Shown piece by piece: positions 1-64,000 of a DNA stretch of 64,000 nt (position 1 is the first letter of the stretch; the number at the start of each line of letters is the position of its first letter). A program made the position numbers and the translations under genes. This stretch comes from an uncultured Roseibium sp. (GTDB lineage Bacteria > Pseudomonadota > Alphaproteobacteria > Rhizobiales > Stappiaceae). A model generated the notes under the pieces. It did not search any database. It was not told the origin of the DNA and saw nothing but the letters and a program-made list of their open reading frames with translations. Location: the NCBI RefSeq assembly GCF_947496995.1, contig NZ_CANMFD010000001.1, forward strand, positions 1,112,692-1,176,691, read 5' to 3'.

Positions 1-29
1 GAATTGCAGCTTTCGCGATAATTTCGGCT

Positions 30-473
30 TTATTTTCTCACCTCCGGCATTGAAGCTATCTGCGTTCCTGCCAAGATGGTTTCCAGCGTCTGCGTGTTGA
101 GGCTGTCGATAAACGCCTCCGCGGCCCGCGCCATGGCGCCTTTCAGCGCGCAGCGGGGCAGGAAAGCACAGGTTGTCGGTTCGGGCTTCAGGCAGGCCAC
201 CACGCCGAGGTCCGGTTCCATCAGCCGGACCACATCGCCGATCCGGATGGCGGCCGGCTCTTTTGCCAGCCTTATGCCTCCGCCGCGGCCGCGGGTGGTC
301 TCCAGATAGCCGCCCTTTGCCAGATGGGCGACGATCTTCATGACGTGGGAGTGGGCAAGGCCCAGCCGTTCTGTCAGTCCACCCACCGTTTGCGGATCGT
401 CGGACTGGCCTGCCACCATCAGGATTCTCAAGGCGAAGTCGCTTGCCTGGCTGAGGCGCATGCGGGGACCCAT
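30..473 (-). CDS. nsrR: Rrf2-family regulator, NsrR-like
   Basis: A 147-aa winged-helix regulator of the Rrf2 family. The N-terminus (MRLSQASDFALRIL) and the wing (RGRGGGIRLA, about residues 61-70) are typical. Three cysteines at 94, 102 and 108 in a C-x7-C-x5-C pattern match the Fe-S ligands of NsrR. NsrR senses nitric oxide through this cluster and represses detoxification genes. The gene is divergent from a truncated hemoglobin gene, and a palindrome of NsrR type lies between them, so a local NO-response role is likely. Family members usually begin MRL, so the second Met (position 461) may be the true start. IscR and RirA are alternatives, but the neighbour and operator favour NsrR. Confidence 0.85.
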   Translation of the reverse strand: MGPRMRLSQASDFALRILMVAGQSDDPQTVGGLTERLGLAHSHVMKIVAHLAKGGYLETTRGRGGGIRLAKEPAAIRIGDVVRLMEPDLGVVACLKPEPTTCAFLPRCALKGAMARAAEAFIDSLNTQTLETILAGTQIASMPEVRK

Positions 474-475
474 TA

Positions 476-494
476 AACATTCATATGATATGTT
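476..494. promoter_or_regulatory. Possible second Rrf2/NsrR-like palindrome
   Basis: AACATTCATATGATATGTT is an imperfect inverted repeat touching the start codon of the Rrf2 gene. It shares the AACATTCAT half-site with the better operator at 523-545. It could serve autoregulation. The match is weaker, and it may simply be the AT-rich promoter. Confidence 0.3.
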
Positions 495-522
495 GATTTT
501 AACGCGACGATGTGAGATTTAA

Positions 523-545
523 AAGATGCATTTAAAATGAATGTT
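523..545. promoter_or_regulatory. NsrR-type operator
   Basis: AAGATGCATTT-A-AAATGAATGTT is an 11-1-11 inverted repeat in which 9 of 11 positions are symmetric. It closely resembles the published NsrR motif (AAGATGCATTT half-sites). It sits directly upstream of the ribosome binding site of the hemoglobin gene, where a bound repressor would block transcription. Confidence 0.7.
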
Positions 546-556
546 TGGAGGCGATC

Positions 557-1072
557 ATGAATCCGCGCAATTCCGGTCCGAAATCCGATCAGGCTCCCGT
601 CTCCCGGCGGCACCGGGTTGCGGACGACGCGGGAGATCGGCTGCTGCGTTATGAAAGCGTCGACGAGGCCTCCATCCGGGTCATGGTGCAAACGTTTTAC
701 GGCTGTATCCGCGAGCATCCGCGCCTTGGAGAGATCTTCTCGCGCCGCCTGGAAGGCCGGTGGGACGAGCACCTCCTGAAAATGGAGAGCTTCTGGCAAT
801 CCGTTCTTTTGAAGAACGGAGCCTACAAGGGAAAGCCCGTTCCGGCCCATATGAAGCAGAAGGAACTGGTCAGTTCCGACTACGGAGAATGGCTGACAGT
901 GTTCCGCCCGGTCGTGCGGGAGCTTTTTGTCCCGGATCTTGCCGACGAAATCATCATGGTTGCCGAACGTATCGCCCAGAGCCTCTGGCTGGCGACCTTC
1001 GGTTTCGCAGCGGCCACCCCGCCGCCCGAGCTTTCCGTGACAACCAGCGAATGGGGCGGATCAAGCCGGTAA
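557..1072 (+). CDS. Group III truncated hemoglobin
   Basis: A 171-aa protein of the truncated hemoglobin group III (Cgb/trHb3-like) family. Visible family features are the B-helix Tyr in QTFYGCIREHP, the WDEHLLKMESFWQSVLL block, and the likely proximal His in KPVPAHMKQ. Such proteins bind O2 and NO and are implicated in NO detoxification. The ORF track starts at a TTG (545), but the ATG at 557 has a GGAG ribosome binding site just upstream and is preferred. It has a longer N-terminal extension (about 30 residues) than most family members. The NsrR-like operator and divergent regulator imply induction by NO. Confidence 0.85.
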   Translation: MNPRNSGPKSDQAPVSRRHRVADDAGDRLLRYESVDEASIRVMVQTFYGCIREHPRLGEIFSRRLEGRWDEHLLKMESFWQSVLLKNGAYKGKPVPAHMKQKELVSSDYGEWLTVFRPVVRELFVPDLADEIIMVAERIAQSLWLATFGFAAATPPPELSVTTSEWGGSSR

Positions 1073-1137
1073 CCTGCGTTTTTTGGCGGACGTTTCTGGC
1101 GGTGTCTACTGAACGGTGCCCCTCCCGCTGTGGATCA

Positions 1138-1152
1138 TGGCACTTCTGCTGC
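1138..1152 (+). promoter_or_regulatory. Sigma-54-like promoter motif
   Basis: TGGCACttctgCTGC matches TGGCAC-N5-TTGC with one mismatch and keeps the GG-N10-GC spacing. It lies about 80 nt upstream of the thioesterase start. A chance match is quite possible, and nothing else ties the thioesterase to sigma-54. Confidence 0.25.
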
Positions 1153-1233
1153 ACCGAATGACCTGACTAGTCTTGTGATCTTCACGCCTGCCGTTAGTCT
1201 TCAAGGACGAATTGCAAAACGGGGAGTTCAGGC

Positions 1234-1620
1234 GTGAGCGAAGACAAGCCGACCGGCGAACTGACACTGCGGACCATGGCGATGCCATCCGACACCAACG
1301 CCTCCGGCGACATTTTCGGCGGCTGGGTGCTGTCGCAGATGGATCTGGCGGGCGGCATTGCCGCGGGACAAAGAGCCCAGGGGCGCGTGGTCACCATCGC
1401 GGTCGACAAGATGAAATTCATCCGCCCCGTCCAGGTCGGCGACGTTCTGTGTGTCTACGCCGAAGTCATCCGCGTCGGAAACTCGTCCATGGAGATCAAG
1501 CTGGTCTGCTGGGCCCTGCGCCACCGCTACGGTCATCGGGAAAAGGTCACCGAGGCGGTGTTCACCATGGTCGCCGTCGATGACAGCGGCAAGCCGCGCC
1601 CGGTGCCCAAAGAGCTCTGA
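1234..1620 (+). CDS. yciA: Acyl-CoA thioesterase, YciA type
   Basis: A 128-aa single hotdog-fold protein of the YciA/acyl-CoA hydrolase family, which cleaves acyl-CoA to free acid and CoA in the cytoplasm. The diagnostic N-terminal block is present: TMAMPSDTNASGDIFGGWVLSQMDLAGG, with the catalytic Asp and the GG turn at the central helix. VVTIAVDKMKFIRPVQVGDVL forms the second strand block. Length is normal for the family. The start is GTG with GGGAG upstream. It is monocistronic and convergent with the small ORF after it. Confidence 0.9.
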   Translation: MSEDKPTGELTLRTMAMPSDTNASGDIFGGWVLSQMDLAGGIAAGQRAQGRVVTIAVDKMKFIRPVQVGDVLCVYAEVIRVGNSSMEIKLVCWALRHRYGHREKVTEAVFTMVAVDDSGKPRPVPKEL

Positions 1621-1625
1621 ACGAA

Positions 1626-1922
1626 TTACCGCCGCTGCCGGTGGACGATGTCGGCAACAAGATCCTCGTCCACCGCACAGGTGCAGCCATTGGCCCAGAA
1701 CCGCAGCAGGTCCGTCAGACGCTGGATCCGTTCTTCCGGTGCCAGCGGGGCCTTGCGACGCCGAATTCCGCCAATGAGACGCATGGACCTGATGCGCGCC
1801 AGAACGCAGTCTTCAGCTGCCTGTTCCCAGATTTTCGTATCGGCAGGTTCACAAGGTGAATGGCCGGCGATCAGATCTGCCGCACGTCCGGCAAAAGGCT
1901 GTTGAGACAAAAAATCCTCCAT
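1626..1922 (-). CDS. Small hypothetical protein
   Basis: A 98-aa ORF that I do not recognise. It would be a soluble, mixed-charge protein with an Arg-rich middle (RSMRLIGGIRRRKAPLAPEERI) and a C-terminal part likely to be helical, with two cysteines (NGCTCAVDED). The ATG at 1922 has no ribosome binding site, whereas GGAGGA lies just before the TTG four codons later, so translation may start at TTG (position 1910). It fills an otherwise empty stretch and converges on yciA. It may be spurious. Confidence 0.4.
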   Translation of the reverse strand: MEDFLSQQPFAGRAADLIAGHSPCEPADTKIWEQAAEDCVLARIRSMRLIGGIRRRKAPLAPEERIQRLTDLLRFWANGCTCAVDEDLVADIVHRQRR

Positions 1923-2166
1923 CGGTTGCCCGAGGAGGACTGGCGCATGAAAGAAAACCGCTTAGTTGCCGGTCAGCCTCTCTTGAGAGTCAGCCCGGCC
2001 GCATCCCTGTTTGCGGAAACCACCTTGCCCGGTAAGGCAGGTTGGCGAGGGCGCCAGCCCTTCTCTTGATGATGGGGCGCTTATGTCATGACTTCCGGCG
2101 TCTGACAAGGGGGCTCTTGGCAACTGCGGGAAGTCATGGCACTTCTCGTAAGGGAAACCACGGCGT

Positions 2167-2970
2167 ATGGACCGCCGATCTGCAAGCCGGTTTGAAACGA
2201 AAGCAAAGAGACCCGTGTCGGACACCTCACCCTCGTACCGCAGCCACTCTCTCGTGCCGGTCCTGCTCGCCTTTTGCGCCTGTTTTGTCGATGTGGTCTG
2301 CATCATCGGCCTCTTCCACACCTTCACGGCCTTCATTTCCGGAACGCTGGTCGTGCTGTGCGTGGAAGTGTTCCACCAGAGCGAAAATGCGCTCCTCAAG
2401 GTGTTCGTGTTGGTGACATTTCTCGTCTTCACGCTGTTCTGGTATGTCGTGGTGACGCGGCTGATCCGGCGCAAGAAAGTCGCCATCGGCCATCTTTTCG
2501 CGCTCGAAGCCTGCATCGTGGCGGCCTTCATGCTGGTCGCCGGGCTTGGCGATCCGTCCGGGTCCGGGCCGCTTGCGCCGGTCACACTCGTCGCGGTCGG
2601 GCTGTCCACTATCGCCATGACGCTTCAGAATGTGATCATGCTGACCATCTTGAACCACCACGTGCCGACCACCATGATGACGGGAAATTCGCTGAAACTC
2701 GTCTTGGGCCTTGCCGATTATTTCGCCCATCCGGAAAGCCGTACCGGCAGCCGAGAGATTGTCATTCACCAGACGCTGGTCATCTCCGCTTTCGCCGTAG
2801 GCGGTCTGCTGGCCAGTTTCCTGTTCGGGTATTTCGGCTTCTGGGTCCTTGCCATTCCGGTGACGGTGCTGCTTCTGCTCGCCGTCCTGCCGTCTGTTCT
2901 CGAAGGCCTCGACGATGAAGGAAACGCCGATAAGGACGCAGCTGGAGGAATTCCGACCGCCACCGGATAG
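2167..2970 (+). CDS. DUF1275 (YoaK-type) membrane protein
   Basis: A 267-aa integral membrane protein of the DUF1275/YoaK family, whose function is unknown. About six hydrophobic segments are visible. The family block begins LLAFCACFVDVVCIIGLFHTFTAFISGTLVVL, and a conserved central segment reads TIAMTLQNVIMLTILNHHVPTTMMTGN, with the typical TGN motif. About 20 charged residues precede the first helix. A GTG at 2215 is an alternative start that would remove most of that tail. It stands alone, upstream of a convergent ABC operon. Confidence 0.85.
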   Translation: MDRRSASRFETKAKRPVSDTSPSYRSHSLVPVLLAFCACFVDVVCIIGLFHTFTAFISGTLVVLCVEVFHQSENALLKVFVLVTFLVFTLFWYVVVTRLIRRKKVAIGHLFALEACIVAAFMLVAGLGDPSGSGPLAPVTLVAVGLSTIAMTLQNVIMLTILNHHVPTTMMTGNSLKLVLGLADYFAHPESRTGSREIVIHQTLVISAFAVGGLLASFLFGYFGFWVLAIPVTVLLLLAVLPSVLEGLDDEGNADKDAAGGIPTATG

Positions 2971-3016
2971 CGTCTCCCGGCGCGCCTACGCTGATTAACC
3001 CGGCAGGTTCGAGGTC

Positions 3017-3736
3017 TCACCCCTGTTGCCGGTCCCAGTCGATACGCCCGTCCACCAGGTGAATGCGCCGTTCCATGCGGGCTGCGAGATCCATGTCATG
3101 GGTGACTGCCACCACGGTGGTCTTCTGCGTCTCGACGATTTTCCGCAAGCTGTCGAAGACCTGTTCCGTCGCGACCGAGTCAAGGCTACCGGTCGGTTCG
3201 TCGGCCAGGATCAGGTCGGGCGAATTCGCCAGCGCTCGCGCGACGGCCACCCGCTGGCGCTGGCCGCCGGAGAGCTGGGCCGGACGCCGGTGCAGGAAGT
3301 CCTCCAGCCCGAGATCGGCAAGCAGCGCCGTTGCATGGTCCAGTTGATCCCCGGCGGAAAGCTTGCCGAGCTTCTGCATCGGGATCATCACGTTTTCCAG
3401 AGTGGTGAATTCGGGCAGCAGAAAATGGAACTGGAAGACGAAGCCGAGTTTTTCAAGGCGCATATGCGCCATCTCCGCCGGGGACAGATCGTCCGTCCGC
3501 GCCCCGCCGATGAACACCTGACCCGATGTCGGCCGGTCAAGCAGGCCAAGCAGGTAGAGCAGAGAGGATTTGCCGGACCCGGACGGCCCGGTGATCGCCA
3601 CGAACTCCGACCTGCCGATCCTGAAGCTGACATCTTTCACGAGAGTGACCGGAACCACCGCTGGAAGAATGCGCGTCAGGTCCCTGGCTTCCACAAGCGC
3701 GGACGTTTCTGCAGGAACCTCTGCGGGAAGGCTCAT
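3017..3736 (-). CDS. ABC transporter ATP-binding protein, LolD/MacB type
   Basis: A 239-aa nucleotide-binding subunit. Walker A (GPSGSGKSS), the Q-loop region ([19 protein letters not shown]), the signature [15 protein letters not shown], Walker B ([12 protein letters not shown]) and the switch His (VAVTHD) are all intact. The family powers mechanotransmission-type export of lipoproteins, peptides or drugs from the inner membrane outward. It is the last gene of a minus-strand operon, overlaps the permease gene by 4 nt, and has a strong GGGGGG ribosome binding site. The pairing with a MacB-like permease and a HlyD-like adaptor argues for a tripartite efflux or envelope export role rather than Lol lipoprotein release. 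Substrate unknown. Confidence 0.9.
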
Positions 3737-4971
3737 GTCGCCCCCCTTATGATATCAACCGGATTGAGCCGGGCCGCCTTGCGCGCCGGAATATAGCCGG
3801 CGATCCCGGAGGAAAAGAGAGCGAGCAGGCAGGCGATGATGTAATGGGTCCAGGAAAAATAGATTGGCAGATGCGTCATCTCCACGTCCTGGGTAAACTC
3901 GAAGCGGATGGTCGCCATGTAGCTTGAGAGCCCGAAACCGAGCGCGGATCCGGCCACGGCACCCAGAATGCCGATGACGAGCCCTTCAAGGACAAAGATC
4001 TGCTGGATGTCGGATTCGGGAAATCCAAGCGACTTGAGAATGGCGATGTCGCGGGCCTTTTCGTGGACGATCGTCGACACGATGTTGAAGATGCCGAAGC
4101 CGGCGACGACCAGAATGGCGCCGACGACGGTATACATGATGACGTTTCGCACGAAAAACGCCTCCATCAGCCCTTCATTGGCTTCCTCCCAGGAAACCGC
4201 CTTGTAGCCGAGCTGCCGCTCGGCCCGGGCGGCGACCTCGTTGGCCTGGGCGATGGTGTCGAGCCGTATGGCGATGCTGTTGATGACATTGGGCTTTTCC
4301 AGAAGGATCTGCACCGCTTTCAGCGGCGCATAGGCCAGACTTTCGTCGCTTGTCGTGATGCCGGTATGAAACAGCCCGACAATCTTGAACCGTTTCGCCA
4401 CGCCGCTTGCCGAGGTCAGCGTCACGGTATCGCCGACATCCGCCCCCAACCGTTCGGTCGCCTTGTCGCCGATGACAAGCCCGTTCGCCGTGGTTCCCAG
4501 ATCCTCGAAGGAGCCCTCGCGCATGTCTTCCCTGATCTTGGAGACGCTGAGTTCGCGCTTCGGGTCGACACCCATCAGGGTCATACCGATGTCCTGGCCG
4601 CTGTAGCGCAGCACCGCCTGTCCGCTCAGCCTTTGGGCTAGTTTTCCCTGTACCCAGTCCCGCAGCGCCGCCAGCGCCTCCGTCGGGTTGCGGATGCCGC
4701 GCAGGTCTTCTTTCGGCCGCAGCCCGAAATAGGCGACGGCGTCGTAGGCCGTACTGGCCGGCTGTTCGGCGGGTGCGCGCTGTTCGTCGACGATCTCCAC
4801 ATGCGGTATGGCGTCGATCAGGGTTGTGGTGAAATCGCGCTGCGACCCCTCCATGAGGCCGGCCATGGCAACCGAGAAACCGACCCCCAGCGCCACCCCG
4901 AGAACCGAGACCACCGTCTGCCGCATCCGGTTCCTGATATGGGTCGCCGCGATCCGCAACAGCAGCATCAT
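3733..4971 (-). CDS. ABC transporter permease, MacB/FtsX type
   Basis: A 412-aa permease with a transmembrane helix at residues about 5-30, a large periplasmic MacB_PCD-like domain (about 35-270), and three C-terminal helices (VRNVIMYTVVGAILVVAGFGIFNIV, FVLEGLVIGILGAVAGSALGFG, YIIACLLALFSSGIAGYIPARKAARLNPVDIIRG). The last segment is the conserved FtsX-domain ending. It would be the membrane partner of the downstream ATPase. GGAGG precedes the start, and the start overlaps the stop of the adaptor gene by 4 nt, showing translational coupling. Confidence 0.9.
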   Translation of the reverse strand: MMLLLRIAATHIRNRMRQTVVSVLGVALGVGFSVAMAGLMEGSQRDFTTTLIDAIPHVEIVDEQRAPAEQPASTAYDAVAYFGLRPKEDLRGIRNPTEALAALRDWVQGKLAQRLSGQAVLRYSGQDIGMTLMGVDPKRELSVSKIREDMREGSFEDLGTTANGLVIGDKATERLGADVGDTVTLTSASGVAKRFKIVGLFHTGITTSDESLAYAPLKAVQILLEKPNVINSIAIRLDTIAQANEVAARAERQLGYKAVSWEEANEGLMEAFFVRNVIMYTVVGAILVVAGFGIFNIVSTIVHEKARDIAILKSLGFPESDIQQIFVLEGLVIGILGAVAGSALGFGLSSYMATIRFEFTQDVEMTHLPIYFSWTHYIIACLLALFSSGIAGYIPARKAARLNPVDIIRGAT

Positions 4972-5981
4972 CGCTCGCCTCCGGCCTCCGGCACGACTTT
5001 CTGGCCCTCGGCCAGGTCGCTCTGGTAAGGGAACGCCACACGGCTGTCCTCCGCGAGGCCGTCAAGCACTTCGATGGCCCGGGTCCCCTTGATGCCGGTC
5101 TTGACCTCAATGAAGGTAACCCGGTTCTCCGCGTCCACCACTTGCACTTTCGAGCCGTTGAAGGCGGCTGGCGGCAACAGGAGGCTGTTGTCATTCTCGC
5201 GCGTGACGATGTTGATTTCTGCGGTCATGCCGATGCGCAGGGGCGTATCGTCCGGCAGATCGAGGTAGACCCTGTAGTTCTTGAGGACGGGATCGCCCTT
5301 GGGTGTGATCCGGCCGACCGTCGCGCTCAGTTCCTCGTCCGGAAAGGCATCGGCGAGGATCAGCGCCTTCTGGCCTTCCGTCACCTTGGGAATGTCTTCT
5401 TCGTTCACCTCGGCGACCAGTTGCAGAGGTTTCGGCTGACCGATCCAGAACAGGATCTCTCCGGGCTCGGCCACTTCCCCGACCGACCCGTCCTGCCTGA
5501 GGACCACACCGTCCATCGGAGCGACGATGCTATAGTCCCGGAGGCGTTCCTTCTGGGCGGCGATGATGGCGTTGATGCGGATCAGTTCGCTCTGCGCCCT
5601 GTCATAGATCTGCTGGCTGACCACCCGCCGTTCCAGAAGCTGAAGGGCGCGGTCGCGCTCGGAGCGGGCCAGGTCCTGCCGGGCTTCCAGCTCGGCAAGC
5701 GTCGCCCGGGCGTCGCCGCTGTCGAGTTCCGCCAGCCCGTCGCCCTTGGTCACCTTCATGCCCTCGCAGCCACACAGCGAGATGATCCGCTCCCGGACGA
5801 TGCTGGTGACCTTCGCCCAGCGGACCGGCTCGACAACGGCGGTTGCATAAACGACTTCTGCGGCTCGTCCCCTGTAGGGATGAACCACATTCACCTCCGG
5901 CGGGCGCAGCGACCACCAGTAGCCGCCGGCAATCACCGCAGCGAGGGCGCAGAGCAGAAGCAGATAACGTATCAATCGCAT
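4968..5981 (-). CDS. HlyD/MacA-type periplasmic adaptor
   Basis: A 337-aa membrane-fusion protein, first gene of the ABC operon. It has one N-terminal membrane anchor (IRYLLLLCALAAVIAGGYWW), a lipoyl-like half (TSIVRERIISLCGCEGMKVTKGDGLAELD), an alpha-helical hairpin (about 95-150, ARQDLARSERDRALQLLERRVVSQQIYDRAQSEL), the second lipoyl half (IVAPMDGVVLRQDGSVGEVAEPGE) and beta-barrel domains. It would bridge the inner-membrane transporter to an outer-membrane channel. The short CGC motif in the lipoyl domain is unusual. The start is set at the ATG with AGGT upstream rather than the TTG five codons earlier. Confidence 0.88.
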   Translation of the reverse strand: MRLIRYLLLLCALAAVIAGGYWWSLRPPEVNVVHPYRGRAAEVVYATAVVEPVRWAKVTSIVRERIISLCGCEGMKVTKGDGLAELDSGDARATLAELEARQDLARSERDRALQLLERRVVSQQIYDRAQSELIRINAIIAAQKERLRDYSIVAPMDGVVLRQDGSVGEVAEPGEILFWIGQPKPLQLVAEVNEEDIPKVTEGQKALILADAFPDEELSATVGRITPKGDPVLKNYRVYLDLPDDTPLRIGMTAEINIVTRENDNSLLLPPAAFNGSKVQVVDAENRVTFIEVKTGIKGTRAIEVLDGLAEDSRVAFPYQSDLAEGQKVVPEAGGER

Positions 5982-6146
5982 GTAGCACCTGTGCAAGATT
6001 CGGGCACAGACTACCGCGTCCGGGCCGCAATTCCATGTCCTGTGTCAAAACACGGGGAGTGCGGTCAGGAGAGCTTGCGACGAAGCAGGAGGTTCAGCGG
6101 ATGGCACCGGCTGTCCGGCGAGGACAGGGGCTCTGTCCGGATCTGA

Positions 6147-6359
6147 TCAGTAATGCGGCGGCTTTTCGCTCTGGTGGCCAGGCAGGACGTTCTCCATGAG
6201 TTCTTCCACCTGATCGGTCATGTTGCCCAACAGCCGCGTCAGCCTGTCGATCTTCTTGTCTTGTTCGACGATGACGGTGTTGAGTTCGTCGATCGTGTGC
6301 GTCGCGTGGGCAAGCATGATTTCAAGCTTTTCGAGCCTCTGTTCATGGTCATCCGCCAT
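6147..6359 (-). CDS. slyX: SlyX family protein
   Basis: A 70-aa coiled-coil protein matching SlyX in length and composition (EQRLEKLEIMLAHATHTIDELNTVIVEQDKKIDRLTRLLGNM), ending in the family HxxEKPPHY tail. Its function is not established. The track ORF is longer, but a near-perfect AGGAGGT ribosome binding site four bases before this ATG fixes the start. It is divergent from the glutathione transferase. Confidence 0.9.
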   Translation of the reverse strand: MADDHEQRLEKLEIMLAHATHTIDELNTVIVEQDKKIDRLTRLLGNMTDQVEELMENVLPGHQSEKPPHY

Positions 6360-6616
6360 GGGCACCTCCTGATGGTTGGGTCGCGGAACACGATTGGATC
6401 GATCTGCTTTTCCGCCTCCGGCTGAAAGGGGGCCGTTTCGGGAAGACAAATCACCGGCGACCTTATAAGGCGTCGGCAGCGACGCAACAATTTCAATCGA
6501 CGGATTTTGCCGATAGTTTGAAACAGCGTCCGGGACGCCCTGTCCGGTGAGCTGGATCGTGGCGCGTGCCGCCGGAAAAAACGGCTGACTTAACAAACCG
6601 TCGATTGAGGAACTTC

Positions 6617-7321
6617 ATGTCCGACTTGTCCGAATTTCAGATCACACGCAAATGGCCGCCACGGCATCCGGACCGGATTCAGCTCTATTCCCTGCCGACG
6701 CCGAACGGCATCAAGGTGTCGGCGATGCTGGAGGAGACCGGTCTTGCCTATGAGGCGCACAAGGTGGATTTTGCCAGCAATGACCAGACGAGTCCGGAAT
6801 TCCTGTCGCTCAACCCCAACAACAAGATCCCGGCGATGATCGATCCCAACGGCCCGGACGGCAAGCCGCTGCCGCTGTGGGAGTCCGGCGCCATGCTGAT
6901 TTATCTGGGTGAGAAATCCGGCAAGCTGCTGCCGGCGGACCCGGCCCTGAGGGCCGAGACGATGCAGTGGCTGATGTGGCAGATGGGCGGCCTTGGCCCG
7001 ATGGCCGGTCAGCTTGGCTTCTTTCACAAGTTCGCCGGCCGCGACTATGAAGACCGCCGCCCCTTCGAGCGTTACCGCGACGAGGTCAAGCGCCTGCTCG
7101 GGGTTCTGGACAGGCACCTGAACACCCGCGACTTCATCGTCGGCTCCGACTACACCATCGCCGATATCGCCGCCTGGCCCTGGATCCGCAACCTCGGCGG
7201 TTTCTACGAGGCGGGAGAAGTCCTCGGCCTCGCCGATTTCAAGAACGTGATGCGCTGGCTGGACACATGCATGCGCCGCCCGGCGAGCGAGAGAGCGGTG
7301 AATATTCCTGCAAGAGACTGA
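6617..7321 (+). CDS. Glutathione S-transferase, YghU/YfcG-like
   Basis: A 234-aa cytosolic GST. The N-terminal thioredoxin-like domain contains YSLPTPNGIKVSAMLEE (catalytic-loop Thr/Asn as in nu-class enzymes), NPNNKIPAMIDP with the cis-Pro, and WESGAMLIYLGEKSGKLLP, where E-S contacts the glutathione gamma-Glu. The C-terminal helical domain carries WLMWQMGGLGPMAGQ and the YTIADIAAWPWI N-capping block. Nu-class members act as disulfide-bond reductases on glutathionylated substrates. The start has GAGG 5 nt upstream. The TPN motif rather than a catalytic Ser or Cys supports the YghU/YfcG assignment. Confidence 0.9.
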   Translation: MSDLSEFQITRKWPPRHPDRIQLYSLPTPNGIKVSAMLEETGLAYEAHKVDFASNDQTSPEFLSLNPNNKIPAMIDPNGPDGKPLPLWESGAMLIYLGEKSGKLLPADPALRAETMQWLMWQMGGLGPMAGQLGFFHKFAGRDYEDRRPFERYRDEVKRLLGVLDRHLNTRDFIVGSDYTIADIAAWPWIRNLGGFYEAGEVLGLADFKNVMRWLDTCMRRPASERAVNIPARD

Positions 7322-7496
7322 TGCGGCGGGAGCAGTGGCGCCGGTCGCAAGGCCTCATCGCGCGCATTGACCGGTGAGCCATATCGCTCTGCAACGCGCT
7401 CTTCTCGCAACGTTCTTCAGATGCGGTCCGGTCAACGACGTCTGCTGCAAACTCGGACAGTCCGGGGCCTTGCAGGGGAGGGGTACCAACCGTACC

Positions 7497-8402
7497 TCAA
7501 CCCGGGGGCGTCTTCTGTCCGAGCCCTTCCGGTCCGGTCAGGAAATCGAGAAAGCTGCGTACCTTGGCAGGCAGATAACTGCGGTCGGGGTAGATTGCCG
7601 AAATCGGAACTCTTGGCCAGATTTCGTCCGGCAGCACGGTTTCCAGCCGGCCTGTGGCCAGATCGTCCTTGGCAAGCCAATAAGGCAGGAAGGTAAAGCC
7701 CATGCCTTCGCGTACACCGATCTGGATCAGGGTTTCGTTTTCGCTTTGCATCACCAGCTTGTAGCGAATGTCCGGCAAATCGGCGTACTCCCGTAACCGG
7801 AGGCGGTCACCGATAACCATCGGCGAATATATGAGGAACGGTGCGCCGGACAGATCGTCAAAGGTAGTCGGCCGGCCGAACCGGTCGAGGAAACCGGGAG
7901 AGGCCACCAGCGGAAAGTCCACATAGGCGAGTTTGCGTGCGATCAGGCCGTCGTCCAGTGTCGGGGCCGCGCGCAAGGCCAGATCGATCCCTTCCTCGAC
8001 CATATTGACTTTCTTGCTGTTCAAATCGAAATCCAGAACCACTTCGGGGTTCTCTGCATGGTAAGCTGCCATGATGCGTCCGAACATCGGGTTCGCCATC
8101 CAGACAGGCATGCTGATCTTCAGCGTTCCCTTTGCCGCCAGCGTTGTTTCCGACAGTTGGGCCTCGGTCTCGGCCAATCCTTCCAGCAAGGGGCGCACGC
8201 TCGCAAGGTAGAGCACTCCCGCCTCCGTCAGGCTGACATTGCGGTTGTTGCGGTTCAGCAGCCGGGCACCGACCCGCGTTTCCAGATGCTGAACGTGTTT
8301 GGTCGTCATCGCGGGCGAGAGTTTCAAACGTTCCGCGACAAAGGCGAAACTCCTGTGCTCGGCAACTTCAGCAAATACCCGCAGGCTGAGAAGGGTGTCC
8401 AT
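7497..8402 (-). CDS. LysR-family transcriptional regulator
   Basis: A 301-aa LysR regulator. The N-terminal winged helix (about 1-60) reads LLSLRVFAEVAEHRSFAFVAERLKLSPAMTTKHVQHLETRVGARLLNRNNRNVSLTEAG, which places it in the CrgA/DmlR-like subgroup. The effector-binding domain follows from about residue 90. It is divergent from a doxX-VOC pair, the usual geometry for an activator of its neighbours. In the intergenic region AATTTAC occurs twice, 27 nt apart (8405 and 8432), a possible part of its binding site. Confidence 0.9.
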   Translation of the reverse strand: MDTLLSLRVFAEVAEHRSFAFVAERLKLSPAMTTKHVQHLETRVGARLLNRNNRNVSLTEAGVLYLASVRPLLEGLAETEAQLSETTLAAKGTLKISMPVWMANPMFGRIMAAYHAENPEVVLDFDLNSKKVNMVEEGIDLALRAAPTLDDGLIARKLAYVDFPLVASPGFLDRFGRPTTFDDLSGAPFLIYSPMVIGDRLRLREYADLPDIRYKLVMQSENETLIQIGVREGMGFTFLPYWLAKDDLATGRLETVLPDEIWPRVPISAIYPDRSYLPAKVRSFLDFLTGPEGLGQKTPPG

Positions 8403-8529
8403 TCAATTTACTCTAAAGAAATACAGCATCAAATTTACCGCAGATGATCTCCTTTCAGGAAACTAATAAGGTCCGCCTCAGATAGCAACTGCTCCGCCTT
8501 GGTGGCGAGCATCCTGAAGGAATGGACCT

Positions 8530-8961
8530 ATGACACTTGCAAACGAAACATCGACAACGCCTTCCAGCACCAAATGGAATATCGGCCTTTGGGTCGCAGC
8601 GGTGGTGCTGAGCCTGCTCTACGCCATGTCCGTTTATATGAAGCTTTTCTTGTCGCACACGGAGATGGTCGAGATGGGGATCGCCTGGGCTGAAAATGCG
8701 CCGCTTGGCTTCGTGCGCTTTATCGGCGCAATGGAACTGCTCGGCATCATCGGCCTTATCCTGCCTGCCGCGACCCGCATCATGCCGAAGCTGACGATTT
8801 ACGCTGCCGTAGGGCTGGCGGCCATTCAGGTGCTGGCCATTCCGTTCCACATGTATCGTGGTGAATTCATGGCACTGCCGTTCAACCTGATCTACCTCGG
8901 CCTGGCCGTGCTGATCATCTGGGGCCGCAGCCGCAAAGCTGTGATCGTTCCCCGCGCCTGA
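8530..8961 (+). CDS. DoxX-family membrane protein
   Basis: A 143-aa protein with four transmembrane helices of the DoxX family. LWVAAVVLSLLYAMSVYMKLF is helix 1, and GFVRFIGAMELLGIIGLILPAATRIMP carries the family E-L-x-G-x-x-G block. Two further helices follow. DoxX-like proteins associate with quinone/thiol redox or detoxification enzymes; the exact activity is unknown. AAGGA lies 8 nt upstream of the ATG. It is followed 57 nt later by a VOC enzyme in the same direction, and both are divergent from a LysR regulator. Confidence 0.85.
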   Translation: MTLANETSTTPSSTKWNIGLWVAAVVLSLLYAMSVYMKLFLSHTEMVEMGIAWAENAPLGFVRFIGAMELLGIIGLILPAATRIMPKLTIYAAVGLAAIQVLAIPFHMYRGEFMALPFNLIYLGLAVLIIWGRSRKAVIVPRA

Positions 8962-9018
8962 AAAACAGCAGAACCGCGGTCCGGGGCCTTCCCCGGGCGC
9001 GGCCGGAAGGATGACGCC

Positions 9019-9936
9019 ATGAATACCGATGCTTTAGGCACCATCCGGGAGACCGGAGAGGGCAATCAGCACGAAGGCCTGTCCTGGGACGTCGCTGAGC
9101 TTCAGGTTACTGACCTTGCCCGCGCCGTGGATTTCTGGACACGGGTGTTGGGATTAGGAATTCGCCAACAGGACGGCAGTACGGCCGAACTCGGAACCCG
9201 GAAAAAGACCCTCATCGTGTTGCTTGCCGGTGCATTGAGGCCGGTGCGCCGGGAGCATTTGGGCTTGTACCACGTTGCTATCGGGGTGCCCGACCAGGCA
9301 GAGTTCTCACGTATTCTGGCTCGGCTTATCAAGACGGGCGTGCCCGTCTCGCCGACGGATCATCTCCTCTCCAAATCCATCTATCTGAGCGATCCCGACG
9401 GATTGGGGATCGAGATCGTTTATGAGACGCCCGAGCGTTTCGGCCGCTTCGGGGACCTGTCCAGGGGTCTCGCCATGTACGATATCGATGGAAACCCGCA
9501 TAGCGGCCGCGAGCCCCTGGACGTGCAAGCGGAATTGCGACATGCGCGCGGGGCCGATCTGGGTGCGCCCCTGTCGGACGAGGCCAGTCTCGCACATCTG
9601 CATCTCCAGATTCCGGCTCTCGACAGCGCCACGCAATGGTTTGAAGGCATAGGTTTCAGCCGTAGTCTCATGATCCCCGGGTTTGGCTTTGCAGATATGA
9701 ATTTTGGCGGCAGGTCTCTCCATCGCCTTGGACTGAACATCTGGGCCGGGCAAAACCTCTCGCCCGCTCCCCCCTTCATGGCGCGGCTGACCGGCTACAC
9801 GTTGCATGTGCACGATCCAGCGATCATGGCGAAGGCCAGGGGCTTGTTGAAAACATCCGGAACGAAGCTGACCGGCTTTGATCCCAGCGGGACTGAAATG
9901 TCGCTCATTCCCGCTTACCAGGTCACGAACTTGTAA
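9019..9936 (+). CDS. Two-domain VOC (CatE-like) protein
   Basis: A 305-aa vicinal-oxygen-chelate protein with two beta-alpha-beta-beta-beta modules in each half. First half: VAELQVTDLARAVDFWTRVLGL, then LGLYHVAIGVPDQAEF and the SDPDGLGIEIVYE ending with the metal-ligand Glu. Second half: LAHLHLQIPALDSATQWFEGIGF and TGYTLHVHDP. The layout matches the CatE-like catechol 2,3-dioxygenase/glyoxalase family. The first expected His ligand is replaced by Asp/Ala (WDVAEL), so the ring-cleavage assignment is uncertain. GGAAGG precedes the ATG. Together with DoxX it suggests quinone or phenol detoxification under LysR control. Confidence 0.85.
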   Translation: MNTDALGTIRETGEGNQHEGLSWDVAELQVTDLARAVDFWTRVLGLGIRQQDGSTAELGTRKKTLIVLLAGALRPVRREHLGLYHVAIGVPDQAEFSRILARLIKTGVPVSPTDHLLSKSIYLSDPDGLGIEIVYETPERFGRFGDLSRGLAMYDIDGNPHSGREPLDVQAELRHARGADLGAPLSDEASLAHLHLQIPALDSATQWFEGIGFSRSLMIPGFGFADMNFGGRSLHRLGLNIWAGQNLSPAPPFMARLTGYTLHVHDPAIMAKARGLLKTSGTKLTGFDPSGTEMSLIPAYQVTNL

Positions 9937-10366
9937 ATGGGTGTGAATGGACGTGGAAATGGCGAAACCTTCCTAGGGAAGCGTGAGCTGGGCAGCTCTA
10001 TGGAGCGATCTCGGACCGCTGACAAACTTTTCAGTGTGTCTTTCCGGACAAGTCCAGCGTCGCTGCACGCTGATCCGGAAACCAGCACGTCAGCGCGAGC
10101 GCAAGCGTGCACTCAACCAGTCAAGCCTCTGAAATCACGAAACAAGACGCGCCCATGGCGAGATACATGTCTGGATCCTGGATCTGGCCCATGCAGCTAT
10201 CGCCGTAGACCCCTTGGGGGTAACCGCAGGGGGCAGCGGTTTGAAGGCGGTACGGAGACTACCGCTTCCGCAAGACTTTTGAGCTTGAGGCTTCCTGGAA
10301 GCCCATGCTGCTTACCCGCACTGCAAGCTGGCACAATCTGAAACGAGGGGGACGCGCTGCCGCATG
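9937..10366. other. Intergenic region with no convincing gene
   Basis: About 430 nt between the VOC gene and the groEL terminator. Track ORFs here lack family features. The only structure seen is near the groEL end: a decayed second copy of the groEL 3' end at about 10258-10306. Confidence 0.6.
10258..10306 (-). repeat. Decayed duplicate of the groEL 3' end
   Basis: The segment reading CAAGACTTTTGAGCTTGAGGCTTCCTGGAAGCCCATG repeats, with few changes, the groEL stop region (about 10391-10436, TAAGACTTTTGAGCGTGAGGCTTCTTAGAAGCCCATG), about 130 nt away. The palindrome GGCTTCTTAGAAGCC in the true copy is GGCTTCCTGGAAGCC here, so symmetry is kept. A GC-rich hairpin also flanks this copy (around 10231-10259), as at the real terminator. 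Confidence 0.7.
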
Positions 10367-10367
10367 C

Positions 10368-10395
10368 AAAAAGGGCGGCCCGAAGACCGCCCTTT
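10368..10395 (-). terminator. groEL rho-independent terminator
   Basis: On the minus strand AAAGGGCGG-tcttcggg-CCGCCCTTTTTGC forms a 9-bp GC-rich stem followed by T5, about 30 nt after the groEL stop codon. Confidence 0.85.
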
Positions 10396-10422
10396 CCGTA
10401 AGACTTTTGAGCGTGAGGCTTC

Positions 10423-12075
<1,653 letters not shown>

Positions 12076-12123
12076 TCACTTGTTTGTGGAATTTGGTTGA
12101 GATCAGAAGCGGTTCGCTGGAAC

Positions 12124-12411
12124 TTAAGCGATCACGCCCATGATGTCGGATTCCTTCATGATCAGGAGGTCTTCACCATCGATCTTGACTTCGGTGCCGG
12201 ACCATTTGCCGAACAGGACGCGATCGCCTGCCTTGACATCCAGCGGGATCAGCTCGCCGCTGTCCTTGCGGGCGCCGGTGCCGACGGCGATGATTTCACC
12301 TTCCTGCGGCTTTTCTTTTGCGGTGTCCGGAATGATGATTCCGCCTGCGGTCTTCGCTTCGGAGTCTACGCGGCGAACAACGACACGGTCGTGCAGTGGA
12401 CGAAATGCCAT
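12124..12411 (-). CDS. groES: Co-chaperonin GroES (Hsp10)
   Basis: A 95-aa heptameric lid of the GroEL cage. The start [16 protein letters not shown] is the usual one and has GAGGAAA upstream, so the longer track ORF is over-extended. The mobile loop ([19 protein letters not shown]), the beta-hairpin region [51 protein letters not shown] and the overall length are canonical. It is the first gene of the groESL operon. Confidence 0.99.
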
Positions 12412-12514
12412 AAGACTGTTTCCTCTCATGAGCGCGCCCCACGCAATTAGGCAGCGCGCGAGACATGATAATCTGGTTGAACTTCACGGGAGCCCTTTTG
12501 TCTCCCGTCACAAA

Positions 12515-12541
12515 TTAGCACTCCCTTAAGGCGAGTGCTAA
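12515..12541. promoter_or_regulatory. CIRCE element (HrcA operator)
   Basis: TTAGCACTC-N9-GAGTGCTAA is a perfect match to the CIRCE inverted repeat bound by the HrcA repressor. It lies about 105 nt before the groES start and just downstream of the promoter -10, so HrcA would repress groESL at normal temperature. Confidence 0.97.
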
Positions 12542-12551
12542 CAGCGCCTTG

Positions 12552-12580
12552 GATTTATGCATCCGCACGTCCGTTGTCAA
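12552..12580 (-). promoter_or_regulatory. groESL promoter
   Basis: On the minus strand, TTGACA (12575-12580) is followed by 17 nt and TAAATC (12552-12557). This is a good housekeeping-type promoter whose transcript would begin inside or beside the CIRCE element. Confidence 0.75.
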
Positions 12581-12601
12581 TGCTTGGTGAGGAGAATTCA
12601 T

Positions 12602-12700
12602 GCGCCGAATGGCGCGAAGACCGGCGAAAGTGCCGGTTGAGGTAAAGCCGCGCCACATTGCCTGCAAAAGATGGCGGCAATGTGCAGGGCGACGCCCTGC
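12602..12700. repeat. Cluster of four hairpins between two minus-strand units
   Basis: Four inverted repeats follow one another: GCGCCgaatGGCGC (12602-12615), ACCGGC-N6-GCCGGT (12620-12637), CACATTGCC-N13-GGCAATGTG (12654-12684) and GCAGGGCgacGCCCTGC (12684-12700). They lie between the stop of the exported-protein gene and the groESL promoter. The last is a likely terminator for that gene, though it lacks a T-run. Confidence 0.6.
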
Positions 12701-12704
12701 CGGA

Positions 12705-13292
12705 TCAGTTCGCCGCGGTGACGGAAAAGGGCAGGGTGAAGCCGGCCTGCTTGCCGCCGACAGCGTCGGTGAAGGTGGCTTCCAGCTTGTAGTCGCCGGC
12801 GGGCAGACCGCTGAACTGGAAATTGAGAGAGGCGGAGAGTTCCCGCTTTTTCGCGCGGCCGCTGCCGGAGAAGGTTGCGAAATTGCCTTGTTCGGCCAGA
12901 ACCTGGCCTGAGAGGTTCAGCAGCCGGTAGCTGGCGGTCAGCTCATAGGCATAGCTGTCACCGGTCTGGCGAAAATCGTAGCCGACAGGTTCGGCATAGA
13001 CGGACAGGGTCTCGCCATCGCTGTAGGCCGAGCTGGCGCGCGGGGTGTATTGCCCGTAGCTCTGGCTGCCGCCATCGGTGAGCGTCACCGTGTCGAACGC
13101 AAGATCGGATGCTTCCCACGCCGTGTCATAAGCGGCGCGTGCCTGAAGGAATGTCTGTGAGGGAGCTGAGCCGGTGTCCGACTGGGCCTGTGCGGACAGT
13201 ATACCTGTCAGTGTTGCGACCATGATGAGAACGGCGGATATGATCCACCGAGATGCAAGTCTTCCAGCCAACAATGTCATCGTTCCCCGCAC
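12705..13292 (-). CDS. Exported hypothetical protein
   Basis: A 195-aa protein I do not recognise. It has a clear Sec signal (ASRWIISAVLIMVATLTGILSAQAQ, cleavage after AQA). The mature part (about 160 aa) is rich in Ser, Thr, Tyr and Gly and looks like beta structure. The C-terminal region (LSASLNFQFSGLPAGDYKLEATFTDAVGGKQAGFTLPFSV) reads like an Ig-like or beta-sandwich fold. It is probably periplasmic. The GTG start of the ORF is less likely than the ATG four codons later (13280), which has GGGGA upstream. It stands alone, with a hairpin directly after the stop. Confidence 0.7.
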   Translation of the reverse strand: MRGTMTLLAGRLASRWIISAVLIMVATLTGILSAQAQSDTGSAPSQTFLQARAAYDTAWEASDLAFDTVTLTDGGSQSYGQYTPRASSAYSDGETLSVYAEPVGYDFRQTGDSYAYELTASYRLLNLSGQVLAEQGNFATFSGSGRAKKRELSASLNFQFSGLPAGDYKLEATFTDAVGGKQAGFTLPFSVTAAN

Positions 13293-13456
13293 GCCCTTAA
13301 GTCTTGTCTTTTCTTAGCGATTTTGCCGATATAGACAGAATTCGCACATATGACAAGGAAATGCGTGCGATGCGGTAAACGCCGTCGCGTCCGGCTTGCA
13401 GAAATTTACCCGTCAAAGCGTCGCGCCGGTGATCTTTGTGGTGCGGAGAAGAAGAA

Positions 13457-14962
13457 TCAGGACATCAGAGGCAGAAGGCTGCGTTCCGTCCAGGACTGCC
13501 GCTTGCGGTAGATTGTCGACGGGCTGATCTCCAGCGCGGCGGCGGCCATGGCGATATTGCCGTCGAAGGCGTCGAGCGTATCCTCGATGATCCGCCTCTC
13601 CTGGGCCCAGAGCGGTTCGATCGACCCGAAGGGCCGGCTCGGCGCGGCAACGCGGGACCGTTCCCGGGACAGATCGATGATGGCGTTCGGGCGGCTGCTC
13701 TGGTCACGGATGACCATCGGCAGCATGTCGAAGGTGATGGCGGCGCCGTCATTCATGACAACCATCTGCCGGATGGTGTTTTCAAGCTGGCGCACGTTGC
13801 CCGGCCATGAATAGGAAACGATCCGTGCTTCCGCATCGGCATCGAAGCCCCTGAAGCCGCGCCGTTCTTCCTTCGAATAGCGTTCCAGGAAGGTCTCCGC
13901 CAGGGGAAGAATGTCGTCGCGGCGTTCCCGCAGCGGCGGCAGGTGGATCGGCAGCACGTGAAGCCGGTAGTAGAGATCCTCCCGGAAGCGGCCGGCCGAT
14001 ATTTCGGCAACCGGATTGCGGTTGGTCGCGCAGATGATGCGCGCGTCGACCTTGCGCGACTGCGTGTCGCCAAGGCGCTGGAACGTGCCGGTTTGCAGGA
14101 AGCGCAGCAGCTTGCTCTGCAGCAGAAGGTCCATCTCGCCGATTTCATCCAGGAACAGCGTTCCGCCGTCGGCCTGTTCCGCGGCACCGGCCCGATTGTC
14201 CACCGCTCCGGTAAACGCCCCGCGGACATAGCCGAAGATTTCGCTTTCAATCAAATCCCGCGGAATGGCGGCGCAATTCAGCGTGACGAAGCGGCTCGGC
14301 CGGCGGTCCGACAGGTCGTGAACCGCTTTGGCGCACAGTTCCTTGCCCGTCCCGGATTCCCCGGTGATGAAAACCGGCGCCTGCGACGGCGCCATGCGGC
14401 TGATCTGGTCGTGAATATCGCGCATTTGCGCCGAGTGACCGATAAGTCGGTTCATCGCCTCGCGCACCGGTTCCTGCGGATTGCTCTGCGGGGCCAGATC
14501 GGAATTGACGGAAGCGGGCCGGATATCCTGCGGCTCCGATTGAGCAGGCGCAACGGGCGCGGGAACGGGGCGGCGCTGCTCGAGCTGGAAGGTGATTTTC
14601 GATGCAAGCGCGTCCAGCGAGAACGGCTTGGTCAGGAAATCATGCGCTCCGGACCGCATGGCGCTGACGGCGCGCGACACGGATCCTCTTGAAGAGACCG
14701 CCAGAATCACCGCCTTCGGGCACCGCACGGCGTAGGCTTCCAGTGCCTCATCGCCGCCGATGGTTTCCAGGTCGATTATGAGTATGTCGGTGGATTTGTC
14801 CGCGAGGTCCTGCAGACAGGAGGCTGAGTCCGTATAAAGGATTGGGTCCGTGCAGGAGTGAGACAGTTTCGCACACACTGCGGACGTGCGGGCGGCTTCA
14901 GAAGCCGATGCATCCAATACGCGTACAATCACAGGCAGGGCATTGCCTTCTTTACTCCCCAT
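13457..14962 (-). CDS. Sigma-54-dependent activator with atypical receiver domain
   Basis: A 501-aa NtrC-type bacterial enhancer-binding protein. Receiver-like domain at about 10-125, AAA+ domain at about 170-405, Fis-type helix-turn-helix at the C-terminus ([23 protein letters not shown]). Walker A is GESGTGKE (201-208), the sigma-54-contacting GAFTGA loop is at 248-253, and Walker B is [13 protein letters not shown]. The AAA+ part is therefore competent. The receiver keeps a candidate phosphoacceptor Asp64 and Lys112, but the usual N-terminal acidic pair is reduced to LDAS (Asp17 only), so phosphorylation control is doubtful. No kinase gene is adjacent. FlbD-like or LuxO-like roles are possible but unproven. 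Confidence 0.9.
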
Positions 14963-15188
14963 TGCTGGGTAACTCCCATCGCTCGACCGGTCATTCGGAA
15001 ATCGAAAGATTCGTCAATCTGATAATTCTCCGAACAGGGTAAACAAAGCGTTGTCAGTTCGCGCATTTTGCATTTAGTCGAAAGAGAAAGCGCTAAAGAG
15101 GCGAGTTATGCCCACGAATGTGGATTGTGGCTGCCCTGACAGGGTCGCGAGGCTTTGCGGTCAGGGGCCTGATCGCCGATCCTTGGCT

Positions 15189-15764
15189 TTACATCGAGCC
15201 TGCCAGATAGCCGATCAGCAGGCAGACAGCGCCGGATGCCGCCATGGCAGCCGCAACGACTGGCAGGGAAAAGCGCTGCGTCAGCACGGTATCCAGCCTG
15301 CCGGGCGCCCCGGAGCGAGGATGTGAAATGGAAAGGTCAGGGGGAGTTTCGTGCGGCACGGAGAAGGGTTTTTGCCGCTCGGTACACTCTGCCGGGCGAA
15401 ATTCGGGCGCATAACTTCCTTTGGGGATAACGATGCGGACAGGGTCACCCGATCCCGATCCTGAATAATATTTTTCCAGCCTCAGGCGCAGCCGGGCAGC
15501 TTCCACGCGAACGATCGGGTCTGTCACCGGATTGAACTCCTCCGGTCGGCCGAGCGCTTCCACGGCGATGGTGTAGCCTTTCAGACTGTCCCGGCCGTGC
15601 TTGAGTGTGGCTGTCCCGACAAATCTGAGAAAAGCGCAAAGCTGGGGCGCCGAATGGAATTCCGGACTTTTCAGTGTCCTGGCAAGGGCTCTTCGGATCT
15701 GCTGGTCGGAAAGGTTGCTGCCGCCGGATTGCGCTGGCTCGGGACCGGGACGCGTCTCATCCAT
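15189..15764 (-). CDS. Membrane protein resembling only the N-terminus of larger TPR/cyclase-like proteins
   Basis: A 191-aa protein. Residues about 20-125 (IRRALARTLKSPEFHSAPQLCAFLRFVGTATLKHGRDSLKGYTIAVEALGRPEEFNPVTDPIVRVEAARLRLRLEKYY, then PVRIVIPKGSYAPEF) match a conserved N-terminal region that I know from larger rhizobial proteins carrying TolB-like or TPR/adenylate-cyclase-related C-termini. Here it is followed by a Pro-rich linker and one transmembrane helix (FSLPVVAAAMAASGAVCLLIGYLAG), then ends. Either a natural short form or a 3'-truncated gene; no coding remnant follows. Function unknown. Confidence 0.7.
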   Translation of the reverse strand: MDETRPGPEPAQSGGSNLSDQQIRRALARTLKSPEFHSAPQLCAFLRFVGTATLKHGRDSLKGYTIAVEALGRPEEFNPVTDPIVRVEAARLRLRLEKYYSGSGSGDPVRIVIPKGSYAPEFRPAECTERQKPFSVPHETPPDLSISHPRSGAPGRLDTVLTQRFSLPVVAAAMAASGAVCLLIGYLAGSM

Positions 15765-16130
15765 TGCTGAACTGCCGGAATATAATTTCGCGGAGATGCG
15801 GCGCCTGTGTCTTTGTCCCGGCAGTATCCGGGTGCAAACGGCGCCAAATACCTCGGCCGGTATTCTCCATACCGGTCCCCCCTTCTTGTTATTGATAGCC
15901 GGAGATTATCTTCCCCTACGTAAGTTTACTGGAGCCGCTGTCGAATGCAAAGCTGAAAAGGCCTTTGGGTTACCGGACAAAGGCTCTGTTACGCAGGGAG
16001 ACTTGAGACATCAACAGTGGCCGCAACGGCAATTGAATTGCCGAAAATGCGCGGTAGAGCGAGCATAGTAGGGGACAAGTCACGGATTCTACACCGTAAA
16101 GCAGTTTGCGGATTCGGAGGCCGTCGTTTC
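15765..16130. other. Intergenic region upstream of the tipF-like gene
   Basis: About 370 nt with no credible ORF. It holds a perfect 17-bp palindrome CGGCAATTGAATTGCCG (16027-16043) and two GANTC sites (16085-16089, 16111-16115), leading into the CtrA box. Confidence 0.6.
16027..16043. promoter_or_regulatory. 17-bp perfect palindrome
   Basis: CGGCAATTGAATTGCCG is symmetric about its central G. It lies about 140 nt before the tipF-like start and 88 nt before the CtrA box. It could be an operator or a small hairpin; the binding factor is not known. Confidence 0.4.
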
Positions 16131-16146
16131 TTAAGGCATGATTAAC
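16131..16146 (+). promoter_or_regulatory. CtrA-binding box
   Basis: TTAAGGCATGATTAAC is an exact TTAA-N7-TTAAC match to the CtrA consensus. It lies 37 nt before the ATG of the tipF-like gene. Three GANTC (CcrM methylation) sites fall within 80 nt around it (16085, 16111, 16158), as at some cell-cycle promoters in Caulobacter. Confidence 0.7.
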
Positions 16147-16182
16147 GGGTAATTTTTGATTCGAGTTGGAATAGTACGCTCC

Positions 16183-17757
16183 ATGGGCCGCACAGGGACC
16201 ATATTCGTAGCAATCTGCATGGCGGTTATCGCGCTGTCATCGGCAACGGTGCTGGTGTTCCAGTTTGGCCGTCCCTTTGGCGAGGCCGTTTCCCTGTCGC
16301 TCGCTCTCATGTGCACCATGATCCTCGTTCATCTGCTGATCGGCCGGGCGCGCGACCGCAGCGCCGTCGGCGAGGCGGTTGACCGTCTGGAAGACCGGAT
16401 GGCCGACCTCGATGAGGATGTCGGCAATCTGGAAGGCCGGCTGACAGGCATGGAACATGCCGTTCCCCGCCGCACCCGGGCGGAAATCGATCCCCTGTTC
16501 GCCGAAGTGGAAGTTCTGGGCACCTTGGTGAAACAGATGGCCGAAGCCATGGCCGATCTGGAAACCAAGGTGGAAGACCAGCAGGCCCTGATGCCGCCGC
16601 CAAGGATGCCCAGCCTGCCGGGTTATCCGCAGGGACAGCAGCCCCAGGGACTTCCGCACCAGGGCCACCAGCACCAGAGCCACCAGCATCAGGGTTATCC
16701 GGCAGAACCTTATCCGGCGCCGAACGAAAGGCCGGATCAGAGGATGGATCCGCAGCAGGGCTACGGTCAGTTTCCGCCTTCCGCTGACGGCCATGGCGGG
16801 CAGACGGGGCACAGTGACATGGCTGAGCTGGACCGCCGCTACGGGGTTCACGCGCCCAGACACCCCGAAGACACGGCGCGTGCGCCCGATGTCCGCGCCG
16901 CCGAAACGCACGAACCTGGCCGGCAGTCCGGGGACAGCGCCGTGATGCAGCCGAACCGGCCGGGTCCGGATATGGCCATGCGGGAACTGGTCGCCTCGGC
17001 CCTGAATGCCAATCGCGTCGAACTGCATTTGCAGCCCATTGTCTCTCTGCCGCAGCGCCAGGTTAAATACTACGAGGCCTACACCCGCCTTCGCGATTCC
17101 GCAGGGAACCTTATCGAAGCCGCCAGGTTCATGCCGTCAGCCGTTCAGTCCGGCCAGATCGCCCGCATCGACAATCTTCTGCTGTTCCGTTCGATCCAGG
17201 TCATCCGGCGGCTGACCTCACGCAATCGCAACGCGGTCCTCTTCTGCAATATCTCTTCGCAATCGCTGATCGACGAGACCTTCTTCCCGGGTTTCCTGGA
17301 GTTCGTGAAGGCGAACCGCAACTTTGCCGATGCGCTCGTTTTCGAGTTCTCACAGACCGATGTCGCGGACATGGGGCCGATGGAACTGGAAAGCCTGAGT
17401 GCGCTTTACGAATCCGGCTTCCGCTTCTCCATCGACCAGATCTCCGACATGAAGATGGACTTCAACTCGCTGGCGGGACGCGGGTTCAAATACGGCAAGC
17501 TGCACGCGGACTATCTGATCGGCCGGCGAGAAGCCAAACACGGCCATATCCATCCTTCCGATTTCGGCGATCTTCTGCACCGCTACGGCATGGAGCTGAT
17601 CACGGATCACGTGGAAACCGAGTCCCAGGTTCTGGAACTGCTCGACTATGACGTGAAGCTTGCCCAGGGTAACCTGTTCTCGCCGCCTCGGCCGGTCAAG
17701 GCGGAGGTCCTCCAGGGAACCCCGGCACCGGGACCGCGGAGATCGGCAGCAGGCTGA
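16183..17757 (+). CDS. tipF: TipF-like degenerate EAL-domain protein
   Basis: A 524-aa inner-membrane protein: two N-terminal helices (TIFVAICMAVIALSSATVLVFQF and VSLSLALMCTMILVHLLIG), an acidic coiled coil (about 60-130), a Gln/His/Pro-rich linker (about 135-250) and a C-terminal EAL domain. The EAL motif reads EAYTRL, and the DDFGTG loop is replaced by SIDQISD, so phosphodiesterase activity is unlikely and c-di-GMP binding is the expected role. This architecture is that of Caulobacter TipF, a flagellar positioning factor. The ATG is preferred to the TTG at 16156. A CtrA box upstream supports a cell-cycle/flagellar role. The symbol rests on architecture and promoter, not alignment. Confidence 0.75.
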   Translation: MGRTGTIFVAICMAVIALSSATVLVFQFGRPFGEAVSLSLALMCTMILVHLLIGRARDRSAVGEAVDRLEDRMADLDEDVGNLEGRLTGMEHAVPRRTRAEIDPLFAEVEVLGTLVKQMAEAMADLETKVEDQQALMPPPRMPSLPGYPQGQQPQGLPHQGHQHQSHQHQGYPAEPYPAPNERPDQRMDPQQGYGQFPPSADGHGGQTGHSDMAELDRRYGVHAPRHPEDTARAPDVRAAETHEPGRQSGDSAVMQPNRPGPDMAMRELVASALNANRVELHLQPIVSLPQRQVKYYEAYTRLRDSAGNLIEAARFMPSAVQSGQIARIDNLLLFRSIQVIRRLTSRNRNAVLFCNISSQSLIDETFFPGFLEFVKANRNFADALVFEFSQTDVADMGPMELESLSALYESGFRFSIDQISDMKMDFNSLAGRGFKYGKLHADYLIGRREAKHGHIHPSDFGDLLHRYGMELITDHVETESQVLELLDYDVKLAQGNLFSPPRPVKAEVLQGTPAPGPRRSAAG

Positions 17758-17975
17758 TCAGCCGTTCGGCGCGCCGGCGGCAACAATTCATCCTTTGAAA
17801 TTCTGAGTGGCTTGCAGCGAAACAAGCTGAGTGCCTGTCACAAAACAGGTTCGATCCCTGACGCTTGCGAGGCTTCACAGCGCTGCGCAGCTTACGGCGA
17901 GATGATGTAGGGAAACATATGCGAAGAGGTGCGAGCGGCAGGCAGGGCCCGCCGCCAACACTCTTTAAGCATTTC

Positions 17976-19331
17976 TCAGCTCTGCTTGGGACCGACCATC
18001 ACGATGGTCGGTTGCTTTTCCGCCAGCAGACGTTTTGCGACGCGCTGGACGTCTTCCAGCGTGACTGCCTCGATTTCGCTGTTGCGGCGGTCGAAATAGT
18101 CGATGCCGAGATCTGCGTTCTGCAGGGCAACCAGCTGACGGGCGATCTTTCCTGAACTGTCGAAGCGCAACGGATAGGATCCGGTGATGAACTGTTTCGC
18201 GGAGTTGAGCTCTTCCTCGCTCGGACCTTCCGTGGCCATGCGCCGGAACTGTTCCAGCATGACATCGACGGTCTCGCCGGCGCGGTCGGCCTTGGTGGCC
18301 GCGGAGCCGATCAGGAGGCCCGCGTGACGGTAGGGCGAGAGCGACGTGCTGGCGCCGTAGGAAAGGCCGCGTTTTTCGCGCACTTCCTGATACATCCACG
18401 AGGTGAAGGTACCGGCACCGAGAATGTGGTTCATCACATAGGCGGCCTGATAGTCCGGATCGTCCCGCTTGATGCCCGGCAGTCCCAACAGGATCGTGGT
18501 CTGGGGAACCGGCAGTTCCTGGTAGACCTTCTTGCCGAACTCCGGCTCCAGATCGGGCACCGCGACGAGGTCGCCTGTTTCGGCAAGCGGTGCGAAAACC
18601 TCGTCGAGAATCGATTTCAGCCTCTGCGCGTCGATCGCGCCGACGACGCCGATGGTGAGCCCGTTTCGGGCCACAAGTCGTGCGTGCTGGGCGGCGAGGT
18701 CGGCAGGAGTGAGGCCGTTGATCGTCTCGTCCGTGCCGAGGGTCGGCCGGGCATAGGGGTGGCTGTCAAACATCGACACGGCGAGCGAGCGGCCGGCAAT
18801 CGAATCCGGGTCGCTTTCGTTGCGTCTGGCCTGGGCCGACAGCTGGGTCTGCATCCGCTCGACCGCAACGGCATCGAACCGCGGCTCGTTGACCGCCATC
18901 GCCAGCAACTGAGCGGCTTCATCGAGTGTCGGGGTGAGCGTCCGCAGACTGCCGTAGAACCTGTCCTTGCCGGTGCTGAAGCTGATGCTGACCGCCAGCT
19001 CTTCCATCCGCGCCTGGAATGCTTCGGAATCCAGATCTCCGGCGCCTTCATCCATGGTCGCGGCGAGCAGCCGTGTCAGGCCTTCCTTGCCTTCGGGGTC
19101 CTGGGCGGAGCCGCCTTCGAAGGAAAAGTTCAGCGCAATGATGGGCACCGTGTGGTCTTCCACCAGCCAGGCTTCAATTCCCTTTTCGCTGGTCACCTTC
19201 TGGATCTCGACGGCATTTGCAGGCTTGGTCAGTCCGAATGTGACGAACAGGGCCATGGCCAGCATGAAAAAGGCAAGGTTCGAAAAAAACAGGTTGGTAT
19301 CGGATTGCCGGAATTGGGTTGTCTTGGTCAT
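17976..19331 (-). CDS. M16-family peptidase-like protein, non-catalytic subunit
   Basis: A 451-aa insulinase-fold protein with an N-terminal signal/anchor (FFMLAMALFVTFGLTKPANA). The zinc motif HxxEH is missing: the matching helix reads EGLTRLLAATMDEGAGDLD. The C-terminal half keeps the substrate-binding R/Y element (REKRGLSYGASTSL). Such inactive halves pair with a catalytic M16 partner. The partner gene lies immediately upstream in the same operon, with only 3 nt between the genes. Likely periplasmic. The substrate is unknown; peptide turnover is the usual proposal. Confidence 0.88.
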   Translation of the reverse strand: MTKTTQFRQSDTNLFFSNLAFFMLAMALFVTFGLTKPANAVEIQKVTSEKGIEAWLVEDHTVPIIALNFSFEGGSAQDPEGKEGLTRLLAATMDEGAGDLDSEAFQARMEELAVSISFSTGKDRFYGSLRTLTPTLDEAAQLLAMAVNEPRFDAVAVERMQTQLSAQARRNESDPDSIAGRSLAVSMFDSHPYARPTLGTDETINGLTPADLAAQHARLVARNGLTIGVVGAIDAQRLKSILDEVFAPLAETGDLVAVPDLEPEFGKKVYQELPVPQTTILLGLPGIKRDDPDYQAAYVMNHILGAGTFTSWMYQEVREKRGLSYGASTSLSPYRHAGLLIGSAATKADRAGETVDVMLEQFRRMATEGPSEEELNSAKQFITGSYPLRFDSSGKIARQLVALQNADLGIDYFDRRNSEIEAVTLEDVQRVAKRLLAEKQPTIVMVGPKQS

Positions 19332-19334
19332 GGA

Positions 19335-20804
19335 TCAGGACTTGCCTTTGAGGGGAGTGGTTTCGGTCAGGGCGGCTGCCGGTTCTTCCGGCGCCATGCG
19401 CAGTTCTCCGACAACCGGCAGCGCCGTCAGGTGGGCGCGGGCGGCATCGAGCACATCCTGCGGCGTCACGGCCGTGACCTGCGACGGCCAGCTCTGAACG
19501 TCCTCGATTGTCTGGCCCGTCGCCAGCGCCCCGCCGAAGAGACGGGCGAGCCCCGACTGGCTGTCCTGTGCGTAGATCGCGCTCGCGATCATGCTGTTCT
19601 TGGCGCGTTCAACCTCTGCTTCGCTCACACCTGTTTCCAGAAGCTGCTGAATTTCGGCGGCAATGAGCTCTTCCAGTTCCTCCAGTGTGTGACCTGGGCG
19701 CGGAGTGGCGTAAACGCCGAACCGGCCGTCATCCAGTGCGCTGCTCTGGTAGTAGGCTCCGGCATTGATGGCCGCTTGCTGTTCAAGCACGAGGGACTTG
19801 TGCAAACGGCTCGAAGGCCCTTCTCCCAGAATATAGGCGAGCACATCGAGCGCTTCCGGCAGATGGCCGGCGCCCGTGTTGCGGCTCGGAACAACCCAGG
19901 CTTCCGAAATGGATTCCTGCCGCACCCGTGCATCGGAGACCGTGATGCGCCGCTCGCCGGAAAGAGGCGGTTCGGCGGGGCGTACACGCGCCCCGGGTTC
20001 CGCCCGCCTGGCAACCTTGCCGTAGGTGTCCTCGGCCAGCTTGCGCACCTCGTCGATATCGACATCGCCGGCTATGACCAGCACCGCATTGTTGGGCGTG
20101 TAGAAGCGGTCATAGAACGCGATCGCGGACTCCTTGTTCAGCGCTTCGATCTCGCTCTGCCAGCCGATGACCGGGGAACCGTAGGGGTGATTGACGAAGG
20201 TGATGGCGTTCAGCGCCTCACGCAGCCGCGAGCCGGGATCGCTGTCGACCCGCATGCGCCGCTCCTCGAGAACCACATCGCGCTCCGGAGACACGACCGC
20301 GTCGCTCAGCACGAGGTTCTCCATCCGGTCGGCTTCCAGTTCCATCATCAGTGGCAGGTGCTGTTTCGCGACTCGCTGGAAATAAGCCGTGTAATCGGTG
20401 CTGGTGAAGGCGTTTTCCTGGCCGCCCCGCTCGGAGACGATCTTTGAAAATTCACCGTTCGGATGTTTCGTCGTTCCCTTGAACATCAGATGTTCCAGGA
20501 AATGTGCGACGCCGGACTGGCCTTCCGGCTCATCGGCAGAACCGACCTTGTACCAGATCATGTGCGTCACCACCGGTGCCCGGCGGTCCGGAATGACAAC
20601 GACCTGAAGCCCGTTGTCCAGGGTGAAGCTCTCCAGATTGGGGGCAATCACCATCTCGCCGGCCGAAACGATCTCGGCGCGCACCGTATCCGCGGGCAGC
20701 AAGGACGCGGTCCCGAACACCAGCACCGGCAGCAACAGCAGACCGGCAGATTGTTTCAGCCGATAGCGCAGGGACGGGCGGTTCTTCTTGATGGGCAGGT
20801 TCAC
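19335..20804 (-). CDS. M16-family zinc peptidase, catalytic subunit
   Basis: A 489-aa insulinase-type protease. The inverted zinc motif HFLEH lies in GVAHFLEHLMFKGT, and the distal Glu follows in the conserved ENAFTSTDYTAYFQ/ELEADRMENL region. It has an N-terminal signal peptide (SAGLLLLPVLVFGTASLLPADTVRA), so it acts in the periplasm. The start is a GTG with GGGAG 6 nt upstream, 36 codons inside the track ORF. The N-terminus begins NLPIKKNRP. It is the first gene of a pair with the inactive subunit. Processing peptidase-like roles are known in the family; the target here is not predictable. Confidence 0.92.
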   Translation of the reverse strand: MNLPIKKNRPSLRYRLKQSAGLLLLPVLVFGTASLLPADTVRAEIVSAGEMVIAPNLESFTLDNGLQVVVIPDRRAPVVTHMIWYKVGSADEPEGQSGVAHFLEHLMFKGTTKHPNGEFSKIVSERGGQENAFTSTDYTAYFQRVAKQHLPLMMELEADRMENLVLSDAVVSPERDVVLEERRMRVDSDPGSRLREALNAITFVNHPYGSPVIGWQSEIEALNKESAIAFYDRFYTPNNAVLVIAGDVDIDEVRKLAEDTYGKVARRAEPGARVRPAEPPLSGERRITVSDARVRQESISEAWVVPSRNTGAGHLPEALDVLAYILGEGPSSRLHKSLVLEQQAAINAGAYYQSSALDDGRFGVYATPRPGHTLEELEELIAAEIQQLLETGVSEAEVERAKNSMIASAIYAQDSQSGLARLFGGALATGQTIEDVQSWPSQVTAVTPQDVLDAARAHLTALPVVGELRMAPEEPAAALTETTPLKGKS

Positions 20805-20910
20805 GTGCAACTCCCGTTTTGGGTCTTTATCTGAGTATTTTCTCGTCCGCGAAGTCGGTGGGTCCGAATTTCCTGTCTGCACAGGGACGCTTGTCCAAAG
20901 GGCCAAATGC

Positions 20911-20961
20911 AAAAAAACCTCCGGGCTCTCTCTTCCATATAGGAAGCGGCGCCCGAAGGTC
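20911..20961 (-). terminator. Terminator of the lipoprotein gene
   Basis: On the minus strand ACCTTCGGGC...GCCCGGAGGT followed by T7 forms a 10-bp stem with a second small hairpin (CTTCC/GGAAG) in its loop, about 33 nt after the lipoprotein stop codon. Confidence 0.85.
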
Positions 20962-20993
20962 TCATTACAATTTCGTCATGCAGGGCCGAAGCG

Positions 20994-21704
20994 TCAGTTG
21001 CAGTATTCGGTCTCGCCTTCCAGGCACCTCGGGTCAAGCGGTGTGGAATCGTAGATATCGCGATTGCCCGCACGCTTGCTCTTTTTCACCACTTCGGGCA
21101 TCGGAGCGTCCGGCGAAGGAGTGCTGTAGCCTGTCGGCGGTTCGGTCAGGAATTTGCGTGAAGCAAGGCCGTTCTGGTCAACCCCGGCCTGTTGCGCTTT
21201 CAGCTTCTGCAGGCGCTCCCACTCCGCACGCTGTTCGGCGCGGGTCAGCTTGCTGCCTTCCGTGATATCGCCGTCACGGCGGTCGGCTTCCACATCGCGC
21301 GGCTGGCCGGTCACGCCGGTGATCTTGAAACCGCGCATCTGCGCAGGCGTCAGGGGATCGCTGTTCATACTGCCCGACTTGCCCGAACTGGCAAAGACTT
21401 CCTGGATCTCGGTAAGCTGTGCGTTTTCACGCTGCTTCGGCCAGTTGGCGGAATTGACGCCGGCGACATTCGTCTCCGGTTCCGGAAGTGTGGCTGTCTC
21501 GGAAGGCATCGCCAACGGCGCGCGCGGCTTGTAGTCGATCGGCTTTTCATTCGGATCGACGGCGCCGAGACCCTTCATCACCGAATTGACGAGGGCAATA
21601 TCCGGTGCCTGGCTTGTTCCGTCCGCGGCCTGACAGGCGGCCAGTCCGGCGAGTATCGCCAGCACCGCAGATTTCTTCACCAAAGCAAAACTCGTCCGCA
21701 GCAC
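20994..21704 (-). CDS. Putative lipoprotein
   Basis: A 236-aa exported protein with a lipoprotein signal (SAVLAILAGLAACQA, lipobox LAAC). The mature part is hydrophilic and probably disordered, rich in Pro, Glu and Lys, with a helical stretch (LTRAEQRAEWERLQKLKAQQAG) and a C-terminal pair of cysteines (DPRCLEGETEYCN). I do not recognise a domain. It lies next to lspA, the enzyme that would process its signal, on the same strand with a 73-nt gap, so the two may be cotranscribed. Confidence 0.75.
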   Translation of the reverse strand: MLRTSFALVKKSAVLAILAGLAACQAADGTSQAPDIALVNSVMKGLGAVDPNEKPIDYKPRAPLAMPSETATLPEPETNVAGVNSANWPKQRENAQLTEIQEVFASSGKSGSMNSDPLTPAQMRGFKITGVTGQPRDVEADRRDGDITEGSKLTRAEQRAEWERLQKLKAQQAGVDQNGLASRKFLTEPPTGYSTPSPDAPMPEVVKKSKRAGNRDIYDSTPLDPRCLEGETEYCN

Positions 21705-21777
21705 GGCAGACTCCCCGATTTCTCGCTCACATACCGGCAGCGTTCTGCCCGCAATCCATTAATCCTGCCATAAACCG

Positions 21778-22314
21778 CTATTTTGCGGCTGAATTAGGAC
21801 CGTTCCGGAAACTGTCATACAGGAGACCGGCGACACCCGCAACGATCCACACATCGGCGAGGTTGAACACGTACCAGGAAAAGCTGCCGACGTGGAGATG
21901 CACGAAGTCGACGACCGCGCCGAAAGCCATTCGGTCAATGCCGTTGCCGAGGGCGCCGCCTATGATCAGCGCCAGGGCGAGGGCCACCAGTCTGGTCTGG
22001 CAGCGGGTGGACCAGATCCACAGCCCCACCGTGACAATTATGGTCAGCCCGGCGAGCAGCCAGCGACCCAGATCGCTGTGCTGCTGAAACAGGCCGTAGG
22101 AGATGCCCCTGTTCCAGACCAGTACGATGTCGAGGACAGGCAGAAGCCGTACCGGCCCGGATTCGGCGAGGCCAAACCCGTAGACAAGCCAGAGCTTCGT
22201 TGCCTGATCCAGAACGAGCCCGGTCAGCGCGACCAGCAGGACGAGCCGACTGAAACGGCCCCAGAGAAGGGGCCGCTTCGGCTGTTTTTCAGATGTCTCG
22301 TGAGAAACGTTCAT
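21778..22314 (-). CDS. lspA: Lipoprotein signal peptidase LspA
   Basis: A 178-aa inner-membrane aspartic peptidase (signal peptidase II) that cleaves lipoprotein signals after lipid modification. Four helices are visible. The catalytic blocks are [22 protein letters not shown] and VFNLADVWI, each holding one catalytic Asp. The longer track start lies inside ileS; the ATG at 22314, 23 nt after the ileS stop, is preferred. The ileS-lspA order is conserved in many proteobacteria. The helix-1 region [14 protein letters not shown] is typical. Confidence 0.97.
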
Positions 22315-22336
22315 GGTTGTCCGCTGGTTTGCCGCC

Positions 22337-25297
22337 TCATGCAGCGGCATGCGCCGCGTCCCACTCCCGCAGCGCTTCCGCATCGCGCAGGGTCACGTCC
22401 GGATAGTCCGGATCCGACCCGACTTCCGGCAGGATCTTCCAGGACCGGGCGCATTTACGCCCCTCTGCCAGAGCCGGAACGACGGCAACGTCCTTTGTGT
22501 CGTCCAATGTGAACGCGTCTTCGGGAGCAGGCTCGGCGGAAAGCGTCAACTGGCTGGTGATGGCGATATCCGCCATGTCCCTGCCTTCCAGAGCGGCCAT
22601 CAGCTCCGGATCGGTGACATGCACGACCGGGTGGGCTTCCAGCGACGAGCCGATGCGTTTTTCCCGGCGTTCGATTTCCAGCGCTCCGGTGATCACCCGG
22701 CGCACGGTCTTGATCTTTGCCCATTTGGCCGCAAGCGCATCGTCTCTCCACTCTCCCGGCACGACCGGGAACTGTTCCAGATGGACGCAGCTTTCTTCCC
22801 CGTACCGGGAGGTCCAGGTCTCATCCATGGTGAACGGCAGCATCGGCGCGAGCCAGGTGACCAGGCTGTCGAAAATCTTGCCGATGACGAAGAGCGATGC
22901 CTTCCTGCGCACGGAAGACGCCGGGTCACAGTAAAGCGCGTCCTTGCGGATATCGAAATAGAACGCCGACAGTTCAAGCGTCATGAAGCTGAAGAGCTGA
23001 TGGAAGATCTTCTTGTAGTCGAATTCCCGATAGGCTTCGCGGACCATCGCATCGAGCTCCACCAGCCGGTGCAGCATCAGCCGTTCCAGTTCGGGCATGT
23101 CGGCGTAGGCAACTTCTTCGCCGGACGCGTGGGCAAGCGAGCCGAGCATCCAGCGGAGCGTGTTGCGCAGCTTGCGATAGCTGTCGACATTGGTCTTGAT
23201 GATCTCCTGACCGAGGCGCTGGTCTTCCCAGTAATCGGTCGAGGCCACCCAAAGGCGCAGGATATCGGCGCCATATTGCTTGATGATGTCCTGCGGAAAC
23301 ACCTGGTTGCCGAGCGACTTGGACATCTTGCGTCCGTCTTCGGCCATGGTGAAGCCGTGGGTCAGCACCGCATCATAAGGCGCATGGCCTCTGGTGCCGC
23401 AGCTCTCCAGCAGCGACGAGTGGAACCAGCCGCGGTGCTGGTCGGAGCCTTCCAGGTAGAGCACGTAGTCTTTGCCGCCCTCGGGCTTGCGCCTGGGGGC
23501 AAGGTCTTCGCGCTGTTCCAGCACAAAGGCATGGGTCGAGCCGGAATCGAACCACACATCCAGGATGTCGGTGACCATGTCCCAGTCTGCGGCAGAATAG
23601 TCGTTACCGAGGAAACGCTCCTTCGCACCGTCTGCGAACCAGGCATCCGCGCCTTCGCTTGCGATCGCATCGTGAACACGGGCGTTCACGGCTTCGTCCT
23701 TCAGGATCTCGCCGTTTTCCTTGTGGATGAAGACGGTGATCGGCACGCCCCAGGCGCGCTGGCGCGACAGCACCCAGTCCGGACGGTTCTCGATCATCGA
23801 GCGCAGGCGTTTCTGGCCGCTGCCCGGAACGAAGCGCGTCTCGTCGATGGCCGTCAATGCGCGGGTCCGCAGCGTGTCGCCTTCACTGCTCAGCGCCTTG
23901 TCCATATGGACGAACCATTGCGGCGTGTTGCGGAAGATCACCGGTTTTTTCGAGCGCCATGAATGCGGATAGGAATGGCTGAGGCGGCCGAGGCCGATCA
24001 GGTTGCCGCTTTCCTTCAGCTTCTCGATCACTGCCTTGTTGGCCTTGCCCTTCTCACCCTTGTGGGTGATGACTTCAAAGCCCTCGAAACCCGGCGCGTC
24101 CTTCGTATAGAACCCGTCGTCGGCAACCGTGAACGGGATTGCCGTGTTGATGCCGCGCGCTTCCAGTTCGGCGCGGTTGTCCATCCAGATTTCAAAGTCA
24201 TCCGTGCCGTGGCCCGGCGCCGTGTGCACGAAGCCCGTACCGGCGTCGTCCGTGACGTGATCGCCGTTCAGCAGCGGAATGTCGAACTCGTAGCCGCCAA
24301 GATCCAGAGCTGCGAAAGGATGGGCGCAGGTCAGCGCCGCCAGCTCATCCGCGGAGACGCCGCGCAAGCGGTTGAAGTCGGTGATCCGCGCGTTCTTGAA
24401 GACATCGTCGGCAAGCGCGTCGGCCAGGATCAGCTTGTCGCCCTGCTGGACCCAGTTGTCGTCCGGCAGGCCTTCCTGCGTCACCTCGTAGAGGCTGTAG
24501 GCGATGCGCGAGGAATAGCTGATGGCCCGGTTGCCGGGGATGGTCCAGGGCGTGGTCGTCCAGATGACCACGGCGGCTTCCAGAAGTTCTTCAACGGCCG
24601 CGTCGTCGCTGCCGCCTGCTGTCACCACAGGGAACTTCACCCAGATCATGTCGGACTTGTAGTCCTGGTACTCGATCTCCGCTTCCGCGAGGGCGGTCTT
24701 TTCGACGACCGACCACATGACCGGCTTGGAGCCGCGATAAAGCTGGCCGGACATGGCGAACTTCATCAGTTCGCGCGCGATGACGGCCTCGCTCTCGAAG
24801 CGCATGGTCAGGTAGGGATTGTCCCAGTCGCCCTCGATGCCGAGCCGCTTGAACTCCTTGCGCTGGACATCGACCCAATGCTCGGCGAATTCACGGCATT
24901 CCTTGCGGAACTCGTTGATCGGCACCTCGTCCTTGTTCTTGCCCTTGGCGCGATATTGTTCCTCGATCTTCCATTCGATCGGCAGGCCATGGCAGTCCCA
25001 GCCCGGAACATAGTTGCTCTCGTAGCCCATCATCTGCATGGACCGCGTCACGATGTCCTTCAGCGTCTTGTTGAGGGCGTGGCCGATATGGATATTGCCG
25101 TTGGCGTAGGGGGGGCCGTCATGCAGGATGAACTTGTCGCGGCCCTTGCCCTGTTCGCGCAGCTTTTTGTAGATTTCCTGCTTTTCCCAGCGGGCCAGGA
25201 TTTCCGGCTCCTTCTTGGGAAGGCCCGCCCGCATGGGAAACTCGGTCTGCGGCAGGTTGAGCGTTTGTGAATAGTCGCGTTTGTCTGTTTCGGTCAT
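22337..25297 (-). CDS. ileS: Isoleucyl-tRNA synthetase
   Basis: A 986-aa class I synthetase charging tRNA-Ile. The signature HIGH motif is in [15 protein letters not shown] and the KMSKS motif in [17 protein letters not shown]. The editing domain (CP1) sits between them, with the [13 protein letters not shown] block. No clear C-terminal zinc-binding Cys cluster is visible, and the length is on the longer side of bacterial-type enzymes. The first Met of the ORF is TTG; the ATG two codons later is used here. It is followed closely by lspA. Confidence 0.98.
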
Positions 25298-25593
25298 CGT
25301 CAATTCGATCCGGTCGTCCGGGCGCAGTGCCCGTGAACTGTCTGCGGATAAGTGCCGGCCTGAACACAGGCGGCATCGTGAAACTGGAGGGTCCCGGTCC
25401 CTGGCGCCGCGCAGGCCGCGTCAGCCGAAGGCCGGGCAGGTAATTCGCGAGACCGCGGTCACCCTTGGTACGGTGACTATGAGAGCTTTTTTCTGCATGG
25501 CATGGGACATAGCAGCACTTCGTCCGCGAATAAAGATGTTAGCGGAGCGCAAAACGGCTTTGTCTGCCGGATCGGGACGGCTCCGGATCGCCT
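25298..25593. other. Intergenic region upstream of ileS
   Basis: About 296 nt between the EamA-type gene and ileS. No credible ORF was found. Nothing resembling a T-box or other known leader structure is evident by eye. Confidence 0.4.
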
Positions 25594-26520
25594 TCAGCCC
25601 GCTGCGGCGGATTTCACTTTCCGCTCCCTGTAGGTGATGTACAGCCCGCTGCCGACGATGAGGGCGATGCCCAGCCACGTCGGCCCGTCCGGAAAATCCG
25701 AAAACACCAGATAGCCGAACAGGGTTGCGCTGACGATCTCTATATATTGCAGCGGCGCCAGCAGGCTGGCGCTGCCGCGCTGGAATGCGGCAACGACCAG
25801 CCCGTGAGCCGCGAAGGAGATCAGCCCGATCAGGGCAAGAAAACCCGTCTGGCCGCCGGAGGGCATCACGAATGTCATGTCCTCAAATCCGGCGACGTTC
25901 GCGGCCAGCAGCGCGGCACCCAGCAGCAGCGAGCCGGACAGGCCGGCGCTGAACTGAATTGTCAGAAGACCGTCGGTGACCGGATAGAGCCGGTTCAACA
26001 GCAGATAGAAGGAAAACAGAAACGCCGTCGCGACCGGCAGCAGGCTGACGAGCCCGATTTCGGCGAGATTGGGCCGCAGGATGATGATGGCCCCGGCGAG
26101 GCCGACCAGGATGGCGGCGATCCGCCGGATGCCGACCTGTTCTTTCAGGATCAGGGCCGCAAGAATGGTCAGCACCATCGGTTCGACGAAGAAGATCGAG
26201 ATCGCGGTGGCAACGGACATGAATTTCACGGCGGTGAAAAAACACAGGGATGCCGCGGCCAGAAAAATGCCGCGCAGATAGTTGATGAGCGGATGATGTC
26301 CGCGAAGTCCCGTGACCCGCCCGGTCACGGCAGCCAGGACCAGACAGATCAGAAACTGGAAGAAAAACCGGCCGAAGGTCACTTCAAGCGGAGGCAGGTC
26401 CGCCGACAGGTACTTGGCGATGATGTCCATCACCGGAACGATCAGCATCGCCGAACTCATAAGTGCGATGGCCAGAAGCGGGTTCTGGTCCATGTGCACG
26501 GAGGAGGCGGGCCGCGTCAC
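25594..26520 (-). CDS. EamA/DMT-family transporter
   Basis: A 308-aa protein with about ten transmembrane helices in two EamA repeats, as in the drug/metabolite transporter family. The first repeat contains PPLEVTFGRFFFQFLICLVLAA and FFTAVKFMSVATAISIFFVEPMVLTILAALILKE; the second ends with FLALIGLISFAAHGLVVAAFQRGSASLLAPLQYIEIVSATLFGYLVFSDFP. Members export small metabolites across the inner membrane; the substrate cannot be told. Its start overlaps the ribF stop by 4 nt, so the two are translationally coupled. Confidence 0.9.
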   Translation of the reverse strand: MTRPASSVHMDQNPLLAIALMSSAMLIVPVMDIIAKYLSADLPPLEVTFGRFFFQFLICLVLAAVTGRVTGLRGHHPLINYLRGIFLAAASLCFFTAVKFMSVATAISIFFVEPMVLTILAALILKEQVGIRRIAAILVGLAGAIIILRPNLAEIGLVSLLPVATAFLFSFYLLLNRLYPVTDGLLTIQFSAGLSGSLLLGAALLAANVAGFEDMTFVMPSGGQTGFLALIGLISFAAHGLVVAAFQRGSASLLAPLQYIEIVSATLFGYLVFSDFPDGPTWLGIALIVGSGLYITYRERKVKSAAAG

Positions 26521-27515
26521 GCAGAAACGTCCAGCAGTCTGGTATCGATTTCGGATAGGGGCCGAAGCGAACCGAGGGCCGCACGGGCTTCAGCGCTGTC
26601 CTGATCCATCTGGACGATCAGCGCTTCGGCACTGTCGAACTTCTCCTCGCCGCGCAGGTAGGACACCAGATGAACCCGGAGCGTCTGACCATACAGATCG
26701 CCGGAAAAATCGAACAGGTGCACTTCGAACACCGCCGCGCCATTGTCGAAGGTCGGCCGGCGGCCGAAGCTGGCGACACCGTCATGCCAGCGCCCGCCGG
26801 CCTCGACCTTGACCGCGTAAATGCCGTGCTTGAGCGGGCAGTCTTCCGCAAGCACGAGATTGGCCGTCGGATAGCCGAGGTCCCGGCCGCGTTTGTCGCC
26901 CTGCCGAACCTGCGCCTCGAAAAACCAGCGATACCCCAGAAGACCGTTTGCCTGCGCCACGTCGCCATGTGCGAGACTGTCGCGGATGCGGGTGGATGAA
27001 ATGATTTCCGCTCCTTCGTCTTCTTCACGCTGGACGATGGTGACGCCGAACCCATGAGTCGCGCCGGCTGTACGCAGGAAATCGGGTGTGCCCTGCCGCG
27101 CGCGGCCGAAATGAAAATCATAGCCCGTGACCGCATGCGAGATGCCGAGCGTATCGATCAGGATGTCCTGAACAAAGGCATTCGCCTCGATCCCGGCAAA
27201 CTCCTTCGTGAAGGGCAGGATCAGGACGCCTTCCAGACCGCACACGCGCAGCATCTCTATCTTGAGATCGCGCGGTGTCAGGCGGAAAACCGGCTTCGAC
27301 GGATTGAAGACTGTCCGCGGATGCGGCTCGAAACTCATGGCATAGACCGGATGGTGCGTCCCGTGTCCAAGGCCGAGGGCTGCGTCGAGCACAGCCCGGT
27401 GGCCCCTGTGCACGCCATCGAAATTGCCGATCGCGACGATGCCGCCTTTCAGTTCCTCCGGAAAGCTGTCCAGATTGTCGACAACCAGAAATTTGGAGGA
27501 ATCATACTGGCTCAT
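26517..27515 (-). CDS. ribF: Bifunctional riboflavin kinase/FAD synthetase
   Basis: A 332-aa enzyme converting riboflavin to FMN and then FAD. The N-terminal nucleotidyltransferase has IGNFDGVHRGHRAVLD and the ISSTRIRDSLAHGDV block; the C-terminal flavokinase has RDLGYPTANLVL and YAVKVEAGGRWHDGVASFGRRPTFD. The ORF-track start adds 11 residues; MSQYDSS is the likelier start. It overlaps a transporter gene downstream. Whether that transporter carries a flavin-related compound is only a speculation from the coupling. Confidence 0.97.
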   Translation of the reverse strand: MSQYDSSKFLVVDNLDSFPEELKGGIVAIGNFDGVHRGHRAVLDAALGLGHGTHHPVYAMSFEPHPRTVFNPSKPVFRLTPRDLKIEMLRVCGLEGVLILPFTKEFAGIEANAFVQDILIDTLGISHAVTGYDFHFGRARQGTPDFLRTAGATHGFGVTIVQREEDEGAEIISSTRIRDSLAHGDVAQANGLLGYRWFFEAQVRQGDKRGRDLGYPTANLVLAEDCPLKHGIYAVKVEAGGRWHDGVASFGRRPTFDNGAAVFEVHLFDFSGDLYGQTLRVHLVSYLRGEEKFDSAEALIVQMDQDSAEARAALGSLRPLSEIDTRLLDVSA

Positions 27516-27659
27516 GCAGCAAACCTTCGCGCAACATGCCGGGCGCAAGCCGGGCGGGATCAGCAGGGCAAACGCGTTTGAGTGAGTGACACGCTCGCGC
27601 TGGCGTGGAACCTGCCGTCAAGAAAAGCAAAGGTCAAGGTCGGCCGTGCCGTCCCGGCT

Positions 27660-28112
27660 TCAGGAACCGGGTTGGTTCGGTTCCGCATCGCGGCTTGGAA
27701 CTTTCACGAGCGCTTCTCCCTCGAGCACCACCGTGTCGCCGACGCTGCATATGCACGAAAGCCTGGCCCGGTTCCCCCGCTCCGTCAGTTCCTCCACCGT
27801 GACGACGACCTTGACGTCGTCGCCGATTTTTACCGGGGCTTTGAAGTTCAGCGTCTGGGACAGGTAGATCGCACCCGGTCCGGGAAGGCGTGTGCCGAGC
27901 ACGGCCGAGATCAGGCTGGCGGTATAAAGCCCGTGCGCGATGCGAGTCTTGAAGGGTGTTCTGGCTGCAAAATGTTCCGAAAGGTGAATCGGGTTGCGGT
28001 CCCCCGATACTTCCGCGAAGCCCACGACATCAGAAGAACTGACATGTTTAACCAGTTCTTCGCTCATCCCGGTTTTCAGGTCTTCGAAACAGAGTTTTTG
28101 TAGTTCCAGCAT
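27660..28112 (-). CDS. MaoC-family (R)-specific enoyl-CoA hydratase
   Basis: A 150-aa single hotdog-domain protein of the MaoC/PhaJ type. The hydratase motif is present: VVGFAEVSGDRNPIHLSEHFAARTPFKTRIAHGL, with catalytic Asp and His in D-x4-H spacing. Such enzymes hydrate trans-2-enoyl-CoA to (R)-3-hydroxyacyl-CoA, linking beta-oxidation and polyhydroxyalkanoate synthesis. It stands alone on the minus strand, divergent from cheY. Normal length. Confidence 0.9.
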   Translation of the reverse strand: MLELQKLCFEDLKTGMSEELVKHVSSSDVVGFAEVSGDRNPIHLSEHFAARTPFKTRIAHGLYTASLISAVLGTRLPGPGAIYLSQTLNFKAPVKIGDDVKVVVTVEELTERGNRARLSCICSVGDTVVLEGEALVKVPSRDAEPNQPGS

Positions 28113-28363
28113 CGCGATTTCCGCCCTGATCAGTCATTTTCAAGCAATGCGAACGCTAGGCACCGCAAGGTTTTCTGGCAATTGTGCTTTGGGTGAAGAA
28201 AAAAGTGCTTGTTATTAACGGTCTTTTCAGGTGCTGCCGTTACATTGCGTTGAGTGTGGGGAGGTGAGGACACAAATGAATGTGTCTCTCTCCTTCAAAA
28301 GTCATAACGCGTTTACACCGGCCACGGCCAGGGTCCGCGCAAATTGACATTATGGAGTAGACA

Positions 28364-28747
28364 ATGGCCCTTGATCTTCAGATGCCGGTCCTCGTGGTCG
28401 ATGACTACAAAACGATGATTCGCATTATTCGGAACCTTTTGAAGCAACTTGGTTTCGAGGACATCGACGACGCTGCGGACGGCACCGAAGCTTTGGAAAA
28501 AATGAAACAGCGCCGTTACGGCCTGGTGATTTCGGACTGGAACATGGAACCGATGACCGGTTACGAACTGCTCAAGCAGGTTCGTTCCGACAGCGGTCTC
28601 AGCAAAACACCATTCATCATGGTGACAGCCGAATCCAAAACGGAAAACGTCATCGCCGCCAAGAAGGCAGGCGTTAACAACTATATCGTGAAGCCATTCA
28701 ATGCGCAGACTTTGAAGGGCAAGATCGAGGCCGTCTTCTCTGAATAA
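28364..28747 (+). CDS. cheY: Single-domain response regulator CheY
   Basis: A 127-aa stand-alone receiver. All key residues are present: Asp13/Asp14 (VVDDYK), phosphoacceptor Asp58 (VISDWN), Thr88 (MVTAES) and Lys110 (IVKPF). The sequence closely resembles chemotaxis CheY, which binds the flagellar switch when phosphorylated. It is followed 170 nt later by a CheZ phosphatase, which supports the CheY call. GGAG lies about 10 nt before the ATG. No kinase or receptor gene is nearby. Confidence 0.92.
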   Translation: MALDLQMPVLVVDDYKTMIRIIRNLLKQLGFEDIDDAADGTEALEKMKQRRYGLVISDWNMEPMTGYELLKQVRSDSGLSKTPFIMVTAESKTENVIAAKKAGVNNYIVKPFNAQTLKGKIEAVFSE

Positions 28748-28918
28748 ATTCTTGCGCTCGGCGGAGAAAGGCCCCTGGCCGCATCTCCGCCAATGCAGGA
28801 CGGATGTTCCAGATCAGCGCGGTTCCGCCGGGCAGGCGGATCGGGTGAGTTTTGGTGTTTCCGAAAGGTAATAGCGAGGCTGGCCTACAGTTCCGCGTGT
28901 CGGGAGGATACATTCAAA

Positions 28919-29611
28919 ATGGAAAGGCTGGACCTCATGGCCAACATGAAACAGGAAAACGTCGCACGCATTATCGATTTCTTGCAAGAAAACAAGAATC
29001 GAGAAGGTGAAGTTTCCCTGACCGACGTCATGCATCTTGCCGAGGTGATGTCGGGGTCGATGTTCGACTTTCTTTCGACTGTGCAGCCTGCTGTAACAGA
29101 AGAGCTGACGGCGATCGCCAGACAGATCACATGCATGAAGGAGGAAATCTCCCAATTGCGTGCAAACGACATGAAAACCAACAAGATCCCCGATGCGGGC
29201 CGCGAGTTGGATGCCATTGTCGAGGCGACGGAAACCGCCACCAACACGATCATGGAAACGGCCGAAGAAATCATGGGCGCCGACACCAGTGATCCCGAGG
29301 CCTACCAGGAACTGGTCAGCAACAAGATGATCAGCATTTTCGAGGCCTGCACGTTCCAGGACATCACCGGTCAGCGGATCTCGAAGGTTATCGAGACACT
29401 TCGCTTCATCGATGAACGGGTGTCGTCATTCATCTCGCATCTGCGCATCCCGGAAGACCTGGAAGCTGCCATCGAGGAGAGCGACGAGGAACGCCGCAAG
29501 CGTGAGCTGATCCTGCACGGACCGCAGCATGTCGGCGAAGGAGTTTCCCAGGACGATATCGACGCCCTGCTCGGAGACGCGCAGTCCGATATCGACAAGC
29601 TTTTCGACTGA
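28919..29611 (+). CDS. cheZ: Chemotaxis phosphatase CheZ
   Basis: A 230-aa protein that would dephosphorylate CheY-P. The catalytic block is CTFQDITGQRISKVIETL (Asp148 and Gln152 match the catalytic D and Q of E. coli CheZ). A long helical region precedes it, and the C-terminal tail (VSQDDIDALLGDAQSDIDKLFD) resembles the CheY-binding C-terminal peptide. The ATG at 28919 is preferred, with GGAGG upstream; the track ORF begins too early. A GC-rich terminator follows about 30 nt later. Confidence 0.9.
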   Translation: MERLDLMANMKQENVARIIDFLQENKNREGEVSLTDVMHLAEVMSGSMFDFLSTVQPAVTEELTAIARQITCMKEEISQLRANDMKTNKIPDAGRELDAIVEATETATNTIMETAEEIMGADTSDPEAYQELVSNKMISIFEACTFQDITGQRISKVIETLRFIDERVSSFISHLRIPEDLEAAIEESDEERRKRELILHGPQHVGEGVSQDDIDALLGDAQSDIDKLFD

Positions 29612-29640
29612 ACCCCGGTCCGATAAAATTCTCAAGTTTC

Positions 29641-29664
29641 AAAGGCTGCCGAGGCAGCCTTTTT
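29641..29664 (+). terminator. cheZ rho-independent terminator
   Basis: AAAGGCTGCC-ga-GGCAGCCTTTTT is a tight GC-rich hairpin with a T-run, 30 nt after the cheZ stop. The A-run on the other side could also serve the convergent HAD gene, making it bidirectional. Confidence 0.9.
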
Positions 29665-29673
29665 CATGTCTGG

Positions 29674-30549
29674 TCACCACTGCAGACGCGGCAGGACGGC
29701 GCGGGCGCGCAGTCCTTCCTCGGTCAGGCGGCTGCGGATCAGATGCTCCTCCGGAAAGTCGCTCGGGCCGAAGTCTGACGCGTGGATGCCGGCTGTGATG
29801 AACAGGACATCGATATCCTGGGACACAGCGCCGCGGATATCCGTCGGCAGGCCGTCGCCGATCGCCAGCACGTCCTCCTTGCGGATATTTTCCACCCCGA
29901 GCGTCTCGAAACGCTTCATGGCTGCCTGGTAGATCGGTGCATGCGGCTTGCCCAGAATGGTGACCTCGCCGCCCAGATCCTCGTAAAGACGCGCCAGGGC
30001 GCCCGCGCACCAGACCAGCCGGTCGCCGCGTTCCACGACGATGTCCGGATTGGCGCAGATCATGGGCAGTTTGCGGTCGGCCAGTTTCTGCAGGCGATCG
30101 CGGTAGTCGTCGGGCGTTTCGGTCTCGTCGTCGGCCAGACCCGTGCAGCTGATCGCCTCGGCTTCTTCGTCGTTGGAAGTGAAGGTCGCCTCAAGGTCCC
30201 GGTATAGCGGCTGGTCCCGGTCCGGACCGATATGCAACAGGGTCTTGCGGCCCTGTGCAATCAGAACATCCCTGGTAACGTCCCCGGAGGAGATGATGCT
30301 GTCATAGGTCTGCTCCGGGACACCCATGGAAGCGAGCATCTCGCCCACCTGCTTGGCCGGCCGCGGCGCGTTGGTGATCAGCACGACCTTGCCGCCGGTT
30401 TCCTCGCGGTAGGTCTGAAGGGCCTTGTGTGCCTCCTCGAAGGCCGTCACACCATTGTGCAGAACGCCCCAGACATCACATAAGATGCCCTTGTAAGAGG
30501 GCGCGAGGGCGCGAAGCCCGTCAGTCAGTAGTGGTGCAGAAGCGGTCAT
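29674..30549 (-). CDS. HAD-IIA phosphatase (TIGR01459 type)
   Basis: A 291-aa HAD-superfamily hydrolase of subfamily IIA. Motif I is [13 protein letters not shown], where the usual second Asp is Trp-Gly; motif II is [14 protein letters not shown]; motif III/IV includes [12 protein letters not shown] and [33 protein letters not shown] rather than DxDGT is normal for this family of uncharacterised alphaproteobacterial proteins. It is convergent with cheZ and divergent from mutL. The substrate is unknown. Confidence 0.9.
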
Positions 30550-30662
30550 GGAGGGTCACCCGGATCACGAAAGGTCTGATAAGCTTTGCAAAGAATCGAA
30601 GCAAACTCGGCGCGGACCATATAGGAACATGCCGCAGTGCGAAACCGAGTAGAGAGAGTTTC

Positions 30663-32510
30663 ATGCAGGTCAGGCAACTTGGCGAACAGGTGATCAACCA
30701 GATTGCCGCCGGCGAGGTGATCGAGCGTCCCGCCAGCGTGATCAAGGAACTGGTTGAAAACGCCGTGGATGCCGGGGCGTCGAACATCGAAATCGTCACC
30801 GCTGCCGGGGGCAAGACCCTGATGCGGGTGTCGGACGATGGCGAAGGCATGCGTCGGGACGACCTGAATCTGGCGATCCGGCGCCATTGCACTTCGAAAA
30901 TCTCCGACGACGACCTTTTCGACATCCGCACGCTCGGCTTTCGCGGCGAAGCGCTGCCCTCCATCGGGTCGGTGGCGCGTCTGGCCATCCAGACCCGTCA
31001 CCGGGAGGAAGACCACGCCTGGGCGATTGCCGTAGAAGGCGGCAGGCAACAGCCGGTCACCCCTGCCGCGCGCACCAGGGGCACGCAGGTTGAGGTCCGG
31101 GACCTATTCTTTGCAACGCCCGCGAGATTGAAATTCCTGAAATCTGACCGGGCCGAAGCCTCCGCGATCACCGAAATCGTCAAGCGCATCGCCCTTGCTT
31201 ATCCGCAGATAGGATTTGCGCTGTCCGGTGCCGACCGCCAGACGCTCAACTGGCCGGCGGCCCGCGGCGGCGAGCCGCATCTGGCGCGGATCGCGCAGAT
31301 CCTCGGGCAGGATTTCGTCGACAACGCCATGGATATCGACGCAGAGCGCGAAGGGATTCGCCTGACCGGCTTCGCCGGCCTGCCGACCCACCATCGCGGC
31401 AATGCCCAGCATCAGTTCTTCTATGTCAACGGCCGCCCCGTGAAGGACAAGCTGCTTTTGTCCGGTCTGCGGGGCGCCTATGCCGATGTTCTGGCGCGCG
31501 ACCGGCATCCGGTGGTCGTGCTGTTCCTGGACCTCGATCCGGTGCAGGTGGATGTGAACGTGCACCCTGCCAAGGCGGATGTCCGCTTCCGGGATTCCCA
31601 GCTTGTGCGCGGACTGCTGGTGGGATCCATCAAGCACAGTCTTGTTCAGGCCGGGCACCGTTCGTCCACGTCGAATGCCGCCGTTGCACTCGATGCTCTG
31701 CGGACACATGCGCCGGGAAGCGGGCCGGGCGCCGCATACGGGCGACCCGCCGCTACCCCGCGTTGGGACCCGGAGGTTTTCCGTCCGGTCGACGCCGCGG
31801 TCGCCTCTGTGTCAGGATTTGCCGAACAGCCTCAGGAACGCTTCGCGGGCCCCGGCGGGTTCGACGCCTTTGGCGCACCATCGGCGGATGCCCGCGCGCA
31901 TGAGGTTCCGGTCGAAAGCGAAAAAACCCGGCTACCGCTAGGTGCGGCGCGTGCCCAGGTGCATGAAACATATATCATCGCCCAGACCGGTGACGGGGTT
32001 GTCATCGTCGACCAGCATGCGGCGCACGAACGGCTCGTCTACGAGCGCCTGAAGGAAGCGCTGGCGAAGAAGGAGGTCGCCCGGCAGATCCTCCTTATTC
32101 CTGAAATCGTGGAGTTGCCGGAAGAAGACGCCGCCCGGCTGGCGGAGCGGGCCGAGGATCTGGAGAAGGTCGGGCTTAGTCTGGAAGCTTTCGGTCCGGG
32201 CGCGATCGCCGTCAGGGAGACACCCGCGATCCTGGGCGACATGGATATCCAGGGGATGGTTCGCAATCTGGCTGACGAGCTTGCCGAGTGGGATACGGCC
32301 GATGGCCTGAAGGAAAAGCTGGATCATGTTGCCGCCACCATGGCCTGCCACGGATCGGTGCGCGCCGGCCGCCGCATGCGCCCGGAGGAAATGGATGCCC
32401 TGCTGCGGGATATGGAGGCGACCCCGCTTTCCGGCCAGTGCAACCACGGACGACCCACATGGGTGGAACTGAAACTGACGGACATCGAGAAGCTGTTCGG
32501 ACGAAAGTAA
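30663..32510 (+). CDS. mutL: DNA mismatch repair protein MutL
   Basis: A 615-aa protein. The N-terminal GHKL ATPase has [34 protein letters not shown] and [11 protein letters not shown]. The C-terminal dimerisation domain carries [12 protein letters not shown], which fits the endonuclease motif DQHA-x2-E-x4-E, along with ACHGSVRAG and CNHGRPTW. It is therefore of the nicking type expected in organisms lacking MutH. The start is at the ATG after AGAGAGTTTC; the track ORF has 78 extra residues. The middle linker (about 340-430) is Pro/Ala-rich, as usual. Confidence 0.97.
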
Positions 32511-32578
32511 AGTTCGGCGTGATCGGCTGCGGATTTTGCGCCGTAGGATTGCCGGACGATCATTATCAGGAGACCGGG

Positions 32579-33421
32579 ATGTTGGCAGACGCATCGTCTG
32601 AAAAACGAAGCAGGCGTGTGTGGAAGGCCCTTGCCAGATTGGCGGTCATCCTCGCCATCGCCTACGTGATGGCCGCCGGATACATGTATCTCAATCAGCG
32701 CAGCTTTGTTTTCGTACCTTCCGGTGATCTTTCCGCACCTGCGGAAAAAGGGCTGGAAACCGTTGCCGTTGAAACGGTCGCAATGGCAGACGGGACGAAA
32801 GTGGCCGTCTGGAGCGCGGAACCGGCACGCGAAGGCGCACCGACAGTGCTCTATTTTCACGGAAATTCCGGCAATGTTTCAACCAGGTGGGAGCGTTTCA
32901 GACAGATCCTCGACAGCGGCTTCGGGCTCTATGCGCCCAGCTACCGGGGCTATGCGGGCAGTGAGGGAAGTCCATCGGAAGCAGCGTTCGTATCAGATGG
33001 GCTGGAGCACTTCGACCGGCTGTCGGCCTCGGGTGCGCCAATCGTGCTTCACGGTGAAAGCCTGGGAACCGGTGTCGCGACAGCGGTCGCCGAACAGCGC
33101 CCGAAGGCCAGACTTCTGGTGCTGGAGGCGCCTTACACGGCGCTCGTCGATCTGGCGTATGAGAACTATTCCTGGCTGCCGGTGAGCCTTTTGATGAAGG
33201 ACCCCATGCCGACACGCGAGCGCATAGAAAACGTTGCCGCGCCGCTGTTGATCGTTCATGGCACGAATGATGGGCTCATTTCCGTCGAGCACGGCAAACG
33301 ATTGTTCGAACGGGCCACTGATCCGAAACGCCTCTTCATCGTTGAAGGGGCCGGTCATGGAAACCTGTGGGGCAACGGTCTGTGGCCCGCCGTTCTGGAA
33401 ACCTGGCGGCAGATGCAGTGA
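32579..33421 (+). CDS. Membrane-anchored alpha/beta hydrolase (Bem46/ABHD13-like)
   Basis: A 280-aa protein with one N-terminal anchor (LARLAVILAIAYVMAAGYMYLNQRSFVF), then an alpha/beta-hydrolase domain. YFHGNSGNVSTRWERF is the oxyanion region, LHGESLGTGVATAVAEQ has the nucleophile Ser in GESLG, and IVHGTNDGLISVEHG and EGAGHGNLW supply the acid and His. The mature domain faces the periplasm. The ORF-track start is within mutL; the ATG used here lies 69 nt after the mutL stop. Substrate unknown. Confidence 0.88.
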   Translation: MLADASSEKRSRRVWKALARLAVILAIAYVMAAGYMYLNQRSFVFVPSGDLSAPAEKGLETVAVETVAMADGTKVAVWSAEPAREGAPTVLYFHGNSGNVSTRWERFRQILDSGFGLYAPSYRGYAGSEGSPSEAAFVSDGLEHFDRLSASGAPIVLHGESLGTGVATAVAEQRPKARLLVLEAPYTALVDLAYENYSWLPVSLLMKDPMPTRERIENVAAPLLIVHGTNDGLISVEHGKRLFERATDPKRLFIVEGAGHGNLWGNGLWPAVLETWRQMQ

Positions 33422-33486
33422 TGGCCACTTGTTGTTGAGAGGGCCGGGCATACTGACGCCGCTGCTGCGGTGCCACACCAGTCATT

Positions 33487-33520
33487 AAGAACCCCGGACC
33501 GCTGGGCCCGGGGCTCTTGT
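33487..33520 (-). terminator. Porin gene terminator
   Basis: On the minus strand AGAGCCCCGGGCCCAGCGGTCCGGGGTTCTT has a GCCCCGG/TCCGGGGT stem and a short T-rich end, about 20 nt after the porin stop. Confidence 0.65.
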
Positions 33521-33539
33521 ATTGAGAAATCGCGAAAGC

Positions 33540-34727
33540 TCAGAACGTCCGCTGGACGCGGAAGGTCCCGTAGAGTTCGTAGGTATCGTCGAGGCCGGAC
33601 GACTGGCTGAAGTCCAGGTCGCGGTACTGCAGTTCCGGACCCATGACGAAGCCGGAAACCGGTTCCCAGACCACGTTGGCTGTCGCATCCCACTGAGTGA
33701 AATCATAGGCGTTGGTGCCGCCTTCCACACTGTGGTAGCCACCTTCGAGATTGGCTTCGATGGTGTCGGTCAGGCCCAGGTTGACGCCGCCGAAGACATT
33801 CCAGGTCTTGGTGGTGTCGGTCCCCGTTCCTGTGAAGACGGCATCGGTGATCCGGCTGTTCCATCCGGTTGAGCCATAGCCGCCGGCACCGTCCGTATAA
33901 ACACCCTGAACGGCAATGCTGCCGCCATTGGCCAGGCCGCTGAACTTGAATTCCACGCCGCCGCCGACGGCCCAGCCGAGTTCATCACCGCCGCCGCCAG
34001 TGACGCCGTTATAGGTTCCATCCGGATAGACCTGATGCAGTGCGCCCATGACCTGGGCTGCGCCCCAACCCTGCGTGAGGCCGACCGCGGCAACGAAGTC
34101 CGGCATGCGTGTGCCGCCGTAGTCTTCCGTGCCGCCGTTCAGGCCGATGCTGGTCTCGCGCGACGAGCGGTCCTCGATTGCGACTGTTGCATTGAAACCG
34201 TGACCGAAAGCGAACGTATAGGCAGCCTGATTGACCTTCTGGTCGCTGTAGCTCTCGATCTGTGCGTTAAACGCATAGCCGGTGAAGAAGTCGAAGTTCG
34301 AGCCATTCCGGCCGGCCAGCAGACCGCCCCACTGGATATAGGCCTTGTCCACCGTGAAGGACGAGTTGTCGTCGTTGGTGGCCGTGCCATACATCTCGAT
34401 AAAGGTGCGCAGCGTGCCGTATTCGGTCGCGGTGCGGGAATCGAGGTAGAGGTAACCGCGCGAACGCAGCTGAATGGCGTCGGAATCGCGGTCACCCCAG
34501 GAGTTTTCAGCTTCGCCGAAGTTTCTGAAACGTGTGTCGAAGCGAACGCGGCCGCCGACGCGCAGGCAGGTTTCGGTGCCGGGGATGTAGTAGAAGCGGG
34601 CGCCATAGGCATCGCAGATGCGGACATAATCGACAGGCTCCGGAGCTACTGGCAGATCAGCAGCCTGAGCCGGGTTGGCCGCCGCCACGAAACCGGCGAG
34701 TGCGCCAAGAACAGCAATACGAGTCAT
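33540..34727 (-). CDS. Porin_2-family outer-membrane porin
   Basis: A 395-aa beta-barrel porin with a Sec signal (MTRIAVLGALAGFVAAANPAQA). The mature start ADLPVAPEPVDYVRICDAYGARFYYIPGTETCLRVGGRVRFD is the signature of the rhizobial Omp2b/RopA-like family, including the two cysteines near the N-terminus. Alternating-polarity strands continue to the C-terminal Phe (GTFRVQRTF), as needed for barrel assembly. It is the major general diffusion channel type of the group. The start has GGAG 6 nt upstream; the track ORF is 38 codons too long. Confidence 0.95.
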   Translation of the reverse strand: MTRIAVLGALAGFVAAANPAQAADLPVAPEPVDYVRICDAYGARFYYIPGTETCLRVGGRVRFDTRFRNFGEAENSWGDRDSDAIQLRSRGYLYLDSRTATEYGTLRTFIEMYGTATNDDNSSFTVDKAYIQWGGLLAGRNGSNFDFFTGYAFNAQIESYSDQKVNQAAYTFAFGHGFNATVAIEDRSSRETSIGLNGGTEDYGGTRMPDFVAAVGLTQGWGAAQVMGALHQVYPDGTYNGVTGGGGDELGWAVGGGVEFKFSGLANGGSIAVQGVYTDGAGGYGSTGWNSRITDAVFTGTGTDTTKTWNVFGGVNLGLTDTIEANLEGGYHSVEGGTNAYDFTQWDATANVVWEPVSGFVMGPELQYRDLDFSQSSGLDDTYELYGTFRVQRTF

Positions 34728-34909
34728 TTGATACTCCGAAAAGAATGCGGACTTGATCCTCACCTGGAAACATGGGTCCGTATAGGGCGATTTGGATAGC
34801 GCACCGGTCACAAATGTCGTCGGGCAGGACGTTTGATTCACTGTGTTGCTTATGTGTCACGAGGAAACTTAACGCTGCGTCATGCACGTGTGCAAGTCCG
34901 GGTGAAGGC

Positions 34910-35386
34910 CTATCGGGGTTGTCGCTTTGCCTGAAAGAATGTTTTCAACAAAACACCGGAGCGGGTTTCGCCGATCCCCGCATAAACGTCCGGGGCGTGA
35001 TGGCAGGTCGGCTGACTGAAGAATCTGGTGCCGTGATCGACGGCCCCGCCTTTTTCATCGCCGGCGCCGTAATAAAGACGCCGGATGCGCGCGAAGGAAA
35101 TCGCCCCTGCACACATCGGGCATGGTTCAAGCGTCACGTAGAGATCGCAATCCGGCAGGCGCTGGGATCCAAGCTCGGCGCAGGCTGCGCGCAGGACCAG
35201 GATTTCCGCATGGGCGGTCGGATCGTTGAGCTCAAGCGTCCGGTTGCCGTCCCGGGCAAGGACTCTGTCCCCCTGAACGACAACAGCTCCGACAGGCACT
35301 TCACCCCTGGCGGCAGCCTTTTCCGCCTCGCCCAGGGCCAGGTCCATGAAGGACCTCTGGCGCTCATCGGTTTGCGCGCCGGTCAT
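34910..35386 (-). CDS. tadA: tRNA adenosine(34) deaminase TadA
   Basis: A 158-aa enzyme that converts A34 to inosine in tRNA-Arg(ACG). The zinc site is intact: HAEILVLRAAC with catalytic Glu, and PCPMCAGAISFARIRRLYYGA. GGAVDHGTRFF and the length are typical. The alternative of a guanine or cytosine deaminase is less likely given this pattern. It is divergent from the pseudouridine synthase gene, and a MITE-like element lies in between. Confidence 0.95.
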   Translation of the reverse strand: MTGAQTDERQRSFMDLALGEAEKAAARGEVPVGAVVVQGDRVLARDGNRTLELNDPTAHAEILVLRAACAELGSQRLPDCDLYVTLEPCPMCAGAISFARIRRLYYGAGDEKGGAVDHGTRFFSQPTCHHAPDVYAGIGETRSGVLLKTFFQAKRQPR

Positions 35387-35442
35387 GAGTTTTCGGTTCT
35401 GATGGAGGCAATCGGGGTCATATGAATTTGTTTACGGTATGG

Positions 35443-35572
35443 ACTCATAAATGAAGATGAAATGGTTTCACCCCGTGTCGTCAGCGTGCTTGACCGGGCA
35501 TGAAGTCCGCTCCGCGCAAGCTTCCTGACGGGATTTCCCATTTCCGATGCCATTTCGTCTTTATTTATGAGT
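35443..35572. repeat. MITE-like element with 23-bp terminal inverted repeats
   Basis: ACTCATAAATGAAGATGAAATGG (35443-35465) and CCATTTCGTCTTTATTTATGAGT (35550-35572) are inverted copies matching at 21 of 23 positions. They bound a 130-bp non-coding segment in the tadA/pseudouridine synthase intergenic region. The core has no ORF and can fold partially on itself. Size and ends fit a miniature inverted-repeat element; no transposase of matching ends is in the window. Confidence 0.65.
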
Positions 35573-35725
35573 TTACACCCTAGTTGGAATTATGCGCTCC
35601 GTCAGCCCCGGTTGCGAAATTTTGGCCCGGATAACGGGCAGGTTCCGGGTCGGAAAATGCTCCATCTTGACCATTGCTTAAAACAAGCGATTTCCGAAAG
35701 GCCCAAGCTCTGCTATGACGCGCGC

Positions 35726-37105
35726 ATGACGACAAGAAAAACACCCCCCAGGCGCCCGGCCGCAGCAAAAGGTCAGGGGCGCGACAAGCGCGCATCGGAA
35801 AAACGCCGCCCGGCAGCCAAAGATGCGCCGAAAAATGTGCCGAAAGCGGTGCCGGTAGTCGCCCCCCGTGTCTCCGGTGATGCCGCGGACCGCGGCGAAC
35901 GGATCGCCAAGGTCATGGCGCGCGCCGGTCTGTGTTCCCGCCGGGAGGCGGAAACCTGGATCGAGAACGGCAGGGTCGAACTGAACGGCAAGGCGCTGAC
36001 GACGCCTGCGATCACGGTGACCCCGAACGACAAGGTGGTCGTGGACGGAAAACTGTTGCCGACACGGGAGCGCACGCGCCTTTGGCTTTATCACAAGCCG
36101 CGCGGCCTCGTGACGACCAACAAGGACCCCGAAGGCCGGCCCACGGTTTTCGACAGACTGCCGGCGGAACTGCCGCGTGTGCTGACCGTCGGCCGTCTCG
36201 ACATCAACACGGAAGGTTTGCTGCTCCTGACCAATGACGGCGGGTTGGCGCGCGTGCTGGAGCTGCCGTCGACCGGCTGGCTGCGGCGCTACCGGGTACG
36301 CGCCTTCGGCAAGGTGACGCAGGCCGATCTGGACGGATTGAAGGATGGCATTGCCATCGAGGGGGCTCTCTACGGCGCCATCGAGGCGACGCTGGACAAG
36401 GAGCAGGGCGGCAACAGCTGGATGACCGTGGGGCTGCGCGAAGGCAAGAACCGCGAAGTCAAACGGGTTCTGGAGCATCTCGGCCTGACAGTGAACCGTC
36501 TGATCCGCCTGTCCTACGGTCCGTTCCAGTTGATGGACCTTCCGGAAGGCGATGTTCGCGAGATCCGGGGTCGGGTCCTGCGCGACCAGCTTGGCGACAC
36601 TCTGGCGGAAGAAGCCGGTGCGGATTTCGATGCGCCGCTCTACCATACGCCCAAGCCGGAAGCGGAGAAGAAAGCCTCCGGACCCCGCCAAAAATCCGGC
36701 CGCTCCGGCGAAGGGCAGTCGGGCGAGCGCCGCGAGGGCGGGCAGGGCAAATGGATGACGGCCCGCGAGGGCAAGTCCGTGACCGATCGCCACAAGGCAA
36801 CGAAGTCGAAGCGGTCGGACGCTGCCGGTGCTGATCGGGATAAGGATCGCAAGCCCGGCAACCGCAAGCCGTCCGGGCCGAAAAAGGAAAAGGTTTCGCC
36901 GCGTAGCCGTTTCCGCATGACGTCGGACGCCAAACCCCGCAAGGACTTCGGCGAGCAACGCTTCAATGCACCGCAGCGCAAGATCTGGGGTGACGATGGC
37001 CTGGTGGAAGACAAGCATCAGGAAAGCCGCAGCGAAGCTGAAAAACGTGCCCGCAGCGGCCCGCCGAAAGGCGGCAGGGGACCGAGGGGTGGGGGCCGTT
37101 CGTGA
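35726..37105 (+). CDS. 23S rRNA pseudouridine synthase, RluB/RsuA family, with long basic tail
   Basis: A 459-aa protein. After a basic N-terminal region (RKTPPRRPAAAKGQGRDKRASEKRR), an S4 RNA-binding domain (RIAKVMARAGLCSRREAETWIENGRVELNG) is followed by the RsuA-family catalytic domain (LTVGRLDINTEGLLLLTNDGGLA, with the catalytic Asp in GRLDINT, and VGLREGKNREVKRVLEHLGL). The last about 140 residues are Lys/Arg/Gly-rich and disordered. The start is the ATG before TTRKTPP; the track ORF runs into the MITE-like element. The 3' end overlaps rsmD by 4 nt. Both are rRNA modification enzymes, so the operon makes sense. Confidence 0.92.
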   Translation: MTTRKTPPRRPAAAKGQGRDKRASEKRRPAAKDAPKNVPKAVPVVAPRVSGDAADRGERIAKVMARAGLCSRREAETWIENGRVELNGKALTTPAITVTPNDKVVVDGKLLPTRERTRLWLYHKPRGLVTTNKDPEGRPTVFDRLPAELPRVLTVGRLDINTEGLLLLTNDGGLARVLELPSTGWLRRYRVRAFGKVTQADLDGLKDGIAIEGALYGAIEATLDKEQGGNSWMTVGLREGKNREVKRVLEHLGLTVNRLIRLSYGPFQLMDLPEGDVREIRGRVLRDQLGDTLAEEAGADFDAPLYHTPKPEAEKKASGPRQKSGRSGEGQSGERREGGQGKWMTAREGKSVTDRHKATKSKRSDAAGADRDKDRKPGNRKPSGPKKEKVSPRSRFRMTSDAKPRKDFGEQRFNAPQRKIWGDDGLVEDKHQESRSEAEKRARSGPPKGGRGPRGGGRS

Positions 37106-37665
37106 GAATTGTCGCCGGACGTTTCAAGGGCGCGGCACTTGCCGCGCCGAAATCGCAGGCGACCCGCCCGACAAGCGACCGGCTGCGCGAAACGATCTTC
37201 AACATTCTCGCCCACGGTCTCGACGTCGAGCTTGACGGCATCCGGGTTCTGGATCTTTTTGCCGGCACCGGCGCGCTTGGCTTCGAGGCGATCAGCCGCG
37301 GCGCGCGTCATTGCACCTTCATTGAGGAGGGCACGCAGGCGCGCGGCGTGATCCGTGCCAATATGGAAAACCTCGGCCTGAACGGCGCTGCGAAGATTTT
37401 CCGCCGTGACGCCGTCCGCCTCGGCAGTGCCGGTAACATCGAACCGTTCGATCTGCTGTTCGCCGATCCTCCCTATGACAAGGGGCTTGGCGAAAAGGCC
37501 CTTGCCTCGGCCGCGGCCGGTGGTTGGCTAAAGCCGGGCGCCATATGCGTTCTGGAAGAGCGTGCGTCCGCCGCGATCGAGATCCCCGAAGGCTTCACCG
37601 AACGCGACCGGCGGCAGGCCGGTGACAGCCAGGTGGTTTTTCTTGGCTACAGTCCGGGAATGTAA
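37102..37665 (+). CDS. rsmD: 16S rRNA (guanine966-N2)-methyltransferase RsmD
   Basis: A 187-aa SAM-dependent methyltransferase. The N-terminus MRIVAGRFKGAALAAPKSQATRPTSDRLRETIFNIL is characteristic. SAM binding is by VLDLFAGTGALGFEAISRGA, and the catalytic motif is FADPPYD. Starts with GTG, overlapping the upstream stop codon in GTGA, so it is translationally coupled to the pseudouridine synthase. Confidence 0.96.
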   Translation: MRIVAGRFKGAALAAPKSQATRPTSDRLRETIFNILAHGLDVELDGIRVLDLFAGTGALGFEAISRGARHCTFIEEGTQARGVIRANMENLGLNGAAKIFRRDAVRLGSAGNIEPFDLLFADPPYDKGLGEKALASAAAGGWLKPGAICVLEERASAAIEIPEGFTERDRRQAGDSQVVFLGYSPGM

Positions 37666-37696
37666 TCAAACAGGTTCTTGTTTGTAGAAGTTGGTA

Positions 37697-38557
37697 TCAG
37701 GCGCCGCCCGGCATCATGATATAGACGGTCTTGCGTATAGGCAGTCCTGCACGGCTGACGATCAGCTTTGGAGTGTCGGCCCGGACGATTTCGTAACCGG
37801 CCTCTGTTGCCCGGCCCGTGAAGCTCTGCAGGGCGCCGGCAAAATGAAAATGCATCGGGATCACCATCGCCGGGCCGACGCTTTCAAGAACCTCCATCAG
37901 GCTTTCCAGTCGTAGCGTCGAGGAATTGTCGATAGCGGCAAAGACGATGTCGATCTGCCCGAGCCGTGTCAGGTCCTCCTGGGTCAGCCTGTGATGCAGA
38001 TGACCCAGATGGGCAATGCACAGATCCGCCACCTCGAAGATGAAAATCGAATTGCCGAGCCGCCGGCTCTCTCCGTCCCAGCCGCGAATGTTGGTCTGGA
38101 TATTGCGGATGCGGACATCCTGGACGGTCAGGTCATGGTCTATCGGACCGCCCTGCGGGTTCCAGCCGTAGAGAAGATGTTCGATGTCGGGTGACGGATT
38201 GATCGCATAATGCGTGCTGTGGGCACCGTTCATGGTCGCAACGGTCGGCGGCAGAAACGGCCGGATGCTGTCGTTGTAGTCCGTCGCGATCCGGACGCCC
38301 ATCGGCGTTTCCAGCTCAAAGGTGGAATGGCCGATGTACCGGATCTGCACTTCGTCGGCTGCAAGGGCTGCTTGCCACACGCGGGCTTCTCCAGGCGCCG
38401 GGCTCCTGTAGGGCGCGTCCGCAATCAGCTGGCAGACGGCGTAGGCAGGTCCCGGCAGCACCAGGCCGGCCAAGATCGTGAAGAGGCAGGCTGCCAGCCG
38501 CGTCAGACGTCGCAGATGCCGGTCAGGTACAATACGTTCAAGAACAGCTGAAGCCAT
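37697..38557 (-). CDS. Exported MBL-fold hydrolase-like protein
   Basis: A 286-aa protein with a signal peptide (LAACLFTILAGLVLPGPAYA). It shows a metallo-beta-lactamase-like pattern of the UlaG type (IRYIGHSTFELETPMGVRIATDYND, FEVADLCIAHLGHLHHRL, MVIPMHFHFAG), but the classical HxHxDH is not evident; NGAHSTHYAIN stands in that place. Metal binding may be altered or only partial. It is convergent with rsmD. Substrate not predictable. Confidence 0.8.
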   Translation of the reverse strand: MASAVLERIVPDRHLRRLTRLAACLFTILAGLVLPGPAYAVCQLIADAPYRSPAPGEARVWQAALAADEVQIRYIGHSTFELETPMGVRIATDYNDSIRPFLPPTVATMNGAHSTHYAINPSPDIEHLLYGWNPQGGPIDHDLTVQDVRIRNIQTNIRGWDGESRRLGNSIFIFEVADLCIAHLGHLHHRLTQEDLTRLGQIDIVFAAIDNSSTLRLESLMEVLESVGPAMVIPMHFHFAGALQSFTGRATEAGYEIVRADTPKLIVSRAGLPIRKTVYIMMPGGA

Positions 38558-38700
38558 GGGTCACCATCCGAAGGTCAGTGTGTCCCTTTAAGTGTAGCGG
38601 GCGGATTTCCTGGGGCAAGTAACTTCGAGGTTGATATTAGGCCACACCCTAAGCCGCCAAGGCAGGCAAACGGCTCGTCAGGGAACCAAACGGACAAAGA

Positions 38701-38742
38701 AAAAGGCAACCGGCTTTCACAGGGAGGCTGTGAAGACGGTTG
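38701..38742 (-). terminator. Terminator of the 113-aa gene
   Basis: On the minus strand GGCAACCGTCTTCACAGCCTCCCTGTGAAAGCCGGTTGCCTTTTTCTTTG. A stem of about 17 bp with internal mismatch and a T-rich run, about 50 nt downstream of the stop at 38794. Confidence 0.85.
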
Positions 38743-38793
38743 CCTGAGTTGGGGGCGGGTGGGAGGAAGGACCAGCCCCTGATCGGATGTTCG

Positions 38794-39135
38794 TTATACG
38801 CTTCGGAGGCTGACCTGGACCTTGCCCCCTCTTGCGGCGTCGTTGAAGCGGCTTTCTGTTTCCGTACCGGCGGCAACTGCCTGCAAATGGATCAGCTCGC
38901 CGGCATGTCCGGCTTCCATCACAAGGGAGTGCCGGCTGCAGAGTGCGGCAAGCGACAGCCCGAGCTTGCGGAAATGAGCGCGCCGGTAACAATAGATGGC
39001 CAATGCCGCGCGCTGGCTGTCCGGTAGCTGGTTGCCGACATCCGTCACCGCGTTGAACGTGGCGTCGAGCAGCCGCTTCAGCAAATCGTCCGATACCGGG
39101 CAGTTATCCAAATCCGTTGATCCCGTTGGCTGCAT
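38794..39135 (-). CDS. Hypothetical protein with CtrA-box promoter
   Basis: A 113-aa soluble protein, mostly helical by appearance, that I do not recognise. It carries three cysteines (C12, C49, C66), and the middle (QRAALAIYCYRRAHFRKLGLSLAALCSRHSLVMEAGHAGELIHLQAVAAG) suggests a compact helix bundle. Gene reality is supported by AGGAGAAGG just before the ATG, a CtrA-type TTAA-N7-TTAAC box 43 nt upstream, and a strong terminator. It lies downstream of a patatin gene on the same strand, with its own promoter. Confidence 0.7.
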   Translation of the reverse strand: MQPTGSTDLDNCPVSDDLLKRLLDATFNAVTDVGNQLPDSQRAALAIYCYRRAHFRKLGLSLAALCSRHSLVMEAGHAGELIHLQAVAAGTETESRFNDAARGGKVQVSLRSV

Positions 39136-39176
39136 AGCCTTCTCCTAATAGAATAGGAAAAGTATTTATTGTTTGT

Positions 39177-39192
39177 GTTAATGCTTTGTTAA
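39177..39192 (-). promoter_or_regulatory. CtrA-binding box
   Basis: On the minus strand TTAACAAAGCATTAAC is an exact TTAA-N7-TTAAC match, 43 nt before the start of the 113-aa gene. Orientation (C after the second half) agrees with that gene. Confidence 0.6.
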
Positions 39193-39249
39193 ACGGGGTC
39201 TCGGATCCAATAAAAAGCATTTATCTCGTGGATTGTACGAATGTTGCCT

Positions 39250-40101
39250 CTAAGTAACTAAGCTTGGTTTTTTTATCAATATTTCGAGCTGTTCTTTCGT
39301 CGTCTCCTTTAACGACTCGGCTGATTTGAGAATGCGCTCTGCTTTCATGAAATCGAGAACACGGATGGTGTCGTGTGGCGGCCGGATCAGGATATCCGGT
39401 TGATCCACCTTGAGTTTCTGGTTTGTTATCGTCTGCATCAGGATCTGCGAAGCGCCGAACAGCGAGTCCAGCATGCTGATTTCGCTCTTGTCGGTTCGCG
39501 GAACCGGAGCGCCGACCACATCGACAGCAATGACTATGTCACAATTGGTCCGCAAGCCGTCAAACGGCAGTGGATTAACGACGCCGCCATCAATCAGAAT
39601 CTGGCCGTTCAGCTTGACGGGCCGGAAAATTGCGGGAATCGCGATGGATGCAGCCAGGGCAGGCAGCAGAGGACCCGATTCGAAATCGACCTCCTGACAG
39701 CCGTAGAAGTCGGTCGCGAGCAGGCGAAGCGGGATCTGAAGGTCCTCGAACCGGTCCGGCAGATAATCCGAAATGAAGACTTCCAGCACACGCTGCGGAT
39801 CGAATTGAACCGGGCCGGGGCGGAGCATGTCGGCAAACCGTCTGGGCCTGAGTTTCCACAGGCGTGACAGCACACTGTTGCTGTCGGCGAAGATCTCCAG
39901 CGTCATCTGCCGGATTTCCCTGCCGCTGAGCCCGCTGGCATAGGCCGCGCCCATGATGGCGCCAATGGAGGTGCCCGCGATCTGGGCGGGCTTCACGCCA
40001 AGCTCGTCGAGGGCCTCAAGCACCGGTATGTGGGCAAGCCCCCGGGCGCCGCCGCCGCCAAGGGCGAGGCCGATCCGGGGGGAAGAAGCAAGACTGGACA
40101 T
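39250..40101 (-). CDS. Patatin-like phospholipase (RssA type)
   Basis: A 283-aa serine acylhydrolase. The oxyanion Gly-rich loop GGGGARGLAHIPVLEAL, nucleophile GTSIGAIMGA and catalytic Asp in DGGVVNPLP are all intact, so the enzyme should be active. The DFESGPLLPALAASIAIPAIFRPVKLNG block is typical. No signal peptide; it is probably cytoplasmic or membrane-associated. Target lipids are unknown. Confidence 0.93.
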   Translation of the reverse strand: MSSLASSPRIGLALGGGGARGLAHIPVLEALDELGVKPAQIAGTSIGAIMGAAYASGLSGREIRQMTLEIFADSNSVLSRLWKLRPRRFADMLRPGPVQFDPQRVLEVFISDYLPDRFEDLQIPLRLLATDFYGCQEVDFESGPLLPALAASIAIPAIFRPVKLNGQILIDGGVVNPLPFDGLRTNCDIVIAVDVVGAPVPRTDKSEISMLDSLFGASQILMQTITNQKLKVDQPDILIRPPHDTIRVLDFMKAERILKSAESLKETTKEQLEILIKKPSLVT

Positions 40102-40237
40102 TACGTCAGTTTCCGGCTGCTGGTGTTCAGAGTTTAGGGGCCGGGGCTGCGCAAGGGCTGCATGAACCCGGACCAGACCTCTTATCGCCGGTGCATGGTC
40201 CGGACGTCAAACAGAACGCGCCGAAGGTCCGGAACCG

Positions 40238-43200
40238 TCAGATGACGTAATAAAGGTCGTCGGCGGATTCGGTCATCCAATCCGTCACGCGGTCGAACGT
40301 CATCGGTCTGGCGATCAGATATCCCTGGATCGAAAAATCGCCCATCATCCGCAGACGGTCATACTGTGCTTCCGTTTCCACCCCCTCGCAGACGATCCCG
40401 ATGTTCAGGGACCGTGCAAGATGGATGAGCTGGTTCACAACAGCTTCCTTTTTCGGGTCCTGGAGCATCTGGTTGGTGAAGGATTTGTCGATCTTCAGTC
40501 CGTTGATCGGCAGGTCGGCAACATGGGTCAAGGATGCATAACCGGTTCCGAAGTCATCCAGCTCGATGTGAACGCCGAGATCGTAAAGCTCCTCGAGTGC
40601 CGCAAGGTGCCCAGACCGGTCGTCGCTCAGGAAGACGGATTCCAGAACTTCGGCTGTGATCCTCTCGGGCCCGATATTATATTTCGCCATGGCTTCCTTG
40701 AAGTGCTCCGAGAGCAGGCCGGAAGCCAGATGGGAAGGGGAGATGTTTATCGACACCCGTCCGAAGTCGAGACTTGCATCCAGCCAGTGCCGTGCCGCAG
40801 CCAGCGCCGTGTCAATGACGATCTTGCCCAGAACAGGAGCGAGGCTGGTCTTTTCGACCACCGGGAGAAATTCGGCCGGAGACAGCAGTCCGCGTTCGGG
40901 ATGTTCCCAGCGGACCAGTGCCTCGACACCGGTGATCGACTGGGACCTGAGATTGACCTGGGGCTGGAAGAACAGCACGAACTGATCGTTCTTGACGGCG
41001 TCGTGAAGCTCCAGCTCGATTCTTGCCTCGGTCTCGCTGTCGGTTTTCATGTCCGACCTGAAGAAGGTGTAGCGGTCCTTGCCCTTTTCCTTCGACTGGT
41101 AGAGTGCGAGATCCGCGTTCACCAGCAGCGTGTCGAAGTCGTCTCCATCCTCCGGGCACAGGGCGATACCCATGCTGACTGTCGGCCAGAACCGCGTGCC
41201 GCTGAATTCCATCGGTGCGCGCATGAGCCGGCGGGCGCGTTCGCACAATTCATTCGGATCCGAGGTGCTGCTGTTCGCCAGAATGACGAATTCGTCGCCG
41301 CCCCAGCGATAGGCGGTGCCGAGCCCGCGGCAGACCTGCCGCAACCGGCGGCCGGTTTCCTCCAGGCAATGATCCCCGGCAAGATGGCCCAGCGTGTCGT
41401 TGACCCGCTTGAAGCTGTCCATGTCCACATGAACCAGAAACGCAGGTCTGTCGGAACGGGAGAAGCGGGATTTCGCGTCGCGCTGACACCCGGCACGGTT
41501 CGACAGCTTGGTCAGCGGATCGAAATAGGCCAGGCGTTCCGCGCGGACCTTTGCCTCGCGGGTCTCGTTTTCCCGTTGCACGCGTTCGGAAACGTCATTG
41601 GCGATGGCGACAAACAGGTCCCTGTCATCGTCCTTCAGCAACTGGACTCGAAGATCGACCGGATATTCCGACCCGTCCTTGCGTTTGTGAAGGCTCTCCA
41701 CGGTAAGGCTGTCCCGGGAGCCGTTCAAAAGAGGCGTCACATCCCTGCGGACGGACTCCGCATCATAAACCGGATTGATATCCCAGATATGCCGGGACTT
41801 GAGGTCCGCAAGATCGTAGCCGAGGTTGTTGAGCGCACATTTGTTGGCGTACTCGATGAGAAAGGTCTGCGGGTTGAGGATGAAGATCTCGTTCAGCGAG
41901 GACTCCAGGATGTTCGCCAGTAGATTGTTCCGCCGTTCCGCCAGACGCCGTTCGGTAATATCGTGAACGGTTCCGAAAACCTTGGCAGCCTTGCCGTCCG
42001 GACCGGCCAGAACGTAGCCGCGCACGTGCACGAACCGGACCTTGCCGTCCCTCTGGACAAGATTGTGCTTGAAGTCGAATTCTCCGCAAACGGCCATCGC
42101 TGTGTCGACGATTGCCTGTACGGCGATGAGTTCCTTTTCCGGCACCTGTGAGAAGATGTTGTCCTGAATTACATCTACCGGCAGGTCCTTGGGGATCTCC
42201 ATGATCCGGTAGAATTCTTCAGACCCGAGAACCTCATTGGTCGCCACGTCCCTTTCCCAGCTGCCGACGCCGGCAATCCGCTGGGCTTCCGTCAACTGAA
42301 AGGCGCTGTGTTCCAGCTTTCTTGTATTTTCCCGGACCTCCGCTTCCAGCCGTGACGTCGTCATCTGAACGGAGGACTGCAGCCTGGACAGCAAACGATG
42401 GATGACGGTCCACGATACCAGCGCCAAGCCGATGCCCGCCATGAGTGAAAACAGCGTCTCCTGTGCGAAGGCCCAGACGTTGCGGGTAACATCCTTGACC
42501 AGGGCGAGATTGACGGGACGGTTCGTTCCGGTCACCGGTATGGGCAGATCCCGCAACACGAAGATCCTGTTCTCGTGCAACAGGATCTTGTTGAGACCGT
42601 CGAACCCGTTGGGGCCGGCGATGGAAGCGATATCGAATCCACCCGGCACCGGACCACCGATATTCGTGTAATGGAAGCTGCGGCCGCTGAGGCCGTGGCT
42701 TTGCCCCGTCTCCGCAACCTTGACGATCTGCGCATCAACAGCGGAACTCGTGAAGGCCAGTGCGCTCTCGATATCGATTGCAAGCTTGAGGTAACCAAGC
42801 AGCTTGCCGTCGGAAGTCCAGGGACGAAAGACGCTGACGACGGCTTCGGCGTCCGGCCCGAGTTCGATGCCGCTGGTCCGGCGCGACAGGTTAGCACTCA
42901 GATCGGACTGAAACGAAACATTGCGACTGGCAGGGTGGGGGCCATGGCGATCGCCGGTGTCGTTCGGGTCCAGTGCCCGGAATATGAGCTTTTGATCTGC
43001 GCCGTAAATCGTGAATTCGGCAATATGCAGCCCATCCGGCTTCCGGGCAAAAACGCCGGCGGCGATTTTTCTGATTTCGGAAGAATCCTTCTCCCGGATG
43101 GCCATCTGCAGCGCGCTGTCCGCTCCGATGGTGCTGACGGTCTGGTCGAGCGTCTCGGTGCCAAGCGCCTTCTGCCGGATCAGCAGCCTTTCAACGGTCC

Positions 43201-43453
43201 GCACGAGCTGTTCCTGCGGTTCGTTCATGCTCCGGTAGGCGGAAACGATGTTCTGAATGGTCAGGAGGGCGACGGTGAGCGCGAAGATCGACAGAAAGAT
43301 TGTTCTGAGCGGTTTTTCGAATTGAACATCTTCACCGCAACACCACTGGGCAAGAATCTGGTCCAGACGCGCGCTGACGCCCCGAAGGCGATGCCCTCTT
43401 CCCCGCGTGCCTTGTCCGTCACCTGTGTCCAGTTTACCCACTTGAAATACCAT
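40238..43453 (-). CDS. Membrane sensor with PAS, GGDEF and EAL domains
   Basis: A protein of about 1071 aa predicted to make and break c-di-GMP. Order: a transmembrane helix (LRTIFLSIFALTVALLTIQNIV), an extracytoplasmic Cache-like sensor (about 250 aa), a second helix (ETLFSLMAGIGLALVSWTVIH), two PAS-type segments (one before TVHDITERRLAERR, one around FILNPQTFLIEYANK), GGDEF (YRWGGDEFVIL) and EAL (TGVEALVRWEH, ELDDFGTGYASL, CEGVETEAQ, QGYLIARPM). Both catalytic motifs are canonical. I chose the ATG at 43453 (AGGGGC upstream); the track start adds 28 residues. Confidence 0.93.
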   Translation of the reverse strand: MVFQVGKLDTGDGQGTRGRGHRLRGVSARLDQILAQWCCGEDVQFEKPLRTIFLSIFALTVALLTIQNIVSAYRSMNEPQEQLVRTVERLLIRQKALGTETLDQTVSTIGADSALQMAIREKDSSEIRKIAAGVFARKPDGLHIAEFTIYGADQKLIFRALDPNDTGDRHGPHPASRNVSFQSDLSANLSRRTSGIELGPDAEAVVSVFRPWTSDGKLLGYLKLAIDIESALAFTSSAVDAQIVKVAETGQSHGLSGRSFHYTNIGGPVPGGFDIASIAGPNGFDGLNKILLHENRIFVLRDLPIPVTGTNRPVNLALVKDVTRNVWAFAQETLFSLMAGIGLALVSWTVIHRLLSRLQSSVQMTTSRLEAEVRENTRKLEHSAFQLTEAQRIAGVGSWERDVATNEVLGSEEFYRIMEIPKDLPVDVIQDNIFSQVPEKELIAVQAIVDTAMAVCGEFDFKHNLVQRDGKVRFVHVRGYVLAGPDGKAAKVFGTVHDITERRLAERRNNLLANILESSLNEIFILNPQTFLIEYANKCALNNLGYDLADLKSRHIWDINPVYDAESVRRDVTPLLNGSRDSLTVESLHKRKDGSEYPVDLRVQLLKDDDRDLFVAIANDVSERVQRENETREAKVRAERLAYFDPLTKLSNRAGCQRDAKSRFSRSDRPAFLVHVDMDSFKRVNDTLGHLAGDHCLEETGRRLRQVCRGLGTAYRWGGDEFVILANSSTSDPNELCERARRLMRAPMEFSGTRFWPTVSMGIALCPEDGDDFDTLLVNADLALYQSKEKGKDRYTFFRSDMKTDSETEARIELELHDAVKNDQFVLFFQPQVNLRSQSITGVEALVRWEHPERGLLSPAEFLPVVEKTSLAPVLGKIVIDTALAAARHWLDASLDFGRVSINISPSHLASGLLSEHFKEAMAKYNIGPERITAEVLESVFLSDDRSGHLAALEELYDLGVHIELDDFGTGYASLTHVADLPINGLKIDKSFTNQMLQDPKKEAVVNQLIHLARSLNIGIVCEGVETEAQYDRLRMMGDFSIQGYLIARPMTFDRVTDWMTESADDLYYVI

Positions 43454-43571
43454 GCCCCTGAGCAACTTGCGCTGCGCACCGTTCGGCCAGTTTCTCCGCT
43501 GCGTCACGTCCCACCCCAACGCAGCAGAATGGCGCAAAAAGCCAATGCCATTTTTCTCAATAGGCCCGAAT

Positions 43572-43589
43572 GGTTAAATTGTTTTGAAC
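43572..43589 (-). promoter_or_regulatory. Near-CtrA box upstream of GGDEF-EAL gene
   Basis: On the minus strand TTCAAAACAATTTAAC differs from TTAA-N7-TTAAC at one base. It lies in an AT-rich 140-nt region (about 43560-43700) upstream of the GGDEF-EAL gene. The match may be chance because of the base composition. Confidence 0.25.
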
Positions 43590-43710
43590 AGGTGTCTTAA
43601 AGAAGAATAATATGAAAGATTATATTATTGAAAATTATTAGAAATATTCTCCAGTAAAGCAAATCATCAAATTGAATGATGTGTATAAACAGGAGTAACT
43701 TTAGGTAATT

Positions 43711-44622
43711 TCATGATCTGGTTGTGAAGAAATCCAGCAATGCCTGACAAGTTCGATCAGGAGCTTCTTCAGGGAGAAAGTGTCCGCAGGGCAGAGCCGC
43801 CCCTTCTGCTTCTGGGCACCATGTCCGCCAGATCGCCAGGGGATCCTCCACACTGTTCGCAATTCCCTTTTCCCCCCAAAGGGCGAGCAGGGGCATGTGG
43901 ATCCGGTTGCCTGCTTCCTGATCCGCCCTGTCGTGCTGATAATCGACTGTCGCTCCTGCGCGGTAGTCCTCGCAAGTGGCGGAAACCCGGTCGGGTTGGC
44001 AGAACCAGTCACGATTGTGGGCAAGCGCCTCTTCTGAAAAACCGGACAGGGTCTTGTCGCCCGTCCAGCTCGCCAGGGTATGTTCCAGAAACCTGATGGG
44101 AGATGCCGCGATGAGCTTTTCGGGGAAAGGGGCCGGCTGCGCCAGGAACATCCAGTGATATATCTTCAGCCCGAATTGCCGGTCCATCCTGTCCCAGTAA
44201 TCGGATGTCGGCAGGATATCGAGCACTGCGAGTCGTTCGACAGCTTCCGGCCTGTCCAGCGCCAGGCGGTAGGCCACCCGTCCGCCGCGGTCGTGCCCGG
44301 CAAGAAGGAAACGGCTGTGTCCGAGCGCCTGCATCATCTCGGTGACGGCCTCGGCCATAGCGCGCTTGGAATAGGCCGCGTGATCGTCGCTGAGGGGCGG
44401 AACGGAGGAACTGCCGTAGCCGGGCAGGTCGGGCAGGACAAGCGTGAAGCGTTCAGCGAGGCGCGGTGCGATCTTGTGCCAGATGACATGGGATTGCGGA
44501 TAACCGTGCAATAGCAGAAGCGGGGGACCGGAACCGCCGACGCGGCAAAACAGCCGGACGCTCGCGGTCTCCACGTTGACGCTGTCAAATCCCGGGAACA
44601 TATCCGGCAAATTACTTTTCAA
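43711..44622 (-). CDS. Haloacetate/fluoroacetate dehalogenase-like alpha/beta hydrolase
   Basis: A 303-aa alpha/beta hydrolase. The nucleophile is Asp111 in AGHDRGGRVAYR, followed by Arg112 and Arg115 that bind carboxylate in fluoroacetate dehalogenase. His156-Trp157 (YHWMFLAQPAPFPE) and Tyr220 (CEDYRAG) match the halide pocket, with Asp135 and His281 (CGHFLPEEAP) as charge relay. The full set matches the FAcD family in order and spacing, which favours 2-haloacid cleavage over an esterase (Ser nucleophile) or epoxide hydrolase. Solitary gene on the minus strand beside purD. Activity is inferred from motifs only. Confidence 0.85.
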   Translation of the reverse strand: MKSNLPDMFPGFDSVNVETASVRLFCRVGGSGPPLLLLHGYPQSHVIWHKIAPRLAERFTLVLPDLPGYGSSSVPPLSDDHAAYSKRAMAEAVTEMMQALGHSRFLLAGHDRGGRVAYRLALDRPEAVERLAVLDILPTSDYWDRMDRQFGLKIYHWMFLAQPAPFPEKLIAASPIRFLEHTLASWTGDKTLSGFSEEALAHNRDWFCQPDRVSATCEDYRAGATVDYQHDRADQEAGNRIHMPLLALWGEKGIANSVEDPLAIWRTWCPEAEGAALPCGHFLPEEAPDRTCQALLDFFTTRS

Positions 44623-44699
44623 GCCCTTCTCCCCGCCGCGGCTTCAAGGGAAAACTAGATCTTTTTCCATTCCGATGAAAGCTTCGTGCCGAAGGTGCG

Positions 44700-45977
44700 C
44701 TAGCTGTTGTTCTCGCGCTCGATCGCCCGCCAGCCGATATCGGACCGGCAGAAGCCTTCCGGCCAGTCGATCTTCGAGATCGCTTCATAGGCGGTTTGCT
44801 GTGCCTCAAGGACGCTGGATCCGAGTGCGGTCACGTTCAGAACCCGGCCGCCATTGGCAAGCAGCCGTTCACCGTCCTGTTTGGTCCCGGCATGAAAGAC
44901 TTCCAGCCTGTCGGTGGAAAGAGGCTCCAGGCCATGGATTTCCGTGCCCTTTTGGTAACTTCCCGGATAGCCATCGGCCGCCATCACGACGCAGATCGCG
45001 GCTTCGTCGCGCCATTGCGCGGAAGCTGTCGCCAGCGTTCCGTCGACGCTGGCAAGGATCAGGTCCAGCAGGTCGCTTTTCAGCCGCATCATCAGCACCT
45101 GGCACTCCGGGTCGCCGAAGCGGGTGTTGTATTCGATGAGTTTCGGACCGTCTCCGGTCATCATCAGACCCGCGTAAAGCACGCCCTTGAACGGCGTGCC
45201 GCGTCCGGCCAGCGTCGCGATTGTTGGTTCGATGATCGTCTTCATGACGTCCGCGATCAGCGGGTCGGTCAGGACGGGGGCCGGGGAATAGGCGCCCATG
45301 CCGCCGGTGTTCGGGCCCTCGTCGCCGTCGAAGGCGCGTTTGTGATCCTGTGCGGTTGCCAGCGGCAGGGCGTGAGTGCCGTCCGAAAGCACAAAAAAGC
45401 TGGCTTCCTCGCCCTGCAGGAATTCCTCGATGACGACTTCCGCCCCGGCCTCACCGAACGAGCCTTCAAAACACGCCGTCACCGCGCCCTCGGCTTCCTG
45501 CAAGGTCATGGCGACGACAACGCCCTTGCCTGCGGCAAGCCCGTCGGCCTTGACGACGATGGGCGCGCCTTTTTCCCGGACATAGGCAAGGGCTGCGTCG
45601 CACGTGTCGAAGCGGCCGTAGCCGGCGGTCGGAATGCCGGCTTCGTCGCAGACACCTTTGGTGAAAGCCTTGGAGCCTTCGAGCTGCGCTGCCGCCCTGC
45701 TCGGACCGAAAGCCTTCAGTCCGGCCGCTTCCAGATCGTCCACCAGGCCGGCCACCAGCGGCGCTTCCGGCCCGACCACCACGAGGTCGATCCCCTTTGC
45801 CCGGCAGAACGCGATTACCGCCTCATGGTTCGAGACATCCAGATCGCAGAGCTCCGCCACCTGGGCGATGCCAGCATTGCCCGGTGCGGCATAAAGCTTG
45901 ATCAGTCTTGGGGATTTCGCCAGCGCCCAGGCCAGGGAATGTTCGCGGCCACCGGATCCGATGAGGAGAAGTTTCAT
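44700..45977 (-). CDS. purD: Phosphoribosylamine-glycine ligase
   Basis: A 425-aa ATP-grasp enzyme making glycinamide ribonucleotide in purine synthesis. The N-terminus [21 protein letters not shown] is diagnostic, with [52 protein letters not shown] and [11 protein letters not shown]. Length is standard. It stands alone, convergent with nothing, with ordinary spacing to neighbours. Confidence 0.99.
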
Positions 45978-46112
45978 GAGTGTCCAGTCTCAAAAGCAGG
46001 GTGACGCCGCACTGAGTTTTGCTGCCCGCAGCGACTTGTCGAATTCGATGCCGCGGGGTCTATCACGCGGACAGGTGCGCTGCAATTCGGGGATCGGGAA
46101 ATCCGGCGGCAA

Positions 46113-46892
46113 TCACCCGCCCACGGTCACACGGCAGTAAAGGATATTGTCCTTTTCCAGGTCCGGCCCCCAGATCAATCTGGCGCTGCCGTCCCAGGTG
46201 ATCCGGTCATAGCCGCCCTTGGGACTGACATTCCCGGTGCTGTGCACGGTTGCCGCCGGCCAGGAGCTGTCGTCAAAATCCGGAGCCATCCAGCCGTCCG
46301 GCGTCGGCGTTACGGTCTGCGCGCAACTGGCACTGGAAACATCCGGCTTGCGGTCGCTCTCACACGACCGGTCCGCCGGTGCGGACTGAACCGTCAGGCA
46401 GCGCCAATCGGATCCGGTCGCAGCCAGAAGCCTGCCGGAGGCGGCGTCATGGAACTGGGCGATCGCGCCGCCGTCGCCCATCTGCTGACGGCGGGTGCCG
46501 ATATATTCAAGGCCGGTGCTGTTTTCCATGAAATCGCGGAACTCGAATGCGATTGTCATCGGTAAATCGGCGTTGAAATCGAACCGTTCCGCATTGAAGG
46601 AGCGTTCCGTACGGATGGAGACGCTGTCCTCCAGAAGCGGCGCCCCGTTGATGTAGAGCGTGAACCAGTTGTCCACCCAGACCTCACCAAGGATCTTGTG
46701 CGCCCCCTGAGACCTGATCGTGCTTTCATTCAGGTCCTGCCCCTGGACCCCGCGCGGAGGAGGGGCCTTGCCACCCGGTGGAGGCGGAGGTTTCTGTGCG
46801 AAGGCTGCAGCCGGGACGGCTGCCAGCGCGACGGCCACGGTGACAGCGAATTTTGAGGTAAGAATTGCGGAAAGCTTCACAACGTGCTCCAT
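46113..46892 (-). CDS. Exported jelly-roll-like hypothetical protein
   Basis: A 259-aa exported protein with a signal peptide (SKFAVTVAVALAAVPAAAFAQ) followed by a Pro-rich stretch (KPPPPPGGKAPPPRG). The remainder has features of galactose-binding/PA14-like beta-sandwich modules: WVDNWFTLYINGAPLLEDSVSI and GWMAPDFDDSSWPAATVHSTG. Two possible disulfide pairs are formed by four central cysteines. A GTG four codons on (46880), with GGAGC upstream, may be the true start. No specific ligand can be assigned. Confidence 0.7.
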   Translation of the reverse strand: MEHVVKLSAILTSKFAVTVAVALAAVPAAAFAQKPPPPPGGKAPPPRGVQGQDLNESTIRSQGAHKILGEVWVDNWFTLYINGAPLLEDSVSIRTERSFNAERFDFNADLPMTIAFEFRDFMENSTGLEYIGTRRQQMGDGGAIAQFHDAASGRLLAATGSDWRCLTVQSAPADRSCESDRKPDVSSASCAQTVTPTPDGWMAPDFDDSSWPAATVHSTGNVSPKGGYDRITWDGSARLIWGPDLEKDNILYCRVTVGG

Positions 46893-46958
46893 CTGTCGGC
46901 CACAATATGGGCACTATGACGCTTTGCGGAACGAAATTCACCTCTGCTAGAGGTAAAA

Positions 46959-47969
46959 GTGCCGATGAATACAAACGGCGGCCGGAAGGGCTGCCGGATC
47001 AGCGAATTTCGGATGGGCAGGAAGATGTTTTTTTCAACCAAGGACACAGGGCCGGTTGCCGATGCGGTGAAGCAGCATTGGGTCGACACGCGGCTTCCGG
47101 CGGCCATGCGCCCCTACGCGCGGCTGGCCCGCTGGGAACGGCCTATCGGCTGGTGGCTGCTGCTCTGGCCATGCTGGTGGTCCGCTGCCCTTGCGGCGAT
47201 TGCCGCCGGCAACGGCTGGCCGAACCTGTGGCATCTGGTTCTTTTCCTGATCGGCGCCGTGGCGATGCGCGGTGCAGGCTGCACCTATAACGATCTTGTC
47301 GACGTGGACATCGACACCAAGGTCGCGCGCACGCGCTCCCGGCCGATACCGGCCGGGCAGGTGACAAAAAACCAGGCGAGGATCTTTCTCGTGCTGCAAG
47401 GTCTGGTCGGACTGGCCGTCCTGCTGCAGTTCAACAGCTTTGCGATCGGTCTCGGTATCGCTTCGCTGATCCCCGTCGCCATATACCCGTTCATGAAACG
47501 CGTCACCAACTGGCCGCAATTGTTCCTCGGCTTCGCGTTTTCCTGGGGTGCGCTGATGGGCTGGGCGGCTGTGTTCGGATCGCTCGGCTGGGCGCCCGTC
47601 CTGCTGTACCTCGGCGGCATCTGCTGGACCATCGGCTACGACACGATCTATGCCCATCAGGACAAGGAGGACGACGCGCTGGTCGGTGTCAGATCGACGG
47701 CGCGGCTGTTCGGCGCGCGCACCAAACCGGCTCTGATCGTGCTCTACGCTGCCGCCACCGGACTGTTCATGCTGGCCGCCACCGCCGCCGACGCAGGCCC
47801 GGCCGCGTTCCTGGGCATTGTGGCCGGTGTCGTCCATCTCGGCTGGCAGGTCATCGTTCTGGACATCGACGACGGCGACCAGTGCCTGAAGCTCTTCCGT
47901 TCCAACACCACTTACGGCTGGATCCTCTTTGCCGGGTTCTGCGCGGACGCGCTGATCGGGTGGTTGTGA
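46959..47969 (+). CDS. ubiA: 4-hydroxybenzoate polyprenyltransferase UbiA
   Basis: A 336-aa integral membrane prenyltransferase of ubiquinone synthesis. The first Asp-rich motif is AGCTYNDLVDVDIDTKVARTRSRPIPAG, the second is GYDTIYAHQDKEDDALVGVRSTA, and about nine helices are visible. The N-terminal 22 residues of the ORF are doubtful: a GTG start with AGAGGT is possible, but MFFSTKD (47025) gives a typical length. Divergent from the jelly-roll gene. Confidence 0.95.
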   Translation: MPMNTNGGRKGCRISEFRMGRKMFFSTKDTGPVADAVKQHWVDTRLPAAMRPYARLARWERPIGWWLLLWPCWWSAALAAIAAGNGWPNLWHLVLFLIGAVAMRGAGCTYNDLVDVDIDTKVARTRSRPIPAGQVTKNQARIFLVLQGLVGLAVLLQFNSFAIGLGIASLIPVAIYPFMKRVTNWPQLFLGFAFSWGALMGWAAVFGSLGWAPVLLYLGGICWTIGYDTIYAHQDKEDDALVGVRSTARLFGARTKPALIVLYAAATGLFMLAATAADAGPAAFLGIVAGVVHLGWQVIVLDIDDGDQCLKLFRSNTTYGWILFAGFCADALIGWL

Positions 47970-47981
47970 GGGGCCGGGAAA

Positions 47982-48009
47982 CTAAAAAAGGCCCCGCGCT
48001 GCGGAGCCC
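47982..48009 (-). terminator. Terminator of the DUF6101 gene
   Basis: On the minus strand GGCTCCGCAGCGCGGGGCCTTTTTTAG: an 8-bp GC-rich stem and T6. The complementary strand could also help stop ubiA. Confidence 0.8.
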
Positions 48010-48047
48010 TTCATGCATGGCGATAAACCGATCTGTCTTTTGGCGCA

Positions 48048-48704
48048 TCAGTTCCGCGCGATGATCTCGCGTTCGTCTGCATGGACAGCCATCACCTCTG
48101 CCGGACGCCCTGGCAGGCGCTTGTTGAGAAAGCGCGGGCGGCGGCCTGTCAGGAGGCGAAGCTTGCGGCGCGGAGCCGGATTTGCCGAAGGTTTGGCGCT
48201 GTAGGCGTCGATCGGTTTCACCTTGCCGCCGAGGTCACACACCAGCATGGGCAGGTTCAGCGTCTGGGCCCAGCGGCTCCAGAGCGCGGCAAGTTCGTCC
48301 GAAGTTTCGGTTTCCGCAAGTGTGATCGACAGTGCGCTGTCCGGATGTTTCAGGATGAGCGCCGCCATGATGTCCCCGGGAGCAGCCCCCGGGACAATCC
48401 GTACCATGACGCCGTCGAAACCGGGTGTCGGAACGACGACGGTGACCGGAACACCGGCAACCCGGCGCTTGATGATCGCCCTGTCGCAATCAAGAACTAT
48501 ATCTGCAGGAAGAGCAGCGGTTCCCGGCCTTGATTCCAGTCGTTGCTGGAAGTGGGCCGGCAGGCAACCGGGATGCGGCATCGCTTGCGCGCCACCCCCG
48601 GTTGCTACCGTTTCCTGTATTTCTGTTTGACGTCTCAAATGACTCTCCACCGGACCTTTTGGTCTCTGATGGCTTGAAGGTAGATCAGAAAGGTCGTGAA
48701 GCAC
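48048..48704 (-). CDS. DUF6101 family protein
   Basis: A 218-aa protein of a Rhizobiales-restricted family of unknown function. The middle block ADIVLDCDRAIIKRRVAGVPVTVVVPTPGFDGVMVRIVPG and the IMAALILKHPDSALSITLAE strand-rich region match what I know of DUF6101. The C-terminus is basic (PAPRRKLRLLTGRRPRFLNKRLPGRPAE). No signal peptide. It may be a cytoplasmic regulatory or scaffold protein; function unknown. Confidence 0.8.
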   Translation of the reverse strand: MLHDLSDLPSSHQRPKGPVESHLRRQTEIQETVATGGGAQAMPHPGCLPAHFQQRLESRPGTAALPADIVLDCDRAIIKRRVAGVPVTVVVPTPGFDGVMVRIVPGAAPGDIMAALILKHPDSALSITLAETETSDELAALWSRWAQTLNLPMLVCDLGGKVKPIDAYSAKPSANPAPRRKLRLLTGRRPRFLNKRLPGRPAEVMAVHADEREIIARN

Positions 48705-49071
48705 TTAAGAGACACGGTTAAAAAAGTCTGATTTTAAAGAGGGTTACTGGAATGTAAGCGGAGAGGTAACGCCTGATTCACATGTGTGGCAGAAAGCAAT
48801 AAACACAACTCATGGATGAGCTTTCGGTGGGGCAAGCCGATGACGGGCACGCAAGCGTCGGCGTCGTGCCGGAATGGACTGACTGGAATGGGTTGACGTG
48901 ACGCGCAACCTGAACCGATCGGGCCGAATAGCGTTATTGTCCTGTGGGGACAGGCGGAATTATCCCTCTCGGAGGGAACCGGAATGGCACAGGCTGTTGG
49001 GAACCTGCTGCGGCGGTTGCAGGCTGCCGGTGCGAAGCGTAAATAACTGCCGGAGCAAAAAGGCGGACCTG
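48705..49071. other. Intergenic region between DUF6101 and tldE
   Basis: About 367 nt with no convincing gene; the tldE track ORF begins too early here. Two TTAA half-sites at 48705 and 48718 are 9 nt apart, so they do not form a CtrA box. Confidence 0.5.
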
Positions 49072-50415
49072 ATGTCGGAACTGATTGATCAAAGCGAATT
49101 GCAGTCACGGGCTGCACGTCTGGTGGAAGCGGCCCGCAAGGCCGGGGCGGATGCCTGTGACGCTGTGGCGGTCACGGGTGTGTCCCTGGGCGTGGACGTC
49201 AGGGAGGGCAAGGTTGAGGAAACCGAGCGCGCGGAAGGCGACGACGTCACGCTGCGCGTCTTCGTCGGCAAACGCACCGCCGCGGTTTCGGCCAACCGTC
49301 TGGATGATCCGGCAGGCCTTGCCGAACGTGCCGTCGCCATGGCGAAGGTGGCCCCGGAAGATCCCTATGCCGGCCTTGCGGATCCGGATCTGCTGGTGAA
49401 GGACTTTCCGGTACTGGATCTGCTCGACACCAAAGAGATGACGGCCGAGGACCTGAGCGAGATCGCGCTGGAAGCCGAAGCTGCCGGTCTTGCCGTTGCA
49501 GGGGTCAGCAAATCCGGCGGCGCGGGTGCGTCCTGGCGTTTGGGCGGTGTGGTTCTGGCCACCAGCCACGGCTTCCAGGGCTCCTACATCTCATCGCGCT
49601 ACGGCATGTCCATGACCGCGGTTGCCGGCGACGGCACGGCCATGGAACGCGATTACGATTTCGACAGCCGGACCTATTTCGAAGATCTGGAATCGCCGGC
49701 GGAGGTCGGCCGAAGAGCGGGCGAAAGAGCCGTGCGGCGTCTCAATCCGCAGAAGCTGTCCACCCGGACCACCAACGTCATTTATGAATCGCGGGCGGCC
49801 CGCAGCATTCTCGGTCATCTGGCAGGGGCGATCAACGGGGCCTCGATCGCGCGCAAGACCAGTTTTCTGAAGGACAGGATGGGCGAGCAGATTTTCGCCT
49901 CTGGCATTCAGGTGGTCGACGATCCGTTCAAGCGCCGCGGGGCCGCAACACGCCCCTTCGACGGCGAAGGCACAAAGGCCGAGGTCCTTGACGTGATTGG
50001 CGACGGCGTGCTGCAGCACTGGTTCCTGGATGGGGCGACGGCGCGCGAGCTTGGCCTGAAGCCCAACGGCCGGGCCCATCGCGGCGGCAGTGGAACATCT
50101 CCGGGCGGAACCAACATCACACTGATGCCGGGCGACAAGAGCCTTGAGGAGCTTATGGCCGAAGCCGGGGAGGGACTGCTGGTCACCGATCTCATCGGTC
50201 ACGGCGTCAACGGTCTGACCGGCGACTATTCCCGCGGTGCGGCAGGGTTCTGGTTCGAAAAAGGCGAAATCGTCGAGCCCGTCAGCGAGATTACCATTGC
50301 CGGCAATCTCAACGACATGTTCAGGCGGCTGGTGCCGGGCAGCGATCTGGACAACCGCTACTCGACAGCGACACCGTCGATCATGATCGAAGGAATGGCT
50401 CTTGCCGGAAACTGA
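49072..50415 (+). CDS. tldE: TldE/PmbA, metalloprotease partner
   Basis: A 447-aa TldD/PmbA-family protein. It lacks the HExxxH of TldD, so it is the TldE subunit. Visible blocks are GVSLGVDVREGKVEETERAEGDDVTLRVFVGKRTAAVS and LIGHGVNGLTGDYSRGAAGFWFEKGEIVEPV near the C-terminus. TldD/TldE act together in peptide maturation and toxin degradation. The ATG (MSELIDQ) is used; the longer ORF reads through non-coding sequence. It overlaps the next gene by 14 nt. The tldD gene lies 5 kb downstream, not adjacent. Confidence 0.95.
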   Translation: MSELIDQSELQSRAARLVEAARKAGADACDAVAVTGVSLGVDVREGKVEETERAEGDDVTLRVFVGKRTAAVSANRLDDPAGLAERAVAMAKVAPEDPYAGLADPDLLVKDFPVLDLLDTKEMTAEDLSEIALEAEAAGLAVAGVSKSGGAGASWRLGGVVLATSHGFQGSYISSRYGMSMTAVAGDGTAMERDYDFDSRTYFEDLESPAEVGRRAGERAVRRLNPQKLSTRTTNVIYESRAARSILGHLAGAINGASIARKTSFLKDRMGEQIFASGIQVVDDPFKRRGAATRPFDGEGTKAEVLDVIGDGVLQHWFLDGATARELGLKPNGRAHRGGSGTSPGGTNITLMPGDKSLEELMAEAGEGLLVTDLIGHGVNGLTGDYSRGAAGFWFEKGEIVEPVSEITIAGNLNDMFRRLVPGSDLDNRYSTATPSIMIEGMALAGN

Positions 50416-51208
50416 CAAAGGCAATCCCGCTCCCGAGACGGACATGCGCTTGCTGGAAACGGCAGCGCGGCAGGCCGGCGAACTGGCGCTCAGCTATTTT
50501 GGGCGGGACCCTGAAACCTGGTTCAAGGGCAACAAGTCACCTGTCTCGGAAGCGGACCTTGCTGTCGACAGGTTTCTGGCGGAAGAGCTGCGCACCGCGC
50601 GTCCGGGTTACGGATGGCTGTCGGAGGAAACCGCCGACGACCGGCAGCGTCTCGATCGCGAACGGGTGTTCATCGTCGACCCGATTGACGGCACACGCGC
50701 TTTCCTTGCCGGCGGCAACGAATGGACGGTGTCGATTGCCGTTGTTGAAAATGGCCGGCCGACCGCCGGCGCTGTTTTCTGCCCGCTCCGCGAGGAAATG
50801 TTTCTGGCAAGTAGCGGCGGCGGAGCCTGGCTCAACGGCCAGCGGATGTCGGTGTCCGGACAGGCAGACATTGAGGGGGCCAGCTTGACCGGTCCTCATT
50901 CGATCGTGGCCAACGAGGACGTGATCGCGGCAGGGTTCGTCCGCGCCGACATAATGCGCTCGCTCGCCTACCGCCTTGCAATCGTGGCGGCGGGACGGGT
51001 CGATGTGGGTGCGGCCCGGGGAGGGCCGAGCGACTGGGACCTTGCGGCGGCCGATCTTTTGGTGCAGGAAGCAGGCGGCCATCTGACCGACCTGTCCGGA
51101 CAGCACCTGATTTACAACCGCGCGAAGTCGGGTCATCCGGCTCTGGTCGCAGCTCCCCAAGCGCTGATCGGGCCTGTGCGCGACGCGCTCGGGGTCCTGA
51201 TCAAATGA
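50402..51208 (+). CDS. Inositol monophosphatase-family phosphatase (CysQ-like)
   Basis: A 268-aa metal-dependent phosphatase. The Li+-sensitive phosphatase motifs are present: GWLSEETAD, FIVDPIDGTRAFLAGGNEWTVSIAV, and GPSDWDLAAADLLVQEAGG. In this context 3'(2'),5'-bisphosphate nucleotidase is the likelier function than inositol phosphatase, but the sequence cannot settle it. TTG start with AGGA 7 nt upstream, overlapping tldE; an ATG at 50444 is the alternative. Confidence 0.92.
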   Translation: MPETDKGNPAPETDMRLLETAARQAGELALSYFGRDPETWFKGNKSPVSEADLAVDRFLAEELRTARPGYGWLSEETADDRQRLDRERVFIVDPIDGTRAFLAGGNEWTVSIAVVENGRPTAGAVFCPLREEMFLASSGGGAWLNGQRMSVSGQADIEGASLTGPHSIVANEDVIAAGFVRADIMRSLAYRLAIVAAGRVDVGAARGGPSDWDLAAADLLVQEAGGHLTDLSGQHLIYNRAKSGHPALVAAPQALIGPVRDALGVLIK

Positions 51209-51238
51209 GCTGCGGATTGACGAACAGCGAGGAAATTC

Positions 51239-51478
51239 ATGAGTGATAAAGACACGCCCAAGCAGCTTTTGCATCTCGTGTTCGGCGGTGAACTGGAGTC
51301 GCCCGAAGGCCTGACCTTCCGCGATCTGGACGCCCTGGATGTGGTCGGCATCTACCCGAACTATGCCGAAGCCTACAAGGCCTGGAAGTCGAAGGCACAG
51401 TCCACGGTCGATAACGCGCACATGCGTTATTTCATTGTTCACATGCACCGCTTGCTCAATCCGGAAACGGACGACTGA
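51239..51478 (+). CDS. DUF4170 family protein
   Basis: A 79-aa protein of DUF4170, a small alphaproteobacterial family of unknown function. The core LLHLVFGGELESPEGLTFRDLDALDVVGIYPNYAEAYKAWKSKAQSTVDNAHMRYFIVHMHRLL is nearly the whole protein. GAGG lies upstream of the ATG. It sits in the lipid A/Kdo gene cluster between the phosphatase and the DUF374 acyltransferase. Confidence 0.92.
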   Translation: MSDKDTPKQLLHLVFGGELESPEGLTFRDLDALDVVGIYPNYAEAYKAWKSKAQSTVDNAHMRYFIVHMHRLLNPETDD

Positions 51479-51506
51479 GCAGCCGCTTCTTCAGGCGATA
51501 AGAAAA

Positions 51507-52214
51507 ATGATCAAACGCCTTGGCCGCCATCCCTGGGTCCTGTCGGGTGTGGGCACTTTGCTCGCTGCCTATCTGAAGCTGGTCAGGCGCACCAACCGCT
51601 TTGTTCTGGATCCGCCGGGGATCTACGACAAGACGGAACCGGAGCTGCCGGTTATCGTCGCCATGTGGCACGGCCAGCATTTCATGGTGCCCTTTGCCAA
51701 GCCGGCGGAGTGGCAGGCGAAGGTGATGATTTCGCGATCCGCCGACGGCGAGGTCAACGCCATCGCAGCCCGCAAACTCGGGCTTGGCCTGATCCGGGCA
51801 TCGGGCGGCAGAAACGCCCGCCAGATCAGGAAGCGCGGCGGAATGCGCGGGTTCATCGAAGCGCTGAGGGCTCTGAAGGACGGGTATACGATTGCCATGA
51901 CCGCCGATATTCCCAAAGGCCCGGCGCGTAAGTCCGGCGTCGGCATCGTGCAACTGGCGAAACATTCCGGCTGTCCGATCCTGCCTGTGGCGGTGGCAAC
52001 GAGCCGCAGCATCGAGCTCAACAGCTGGGACAAGGCGAGCGTGAACCTTCCTTTCGGGCGCGGCAGCATCGCCGTGGGCGAGTTGATCCGGGTGCCGGCC
52101 GAGGCCGGGGACGAGGAGCTGGAAGTCTACCGTCAGCAGGTAGAGGACAGCCTCAATACGGTCACCACACGTGCCTATGAACTTGTCGGCAGGGTTGAGA
52201 CGTCCGTACCCTAG
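51507..52214 (+). CDS. DUF374 / LPLAT-family acyltransferase-like protein
   Basis: A 235-aa protein of the DUF374 family, related to lysophospholipid acyltransferases. The blocks IVAMWHGQHFMVPFAK, RSADGEVNAIAARKLGLGLIRASGGRN and ALKDGYTIAMTADIPKGPARKSGVGIVQLAKHSGCPILPVAVATS are conserved in it. The standard HX4D motif is not exact (His-Gly-Gln-His-Phe). One short N-terminal hydrophobic segment may attach it to the membrane. Lying directly before waaA and lpxK suggests lipid A acylation, but this is an inference. The ORF track extends too far upstream. Confidence 0.9.
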   Translation: MIKRLGRHPWVLSGVGTLLAAYLKLVRRTNRFVLDPPGIYDKTEPELPVIVAMWHGQHFMVPFAKPAEWQAKVMISRSADGEVNAIAARKLGLGLIRASGGRNARQIRKRGGMRGFIEALRALKDGYTIAMTADIPKGPARKSGVGIVQLAKHSGCPILPVAVATSRSIELNSWDKASVNLPFGRGSIAVGELIRVPAEAGDEELEVYRQQVEDSLNTVTTRAYELVGRVETSVP

Positions 52215-52243
52215 GGTGTGAACTGAGGCGCTGGAGGTAAGGA

Positions 52244-53575
52244 GTGGGAGATATGCAGGCTGGGCGTCGCCCCTTGCTCATCAGTGCCTATCGGGCTCTT
52301 TCCCGTGCCCTGACGCCCCTGTTCCACCTTCTCTTCTGGTGGCGCAGCCGCTCAGGCAAGGAGGTCGCTCAAAGGAAAGGCGAACGTTTCGGCCGGCCGC
52401 AACACGAGCGCCCTTCCGGGCATCTCACATGGATCCATGCGGCAAGTGTCGGCGAGACCATGTCTGTCCTGCCGCTGATCGAGGCCTTGTGCGCTTCGGG
52501 ACAAAGGGTGCTGCTGACGACGGTTACCGTCACGGCGGCTGAAATTGCCGCATCGCGGCTTCCGCAAGGCGCGGTTCACCAGTTCGTTCCCTATGATGCA
52601 CCGGGCCCCCTGACCCGGTTTCTCGATCATTGGTCTCCGGACCTTGCCATGGTCGTTGAATCGGAGATCTGGCCGTGCCAGTTCGATGAGTTGAGGTCCC
52701 GGAAAGTGCCTTTCATTTTGCTGAACGGCCGTCTTTCCGACGGGTCCCACAGAAATTGGTCCCGGTTTCCGGGGGCTTCCCGCTATATCTTCGAGTGTCT
52801 GGACCTGGTGCTGGCGCAAAGCGCCGCCGACGCGGAACGCTTCCGCCGGCTTGGCTGCAAGAGGGTGGAAACACCCGGCAACCTGAAATTCGACGCGAGT
52901 GTGCCGGAGGTGGCGGAAGCCGAAATTCAGGAGCTTCATACGCAGATCGGCGGCCGGCCCGTTTGGCTGGCGGCGCTGACCCATCCGGGCGAGGATGCGA
53001 TTGTCCTGCAGGCCTGCGAAAAGCTCCTGATGGAGTTTCCCGAACTGCTGTTGATCCTGGTGCCGCGCCACCCGAACCGCGCCGATGACATCGCGGAGCT
53101 GATCGGGGCACACGGCCTGACCTGCATCCGACGCAGTACGGGTGAAAAAATAAACCCGTCCACAAGGGTCTATCTTGGCGATACACTCGGCGAGATGGGA
53201 CTGTTCTACAAACTTGCGCCGGTGACCTTTCTCGGCGGATCTTTTACCGACGCCGGCGGCCACAACCCGGTGGAGGCGGCTCTTGGCGGGTCCGCGCTCG
53301 TGACCGGACCGCAGGTGGCCAATGCACGCGCGCTCTACAAGGAGTTCTGGTCAGGCAAGGCGGCTGTGCGGGCATCGCGGCCCGAAGATCTGGCGGACCT
53401 TGTCGCCGGACTGCTGCGCCGGCCGGACGAGGCGCGCGCGCAGGCAGGCTGTGCAAGGGCCCTTGTCGACGCTGGCAGGGGCGCGAAGGAGAAGATCCTG
53501 TTCTTGTTGCAGCCTTATTTGAAAGATCGCTCCGATGGGCGGGAACCGGAGGCGGAGCGTGAGCAAAGCGCCTGA
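52244..53575 (+). CDS. waaA: Kdo transferase WaaA (KdtA)
   Basis: A 443-aa glycosyltransferase that adds 3-deoxy-D-manno-octulosonate to lipid IVA. The N-terminus has a membrane-association helix (LFHLLFWWRSRSGKEVAQRKGERFG), and WIHAASVGETMSVLPLIEAL is a family signature. VVESEIWPCQFDELRSRKVPFILLNGRLSDGSHRNW and the C-terminal FLGGSFTDAGGHNPVEAALGGSALVTGPQ nucleotide-sugar region follow. GTG start with GGAGG upstream; the ATG three codons later is possible. Overlaps lpxK. Confidence 0.97.
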   Translation: MGDMQAGRRPLLISAYRALSRALTPLFHLLFWWRSRSGKEVAQRKGERFGRPQHERPSGHLTWIHAASVGETMSVLPLIEALCASGQRVLLTTVTVTAAEIAASRLPQGAVHQFVPYDAPGPLTRFLDHWSPDLAMVVESEIWPCQFDELRSRKVPFILLNGRLSDGSHRNWSRFPGASRYIFECLDLVLAQSAADAERFRRLGCKRVETPGNLKFDASVPEVAEAEIQELHTQIGGRPVWLAALTHPGEDAIVLQACEKLLMEFPELLLILVPRHPNRADDIAELIGAHGLTCIRRSTGEKINPSTRVYLGDTLGEMGLFYKLAPVTFLGGSFTDAGGHNPVEAALGGSALVTGPQVANARALYKEFWSGKAAVRASRPEDLADLVAGLLRRPDEARAQAGCARALVDAGRGAKEKILFLLQPYLKDRSDGREPEAEREQSA

Positions 53576-54587
53576 TTTCTGGTGGAAGCCCGGACTTTCT
53601 CCCATTGCCCTGCTTCTGGCCCCCGTCGGCTGGATATACGGTCTGATCACCGGGCGCCGCATGCTCGCAAGAGCGAAGGCGAAGAGTGGGCTGCCGGTCA
53701 TCTGCATCGGAAATTTCGTGGTCGGCGGCGCTGGGAAAACCCCCTTCGCGATCGAACTGGCCTACAGGCTGCGGGAAGAAGGCTACAGGCCCGGATTTCT
53801 GTTACGCGGCTACGGCGGCAGCGAGAAGGGACCGCTGCTGGTGGCCGCGGACCTTCACGATGCCGCCGATGTCGGCGATGAGGCGCTGCTTCTGGCGCGC
53901 TACGGGCCGACAGTGATTTCCCGAGACCGCCCGGCGGGCGCTGCTCTTGCGCAGGAGCAGCCGGTCGATCTGCTGATTATGGACGACGGGTTTCAGAATC
54001 CCGCGCTTGCCAAGGATCTCAGCCTCGTGCTGGTCGACTGTGCCACCGGCTTCGGCAACGGTTTTTGTCTTCCGGCAGGTCCGCTACGCGCCCCGGCGCA
54101 CAAGCAGATCCTCAAGACCGACTGTCTTGTGCTGGTGGGGGAGGGCGATGCTGCCGAGGAGGCGGCCCATCTGGCCGGGCGCAAGGCCTTGCCGATCCTG
54201 CATGCCCATCTGAGGCCGCAGCCGAACGGAGAGCTGGACGGCCGGAAACTCTTTGCGTTCGCGGGGATCGGACGACCGCAGAAATTCTTCGCCTCGCTGA
54301 AAGAGCTTGGCTATCAGGTGAAACAGACCCGTGCGTTTGCCGACCACCACCCCTATACAGAGGCCGATGTACGCGCTCTTCTGACGGAAGCGGAAGAGGC
54401 TGGGCTGCAGCTCGTTACGACGGCGAAGGATATGGTGAGGCTGGAAACGTCGGACGGCGAACTCTTTCACTGGATCGCGTCGTCAGCACGGGTGCTCGAA
54501 GTGCGCATGGAGATCGACGACGAGGACAGACTGATGGGCCTGATCAGGGAAACGCTCCGCAACCGGAGCTTCCACCAGCAGGCCTAG
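53559..54587 (+). CDS. lpxK: Tetraacyldisaccharide 4'-kinase LpxK
   Basis: A 342-aa kinase that phosphorylates the 4' position of the lipid A precursor. The N-terminal membrane helix (GLSPIALLLAPVGWIYGLIT), P-loop (VGGAGKTPFAIELA), RGYGGSEKGP and the D-D-G-F-Q motif (IMDDGFQNPALAKDLSLVLVD) are canonical. The GTG start (SKAPDFWW) with GGAGGCGGAG before it overlaps waaA by 17 nt, so translation is coupled. Confidence 0.97.
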   Translation: MSKAPDFWWKPGLSPIALLLAPVGWIYGLITGRRMLARAKAKSGLPVICIGNFVVGGAGKTPFAIELAYRLREEGYRPGFLLRGYGGSEKGPLLVAADLHDAADVGDEALLLARYGPTVISRDRPAGAALAQEQPVDLLIMDDGFQNPALAKDLSLVLVDCATGFGNGFCLPAGPLRAPAHKQILKTDCLVLVGEGDAAEEAAHLAGRKALPILHAHLRPQPNGELDGRKLFAFAGIGRPQKFFASLKELGYQVKQTRAFADHHPYTEADVRALLTEAEEAGLQLVTTAKDMVRLETSDGELFHWIASSARVLEVRMEIDDEDRLMGLIRETLRNRSFHQQA

Positions 54588-54603
54588 CCCTGGTCCTGAG
54601 ACC

Positions 54604-54825
54604 CTAGGCGGACTTGGTTTCCAGGTACCGCTTCATGGAGGCCTTTGCATCGACATAGGCTTCCTGACGCTCGACGGACCAGTATTTCAGTTCATCAAGC
54701 GGAATTGCAGTGCCTGTCACGGCGCAACGCACGAAGGTGCCCGGTGATTCCACCTGGTAGTCGCCATCCAGATACCGGACGCGGGCTTCGCTCGGAATGC
54801 GCGGGTTTTCGTAACGGTTCATCAT
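54604..54825 (-). CDS. DUF2093 family protein
   Basis: A 73-aa protein of DUF2093, a small alphaproteobacterial family. The conserved core is EARVRYLDGDYQVESPGTFVRCAVTGTAIPLDELKYWSVERQEAYVDAKASMKRYLE. Function unknown. It lies convergent with lpxK, 16 nt after it. Confidence 0.9.
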   Translation of the reverse strand: MMNRYENPRIPSEARVRYLDGDYQVESPGTFVRCAVTGTAIPLDELKYWSVERQEAYVDAKASMKRYLETKSA

Positions 54826-54957
54826 CTGATCGGTTCCAGGCAGTCTAACGACAGCACCTTCTAAGCCGAAACAAGGTTTCAGGGCAAGCTGTGCGGTTAC
54901 TCACCGTGCTCCAGAGAGACCTTGCAGGTCTTTTGTCAGCGGTCTCCGGGAACCGGA

Positions 54958-55185
54958 TCAGCGTGGCTTTGCGTCTTTTTTGGAAGGAGCGGCAGGTTCC
55001 GTCAGTCTGGATCCGAACTGCGGCCGGACGATATTCGCGTCGTTCTGTTCGGACGGTGGCGGCGGACCGGAGACCGACCCGGATCGGGCGAGAACCTTTG
55101 CCAGCAGCGGATGCAGCCCGTCGCCTCGCGCGGCGGCAAGAGCATGAAAGGACAGCATCTGGGGAAGGTCATCTGACGCGGACAT
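54958..55185 (-). CDS. Small hypothetical protein
   Basis: A 75-aa protein that I do not recognise. It has a helical first half (MSASDDLPQMLSFHALAAARGDGLHPLLAKVLARSGS) and a Pro/Lys-rich disordered tail. The longer track ORF reads through poor sequence. Weak ribosome binding site. It may be a real but very small conserved gene. Confidence 0.4.
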   Translation of the reverse strand: MSASDDLPQMLSFHALAAARGDGLHPLLAKVLARSGSVSGPPPPSEQNDANIVRPQFGSRLTEPAAPSKKDAKPR

Positions 55186-55501
55186 GGTCTTGCACCCTTT
55201 TGTATCCTCTTTCAGGCAGAGCGCCTTCCGGGATGGTTTGCGGCAGGCCGAATTCACCGGCGAACGAAATGCGCCGCGTTTATTTTGCATCGCAACATTA
55301 ATATGAGTTTTATATTCAGGTTTAAATTTTCGCAAGTGGAATTCCGAGATTTTCGGATGATTTCTGCGTCAGAAACCCTATGTTGGGGATAAACCAGCGA
55401 TAACAACTCCGGTTATGGCGGCTGAGTGAATTCGGGCGGCTGCTTTCGCATGCCGGCCCACGAACACGCCAGGGCCAGCCGGAGGCAGACAGGACGCGCG
55501 C
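55186..55501. other. Intergenic region upstream of tldD
   Basis: About 316 nt, AT-rich in the middle (about 55285-55335). Contains no ORF that looks coding. Confidence 0.4.
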
Positions 55502-56926
55502 ATGACAATTTCCACCACCGATCTTATCGAGAGTTCCGGCCTGGGCCTGGAAACGGCGAAGCGGATTACCGCCGAAGCTCTTTCCGGCGCCGATGACGGT
55601 GAGCTTTTTGTCGAATACCGGCAGAGCGAAGGGCTGGTGTTTGATAACGGCCGCCTGAAGGGGGCCAATTACGATACGGCCCAGGGGTTCGGCCTGCGGT
55701 CCGTGGCCGGCGAAGCGGCCGGATATGCCCATGCGGGTGATATTTCCGAAGGGGCCCTGAAACGGGCCGCCGAAGCCGTCAGTGCGGTCAAGAAGGGATA
55801 TTCGGGCAGCTATGCGGCAGCTCCGTCCCGCACAAATCAGTCGCTTTATACCGATGCCAATCCGCTTGGCGGACCGAGCTTTGAGGAAAAGGTCAAGCTG
55901 CTGCAGGAAATCGACGCCTATGCACGGGCAAAGGACCCGCGGGTGCGTCAGGTTTCCGCTTCGCTGGCCGGTTCCTGGCAGGTGGTCGAGATCCTGCGCG
56001 CCGACGGCCATCTGGTGCGCGATGTCCGTCCGATGGTCCGTCTCAGCATTTCGGTTGTTGCAGGCAATGACGAGCGCCAGGAGAGCGGTTCCTTCGGCTG
56101 CGGCGGCCGCGAAGGCTTTGGCCGCTTCATCACCACGGAGAACTGGCAGGGCGGCGTTGATGAGGCGCTGCGTCAGGCGCTGGTCAACCTGGAAGCCGTT
56201 CCGGCGCCTGCCGGCACCTTCGATGTCGTTCTCGGCCCCGGCTGGCCCGGCATACTGCTGCACGAGGCGGTGGGGCACGGCCTGGAAGGCGATTTCAACC
56301 GCAAGAAGACCTCAGCCTTCGCAGGTCTGATGGGCCAGCGCGTCGCGTCGCCGGGTGTCACCATCGTCGATGACGGCACCATCCCGGACCGGCGCGGCTC
56401 CCTGACCGTCGACGACGAGGGAACACCGGCAAGCCGGACCATGCTGATCGAGGACGGTATCCTCAAGGGTTATATGCAGGACCGCCAGAACGCACGCCTG
56501 ATGGGCATGGAGCCGACCGGAAACGGCCGCCGCCAGTCCTACGCGCATATTCCTATGCCGCGCATGACCAACACGGTCATGATGGCAGGCGACAAGGACC
56601 CCGAGGAAATCCTGAGGTCCGTCAAGGACGGTATCTACGCGGTTTCTTTCGGCGGCGGACAGGTCGACATCACCTCGGGCAAGTTCGTGTTTTCCTGCAC
56701 CGAGGCCTACAGGGTCGAAAACGGCAAGGTCGGAGCTCCGGTCAAGGGAGCGATGCTGATCGGCAACGGTCCCGATGCCCTGACACGGGTGACCATGATC
56801 GGCAACGACATGGAGCTTGACCCCGGTATGGGTACCTGCGGCAAGCAGGGGCAGGGTGTGCCGGTTGGTGTCGGCCAGCCGTCCATGCGCATCAACGGGC
56901 TGACAGTCGGAGGAACGGCGGTCTGA
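55502..56926 (+). CDS. tldD: Metalloprotease TldD
   Basis: A 474-aa zinc metalloprotease. The active site is HEAVGHGLEGDFNRKKTSAFAG, giving the HExxxH motif missing from its partner TldE. The N-terminal TldD domain and the C-terminal block VSFGGGQVDITSGKFVFSCTEAYRVENGKVGAPVKGAMLIGNGPDALTRVTMIGND are typical. TldD/TldE process peptide antibiotics such as microcins and degrade some antitoxins in enterobacteria. Normal length. The gene is about 5 kb from tldE, on the same strand. Confidence 0.98.
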   Translation: MTISTTDLIESSGLGLETAKRITAEALSGADDGELFVEYRQSEGLVFDNGRLKGANYDTAQGFGLRSVAGEAAGYAHAGDISEGALKRAAEAVSAVKKGYSGSYAAAPSRTNQSLYTDANPLGGPSFEEKVKLLQEIDAYARAKDPRVRQVSASLAGSWQVVEILRADGHLVRDVRPMVRLSISVVAGNDERQESGSFGCGGREGFGRFITTENWQGGVDEALRQALVNLEAVPAPAGTFDVVLGPGWPGILLHEAVGHGLEGDFNRKKTSAFAGLMGQRVASPGVTIVDDGTIPDRRGSLTVDDEGTPASRTMLIEDGILKGYMQDRQNARLMGMEPTGNGRRQSYAHIPMPRMTNTVMMAGDKDPEEILRSVKDGIYAVSFGGGQVDITSGKFVFSCTEAYRVENGKVGAPVKGAMLIGNGPDALTRVTMIGNDMELDPGMGTCGKQGQGVPVGVGQPSMRINGLTVGGTAV

Positions 56927-56944
56927 CGAAGGCGGACGGGGATC

Positions 56945-57559
56945 ATGGCGGACATCAAATTCGCGATATTCGACATGGATCAGGTCCTCTACGATTATGA
57001 CCACCGGACGCGGCTCGCTCTGCTGGAACAACTGACCGGCAGAGCCGCGGCCGACATCGATGCCGCGGTCTGGGGCGGGCCGCACGAGAATGCTGCGGAA
57101 GCCGGAAATCCGGATACGGCGGAAGGCTATCTCGCCCAGTTCGCCAGACTGCTGGATTACCCCATCGATTTCGACACCTGGGTGGACATCCGGCGAAAGA
57201 TGATGCGCCCGCGCTCGGATGTTCTGGATCTGGTCCGCGACATCAGGAAGAGCGCCGATGTCGCGCTGCTGACCAACAACGGCATGATGCTCAAGGCGGC
57301 ACTGCCGGTCTGTGCACCCGAAGCGGTCGCAATTTTCGGGGACAAGGCGCATGTCTCCGCAGAGTTCCGGTGCCGAAAGCCCGATCCGCTTGTCTACTTG
57401 CGGATCTGCGAAAGATACTGCCGTAAACCGGAGGAAAGCGTCTTCGTGGATGACAGGCCCGACAATGTGGCCGGAGCCGAGCTGGCAGGGCTTCAGGGCC
57501 ATGTCTTTTCCACCGCCGAGGGCCTGAAGGCCTTCCTGCACCGGGTTGGACTGGCCTGA
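56945..57559 (+). CDS. HAD-IA family hydrolase
   Basis: A 204-aa phosphatase-like HAD protein. Motif I FAIFDMDQVLYDYD has both Asp residues; motif II VALLTNNG; motif III CRKPDPLVYLRIC supplies the Lys; motif IV FVDDRPDNVAGAELAGL has the metal Asp pair. Small cap domain. The Gln in DMDQV is slightly unusual. Follows tldD by 18 nt and is likely cotranscribed. Substrate unknown. Confidence 0.92.
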   Translation: MADIKFAIFDMDQVLYDYDHRTRLALLEQLTGRAAADIDAAVWGGPHENAAEAGNPDTAEGYLAQFARLLDYPIDFDTWVDIRRKMMRPRSDVLDLVRDIRKSADVALLTNNGMMLKAALPVCAPEAVAIFGDKAHVSAEFRCRKPDPLVYLRICERYCRKPEESVFVDDRPDNVAGAELAGLQGHVFSTAEGLKAFLHRVGLA

Positions 57560-57789
57560 CACGTCGGATCTGGCATTCTTTGACCTAAGGGCAGCTCCCA
57601 AGGACATGAAGACGCATTCCTGACTGCCAAGCTGGATTTATTAACATCGAAGCGCGTATCCTTTGCGAGGGAAAGATGCGCCGGGTCCATCCCAAGTGGA
57701 AAACGGCGACACTTCCTTGAAATTTCGAAGTCGATCAACTTCCTGCATGCAAGCGATCGACATGCAAAAAGCTGATCCGGGGAGAGAGA

Positions 57790-59577
57790 ATGGCCTTAGA
57801 AGGTGCGCCTCCGTTTTTCGCTGAATCGATAGTGTTTCTGGCGGCGACTGTTGTGGCTGTTCCAATTGCGAAACGCCTCGGGCTCGGATCGGTGGTCGGT
57901 TACCTGGCCGCCGGCGCGATGATCGGGCCGCACGGGCTACAGCTCCTGGGATCGGGCGAAGACGTGCTTCACGTCGCTGAACTTGGCGTTGTCCTGCTTC
58001 TCTTCGTGATAGGCCTCGAGCTGGATCCGCAAAAGCTCTGGCGGATGAAACGGGATATTTTCGGCCTCGGAACGGCGCAGGTCCTGCTGACCGGACTGAC
58101 GCTCTTCGCCGTCGGCCGGTATGCCGGATATCCGTTTTCGACCGCGCTTGTCGCAGGGTTCGGTCTCGCCCTGTCCTCCACCGCCTTTGCCTTGCAGATC
58201 CTTCAGGAGCGTGGGCAATTGTCTTCCGCATACGGTCAGCGGGCTTTCGGTATCCTGTTGCTTCAGGACATCGCCATAGTTCCGCTTCTGGCGATGGTTG
58301 CCATTCTGGCTGCGGGGGAAGGACCGGCCACCTTTGCCGATATCGGCCGGGAGGTCTTCACCGTCTCTGCCGCCGTTGCAGCAGTGGTTCTTGCCGGGCG
58401 TTATCTGGTTTCCCCCATTTTCCATCTACTGGCGGCAACCCGCGCCAGGGAGGTCATGCTTTCCGCCGCGCTTCTGGTTGCGCTGGGCAGCGCGGGCATT
58501 GTTCACGCCGTGGGACTGTCCATGGCGCTTGGAGCGTTCCTGGCCGGTGTCCTGCTGGCCGAATCCAGCTTCCGCCATACGCTTGAAGCCGATATCGAAC
58601 CCTTCCGTTCCCTGCTCATGGGACTTTTCTTCGTCGCGGTCGGCATGTCGCTGGATGTCACCCTTGTTGCCGCGAACTGGGAGTTCGTTGCCGTCGGCGT
58701 CGTCGTCGTCATGCTGGTCAAGGGAGTTTTCCTCTGGAGTCTTTCCCGCGCCACCGGATCGCCGAATTCCGATGCCTTACGCATCGCGGTGACCCTGCCG
58801 CAGGGCGGGGAATTCGCCTTCGTGCTGTTCACCGCGGCCGTCAGCAACCGGCTGCTGGACTATCAGACGGCGAATCTCCTGACCGCGATTGTCATCCTGA
58901 CGATGTTGTTGACACCCCTTGCCTGTCTCGCTCTCGACCGTCTTGCCGCCAGGGTGAAGGCCAGGGGCGTTGAAAATCCCTCGATCGAGACCTTCGAGGA
59001 GGCGACGCCGGCTGTTCTGGTCATCGGCTTCGGCCGTTTCGGCATGGTTGTCGCGCAGATCCTGACATCGGAGGGGCTTGAAATCACCGCCATCGACAAC
59101 CGGCCGGACCGCATCGCCTACGCCCGCAAGCAGGGCTACAAGGTCTATTACGGCGATGCCACCCGCGCCGATGTTCTTGCGGCTGCGGGCGCGGGCAAGG
59201 CGGCACTCGTTGCCATGTGTATCGAGAACGACAAGGTAATGGCCAAGGCCATCGATCTTGTCCGCGAAGGTTTCCCCGACGCCCTGATCTTCTGCCGGGC
59301 AACGGACCGGGCGCATGTGCTGGATCTCACCCGGCGCGGCGTGGATTTCCAGATTCGCGAGACCTTCGAGTCGAGCGTCGTATTCGGCCGTGCGGCATTG
59401 GAAGCGCTCGGAACCCCGCTGGACCGGATCGATCAGATCGAGGAAGACGTGCGCTACCGCGACGATGAACGTCTGGCGATGCAGCTGTCCGACGGCATCT
59501 ATGCCGGCGCCGACCGTCTTCACCAGGTGACCCCGCGCAAGTCCGCCAAGGACGAGCAGGACGTCCCCGCAGAATGA
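57790..59577 (+). CDS. KefB/KefC-type cation:proton antiporter
   Basis: A 595-aa CPA2-family protein: about 12 helices (residues about 8-385), then a TrkA-N/RCK domain (about 405-520). ELGVVLLLFVIGLELDPQKLW and LLLQDIAIVPLLAMVAIL contain the conserved acidic residues of the transport pathway; VIGFGRFGMVVAQIL is the nucleotide-binding loop. The glutathione-gated Kef proteins share this layout; the C-terminal extension is short. A hairpin (AGGCGCCgatgcGGCGCCT) directly after the stop may end transcription. Confidence 0.93.
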   Translation: MALEGAPPFFAESIVFLAATVVAVPIAKRLGLGSVVGYLAAGAMIGPHGLQLLGSGEDVLHVAELGVVLLLFVIGLELDPQKLWRMKRDIFGLGTAQVLLTGLTLFAVGRYAGYPFSTALVAGFGLALSSTAFALQILQERGQLSSAYGQRAFGILLLQDIAIVPLLAMVAILAAGEGPATFADIGREVFTVSAAVAAVVLAGRYLVSPIFHLLAATRAREVMLSAALLVALGSAGIVHAVGLSMALGAFLAGVLLAESSFRHTLEADIEPFRSLLMGLFFVAVGMSLDVTLVAANWEFVAVGVVVVMLVKGVFLWSLSRATGSPNSDALRIAVTLPQGGEFAFVLFTAAVSNRLLDYQTANLLTAIVILTMLLTPLACLALDRLAARVKARGVENPSIETFEEATPAVLVIGFGRFGMVVAQILTSEGLEITAIDNRPDRIAYARKQGYKVYYGDATRADVLAAAGAGKAALVAMCIENDKVMAKAIDLVREGFPDALIFCRATDRAHVLDLTRRGVDFQIRETFESSVVFGRAALEALGTPLDRIDQIEEDVRYRDDERLAMQLSDGIYAGADRLHQVTPRKSAKDEQDVPAE

Positions 59578-59580
59578 CAA

Positions 59581-59599
59581 AGGCGCCGATGCGGCGCCT
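59581..59599 (+). terminator. Hairpin after the antiporter gene
   Basis: AGGCGCCGATGCGGCGCCT is a GC-rich hairpin right after the stop codon. It lacks a T-run, so intrinsic termination is possible but not sure. Confidence 0.45.
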
Positions 59600-59631
59600 G
59601 ACCCTGATGACAAAGCCATAGTGTCACCACA

Positions 59632-59760
59632 GTCATCCCGGCCAAGCGAAGCGCGAGCTGGGACCGGAGAGCCGCAAGTTTTTAGTAAAAATGATTTTCT
59701 CTAAGGGCAACCTTCGGCTCACCGATCCCGGATCTTCGCCATGCTGCGTCCGGGATGACG
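59632..59760. repeat. REP/BIME-like intergenic repeat
   Basis: The segment begins TCATCCCGGCC and ends with its inverted match GTCCGGGATGACG. A second internal pair (AGCTGGGACCGG and CCGATCCCGGATC) is less regular. About 130 nt, non-coding, in the antiporter/ialB intergenic region. It resembles dispersed palindromic repeats of alphaproteobacteria; a related fragment (GTTATCCCGGCC) occurs near 60487. Confidence 0.6.
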
Positions 59761-59846
59761 AACAGAAAGGTCGTCAGAAGCCAAAGGCACAGATGCTGGG
59801 CCTTTGGTTCTTTGCGATTTTACTCTTCGCGGGAGTGGCCCGGCCG

Positions 59847-60407
59847 TCAGGGAAGGGCAGTGAAACCCGCGGAAAACCCGTTCAGTGAAATCGGAATGCC
59901 GATGCCTTCTTCAGGGGTCTGGAAGATGATGAAGGTCGCCTGTGACCCGGTCTGCAGTTTCGAGAGCAGATCTTCCTCGAGGATCACTTCCGCGATGCAG
60001 CCGTTCGGCAGGCAGCGGACGAAACCGGCGCGTCCGATATCCGCGTTGTCGACACGCAAGCCAAGACCCGACGGCAGAAGGACACCGAGCGGCGCCAGCA
60101 CCCTGAGGATGCGCGCCTGCTTGTCGGCGGTTTTGAGAATGATCACCGACAGGCCGACATTTTCCCGGTCCGCTGCCGTGACGTTCTGGATAAGCGCGCA
60201 TTGTTCGCTGGTGGCGCCCGGAGGTGTATCGCAGCGCATTTGCCAGTCTCCATGCGCGGAGCGCACCTCTCCCTGGGCCAGGGCGGGAAGTGCGCCTTGA
60301 GCGAGGGAGGCAAGAACGATTCCCGCCGCTGCAGTGATTCTGAACAAAATCGATCTGGAGCGCCCGGCCGGGCGAGCGGAGTTGGACTTAGGCAAATGCG
60401 CTGACAA
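59847..60407 (-). CDS. IalB-family (invasion-associated locus B) protein
   Basis: A 186-aa secreted protein with a signal peptide (ITAAAGIVLASLAQGALPALAQ). The family blocks GDWQMRCDTPPGATSEQCALIQNV and VRCLPNGCIAEVILEEDLLSKLQTG are present, with the four conserved cysteines. Best known from Bartonella IalB, but broad in Rhizobiales, where the role is not virulence; probably periplasmic. Lies alone on the minus strand. Confidence 0.9.
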   Translation of the reverse strand: MSAHLPKSNSARPAGRSRSILFRITAAAGIVLASLAQGALPALAQGEVRSAHGDWQMRCDTPPGATSEQCALIQNVTAADRENVGLSVIILKTADKQARILRVLAPLGVLLPSGLGLRVDNADIGRAGFVRCLPNGCIAEVILEEDLLSKLQTGSQATFIIFQTPEEGIGIPISLNGFSAGFTALP

Positions 60408-60885
60408 GAAATCCTCCAGTCAATCAGTGTCCGATCCGTTGAGAGCGGTTCGCAGAAAAAAGCGTCCGGTTTCGCGAATCATGGTGTTATCCCGGCCAGA
60501 CATTGCCGCATGACGGCGCGTGATTCCAGTCTCACCGGATCGGGTAGCTCATGAATAGGCGGTTTTTTTGTCGAAAATCCGCCTGTCCTTGATAACGCTC
60601 AATCGGGGAGGGGTGTTTAGCCACTGTGAAAAGTGGGAAATTCCGTTGCAGCCCGGCGTATCTTGTGGTTTTTGTGCGGCATACAGGTGTCGGTGGGATG
60701 ATGCGGCAGATCGCCGCTCTGGCCAATTGTAGCCATCGCCCTTGATACCAGTTTGTGGTTATAGTTCCGGCAATCTGATTATCCTGTCCGAGGTAAGGAC
60801 GCGGCAAAATTGGCTTGCGAAGCTTTGCTAAGCCCGTTACTCCGCACTGGATTGGGCCGGGACCAGAAACCGGTGCTTAACGTAT
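60408..60885. other. Intergenic region upstream of coxB
   Basis: About 480 nt with no supportable ORF; the 91-aa minus-strand track ORF has no family features. It must hold the cox promoter, which I could not place. Contains a short REP-like fragment (about 60487-60545). Confidence 0.4.
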
Positions 60886-60918
60886 GTGCCGCATTTCATG
60901 CGGCTGAGGGAAGGGAGC

Positions 60919-61851
60919 GTGGACGTGAAGGCAGTCTTCAAGCGTCTCATGACTATTGCCGGATTGGCAGCGACAATTGCTGGAGTGTCTACAGCGGCCC
61001 TGGCAGCTGAATCCGGCATGAAAGAATGGCAGCTCGGGTTTCAGAAATCCGTCACGGGTGTGATGGACGACATCACCTGGTTCAACCATTTCACCCTGAT
61101 CATCATCACGATCGTCACCGTGATGGTGCTGGTGTTGCTGTTGATCTGCATTTTCCGCTTCGGTGTGAAATCGAATCCGGTGCCGTCCCGCACTTCGCAC
61201 AACACGATGATCGAGGTGGTGTGGACGATTGCTCCCATCCTGATCCTGGTCGTGATCGCGATCCCGTCGTTCCGCTTGCTCTACAAGCAGCTGGACATTC
61301 CGGAATACGACATGACCATCAAGGCCACCGGCTATCAGTGGTACTGGGGATATGAATACACCGACGAAGGGATGGGCGAGCTCTCCTTCGACTCGCTGAT
61401 GATCCAGAACGACGAGCGCCAGGCTGTCGCCGAAGCGCGTGGCGTCTCCCTGGCAGAAGTGCCGCGCCTTCTGGCCGTCGACTACGATCTTGTCATTCCG
61501 GTGGACACCACCGTGAGGATGCAGGTGACGTCCGAAGATGTGATCCATTCCTTCGCGATGCCGTCCTTCGGCGTCAAGGTCGACGCGATCCCGGGCCGGT
61601 TGAATGAAACCTGGTTCCATGCCCGCGAGGAAGGTGTCTATTACGGCCAGTGTTCTGAACTGTGCGGTAAGGATCATGCCTTCATGCCGATCGCCATCCG
61701 CGTTGTGAACTCGGGTCAGTTCGAGGCCTGGGCTGCAGCTGCCCAGGACGATCTGGACACTGCCAACGAACAGCTTCTGGCATCGATTGCAGCGGACAAG
61801 AAACTCGCTGTGAATGGCACGCTGGAAGAAATTTCCGTCGCCGCGAAGTAA
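60919..61851 (+). CDS. coxB: Cytochrome c oxidase subunit II
   Basis: A 310-aa exported and membrane-anchored subunit that accepts electrons from cytochrome c through the CuA centre. It has a signal peptide (LMTIAGLAATIAGVSTAALAA), two transmembrane helices (HFTLIIITIVTVMVLVLLLICIFRF and TIAPILILVVIAIPSFRLLY), the aromatic block GYQWYWGYEY and the CuA ligands in GQCSELCGKDHAFMP plus HSFAMPSFG. A GTG start after GGGAGC is chosen; the ATG at 60886 or 60898 is possible. First gene of the cox operon. Confidence 0.97.
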   Translation: MDVKAVFKRLMTIAGLAATIAGVSTAALAAESGMKEWQLGFQKSVTGVMDDITWFNHFTLIIITIVTVMVLVLLLICIFRFGVKSNPVPSRTSHNTMIEVVWTIAPILILVVIAIPSFRLLYKQLDIPEYDMTIKATGYQWYWGYEYTDEGMGELSFDSLMIQNDERQAVAEARGVSLAEVPRLLAVDYDLVIPVDTTVRMQVTSEDVIHSFAMPSFGVKVDAIPGRLNETWFHAREEGVYYGQCSELCGKDHAFMPIAIRVVNSGQFEAWAAAAQDDLDTANEQLLASIAADKKLAVNGTLEEISVAAK

Positions 61852-61903
61852 CGTGGCGACGAACCTTTTGGGCGATGCGCGCGATGACACGCAGCGCCGC
61901 TGA

Positions 61904-63523
<1,620 letters not shown>

Positions 63524-63532
63524 TCTGCGGCC

Positions 63533-63590
63533 GGAGGATCGGTCCTCCGGGTTGAAATCCACACCGCGCCGGACCCCGGCGCGGTGTATG
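63533..63590. repeat. Two hairpins between coxA and ctaB
   Basis: GGAGGATCGGTCCTCC (63533-63548) and ACACCGCGCCGG-acc-CCGGCGCGGTGT (about 63561-63587) are strong inverted repeats after coxA. No T-run follows, so partial attenuation or mRNA stabilisation of coxBA is more likely than full termination. Confidence 0.6.
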
Positions 63591-63676
63591 CCGTAAAAAA
63601 GACTGCCCGGGCGCTGTGCCGCCCATTGCGCTCCTTTCAACGCGCAAGCTGAAACAAGAAATCAAAGGACACGCCC

Positions 63677-64000
63677 ATGTCGCTCGTAGAGCGCCAGGAT
63701 ACGATCAGCCAGGACAGCTCCGTCTGGGACGGTGGTATGGGGTCAGTAGGCGACTATGTGGCGCTGCTGAAGCCGCGTGTCATGTCGCTGGTGATCTTTA
63801 CCGCCTTCGTCGGCCTGATGCTTGCGCCCGGTTCCGTGCATCCGGTGCTCGGCGCGGTCGCGATCCTGTGCATTGCCATCGGGGCAGGGGCGTCCGGCGC
63901 GCTGAACATGTGGTACGACGCCGACATCGACCGGATCATGTCGCGTACCCGCAACCGGCCCATCCCGACCGGAAAAGTCACGGGTGACGAGGCGCTGGCC
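63677..64000 (+). CDS. ctaB: Protohaem IX farnesyltransferase (start only)
   Basis: The first 108 codons of a CyoE/CtaB haem O synthase, cut by the window end. The ATG has GGA upstream (AAAGGACACGCCC) and begins [35 protein letters not shown] is the first helix and [25 protein letters not shown] is the Asp-rich prenyl diphosphate motif. It makes the haem a precursor for the oxidase encoded just upstream. The 123-aa track ORF at 63616 is out of frame and is a shadow. Confidence 0.95.

Follow-up and report, generated by a model that had tools for sequence, protein, structure and literature searches.

A predicted GcrA/CcrM-type promoter overlaid by a CtrA box upstream of a TipF-like gene in Roseibium

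In Caulobacter, TipF-type proteins connect the cell cycle and c-di-GMP to the placement of the flagellum. The tipF promoter of C. crescentus requires GcrA together with an intact GANTC site (PMC3667746), and the early-firing class of Caulobacter GANTC promoters carries this site between the -35 and -10 elements (PMC4287350). For CtrA, position matters: in Caulobacter, full boxes activate if their 5' end is near -35, whereas sites over the -10 repress, and at the ctrA gene itself a full box lies at -14 of P3 and at -39 of P2 (PMC4287350). The CtrA of S. meliloti is mainly an activator (PMC4433202).

Here, we describe the region upstream of a TipF-like gene of Roseibium (Stappiaceae, Hyphomicrobiales), the source genus of the window, i.e., the whole stretch of 64,000 nucleotides that was analysed. 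It had originally been predicted that a CtrA box accompanied by three GANTC sites drives this gene, and the positions given for the box, the three sites, a palindrome and the gene itself were all verified in the sequence. Conservation was counted in 44 Roseibium species, the source genome among them, and in 32 further Stappiaceae loci (76 in all); the related loci belong to Roseibium or Labrenzia and, farther out, to Pannonibacter, Stappia, Hongsoonwoonella and Pseudovibrio. A literature search for Labrenzia yielded no paper that deals with the control of genes by CtrA in Roseibium or Labrenzia.

The TipF-like protein and the regulators of its genome

The gene extends from 16183 to 17757 on the + strand, with its ATG at 16183, and encodes 524 amino acids. 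The product contains one Pfam EAL domain (residues 271-502, E=5e-36), and its best NCBIfam match, with a score of 299 bits for the whole protein, is TipF (NF051880 equivalog). Since this score lies below the curated cut-off of 600, we name the protein TipF-like and not TipF; scores above the cut-off were obtained in 1 of 143 sampled genomes of the class, in Caulobacter vibrioides and in most Caulobacteraceae. Within its own genome, the gene is the sole match to the TipF profile at an E-value of 1e-40 or better. The TipF-like architecture that had been proposed is present, namely two hydrophobic N-terminal segments (hydropathy windows at residues 1-29 and 31-56), a heptad-rich stretch (coiled coil) and the C-terminal EAL domain, along with a low-complexity linker. 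The EAL domain is putatively degenerate, of the kind that would bind c-di-GMP without cleaving it. Of the residues in the EAL motif set, E298, N356, E388, D418, K439 and Q495 are retained, the second Asp of DDFG is changed to Gln (Q419) and the Glu of EGVE to Asp (D475). By sequence, the solved structures that come closest are those of EAL proteins, LapD and FimX among them.

The genome encodes GcrA (193 bits), a RAMA-domain protein of 382 amino acids that is consistent with CcrM, and a CtrA with 96% identity over 201 amino acids to a Caulobacter query sequence. The TTAA-N7-TTAAC consensus occurs 27 times in this 5.46 Mb genome, both strands counted, and shows no genome-wide enrichment over a reversed control (27 vs 26). 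Perfect boxes are located near the genes for flagellin, flgB, fliM, a TadE/G-like protein, an S11 carboxypeptidase, an SLT transglycosylase and dnaB, and another near an ABC ATPase gene that we read as FtsE; going by these neighbourhoods, flagellin, flgB, fliM and the other neighbours are plausible CtrA targets. The CtrA box of one flagellin gene, TTAACGATTCGTTAAC (L244:1000-1016; G000:C4:289180-289195), has a GANTC inside its spacer, and none was seen there in the boxes of other species that were examined. In the window, TTAA-N7-TTAA was observed twice against an expectation of 0.09, and the second perfect copy lies at 39178-39192, 42 nt before an ORF of 113 amino acids (38794-39135, minus strand) that has no Pfam match.

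Conserved elements upstream of the gene

Based on conservation, we read positions 16071-16162 as the promoter of the TipF-like gene. Its CtrA box, TTAAGGCATGATTAAC, is an exact match to TTAA-N7-TTAAC at 16131-16146 on the + strand, as had been predicted, and ends 36 nt before the ATG. A complete TTAA-N7-TTAA precedes tipF in 39 of the 44 Roseibium species, and TTAAGGCATGAT is retained in 42; in the other Stappiaceae genera the box is absent at that place, so the conservation expected among relatives holds for the genus and not for its sisters. Mean pairwise identity in Roseibium reaches 1.00 in the left half of the box, 0.985 in CATGAT, 0.93 in the middle GANTC and 0.85 in the right half, compared with about 0.4-0.5 between the promoter elements and 0.29 farther upstream; the segments that neighbour the half-sites reach 0.42 and 0.55. 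In a maximum-likelihood tree of 75 proteins, Roseibium forms a supported group (100/99), and the loci without the right half of the box fall at several separate positions. The simplest reading of this distribution is that the box was gained once, on the Roseibium stem, and that its right half was then lost several times.

The N7 spacer of the tipF box is 99% identical across species, whereas the corresponding values are 0.70 for the flgB box and 0.52 for the flagellin box, the latter set being a rough control because flagellin has paralogues. This difference suggests that another element overlaps the tipF box, and the candidate is a predicted -10, CATGAT, at 16137-16142 on the + strand. It would be paired with a predicted -35, TTCGGA, at 16113-16118 on the same strand, 18 bp before the -10, and the predicted transcription start, placed from the -10, would fall at 16149 +/- 2. 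Against this assignment, CATGAT agrees with TATAAT in just 4 of its 6 bases, and the predicted -35 is itself weak.

Further evidence for such a core comes from genera that have no box. In Pannonibacter, g29 and most Pseudovibrio, CAAAAT or CAAGAT occupies the place of the box (CAnnAT is thus retained in these sister genera). This hexamer is preceded, at a distance of 21 bp, by a GANTC or by what is left of one (GGTTC, GGCTC), and a GATTC follows 15-17 bp later; the 21-bp spacing from GANTC to core is also found in Roseibium and in part of a Stappia-like genus. In Roseibium species that are devoid of the middle GANTC, the spacing persists, as does the greater part of the TTCGGA-like element. 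A spacing that stays fixed despite the loss of the GANTC is explained by a -35/-10 pair with an 18-bp spacer. Most Pannonibacter loci, g29 and some Pseudovibrio loci have GCAAAATC at the core, and this sequence agrees at 6 of 7 specified positions with GCTANAWC, the Caulobacter -10 consensus. The core pattern is poorly matched by the g27 and g26 loci and by some of those from the Stappia-like genus. In all five Pannonibacter loci (L045-L049), the predicted -10 is directly followed by GTTAAC, which may be a CtrA half-site in the region of the start.

The GANTC sites are located at 16085-16089 (distal, GATTC), 16111-16115 (middle, GATTC, overlapping the -35-like element) and 16158-16162 (proximal, in TTGATTCG). 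The original prediction put the number of GANTC sites expected by chance at about 0.3, where three are seen within 80 nt. The motif is strongly under-represented in the window, with 90 sites observed vs 330 expected. When 90 sites are placed at random, 33% of trials contain three of them within 78 bp, with a mean of 0.42. As the triplet alone is not significant (P about 0.33), conservation must bear the case. Across the 76 Stappiaceae tipF loci, GANTC density is 18.5/kb at -130 to 0, counted from the start codon, vs 1.1/kb at -400 to -130. GATTCG near -26 (range -15 to -40) is present in 44/44 Roseibium and in 30/32 other Stappiaceae, which makes the proximal site the most widely conserved element of the region, and a GANTC at -60 to -95 is found in 41/44 Roseibium. 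The three sites are not equivalent: the one at 16158 is nearly universal, the one at 16111 is sometimes lost, and the one at 16085 is patchy, being found in only part of Roseibium. Within the genus, therefore, the expected conservation was found for the box and for the GANTC sites at 16111 and 16158, and not for that at 16085. Conserved GANTC sites, gcrA and a ccrM-type gene, the combination looked for in a GcrA/CcrM-type promoter, are all found in this genome.

An element that the original prediction missed, GGGGACAA, lies at 16071-16078 on the + strand, which is roughly -78 to -71 relative to the predicted start. It is conserved in 44/44 Roseibium, 9/9 Pseudovibrio, 3/5 Pannonibacter and 1/1 g29, and its distance to the predicted -10 is 65-67 bp in all carriers (Roseibium, Pannonibacter, g29 and Pseudovibrio). 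This fixed distance points to one further putative input. The idea that it belongs to a set of promoters that recurs was dropped, because GGGGACAA combined with the -10 was found only once in the genome. Set against TTGTCCACA, TTGTCCCC bears a likeness to a weak DnaA box and is a candidate for one.

Two other features of the region were considered and set aside. The perfect palindrome that had been reported farther upstream is indeed there: CGGCAATTGAATTGCCG, a 17-nt inverted repeat at 16027-16043, reads CGGCAATT-G-AATTGCCG. It was rejected as an operator, as it lacks conservation, being degraded in the three closest relatives and unrecognisable in more distant ones. The TTG at 16156 was considered as the true start codon, by which GATTCG would be coding, and was discarded since its frame relative to the ATG changes from species to species. 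An Rfam search of 14900-18000 found no known RNA in the leader.

Repression or activation through the CtrA box

We propose, with a probability of roughly one half (0.52), that an ancestral GcrA/CcrM-kind promoter of the sigma70 type was overlaid by a repressing CtrA operator in the ancestor of Roseibium. The ancestral core would consist of the -35 TTCGGA, the 18-bp spacer, the -10 CATGAT and a start near 16149, and the GATTC sites on either side of it, at 16111 and 16158, would be methylated by CcrM. GcrA and RNA polymerase would read these sites and, once replication has passed the locus, turn the gene on. In the Roseibium ancestor, the DNA around the -10 would have been turned into a full CtrA box, and CtrA-P bound to it would block the -10. 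Expression would then be expected in S phase or in early predivisional cells, ceasing as CtrA accumulates.

The sign of CtrA action depends on the start. A start near 16149 puts the box at -18 to -3, from where repression is predicted; with a start near 16166-16170, the box would occupy an activating position. The claim that the box drives the gene is at odds with the predicted layout, where the -10 falls inside the box, a position from which CtrA represses in Caulobacter (PMC4287350). From this layout, we infer that repression is likelier than activation, and the expected sign would be corrected accordingly: the box may turn the gene off.

Activation by CtrA would place the box near the -35 of a start at 16166-16170, 13-17 nt before the ATG, with the proximal GATTC overlapping its -10. 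In Caulobacter, full TTAA-N7-TTAA boxes do activate when the 5' end lies close to -35 (PMC4287350), CtrA is largely an activator in S. meliloti (PMC4433202), and the box is complete in 39/44 Roseibium, all of which speaks for this arrangement. Nonetheless, we consider it unlikely, as no -10-like hexamer is conserved from GATTCG to the ATG, and as the -10-like core of Roseibium lies at a variable distance from the ATG (39-44 nt) while the spacing from -35 to -10 is constant. Furthermore, activation leaves the invariance of the spacer unexplained, and the same core is retained in genera that have no box. On these grounds, a start near 16149 is favoured over one near 16168.

Two promoters could also share the box: one of GcrA type, which would start near 16149 and be repressed by CtrA, and another, activated by CtrA, which would start near 16168. 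Exactly that arrangement exists at P3 and P2 of Caulobacter ctrA (PMC4287350), and the Roseibium sequence fits both spacings; the downstream start would again be without a conserved -10, and we rate this possibility as rather improbable. Finally, there is little to commend the idea that the box is merely the A+T-rich core of the promoter, with a fortuitous likeness to a CtrA site and no action of CtrA on it: TTAAGGCATGAT (42/44) is better conserved than the right half, which was lost several times, and TTAA-N7-TTAAC is no commoner than its reversed control (27 vs 26), but both half-sites persist in 39/44 species amid varying neighbouring bases, and sister genera hold the core without the TTAA halves.

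If the proposed overlay of a repressing CtrA operator is true, Roseibium has placed this operator on a GcrA/CcrM-kind promoter by a single gain on the genus stem and has retained the older core. Rewiring between CtrA and GcrA/CcrM could then be tested by a few point mutations.

Comparison with Caulobacter and other lineages

Several distant lineages may differ from Stappiaceae and Caulobacteraceae in what precedes tipF. Among 28 loci from elsewhere in the class (L089-L116), TTAAC-N6-(T/C/G)(T/C/G)AA occurs within 130 nt upstream of tipF in 13, compared with 0.004 per 130 nt expected from the flanks of the same loci, and GANTC is at background (6/28); this box is to be taken as a lead, because the pattern was framed after the sequences had been viewed and several start codons are uncertain. 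Several distant lineages would hence have a CtrA-like TTAAC-N6-YCAA box and no GANTC excess, whereas Caulobacteraceae and most Stappiaceae have GANTC and no box. A tentative reading, to which we give clearly less than even odds, is that alphaproteobacteria, as they evolved, exchanged one of the two master regulators of the cell cycle for the other in the control of tipF, and that Roseibium is a natural intermediate with both in one interlocked element, its GcrA-type promoter having been overlaid with a CtrA operator.

The tipF promoter of C. crescentus (PMC3667746) shares with Roseibium a TipF-type gene that has a GATTC shortly before its start codon, and the predicted layout is comparable across Caulobacteraceae. 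Among 27 usable loci of that family, GATTC is close to the start codon in 26, a GATANT-like hexamer precedes it by 5-12 bp in 22, and a TTCGAC-type sequence is found 17-20 bp upstream of this hexamer in 11. The distance from hexamer to GATTC is 14-15 bp in Roseibium, in contrast to the 5-12 bp of Caulobacteraceae. The families also differ in the box itself: Roseibium tipF has a full CtrA box, while none occurs within 130 nt in the 27 Caulobacteraceae loci. The Roseibium GANTC sites, at -38 to -34 and +10 to +14 of the predicted start, do not match the early-firing Caulobacter class, which is a weakness of the model.

For the overlay, the closest counterparts are P1 and P3 of C. crescentus ctrA and P2 of mipZ (PMC4287350), where a CtrA site lies over the -10, as is predicted here for Roseibium tipF; ctrA P1 moreover combines its CtrA site with a GANTC, as is seen at Roseibium tipF. 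The Caulobacter repressor sites are mostly half-sites, whereas the putative one at Roseibium tipF is fully palindromic and its spacer does not vary. The flagellin and flgB boxes of the same genome follow the same TTAA-N7-TTAAC consensus as the tipF box, but their spacers vary and that of tipF does not.
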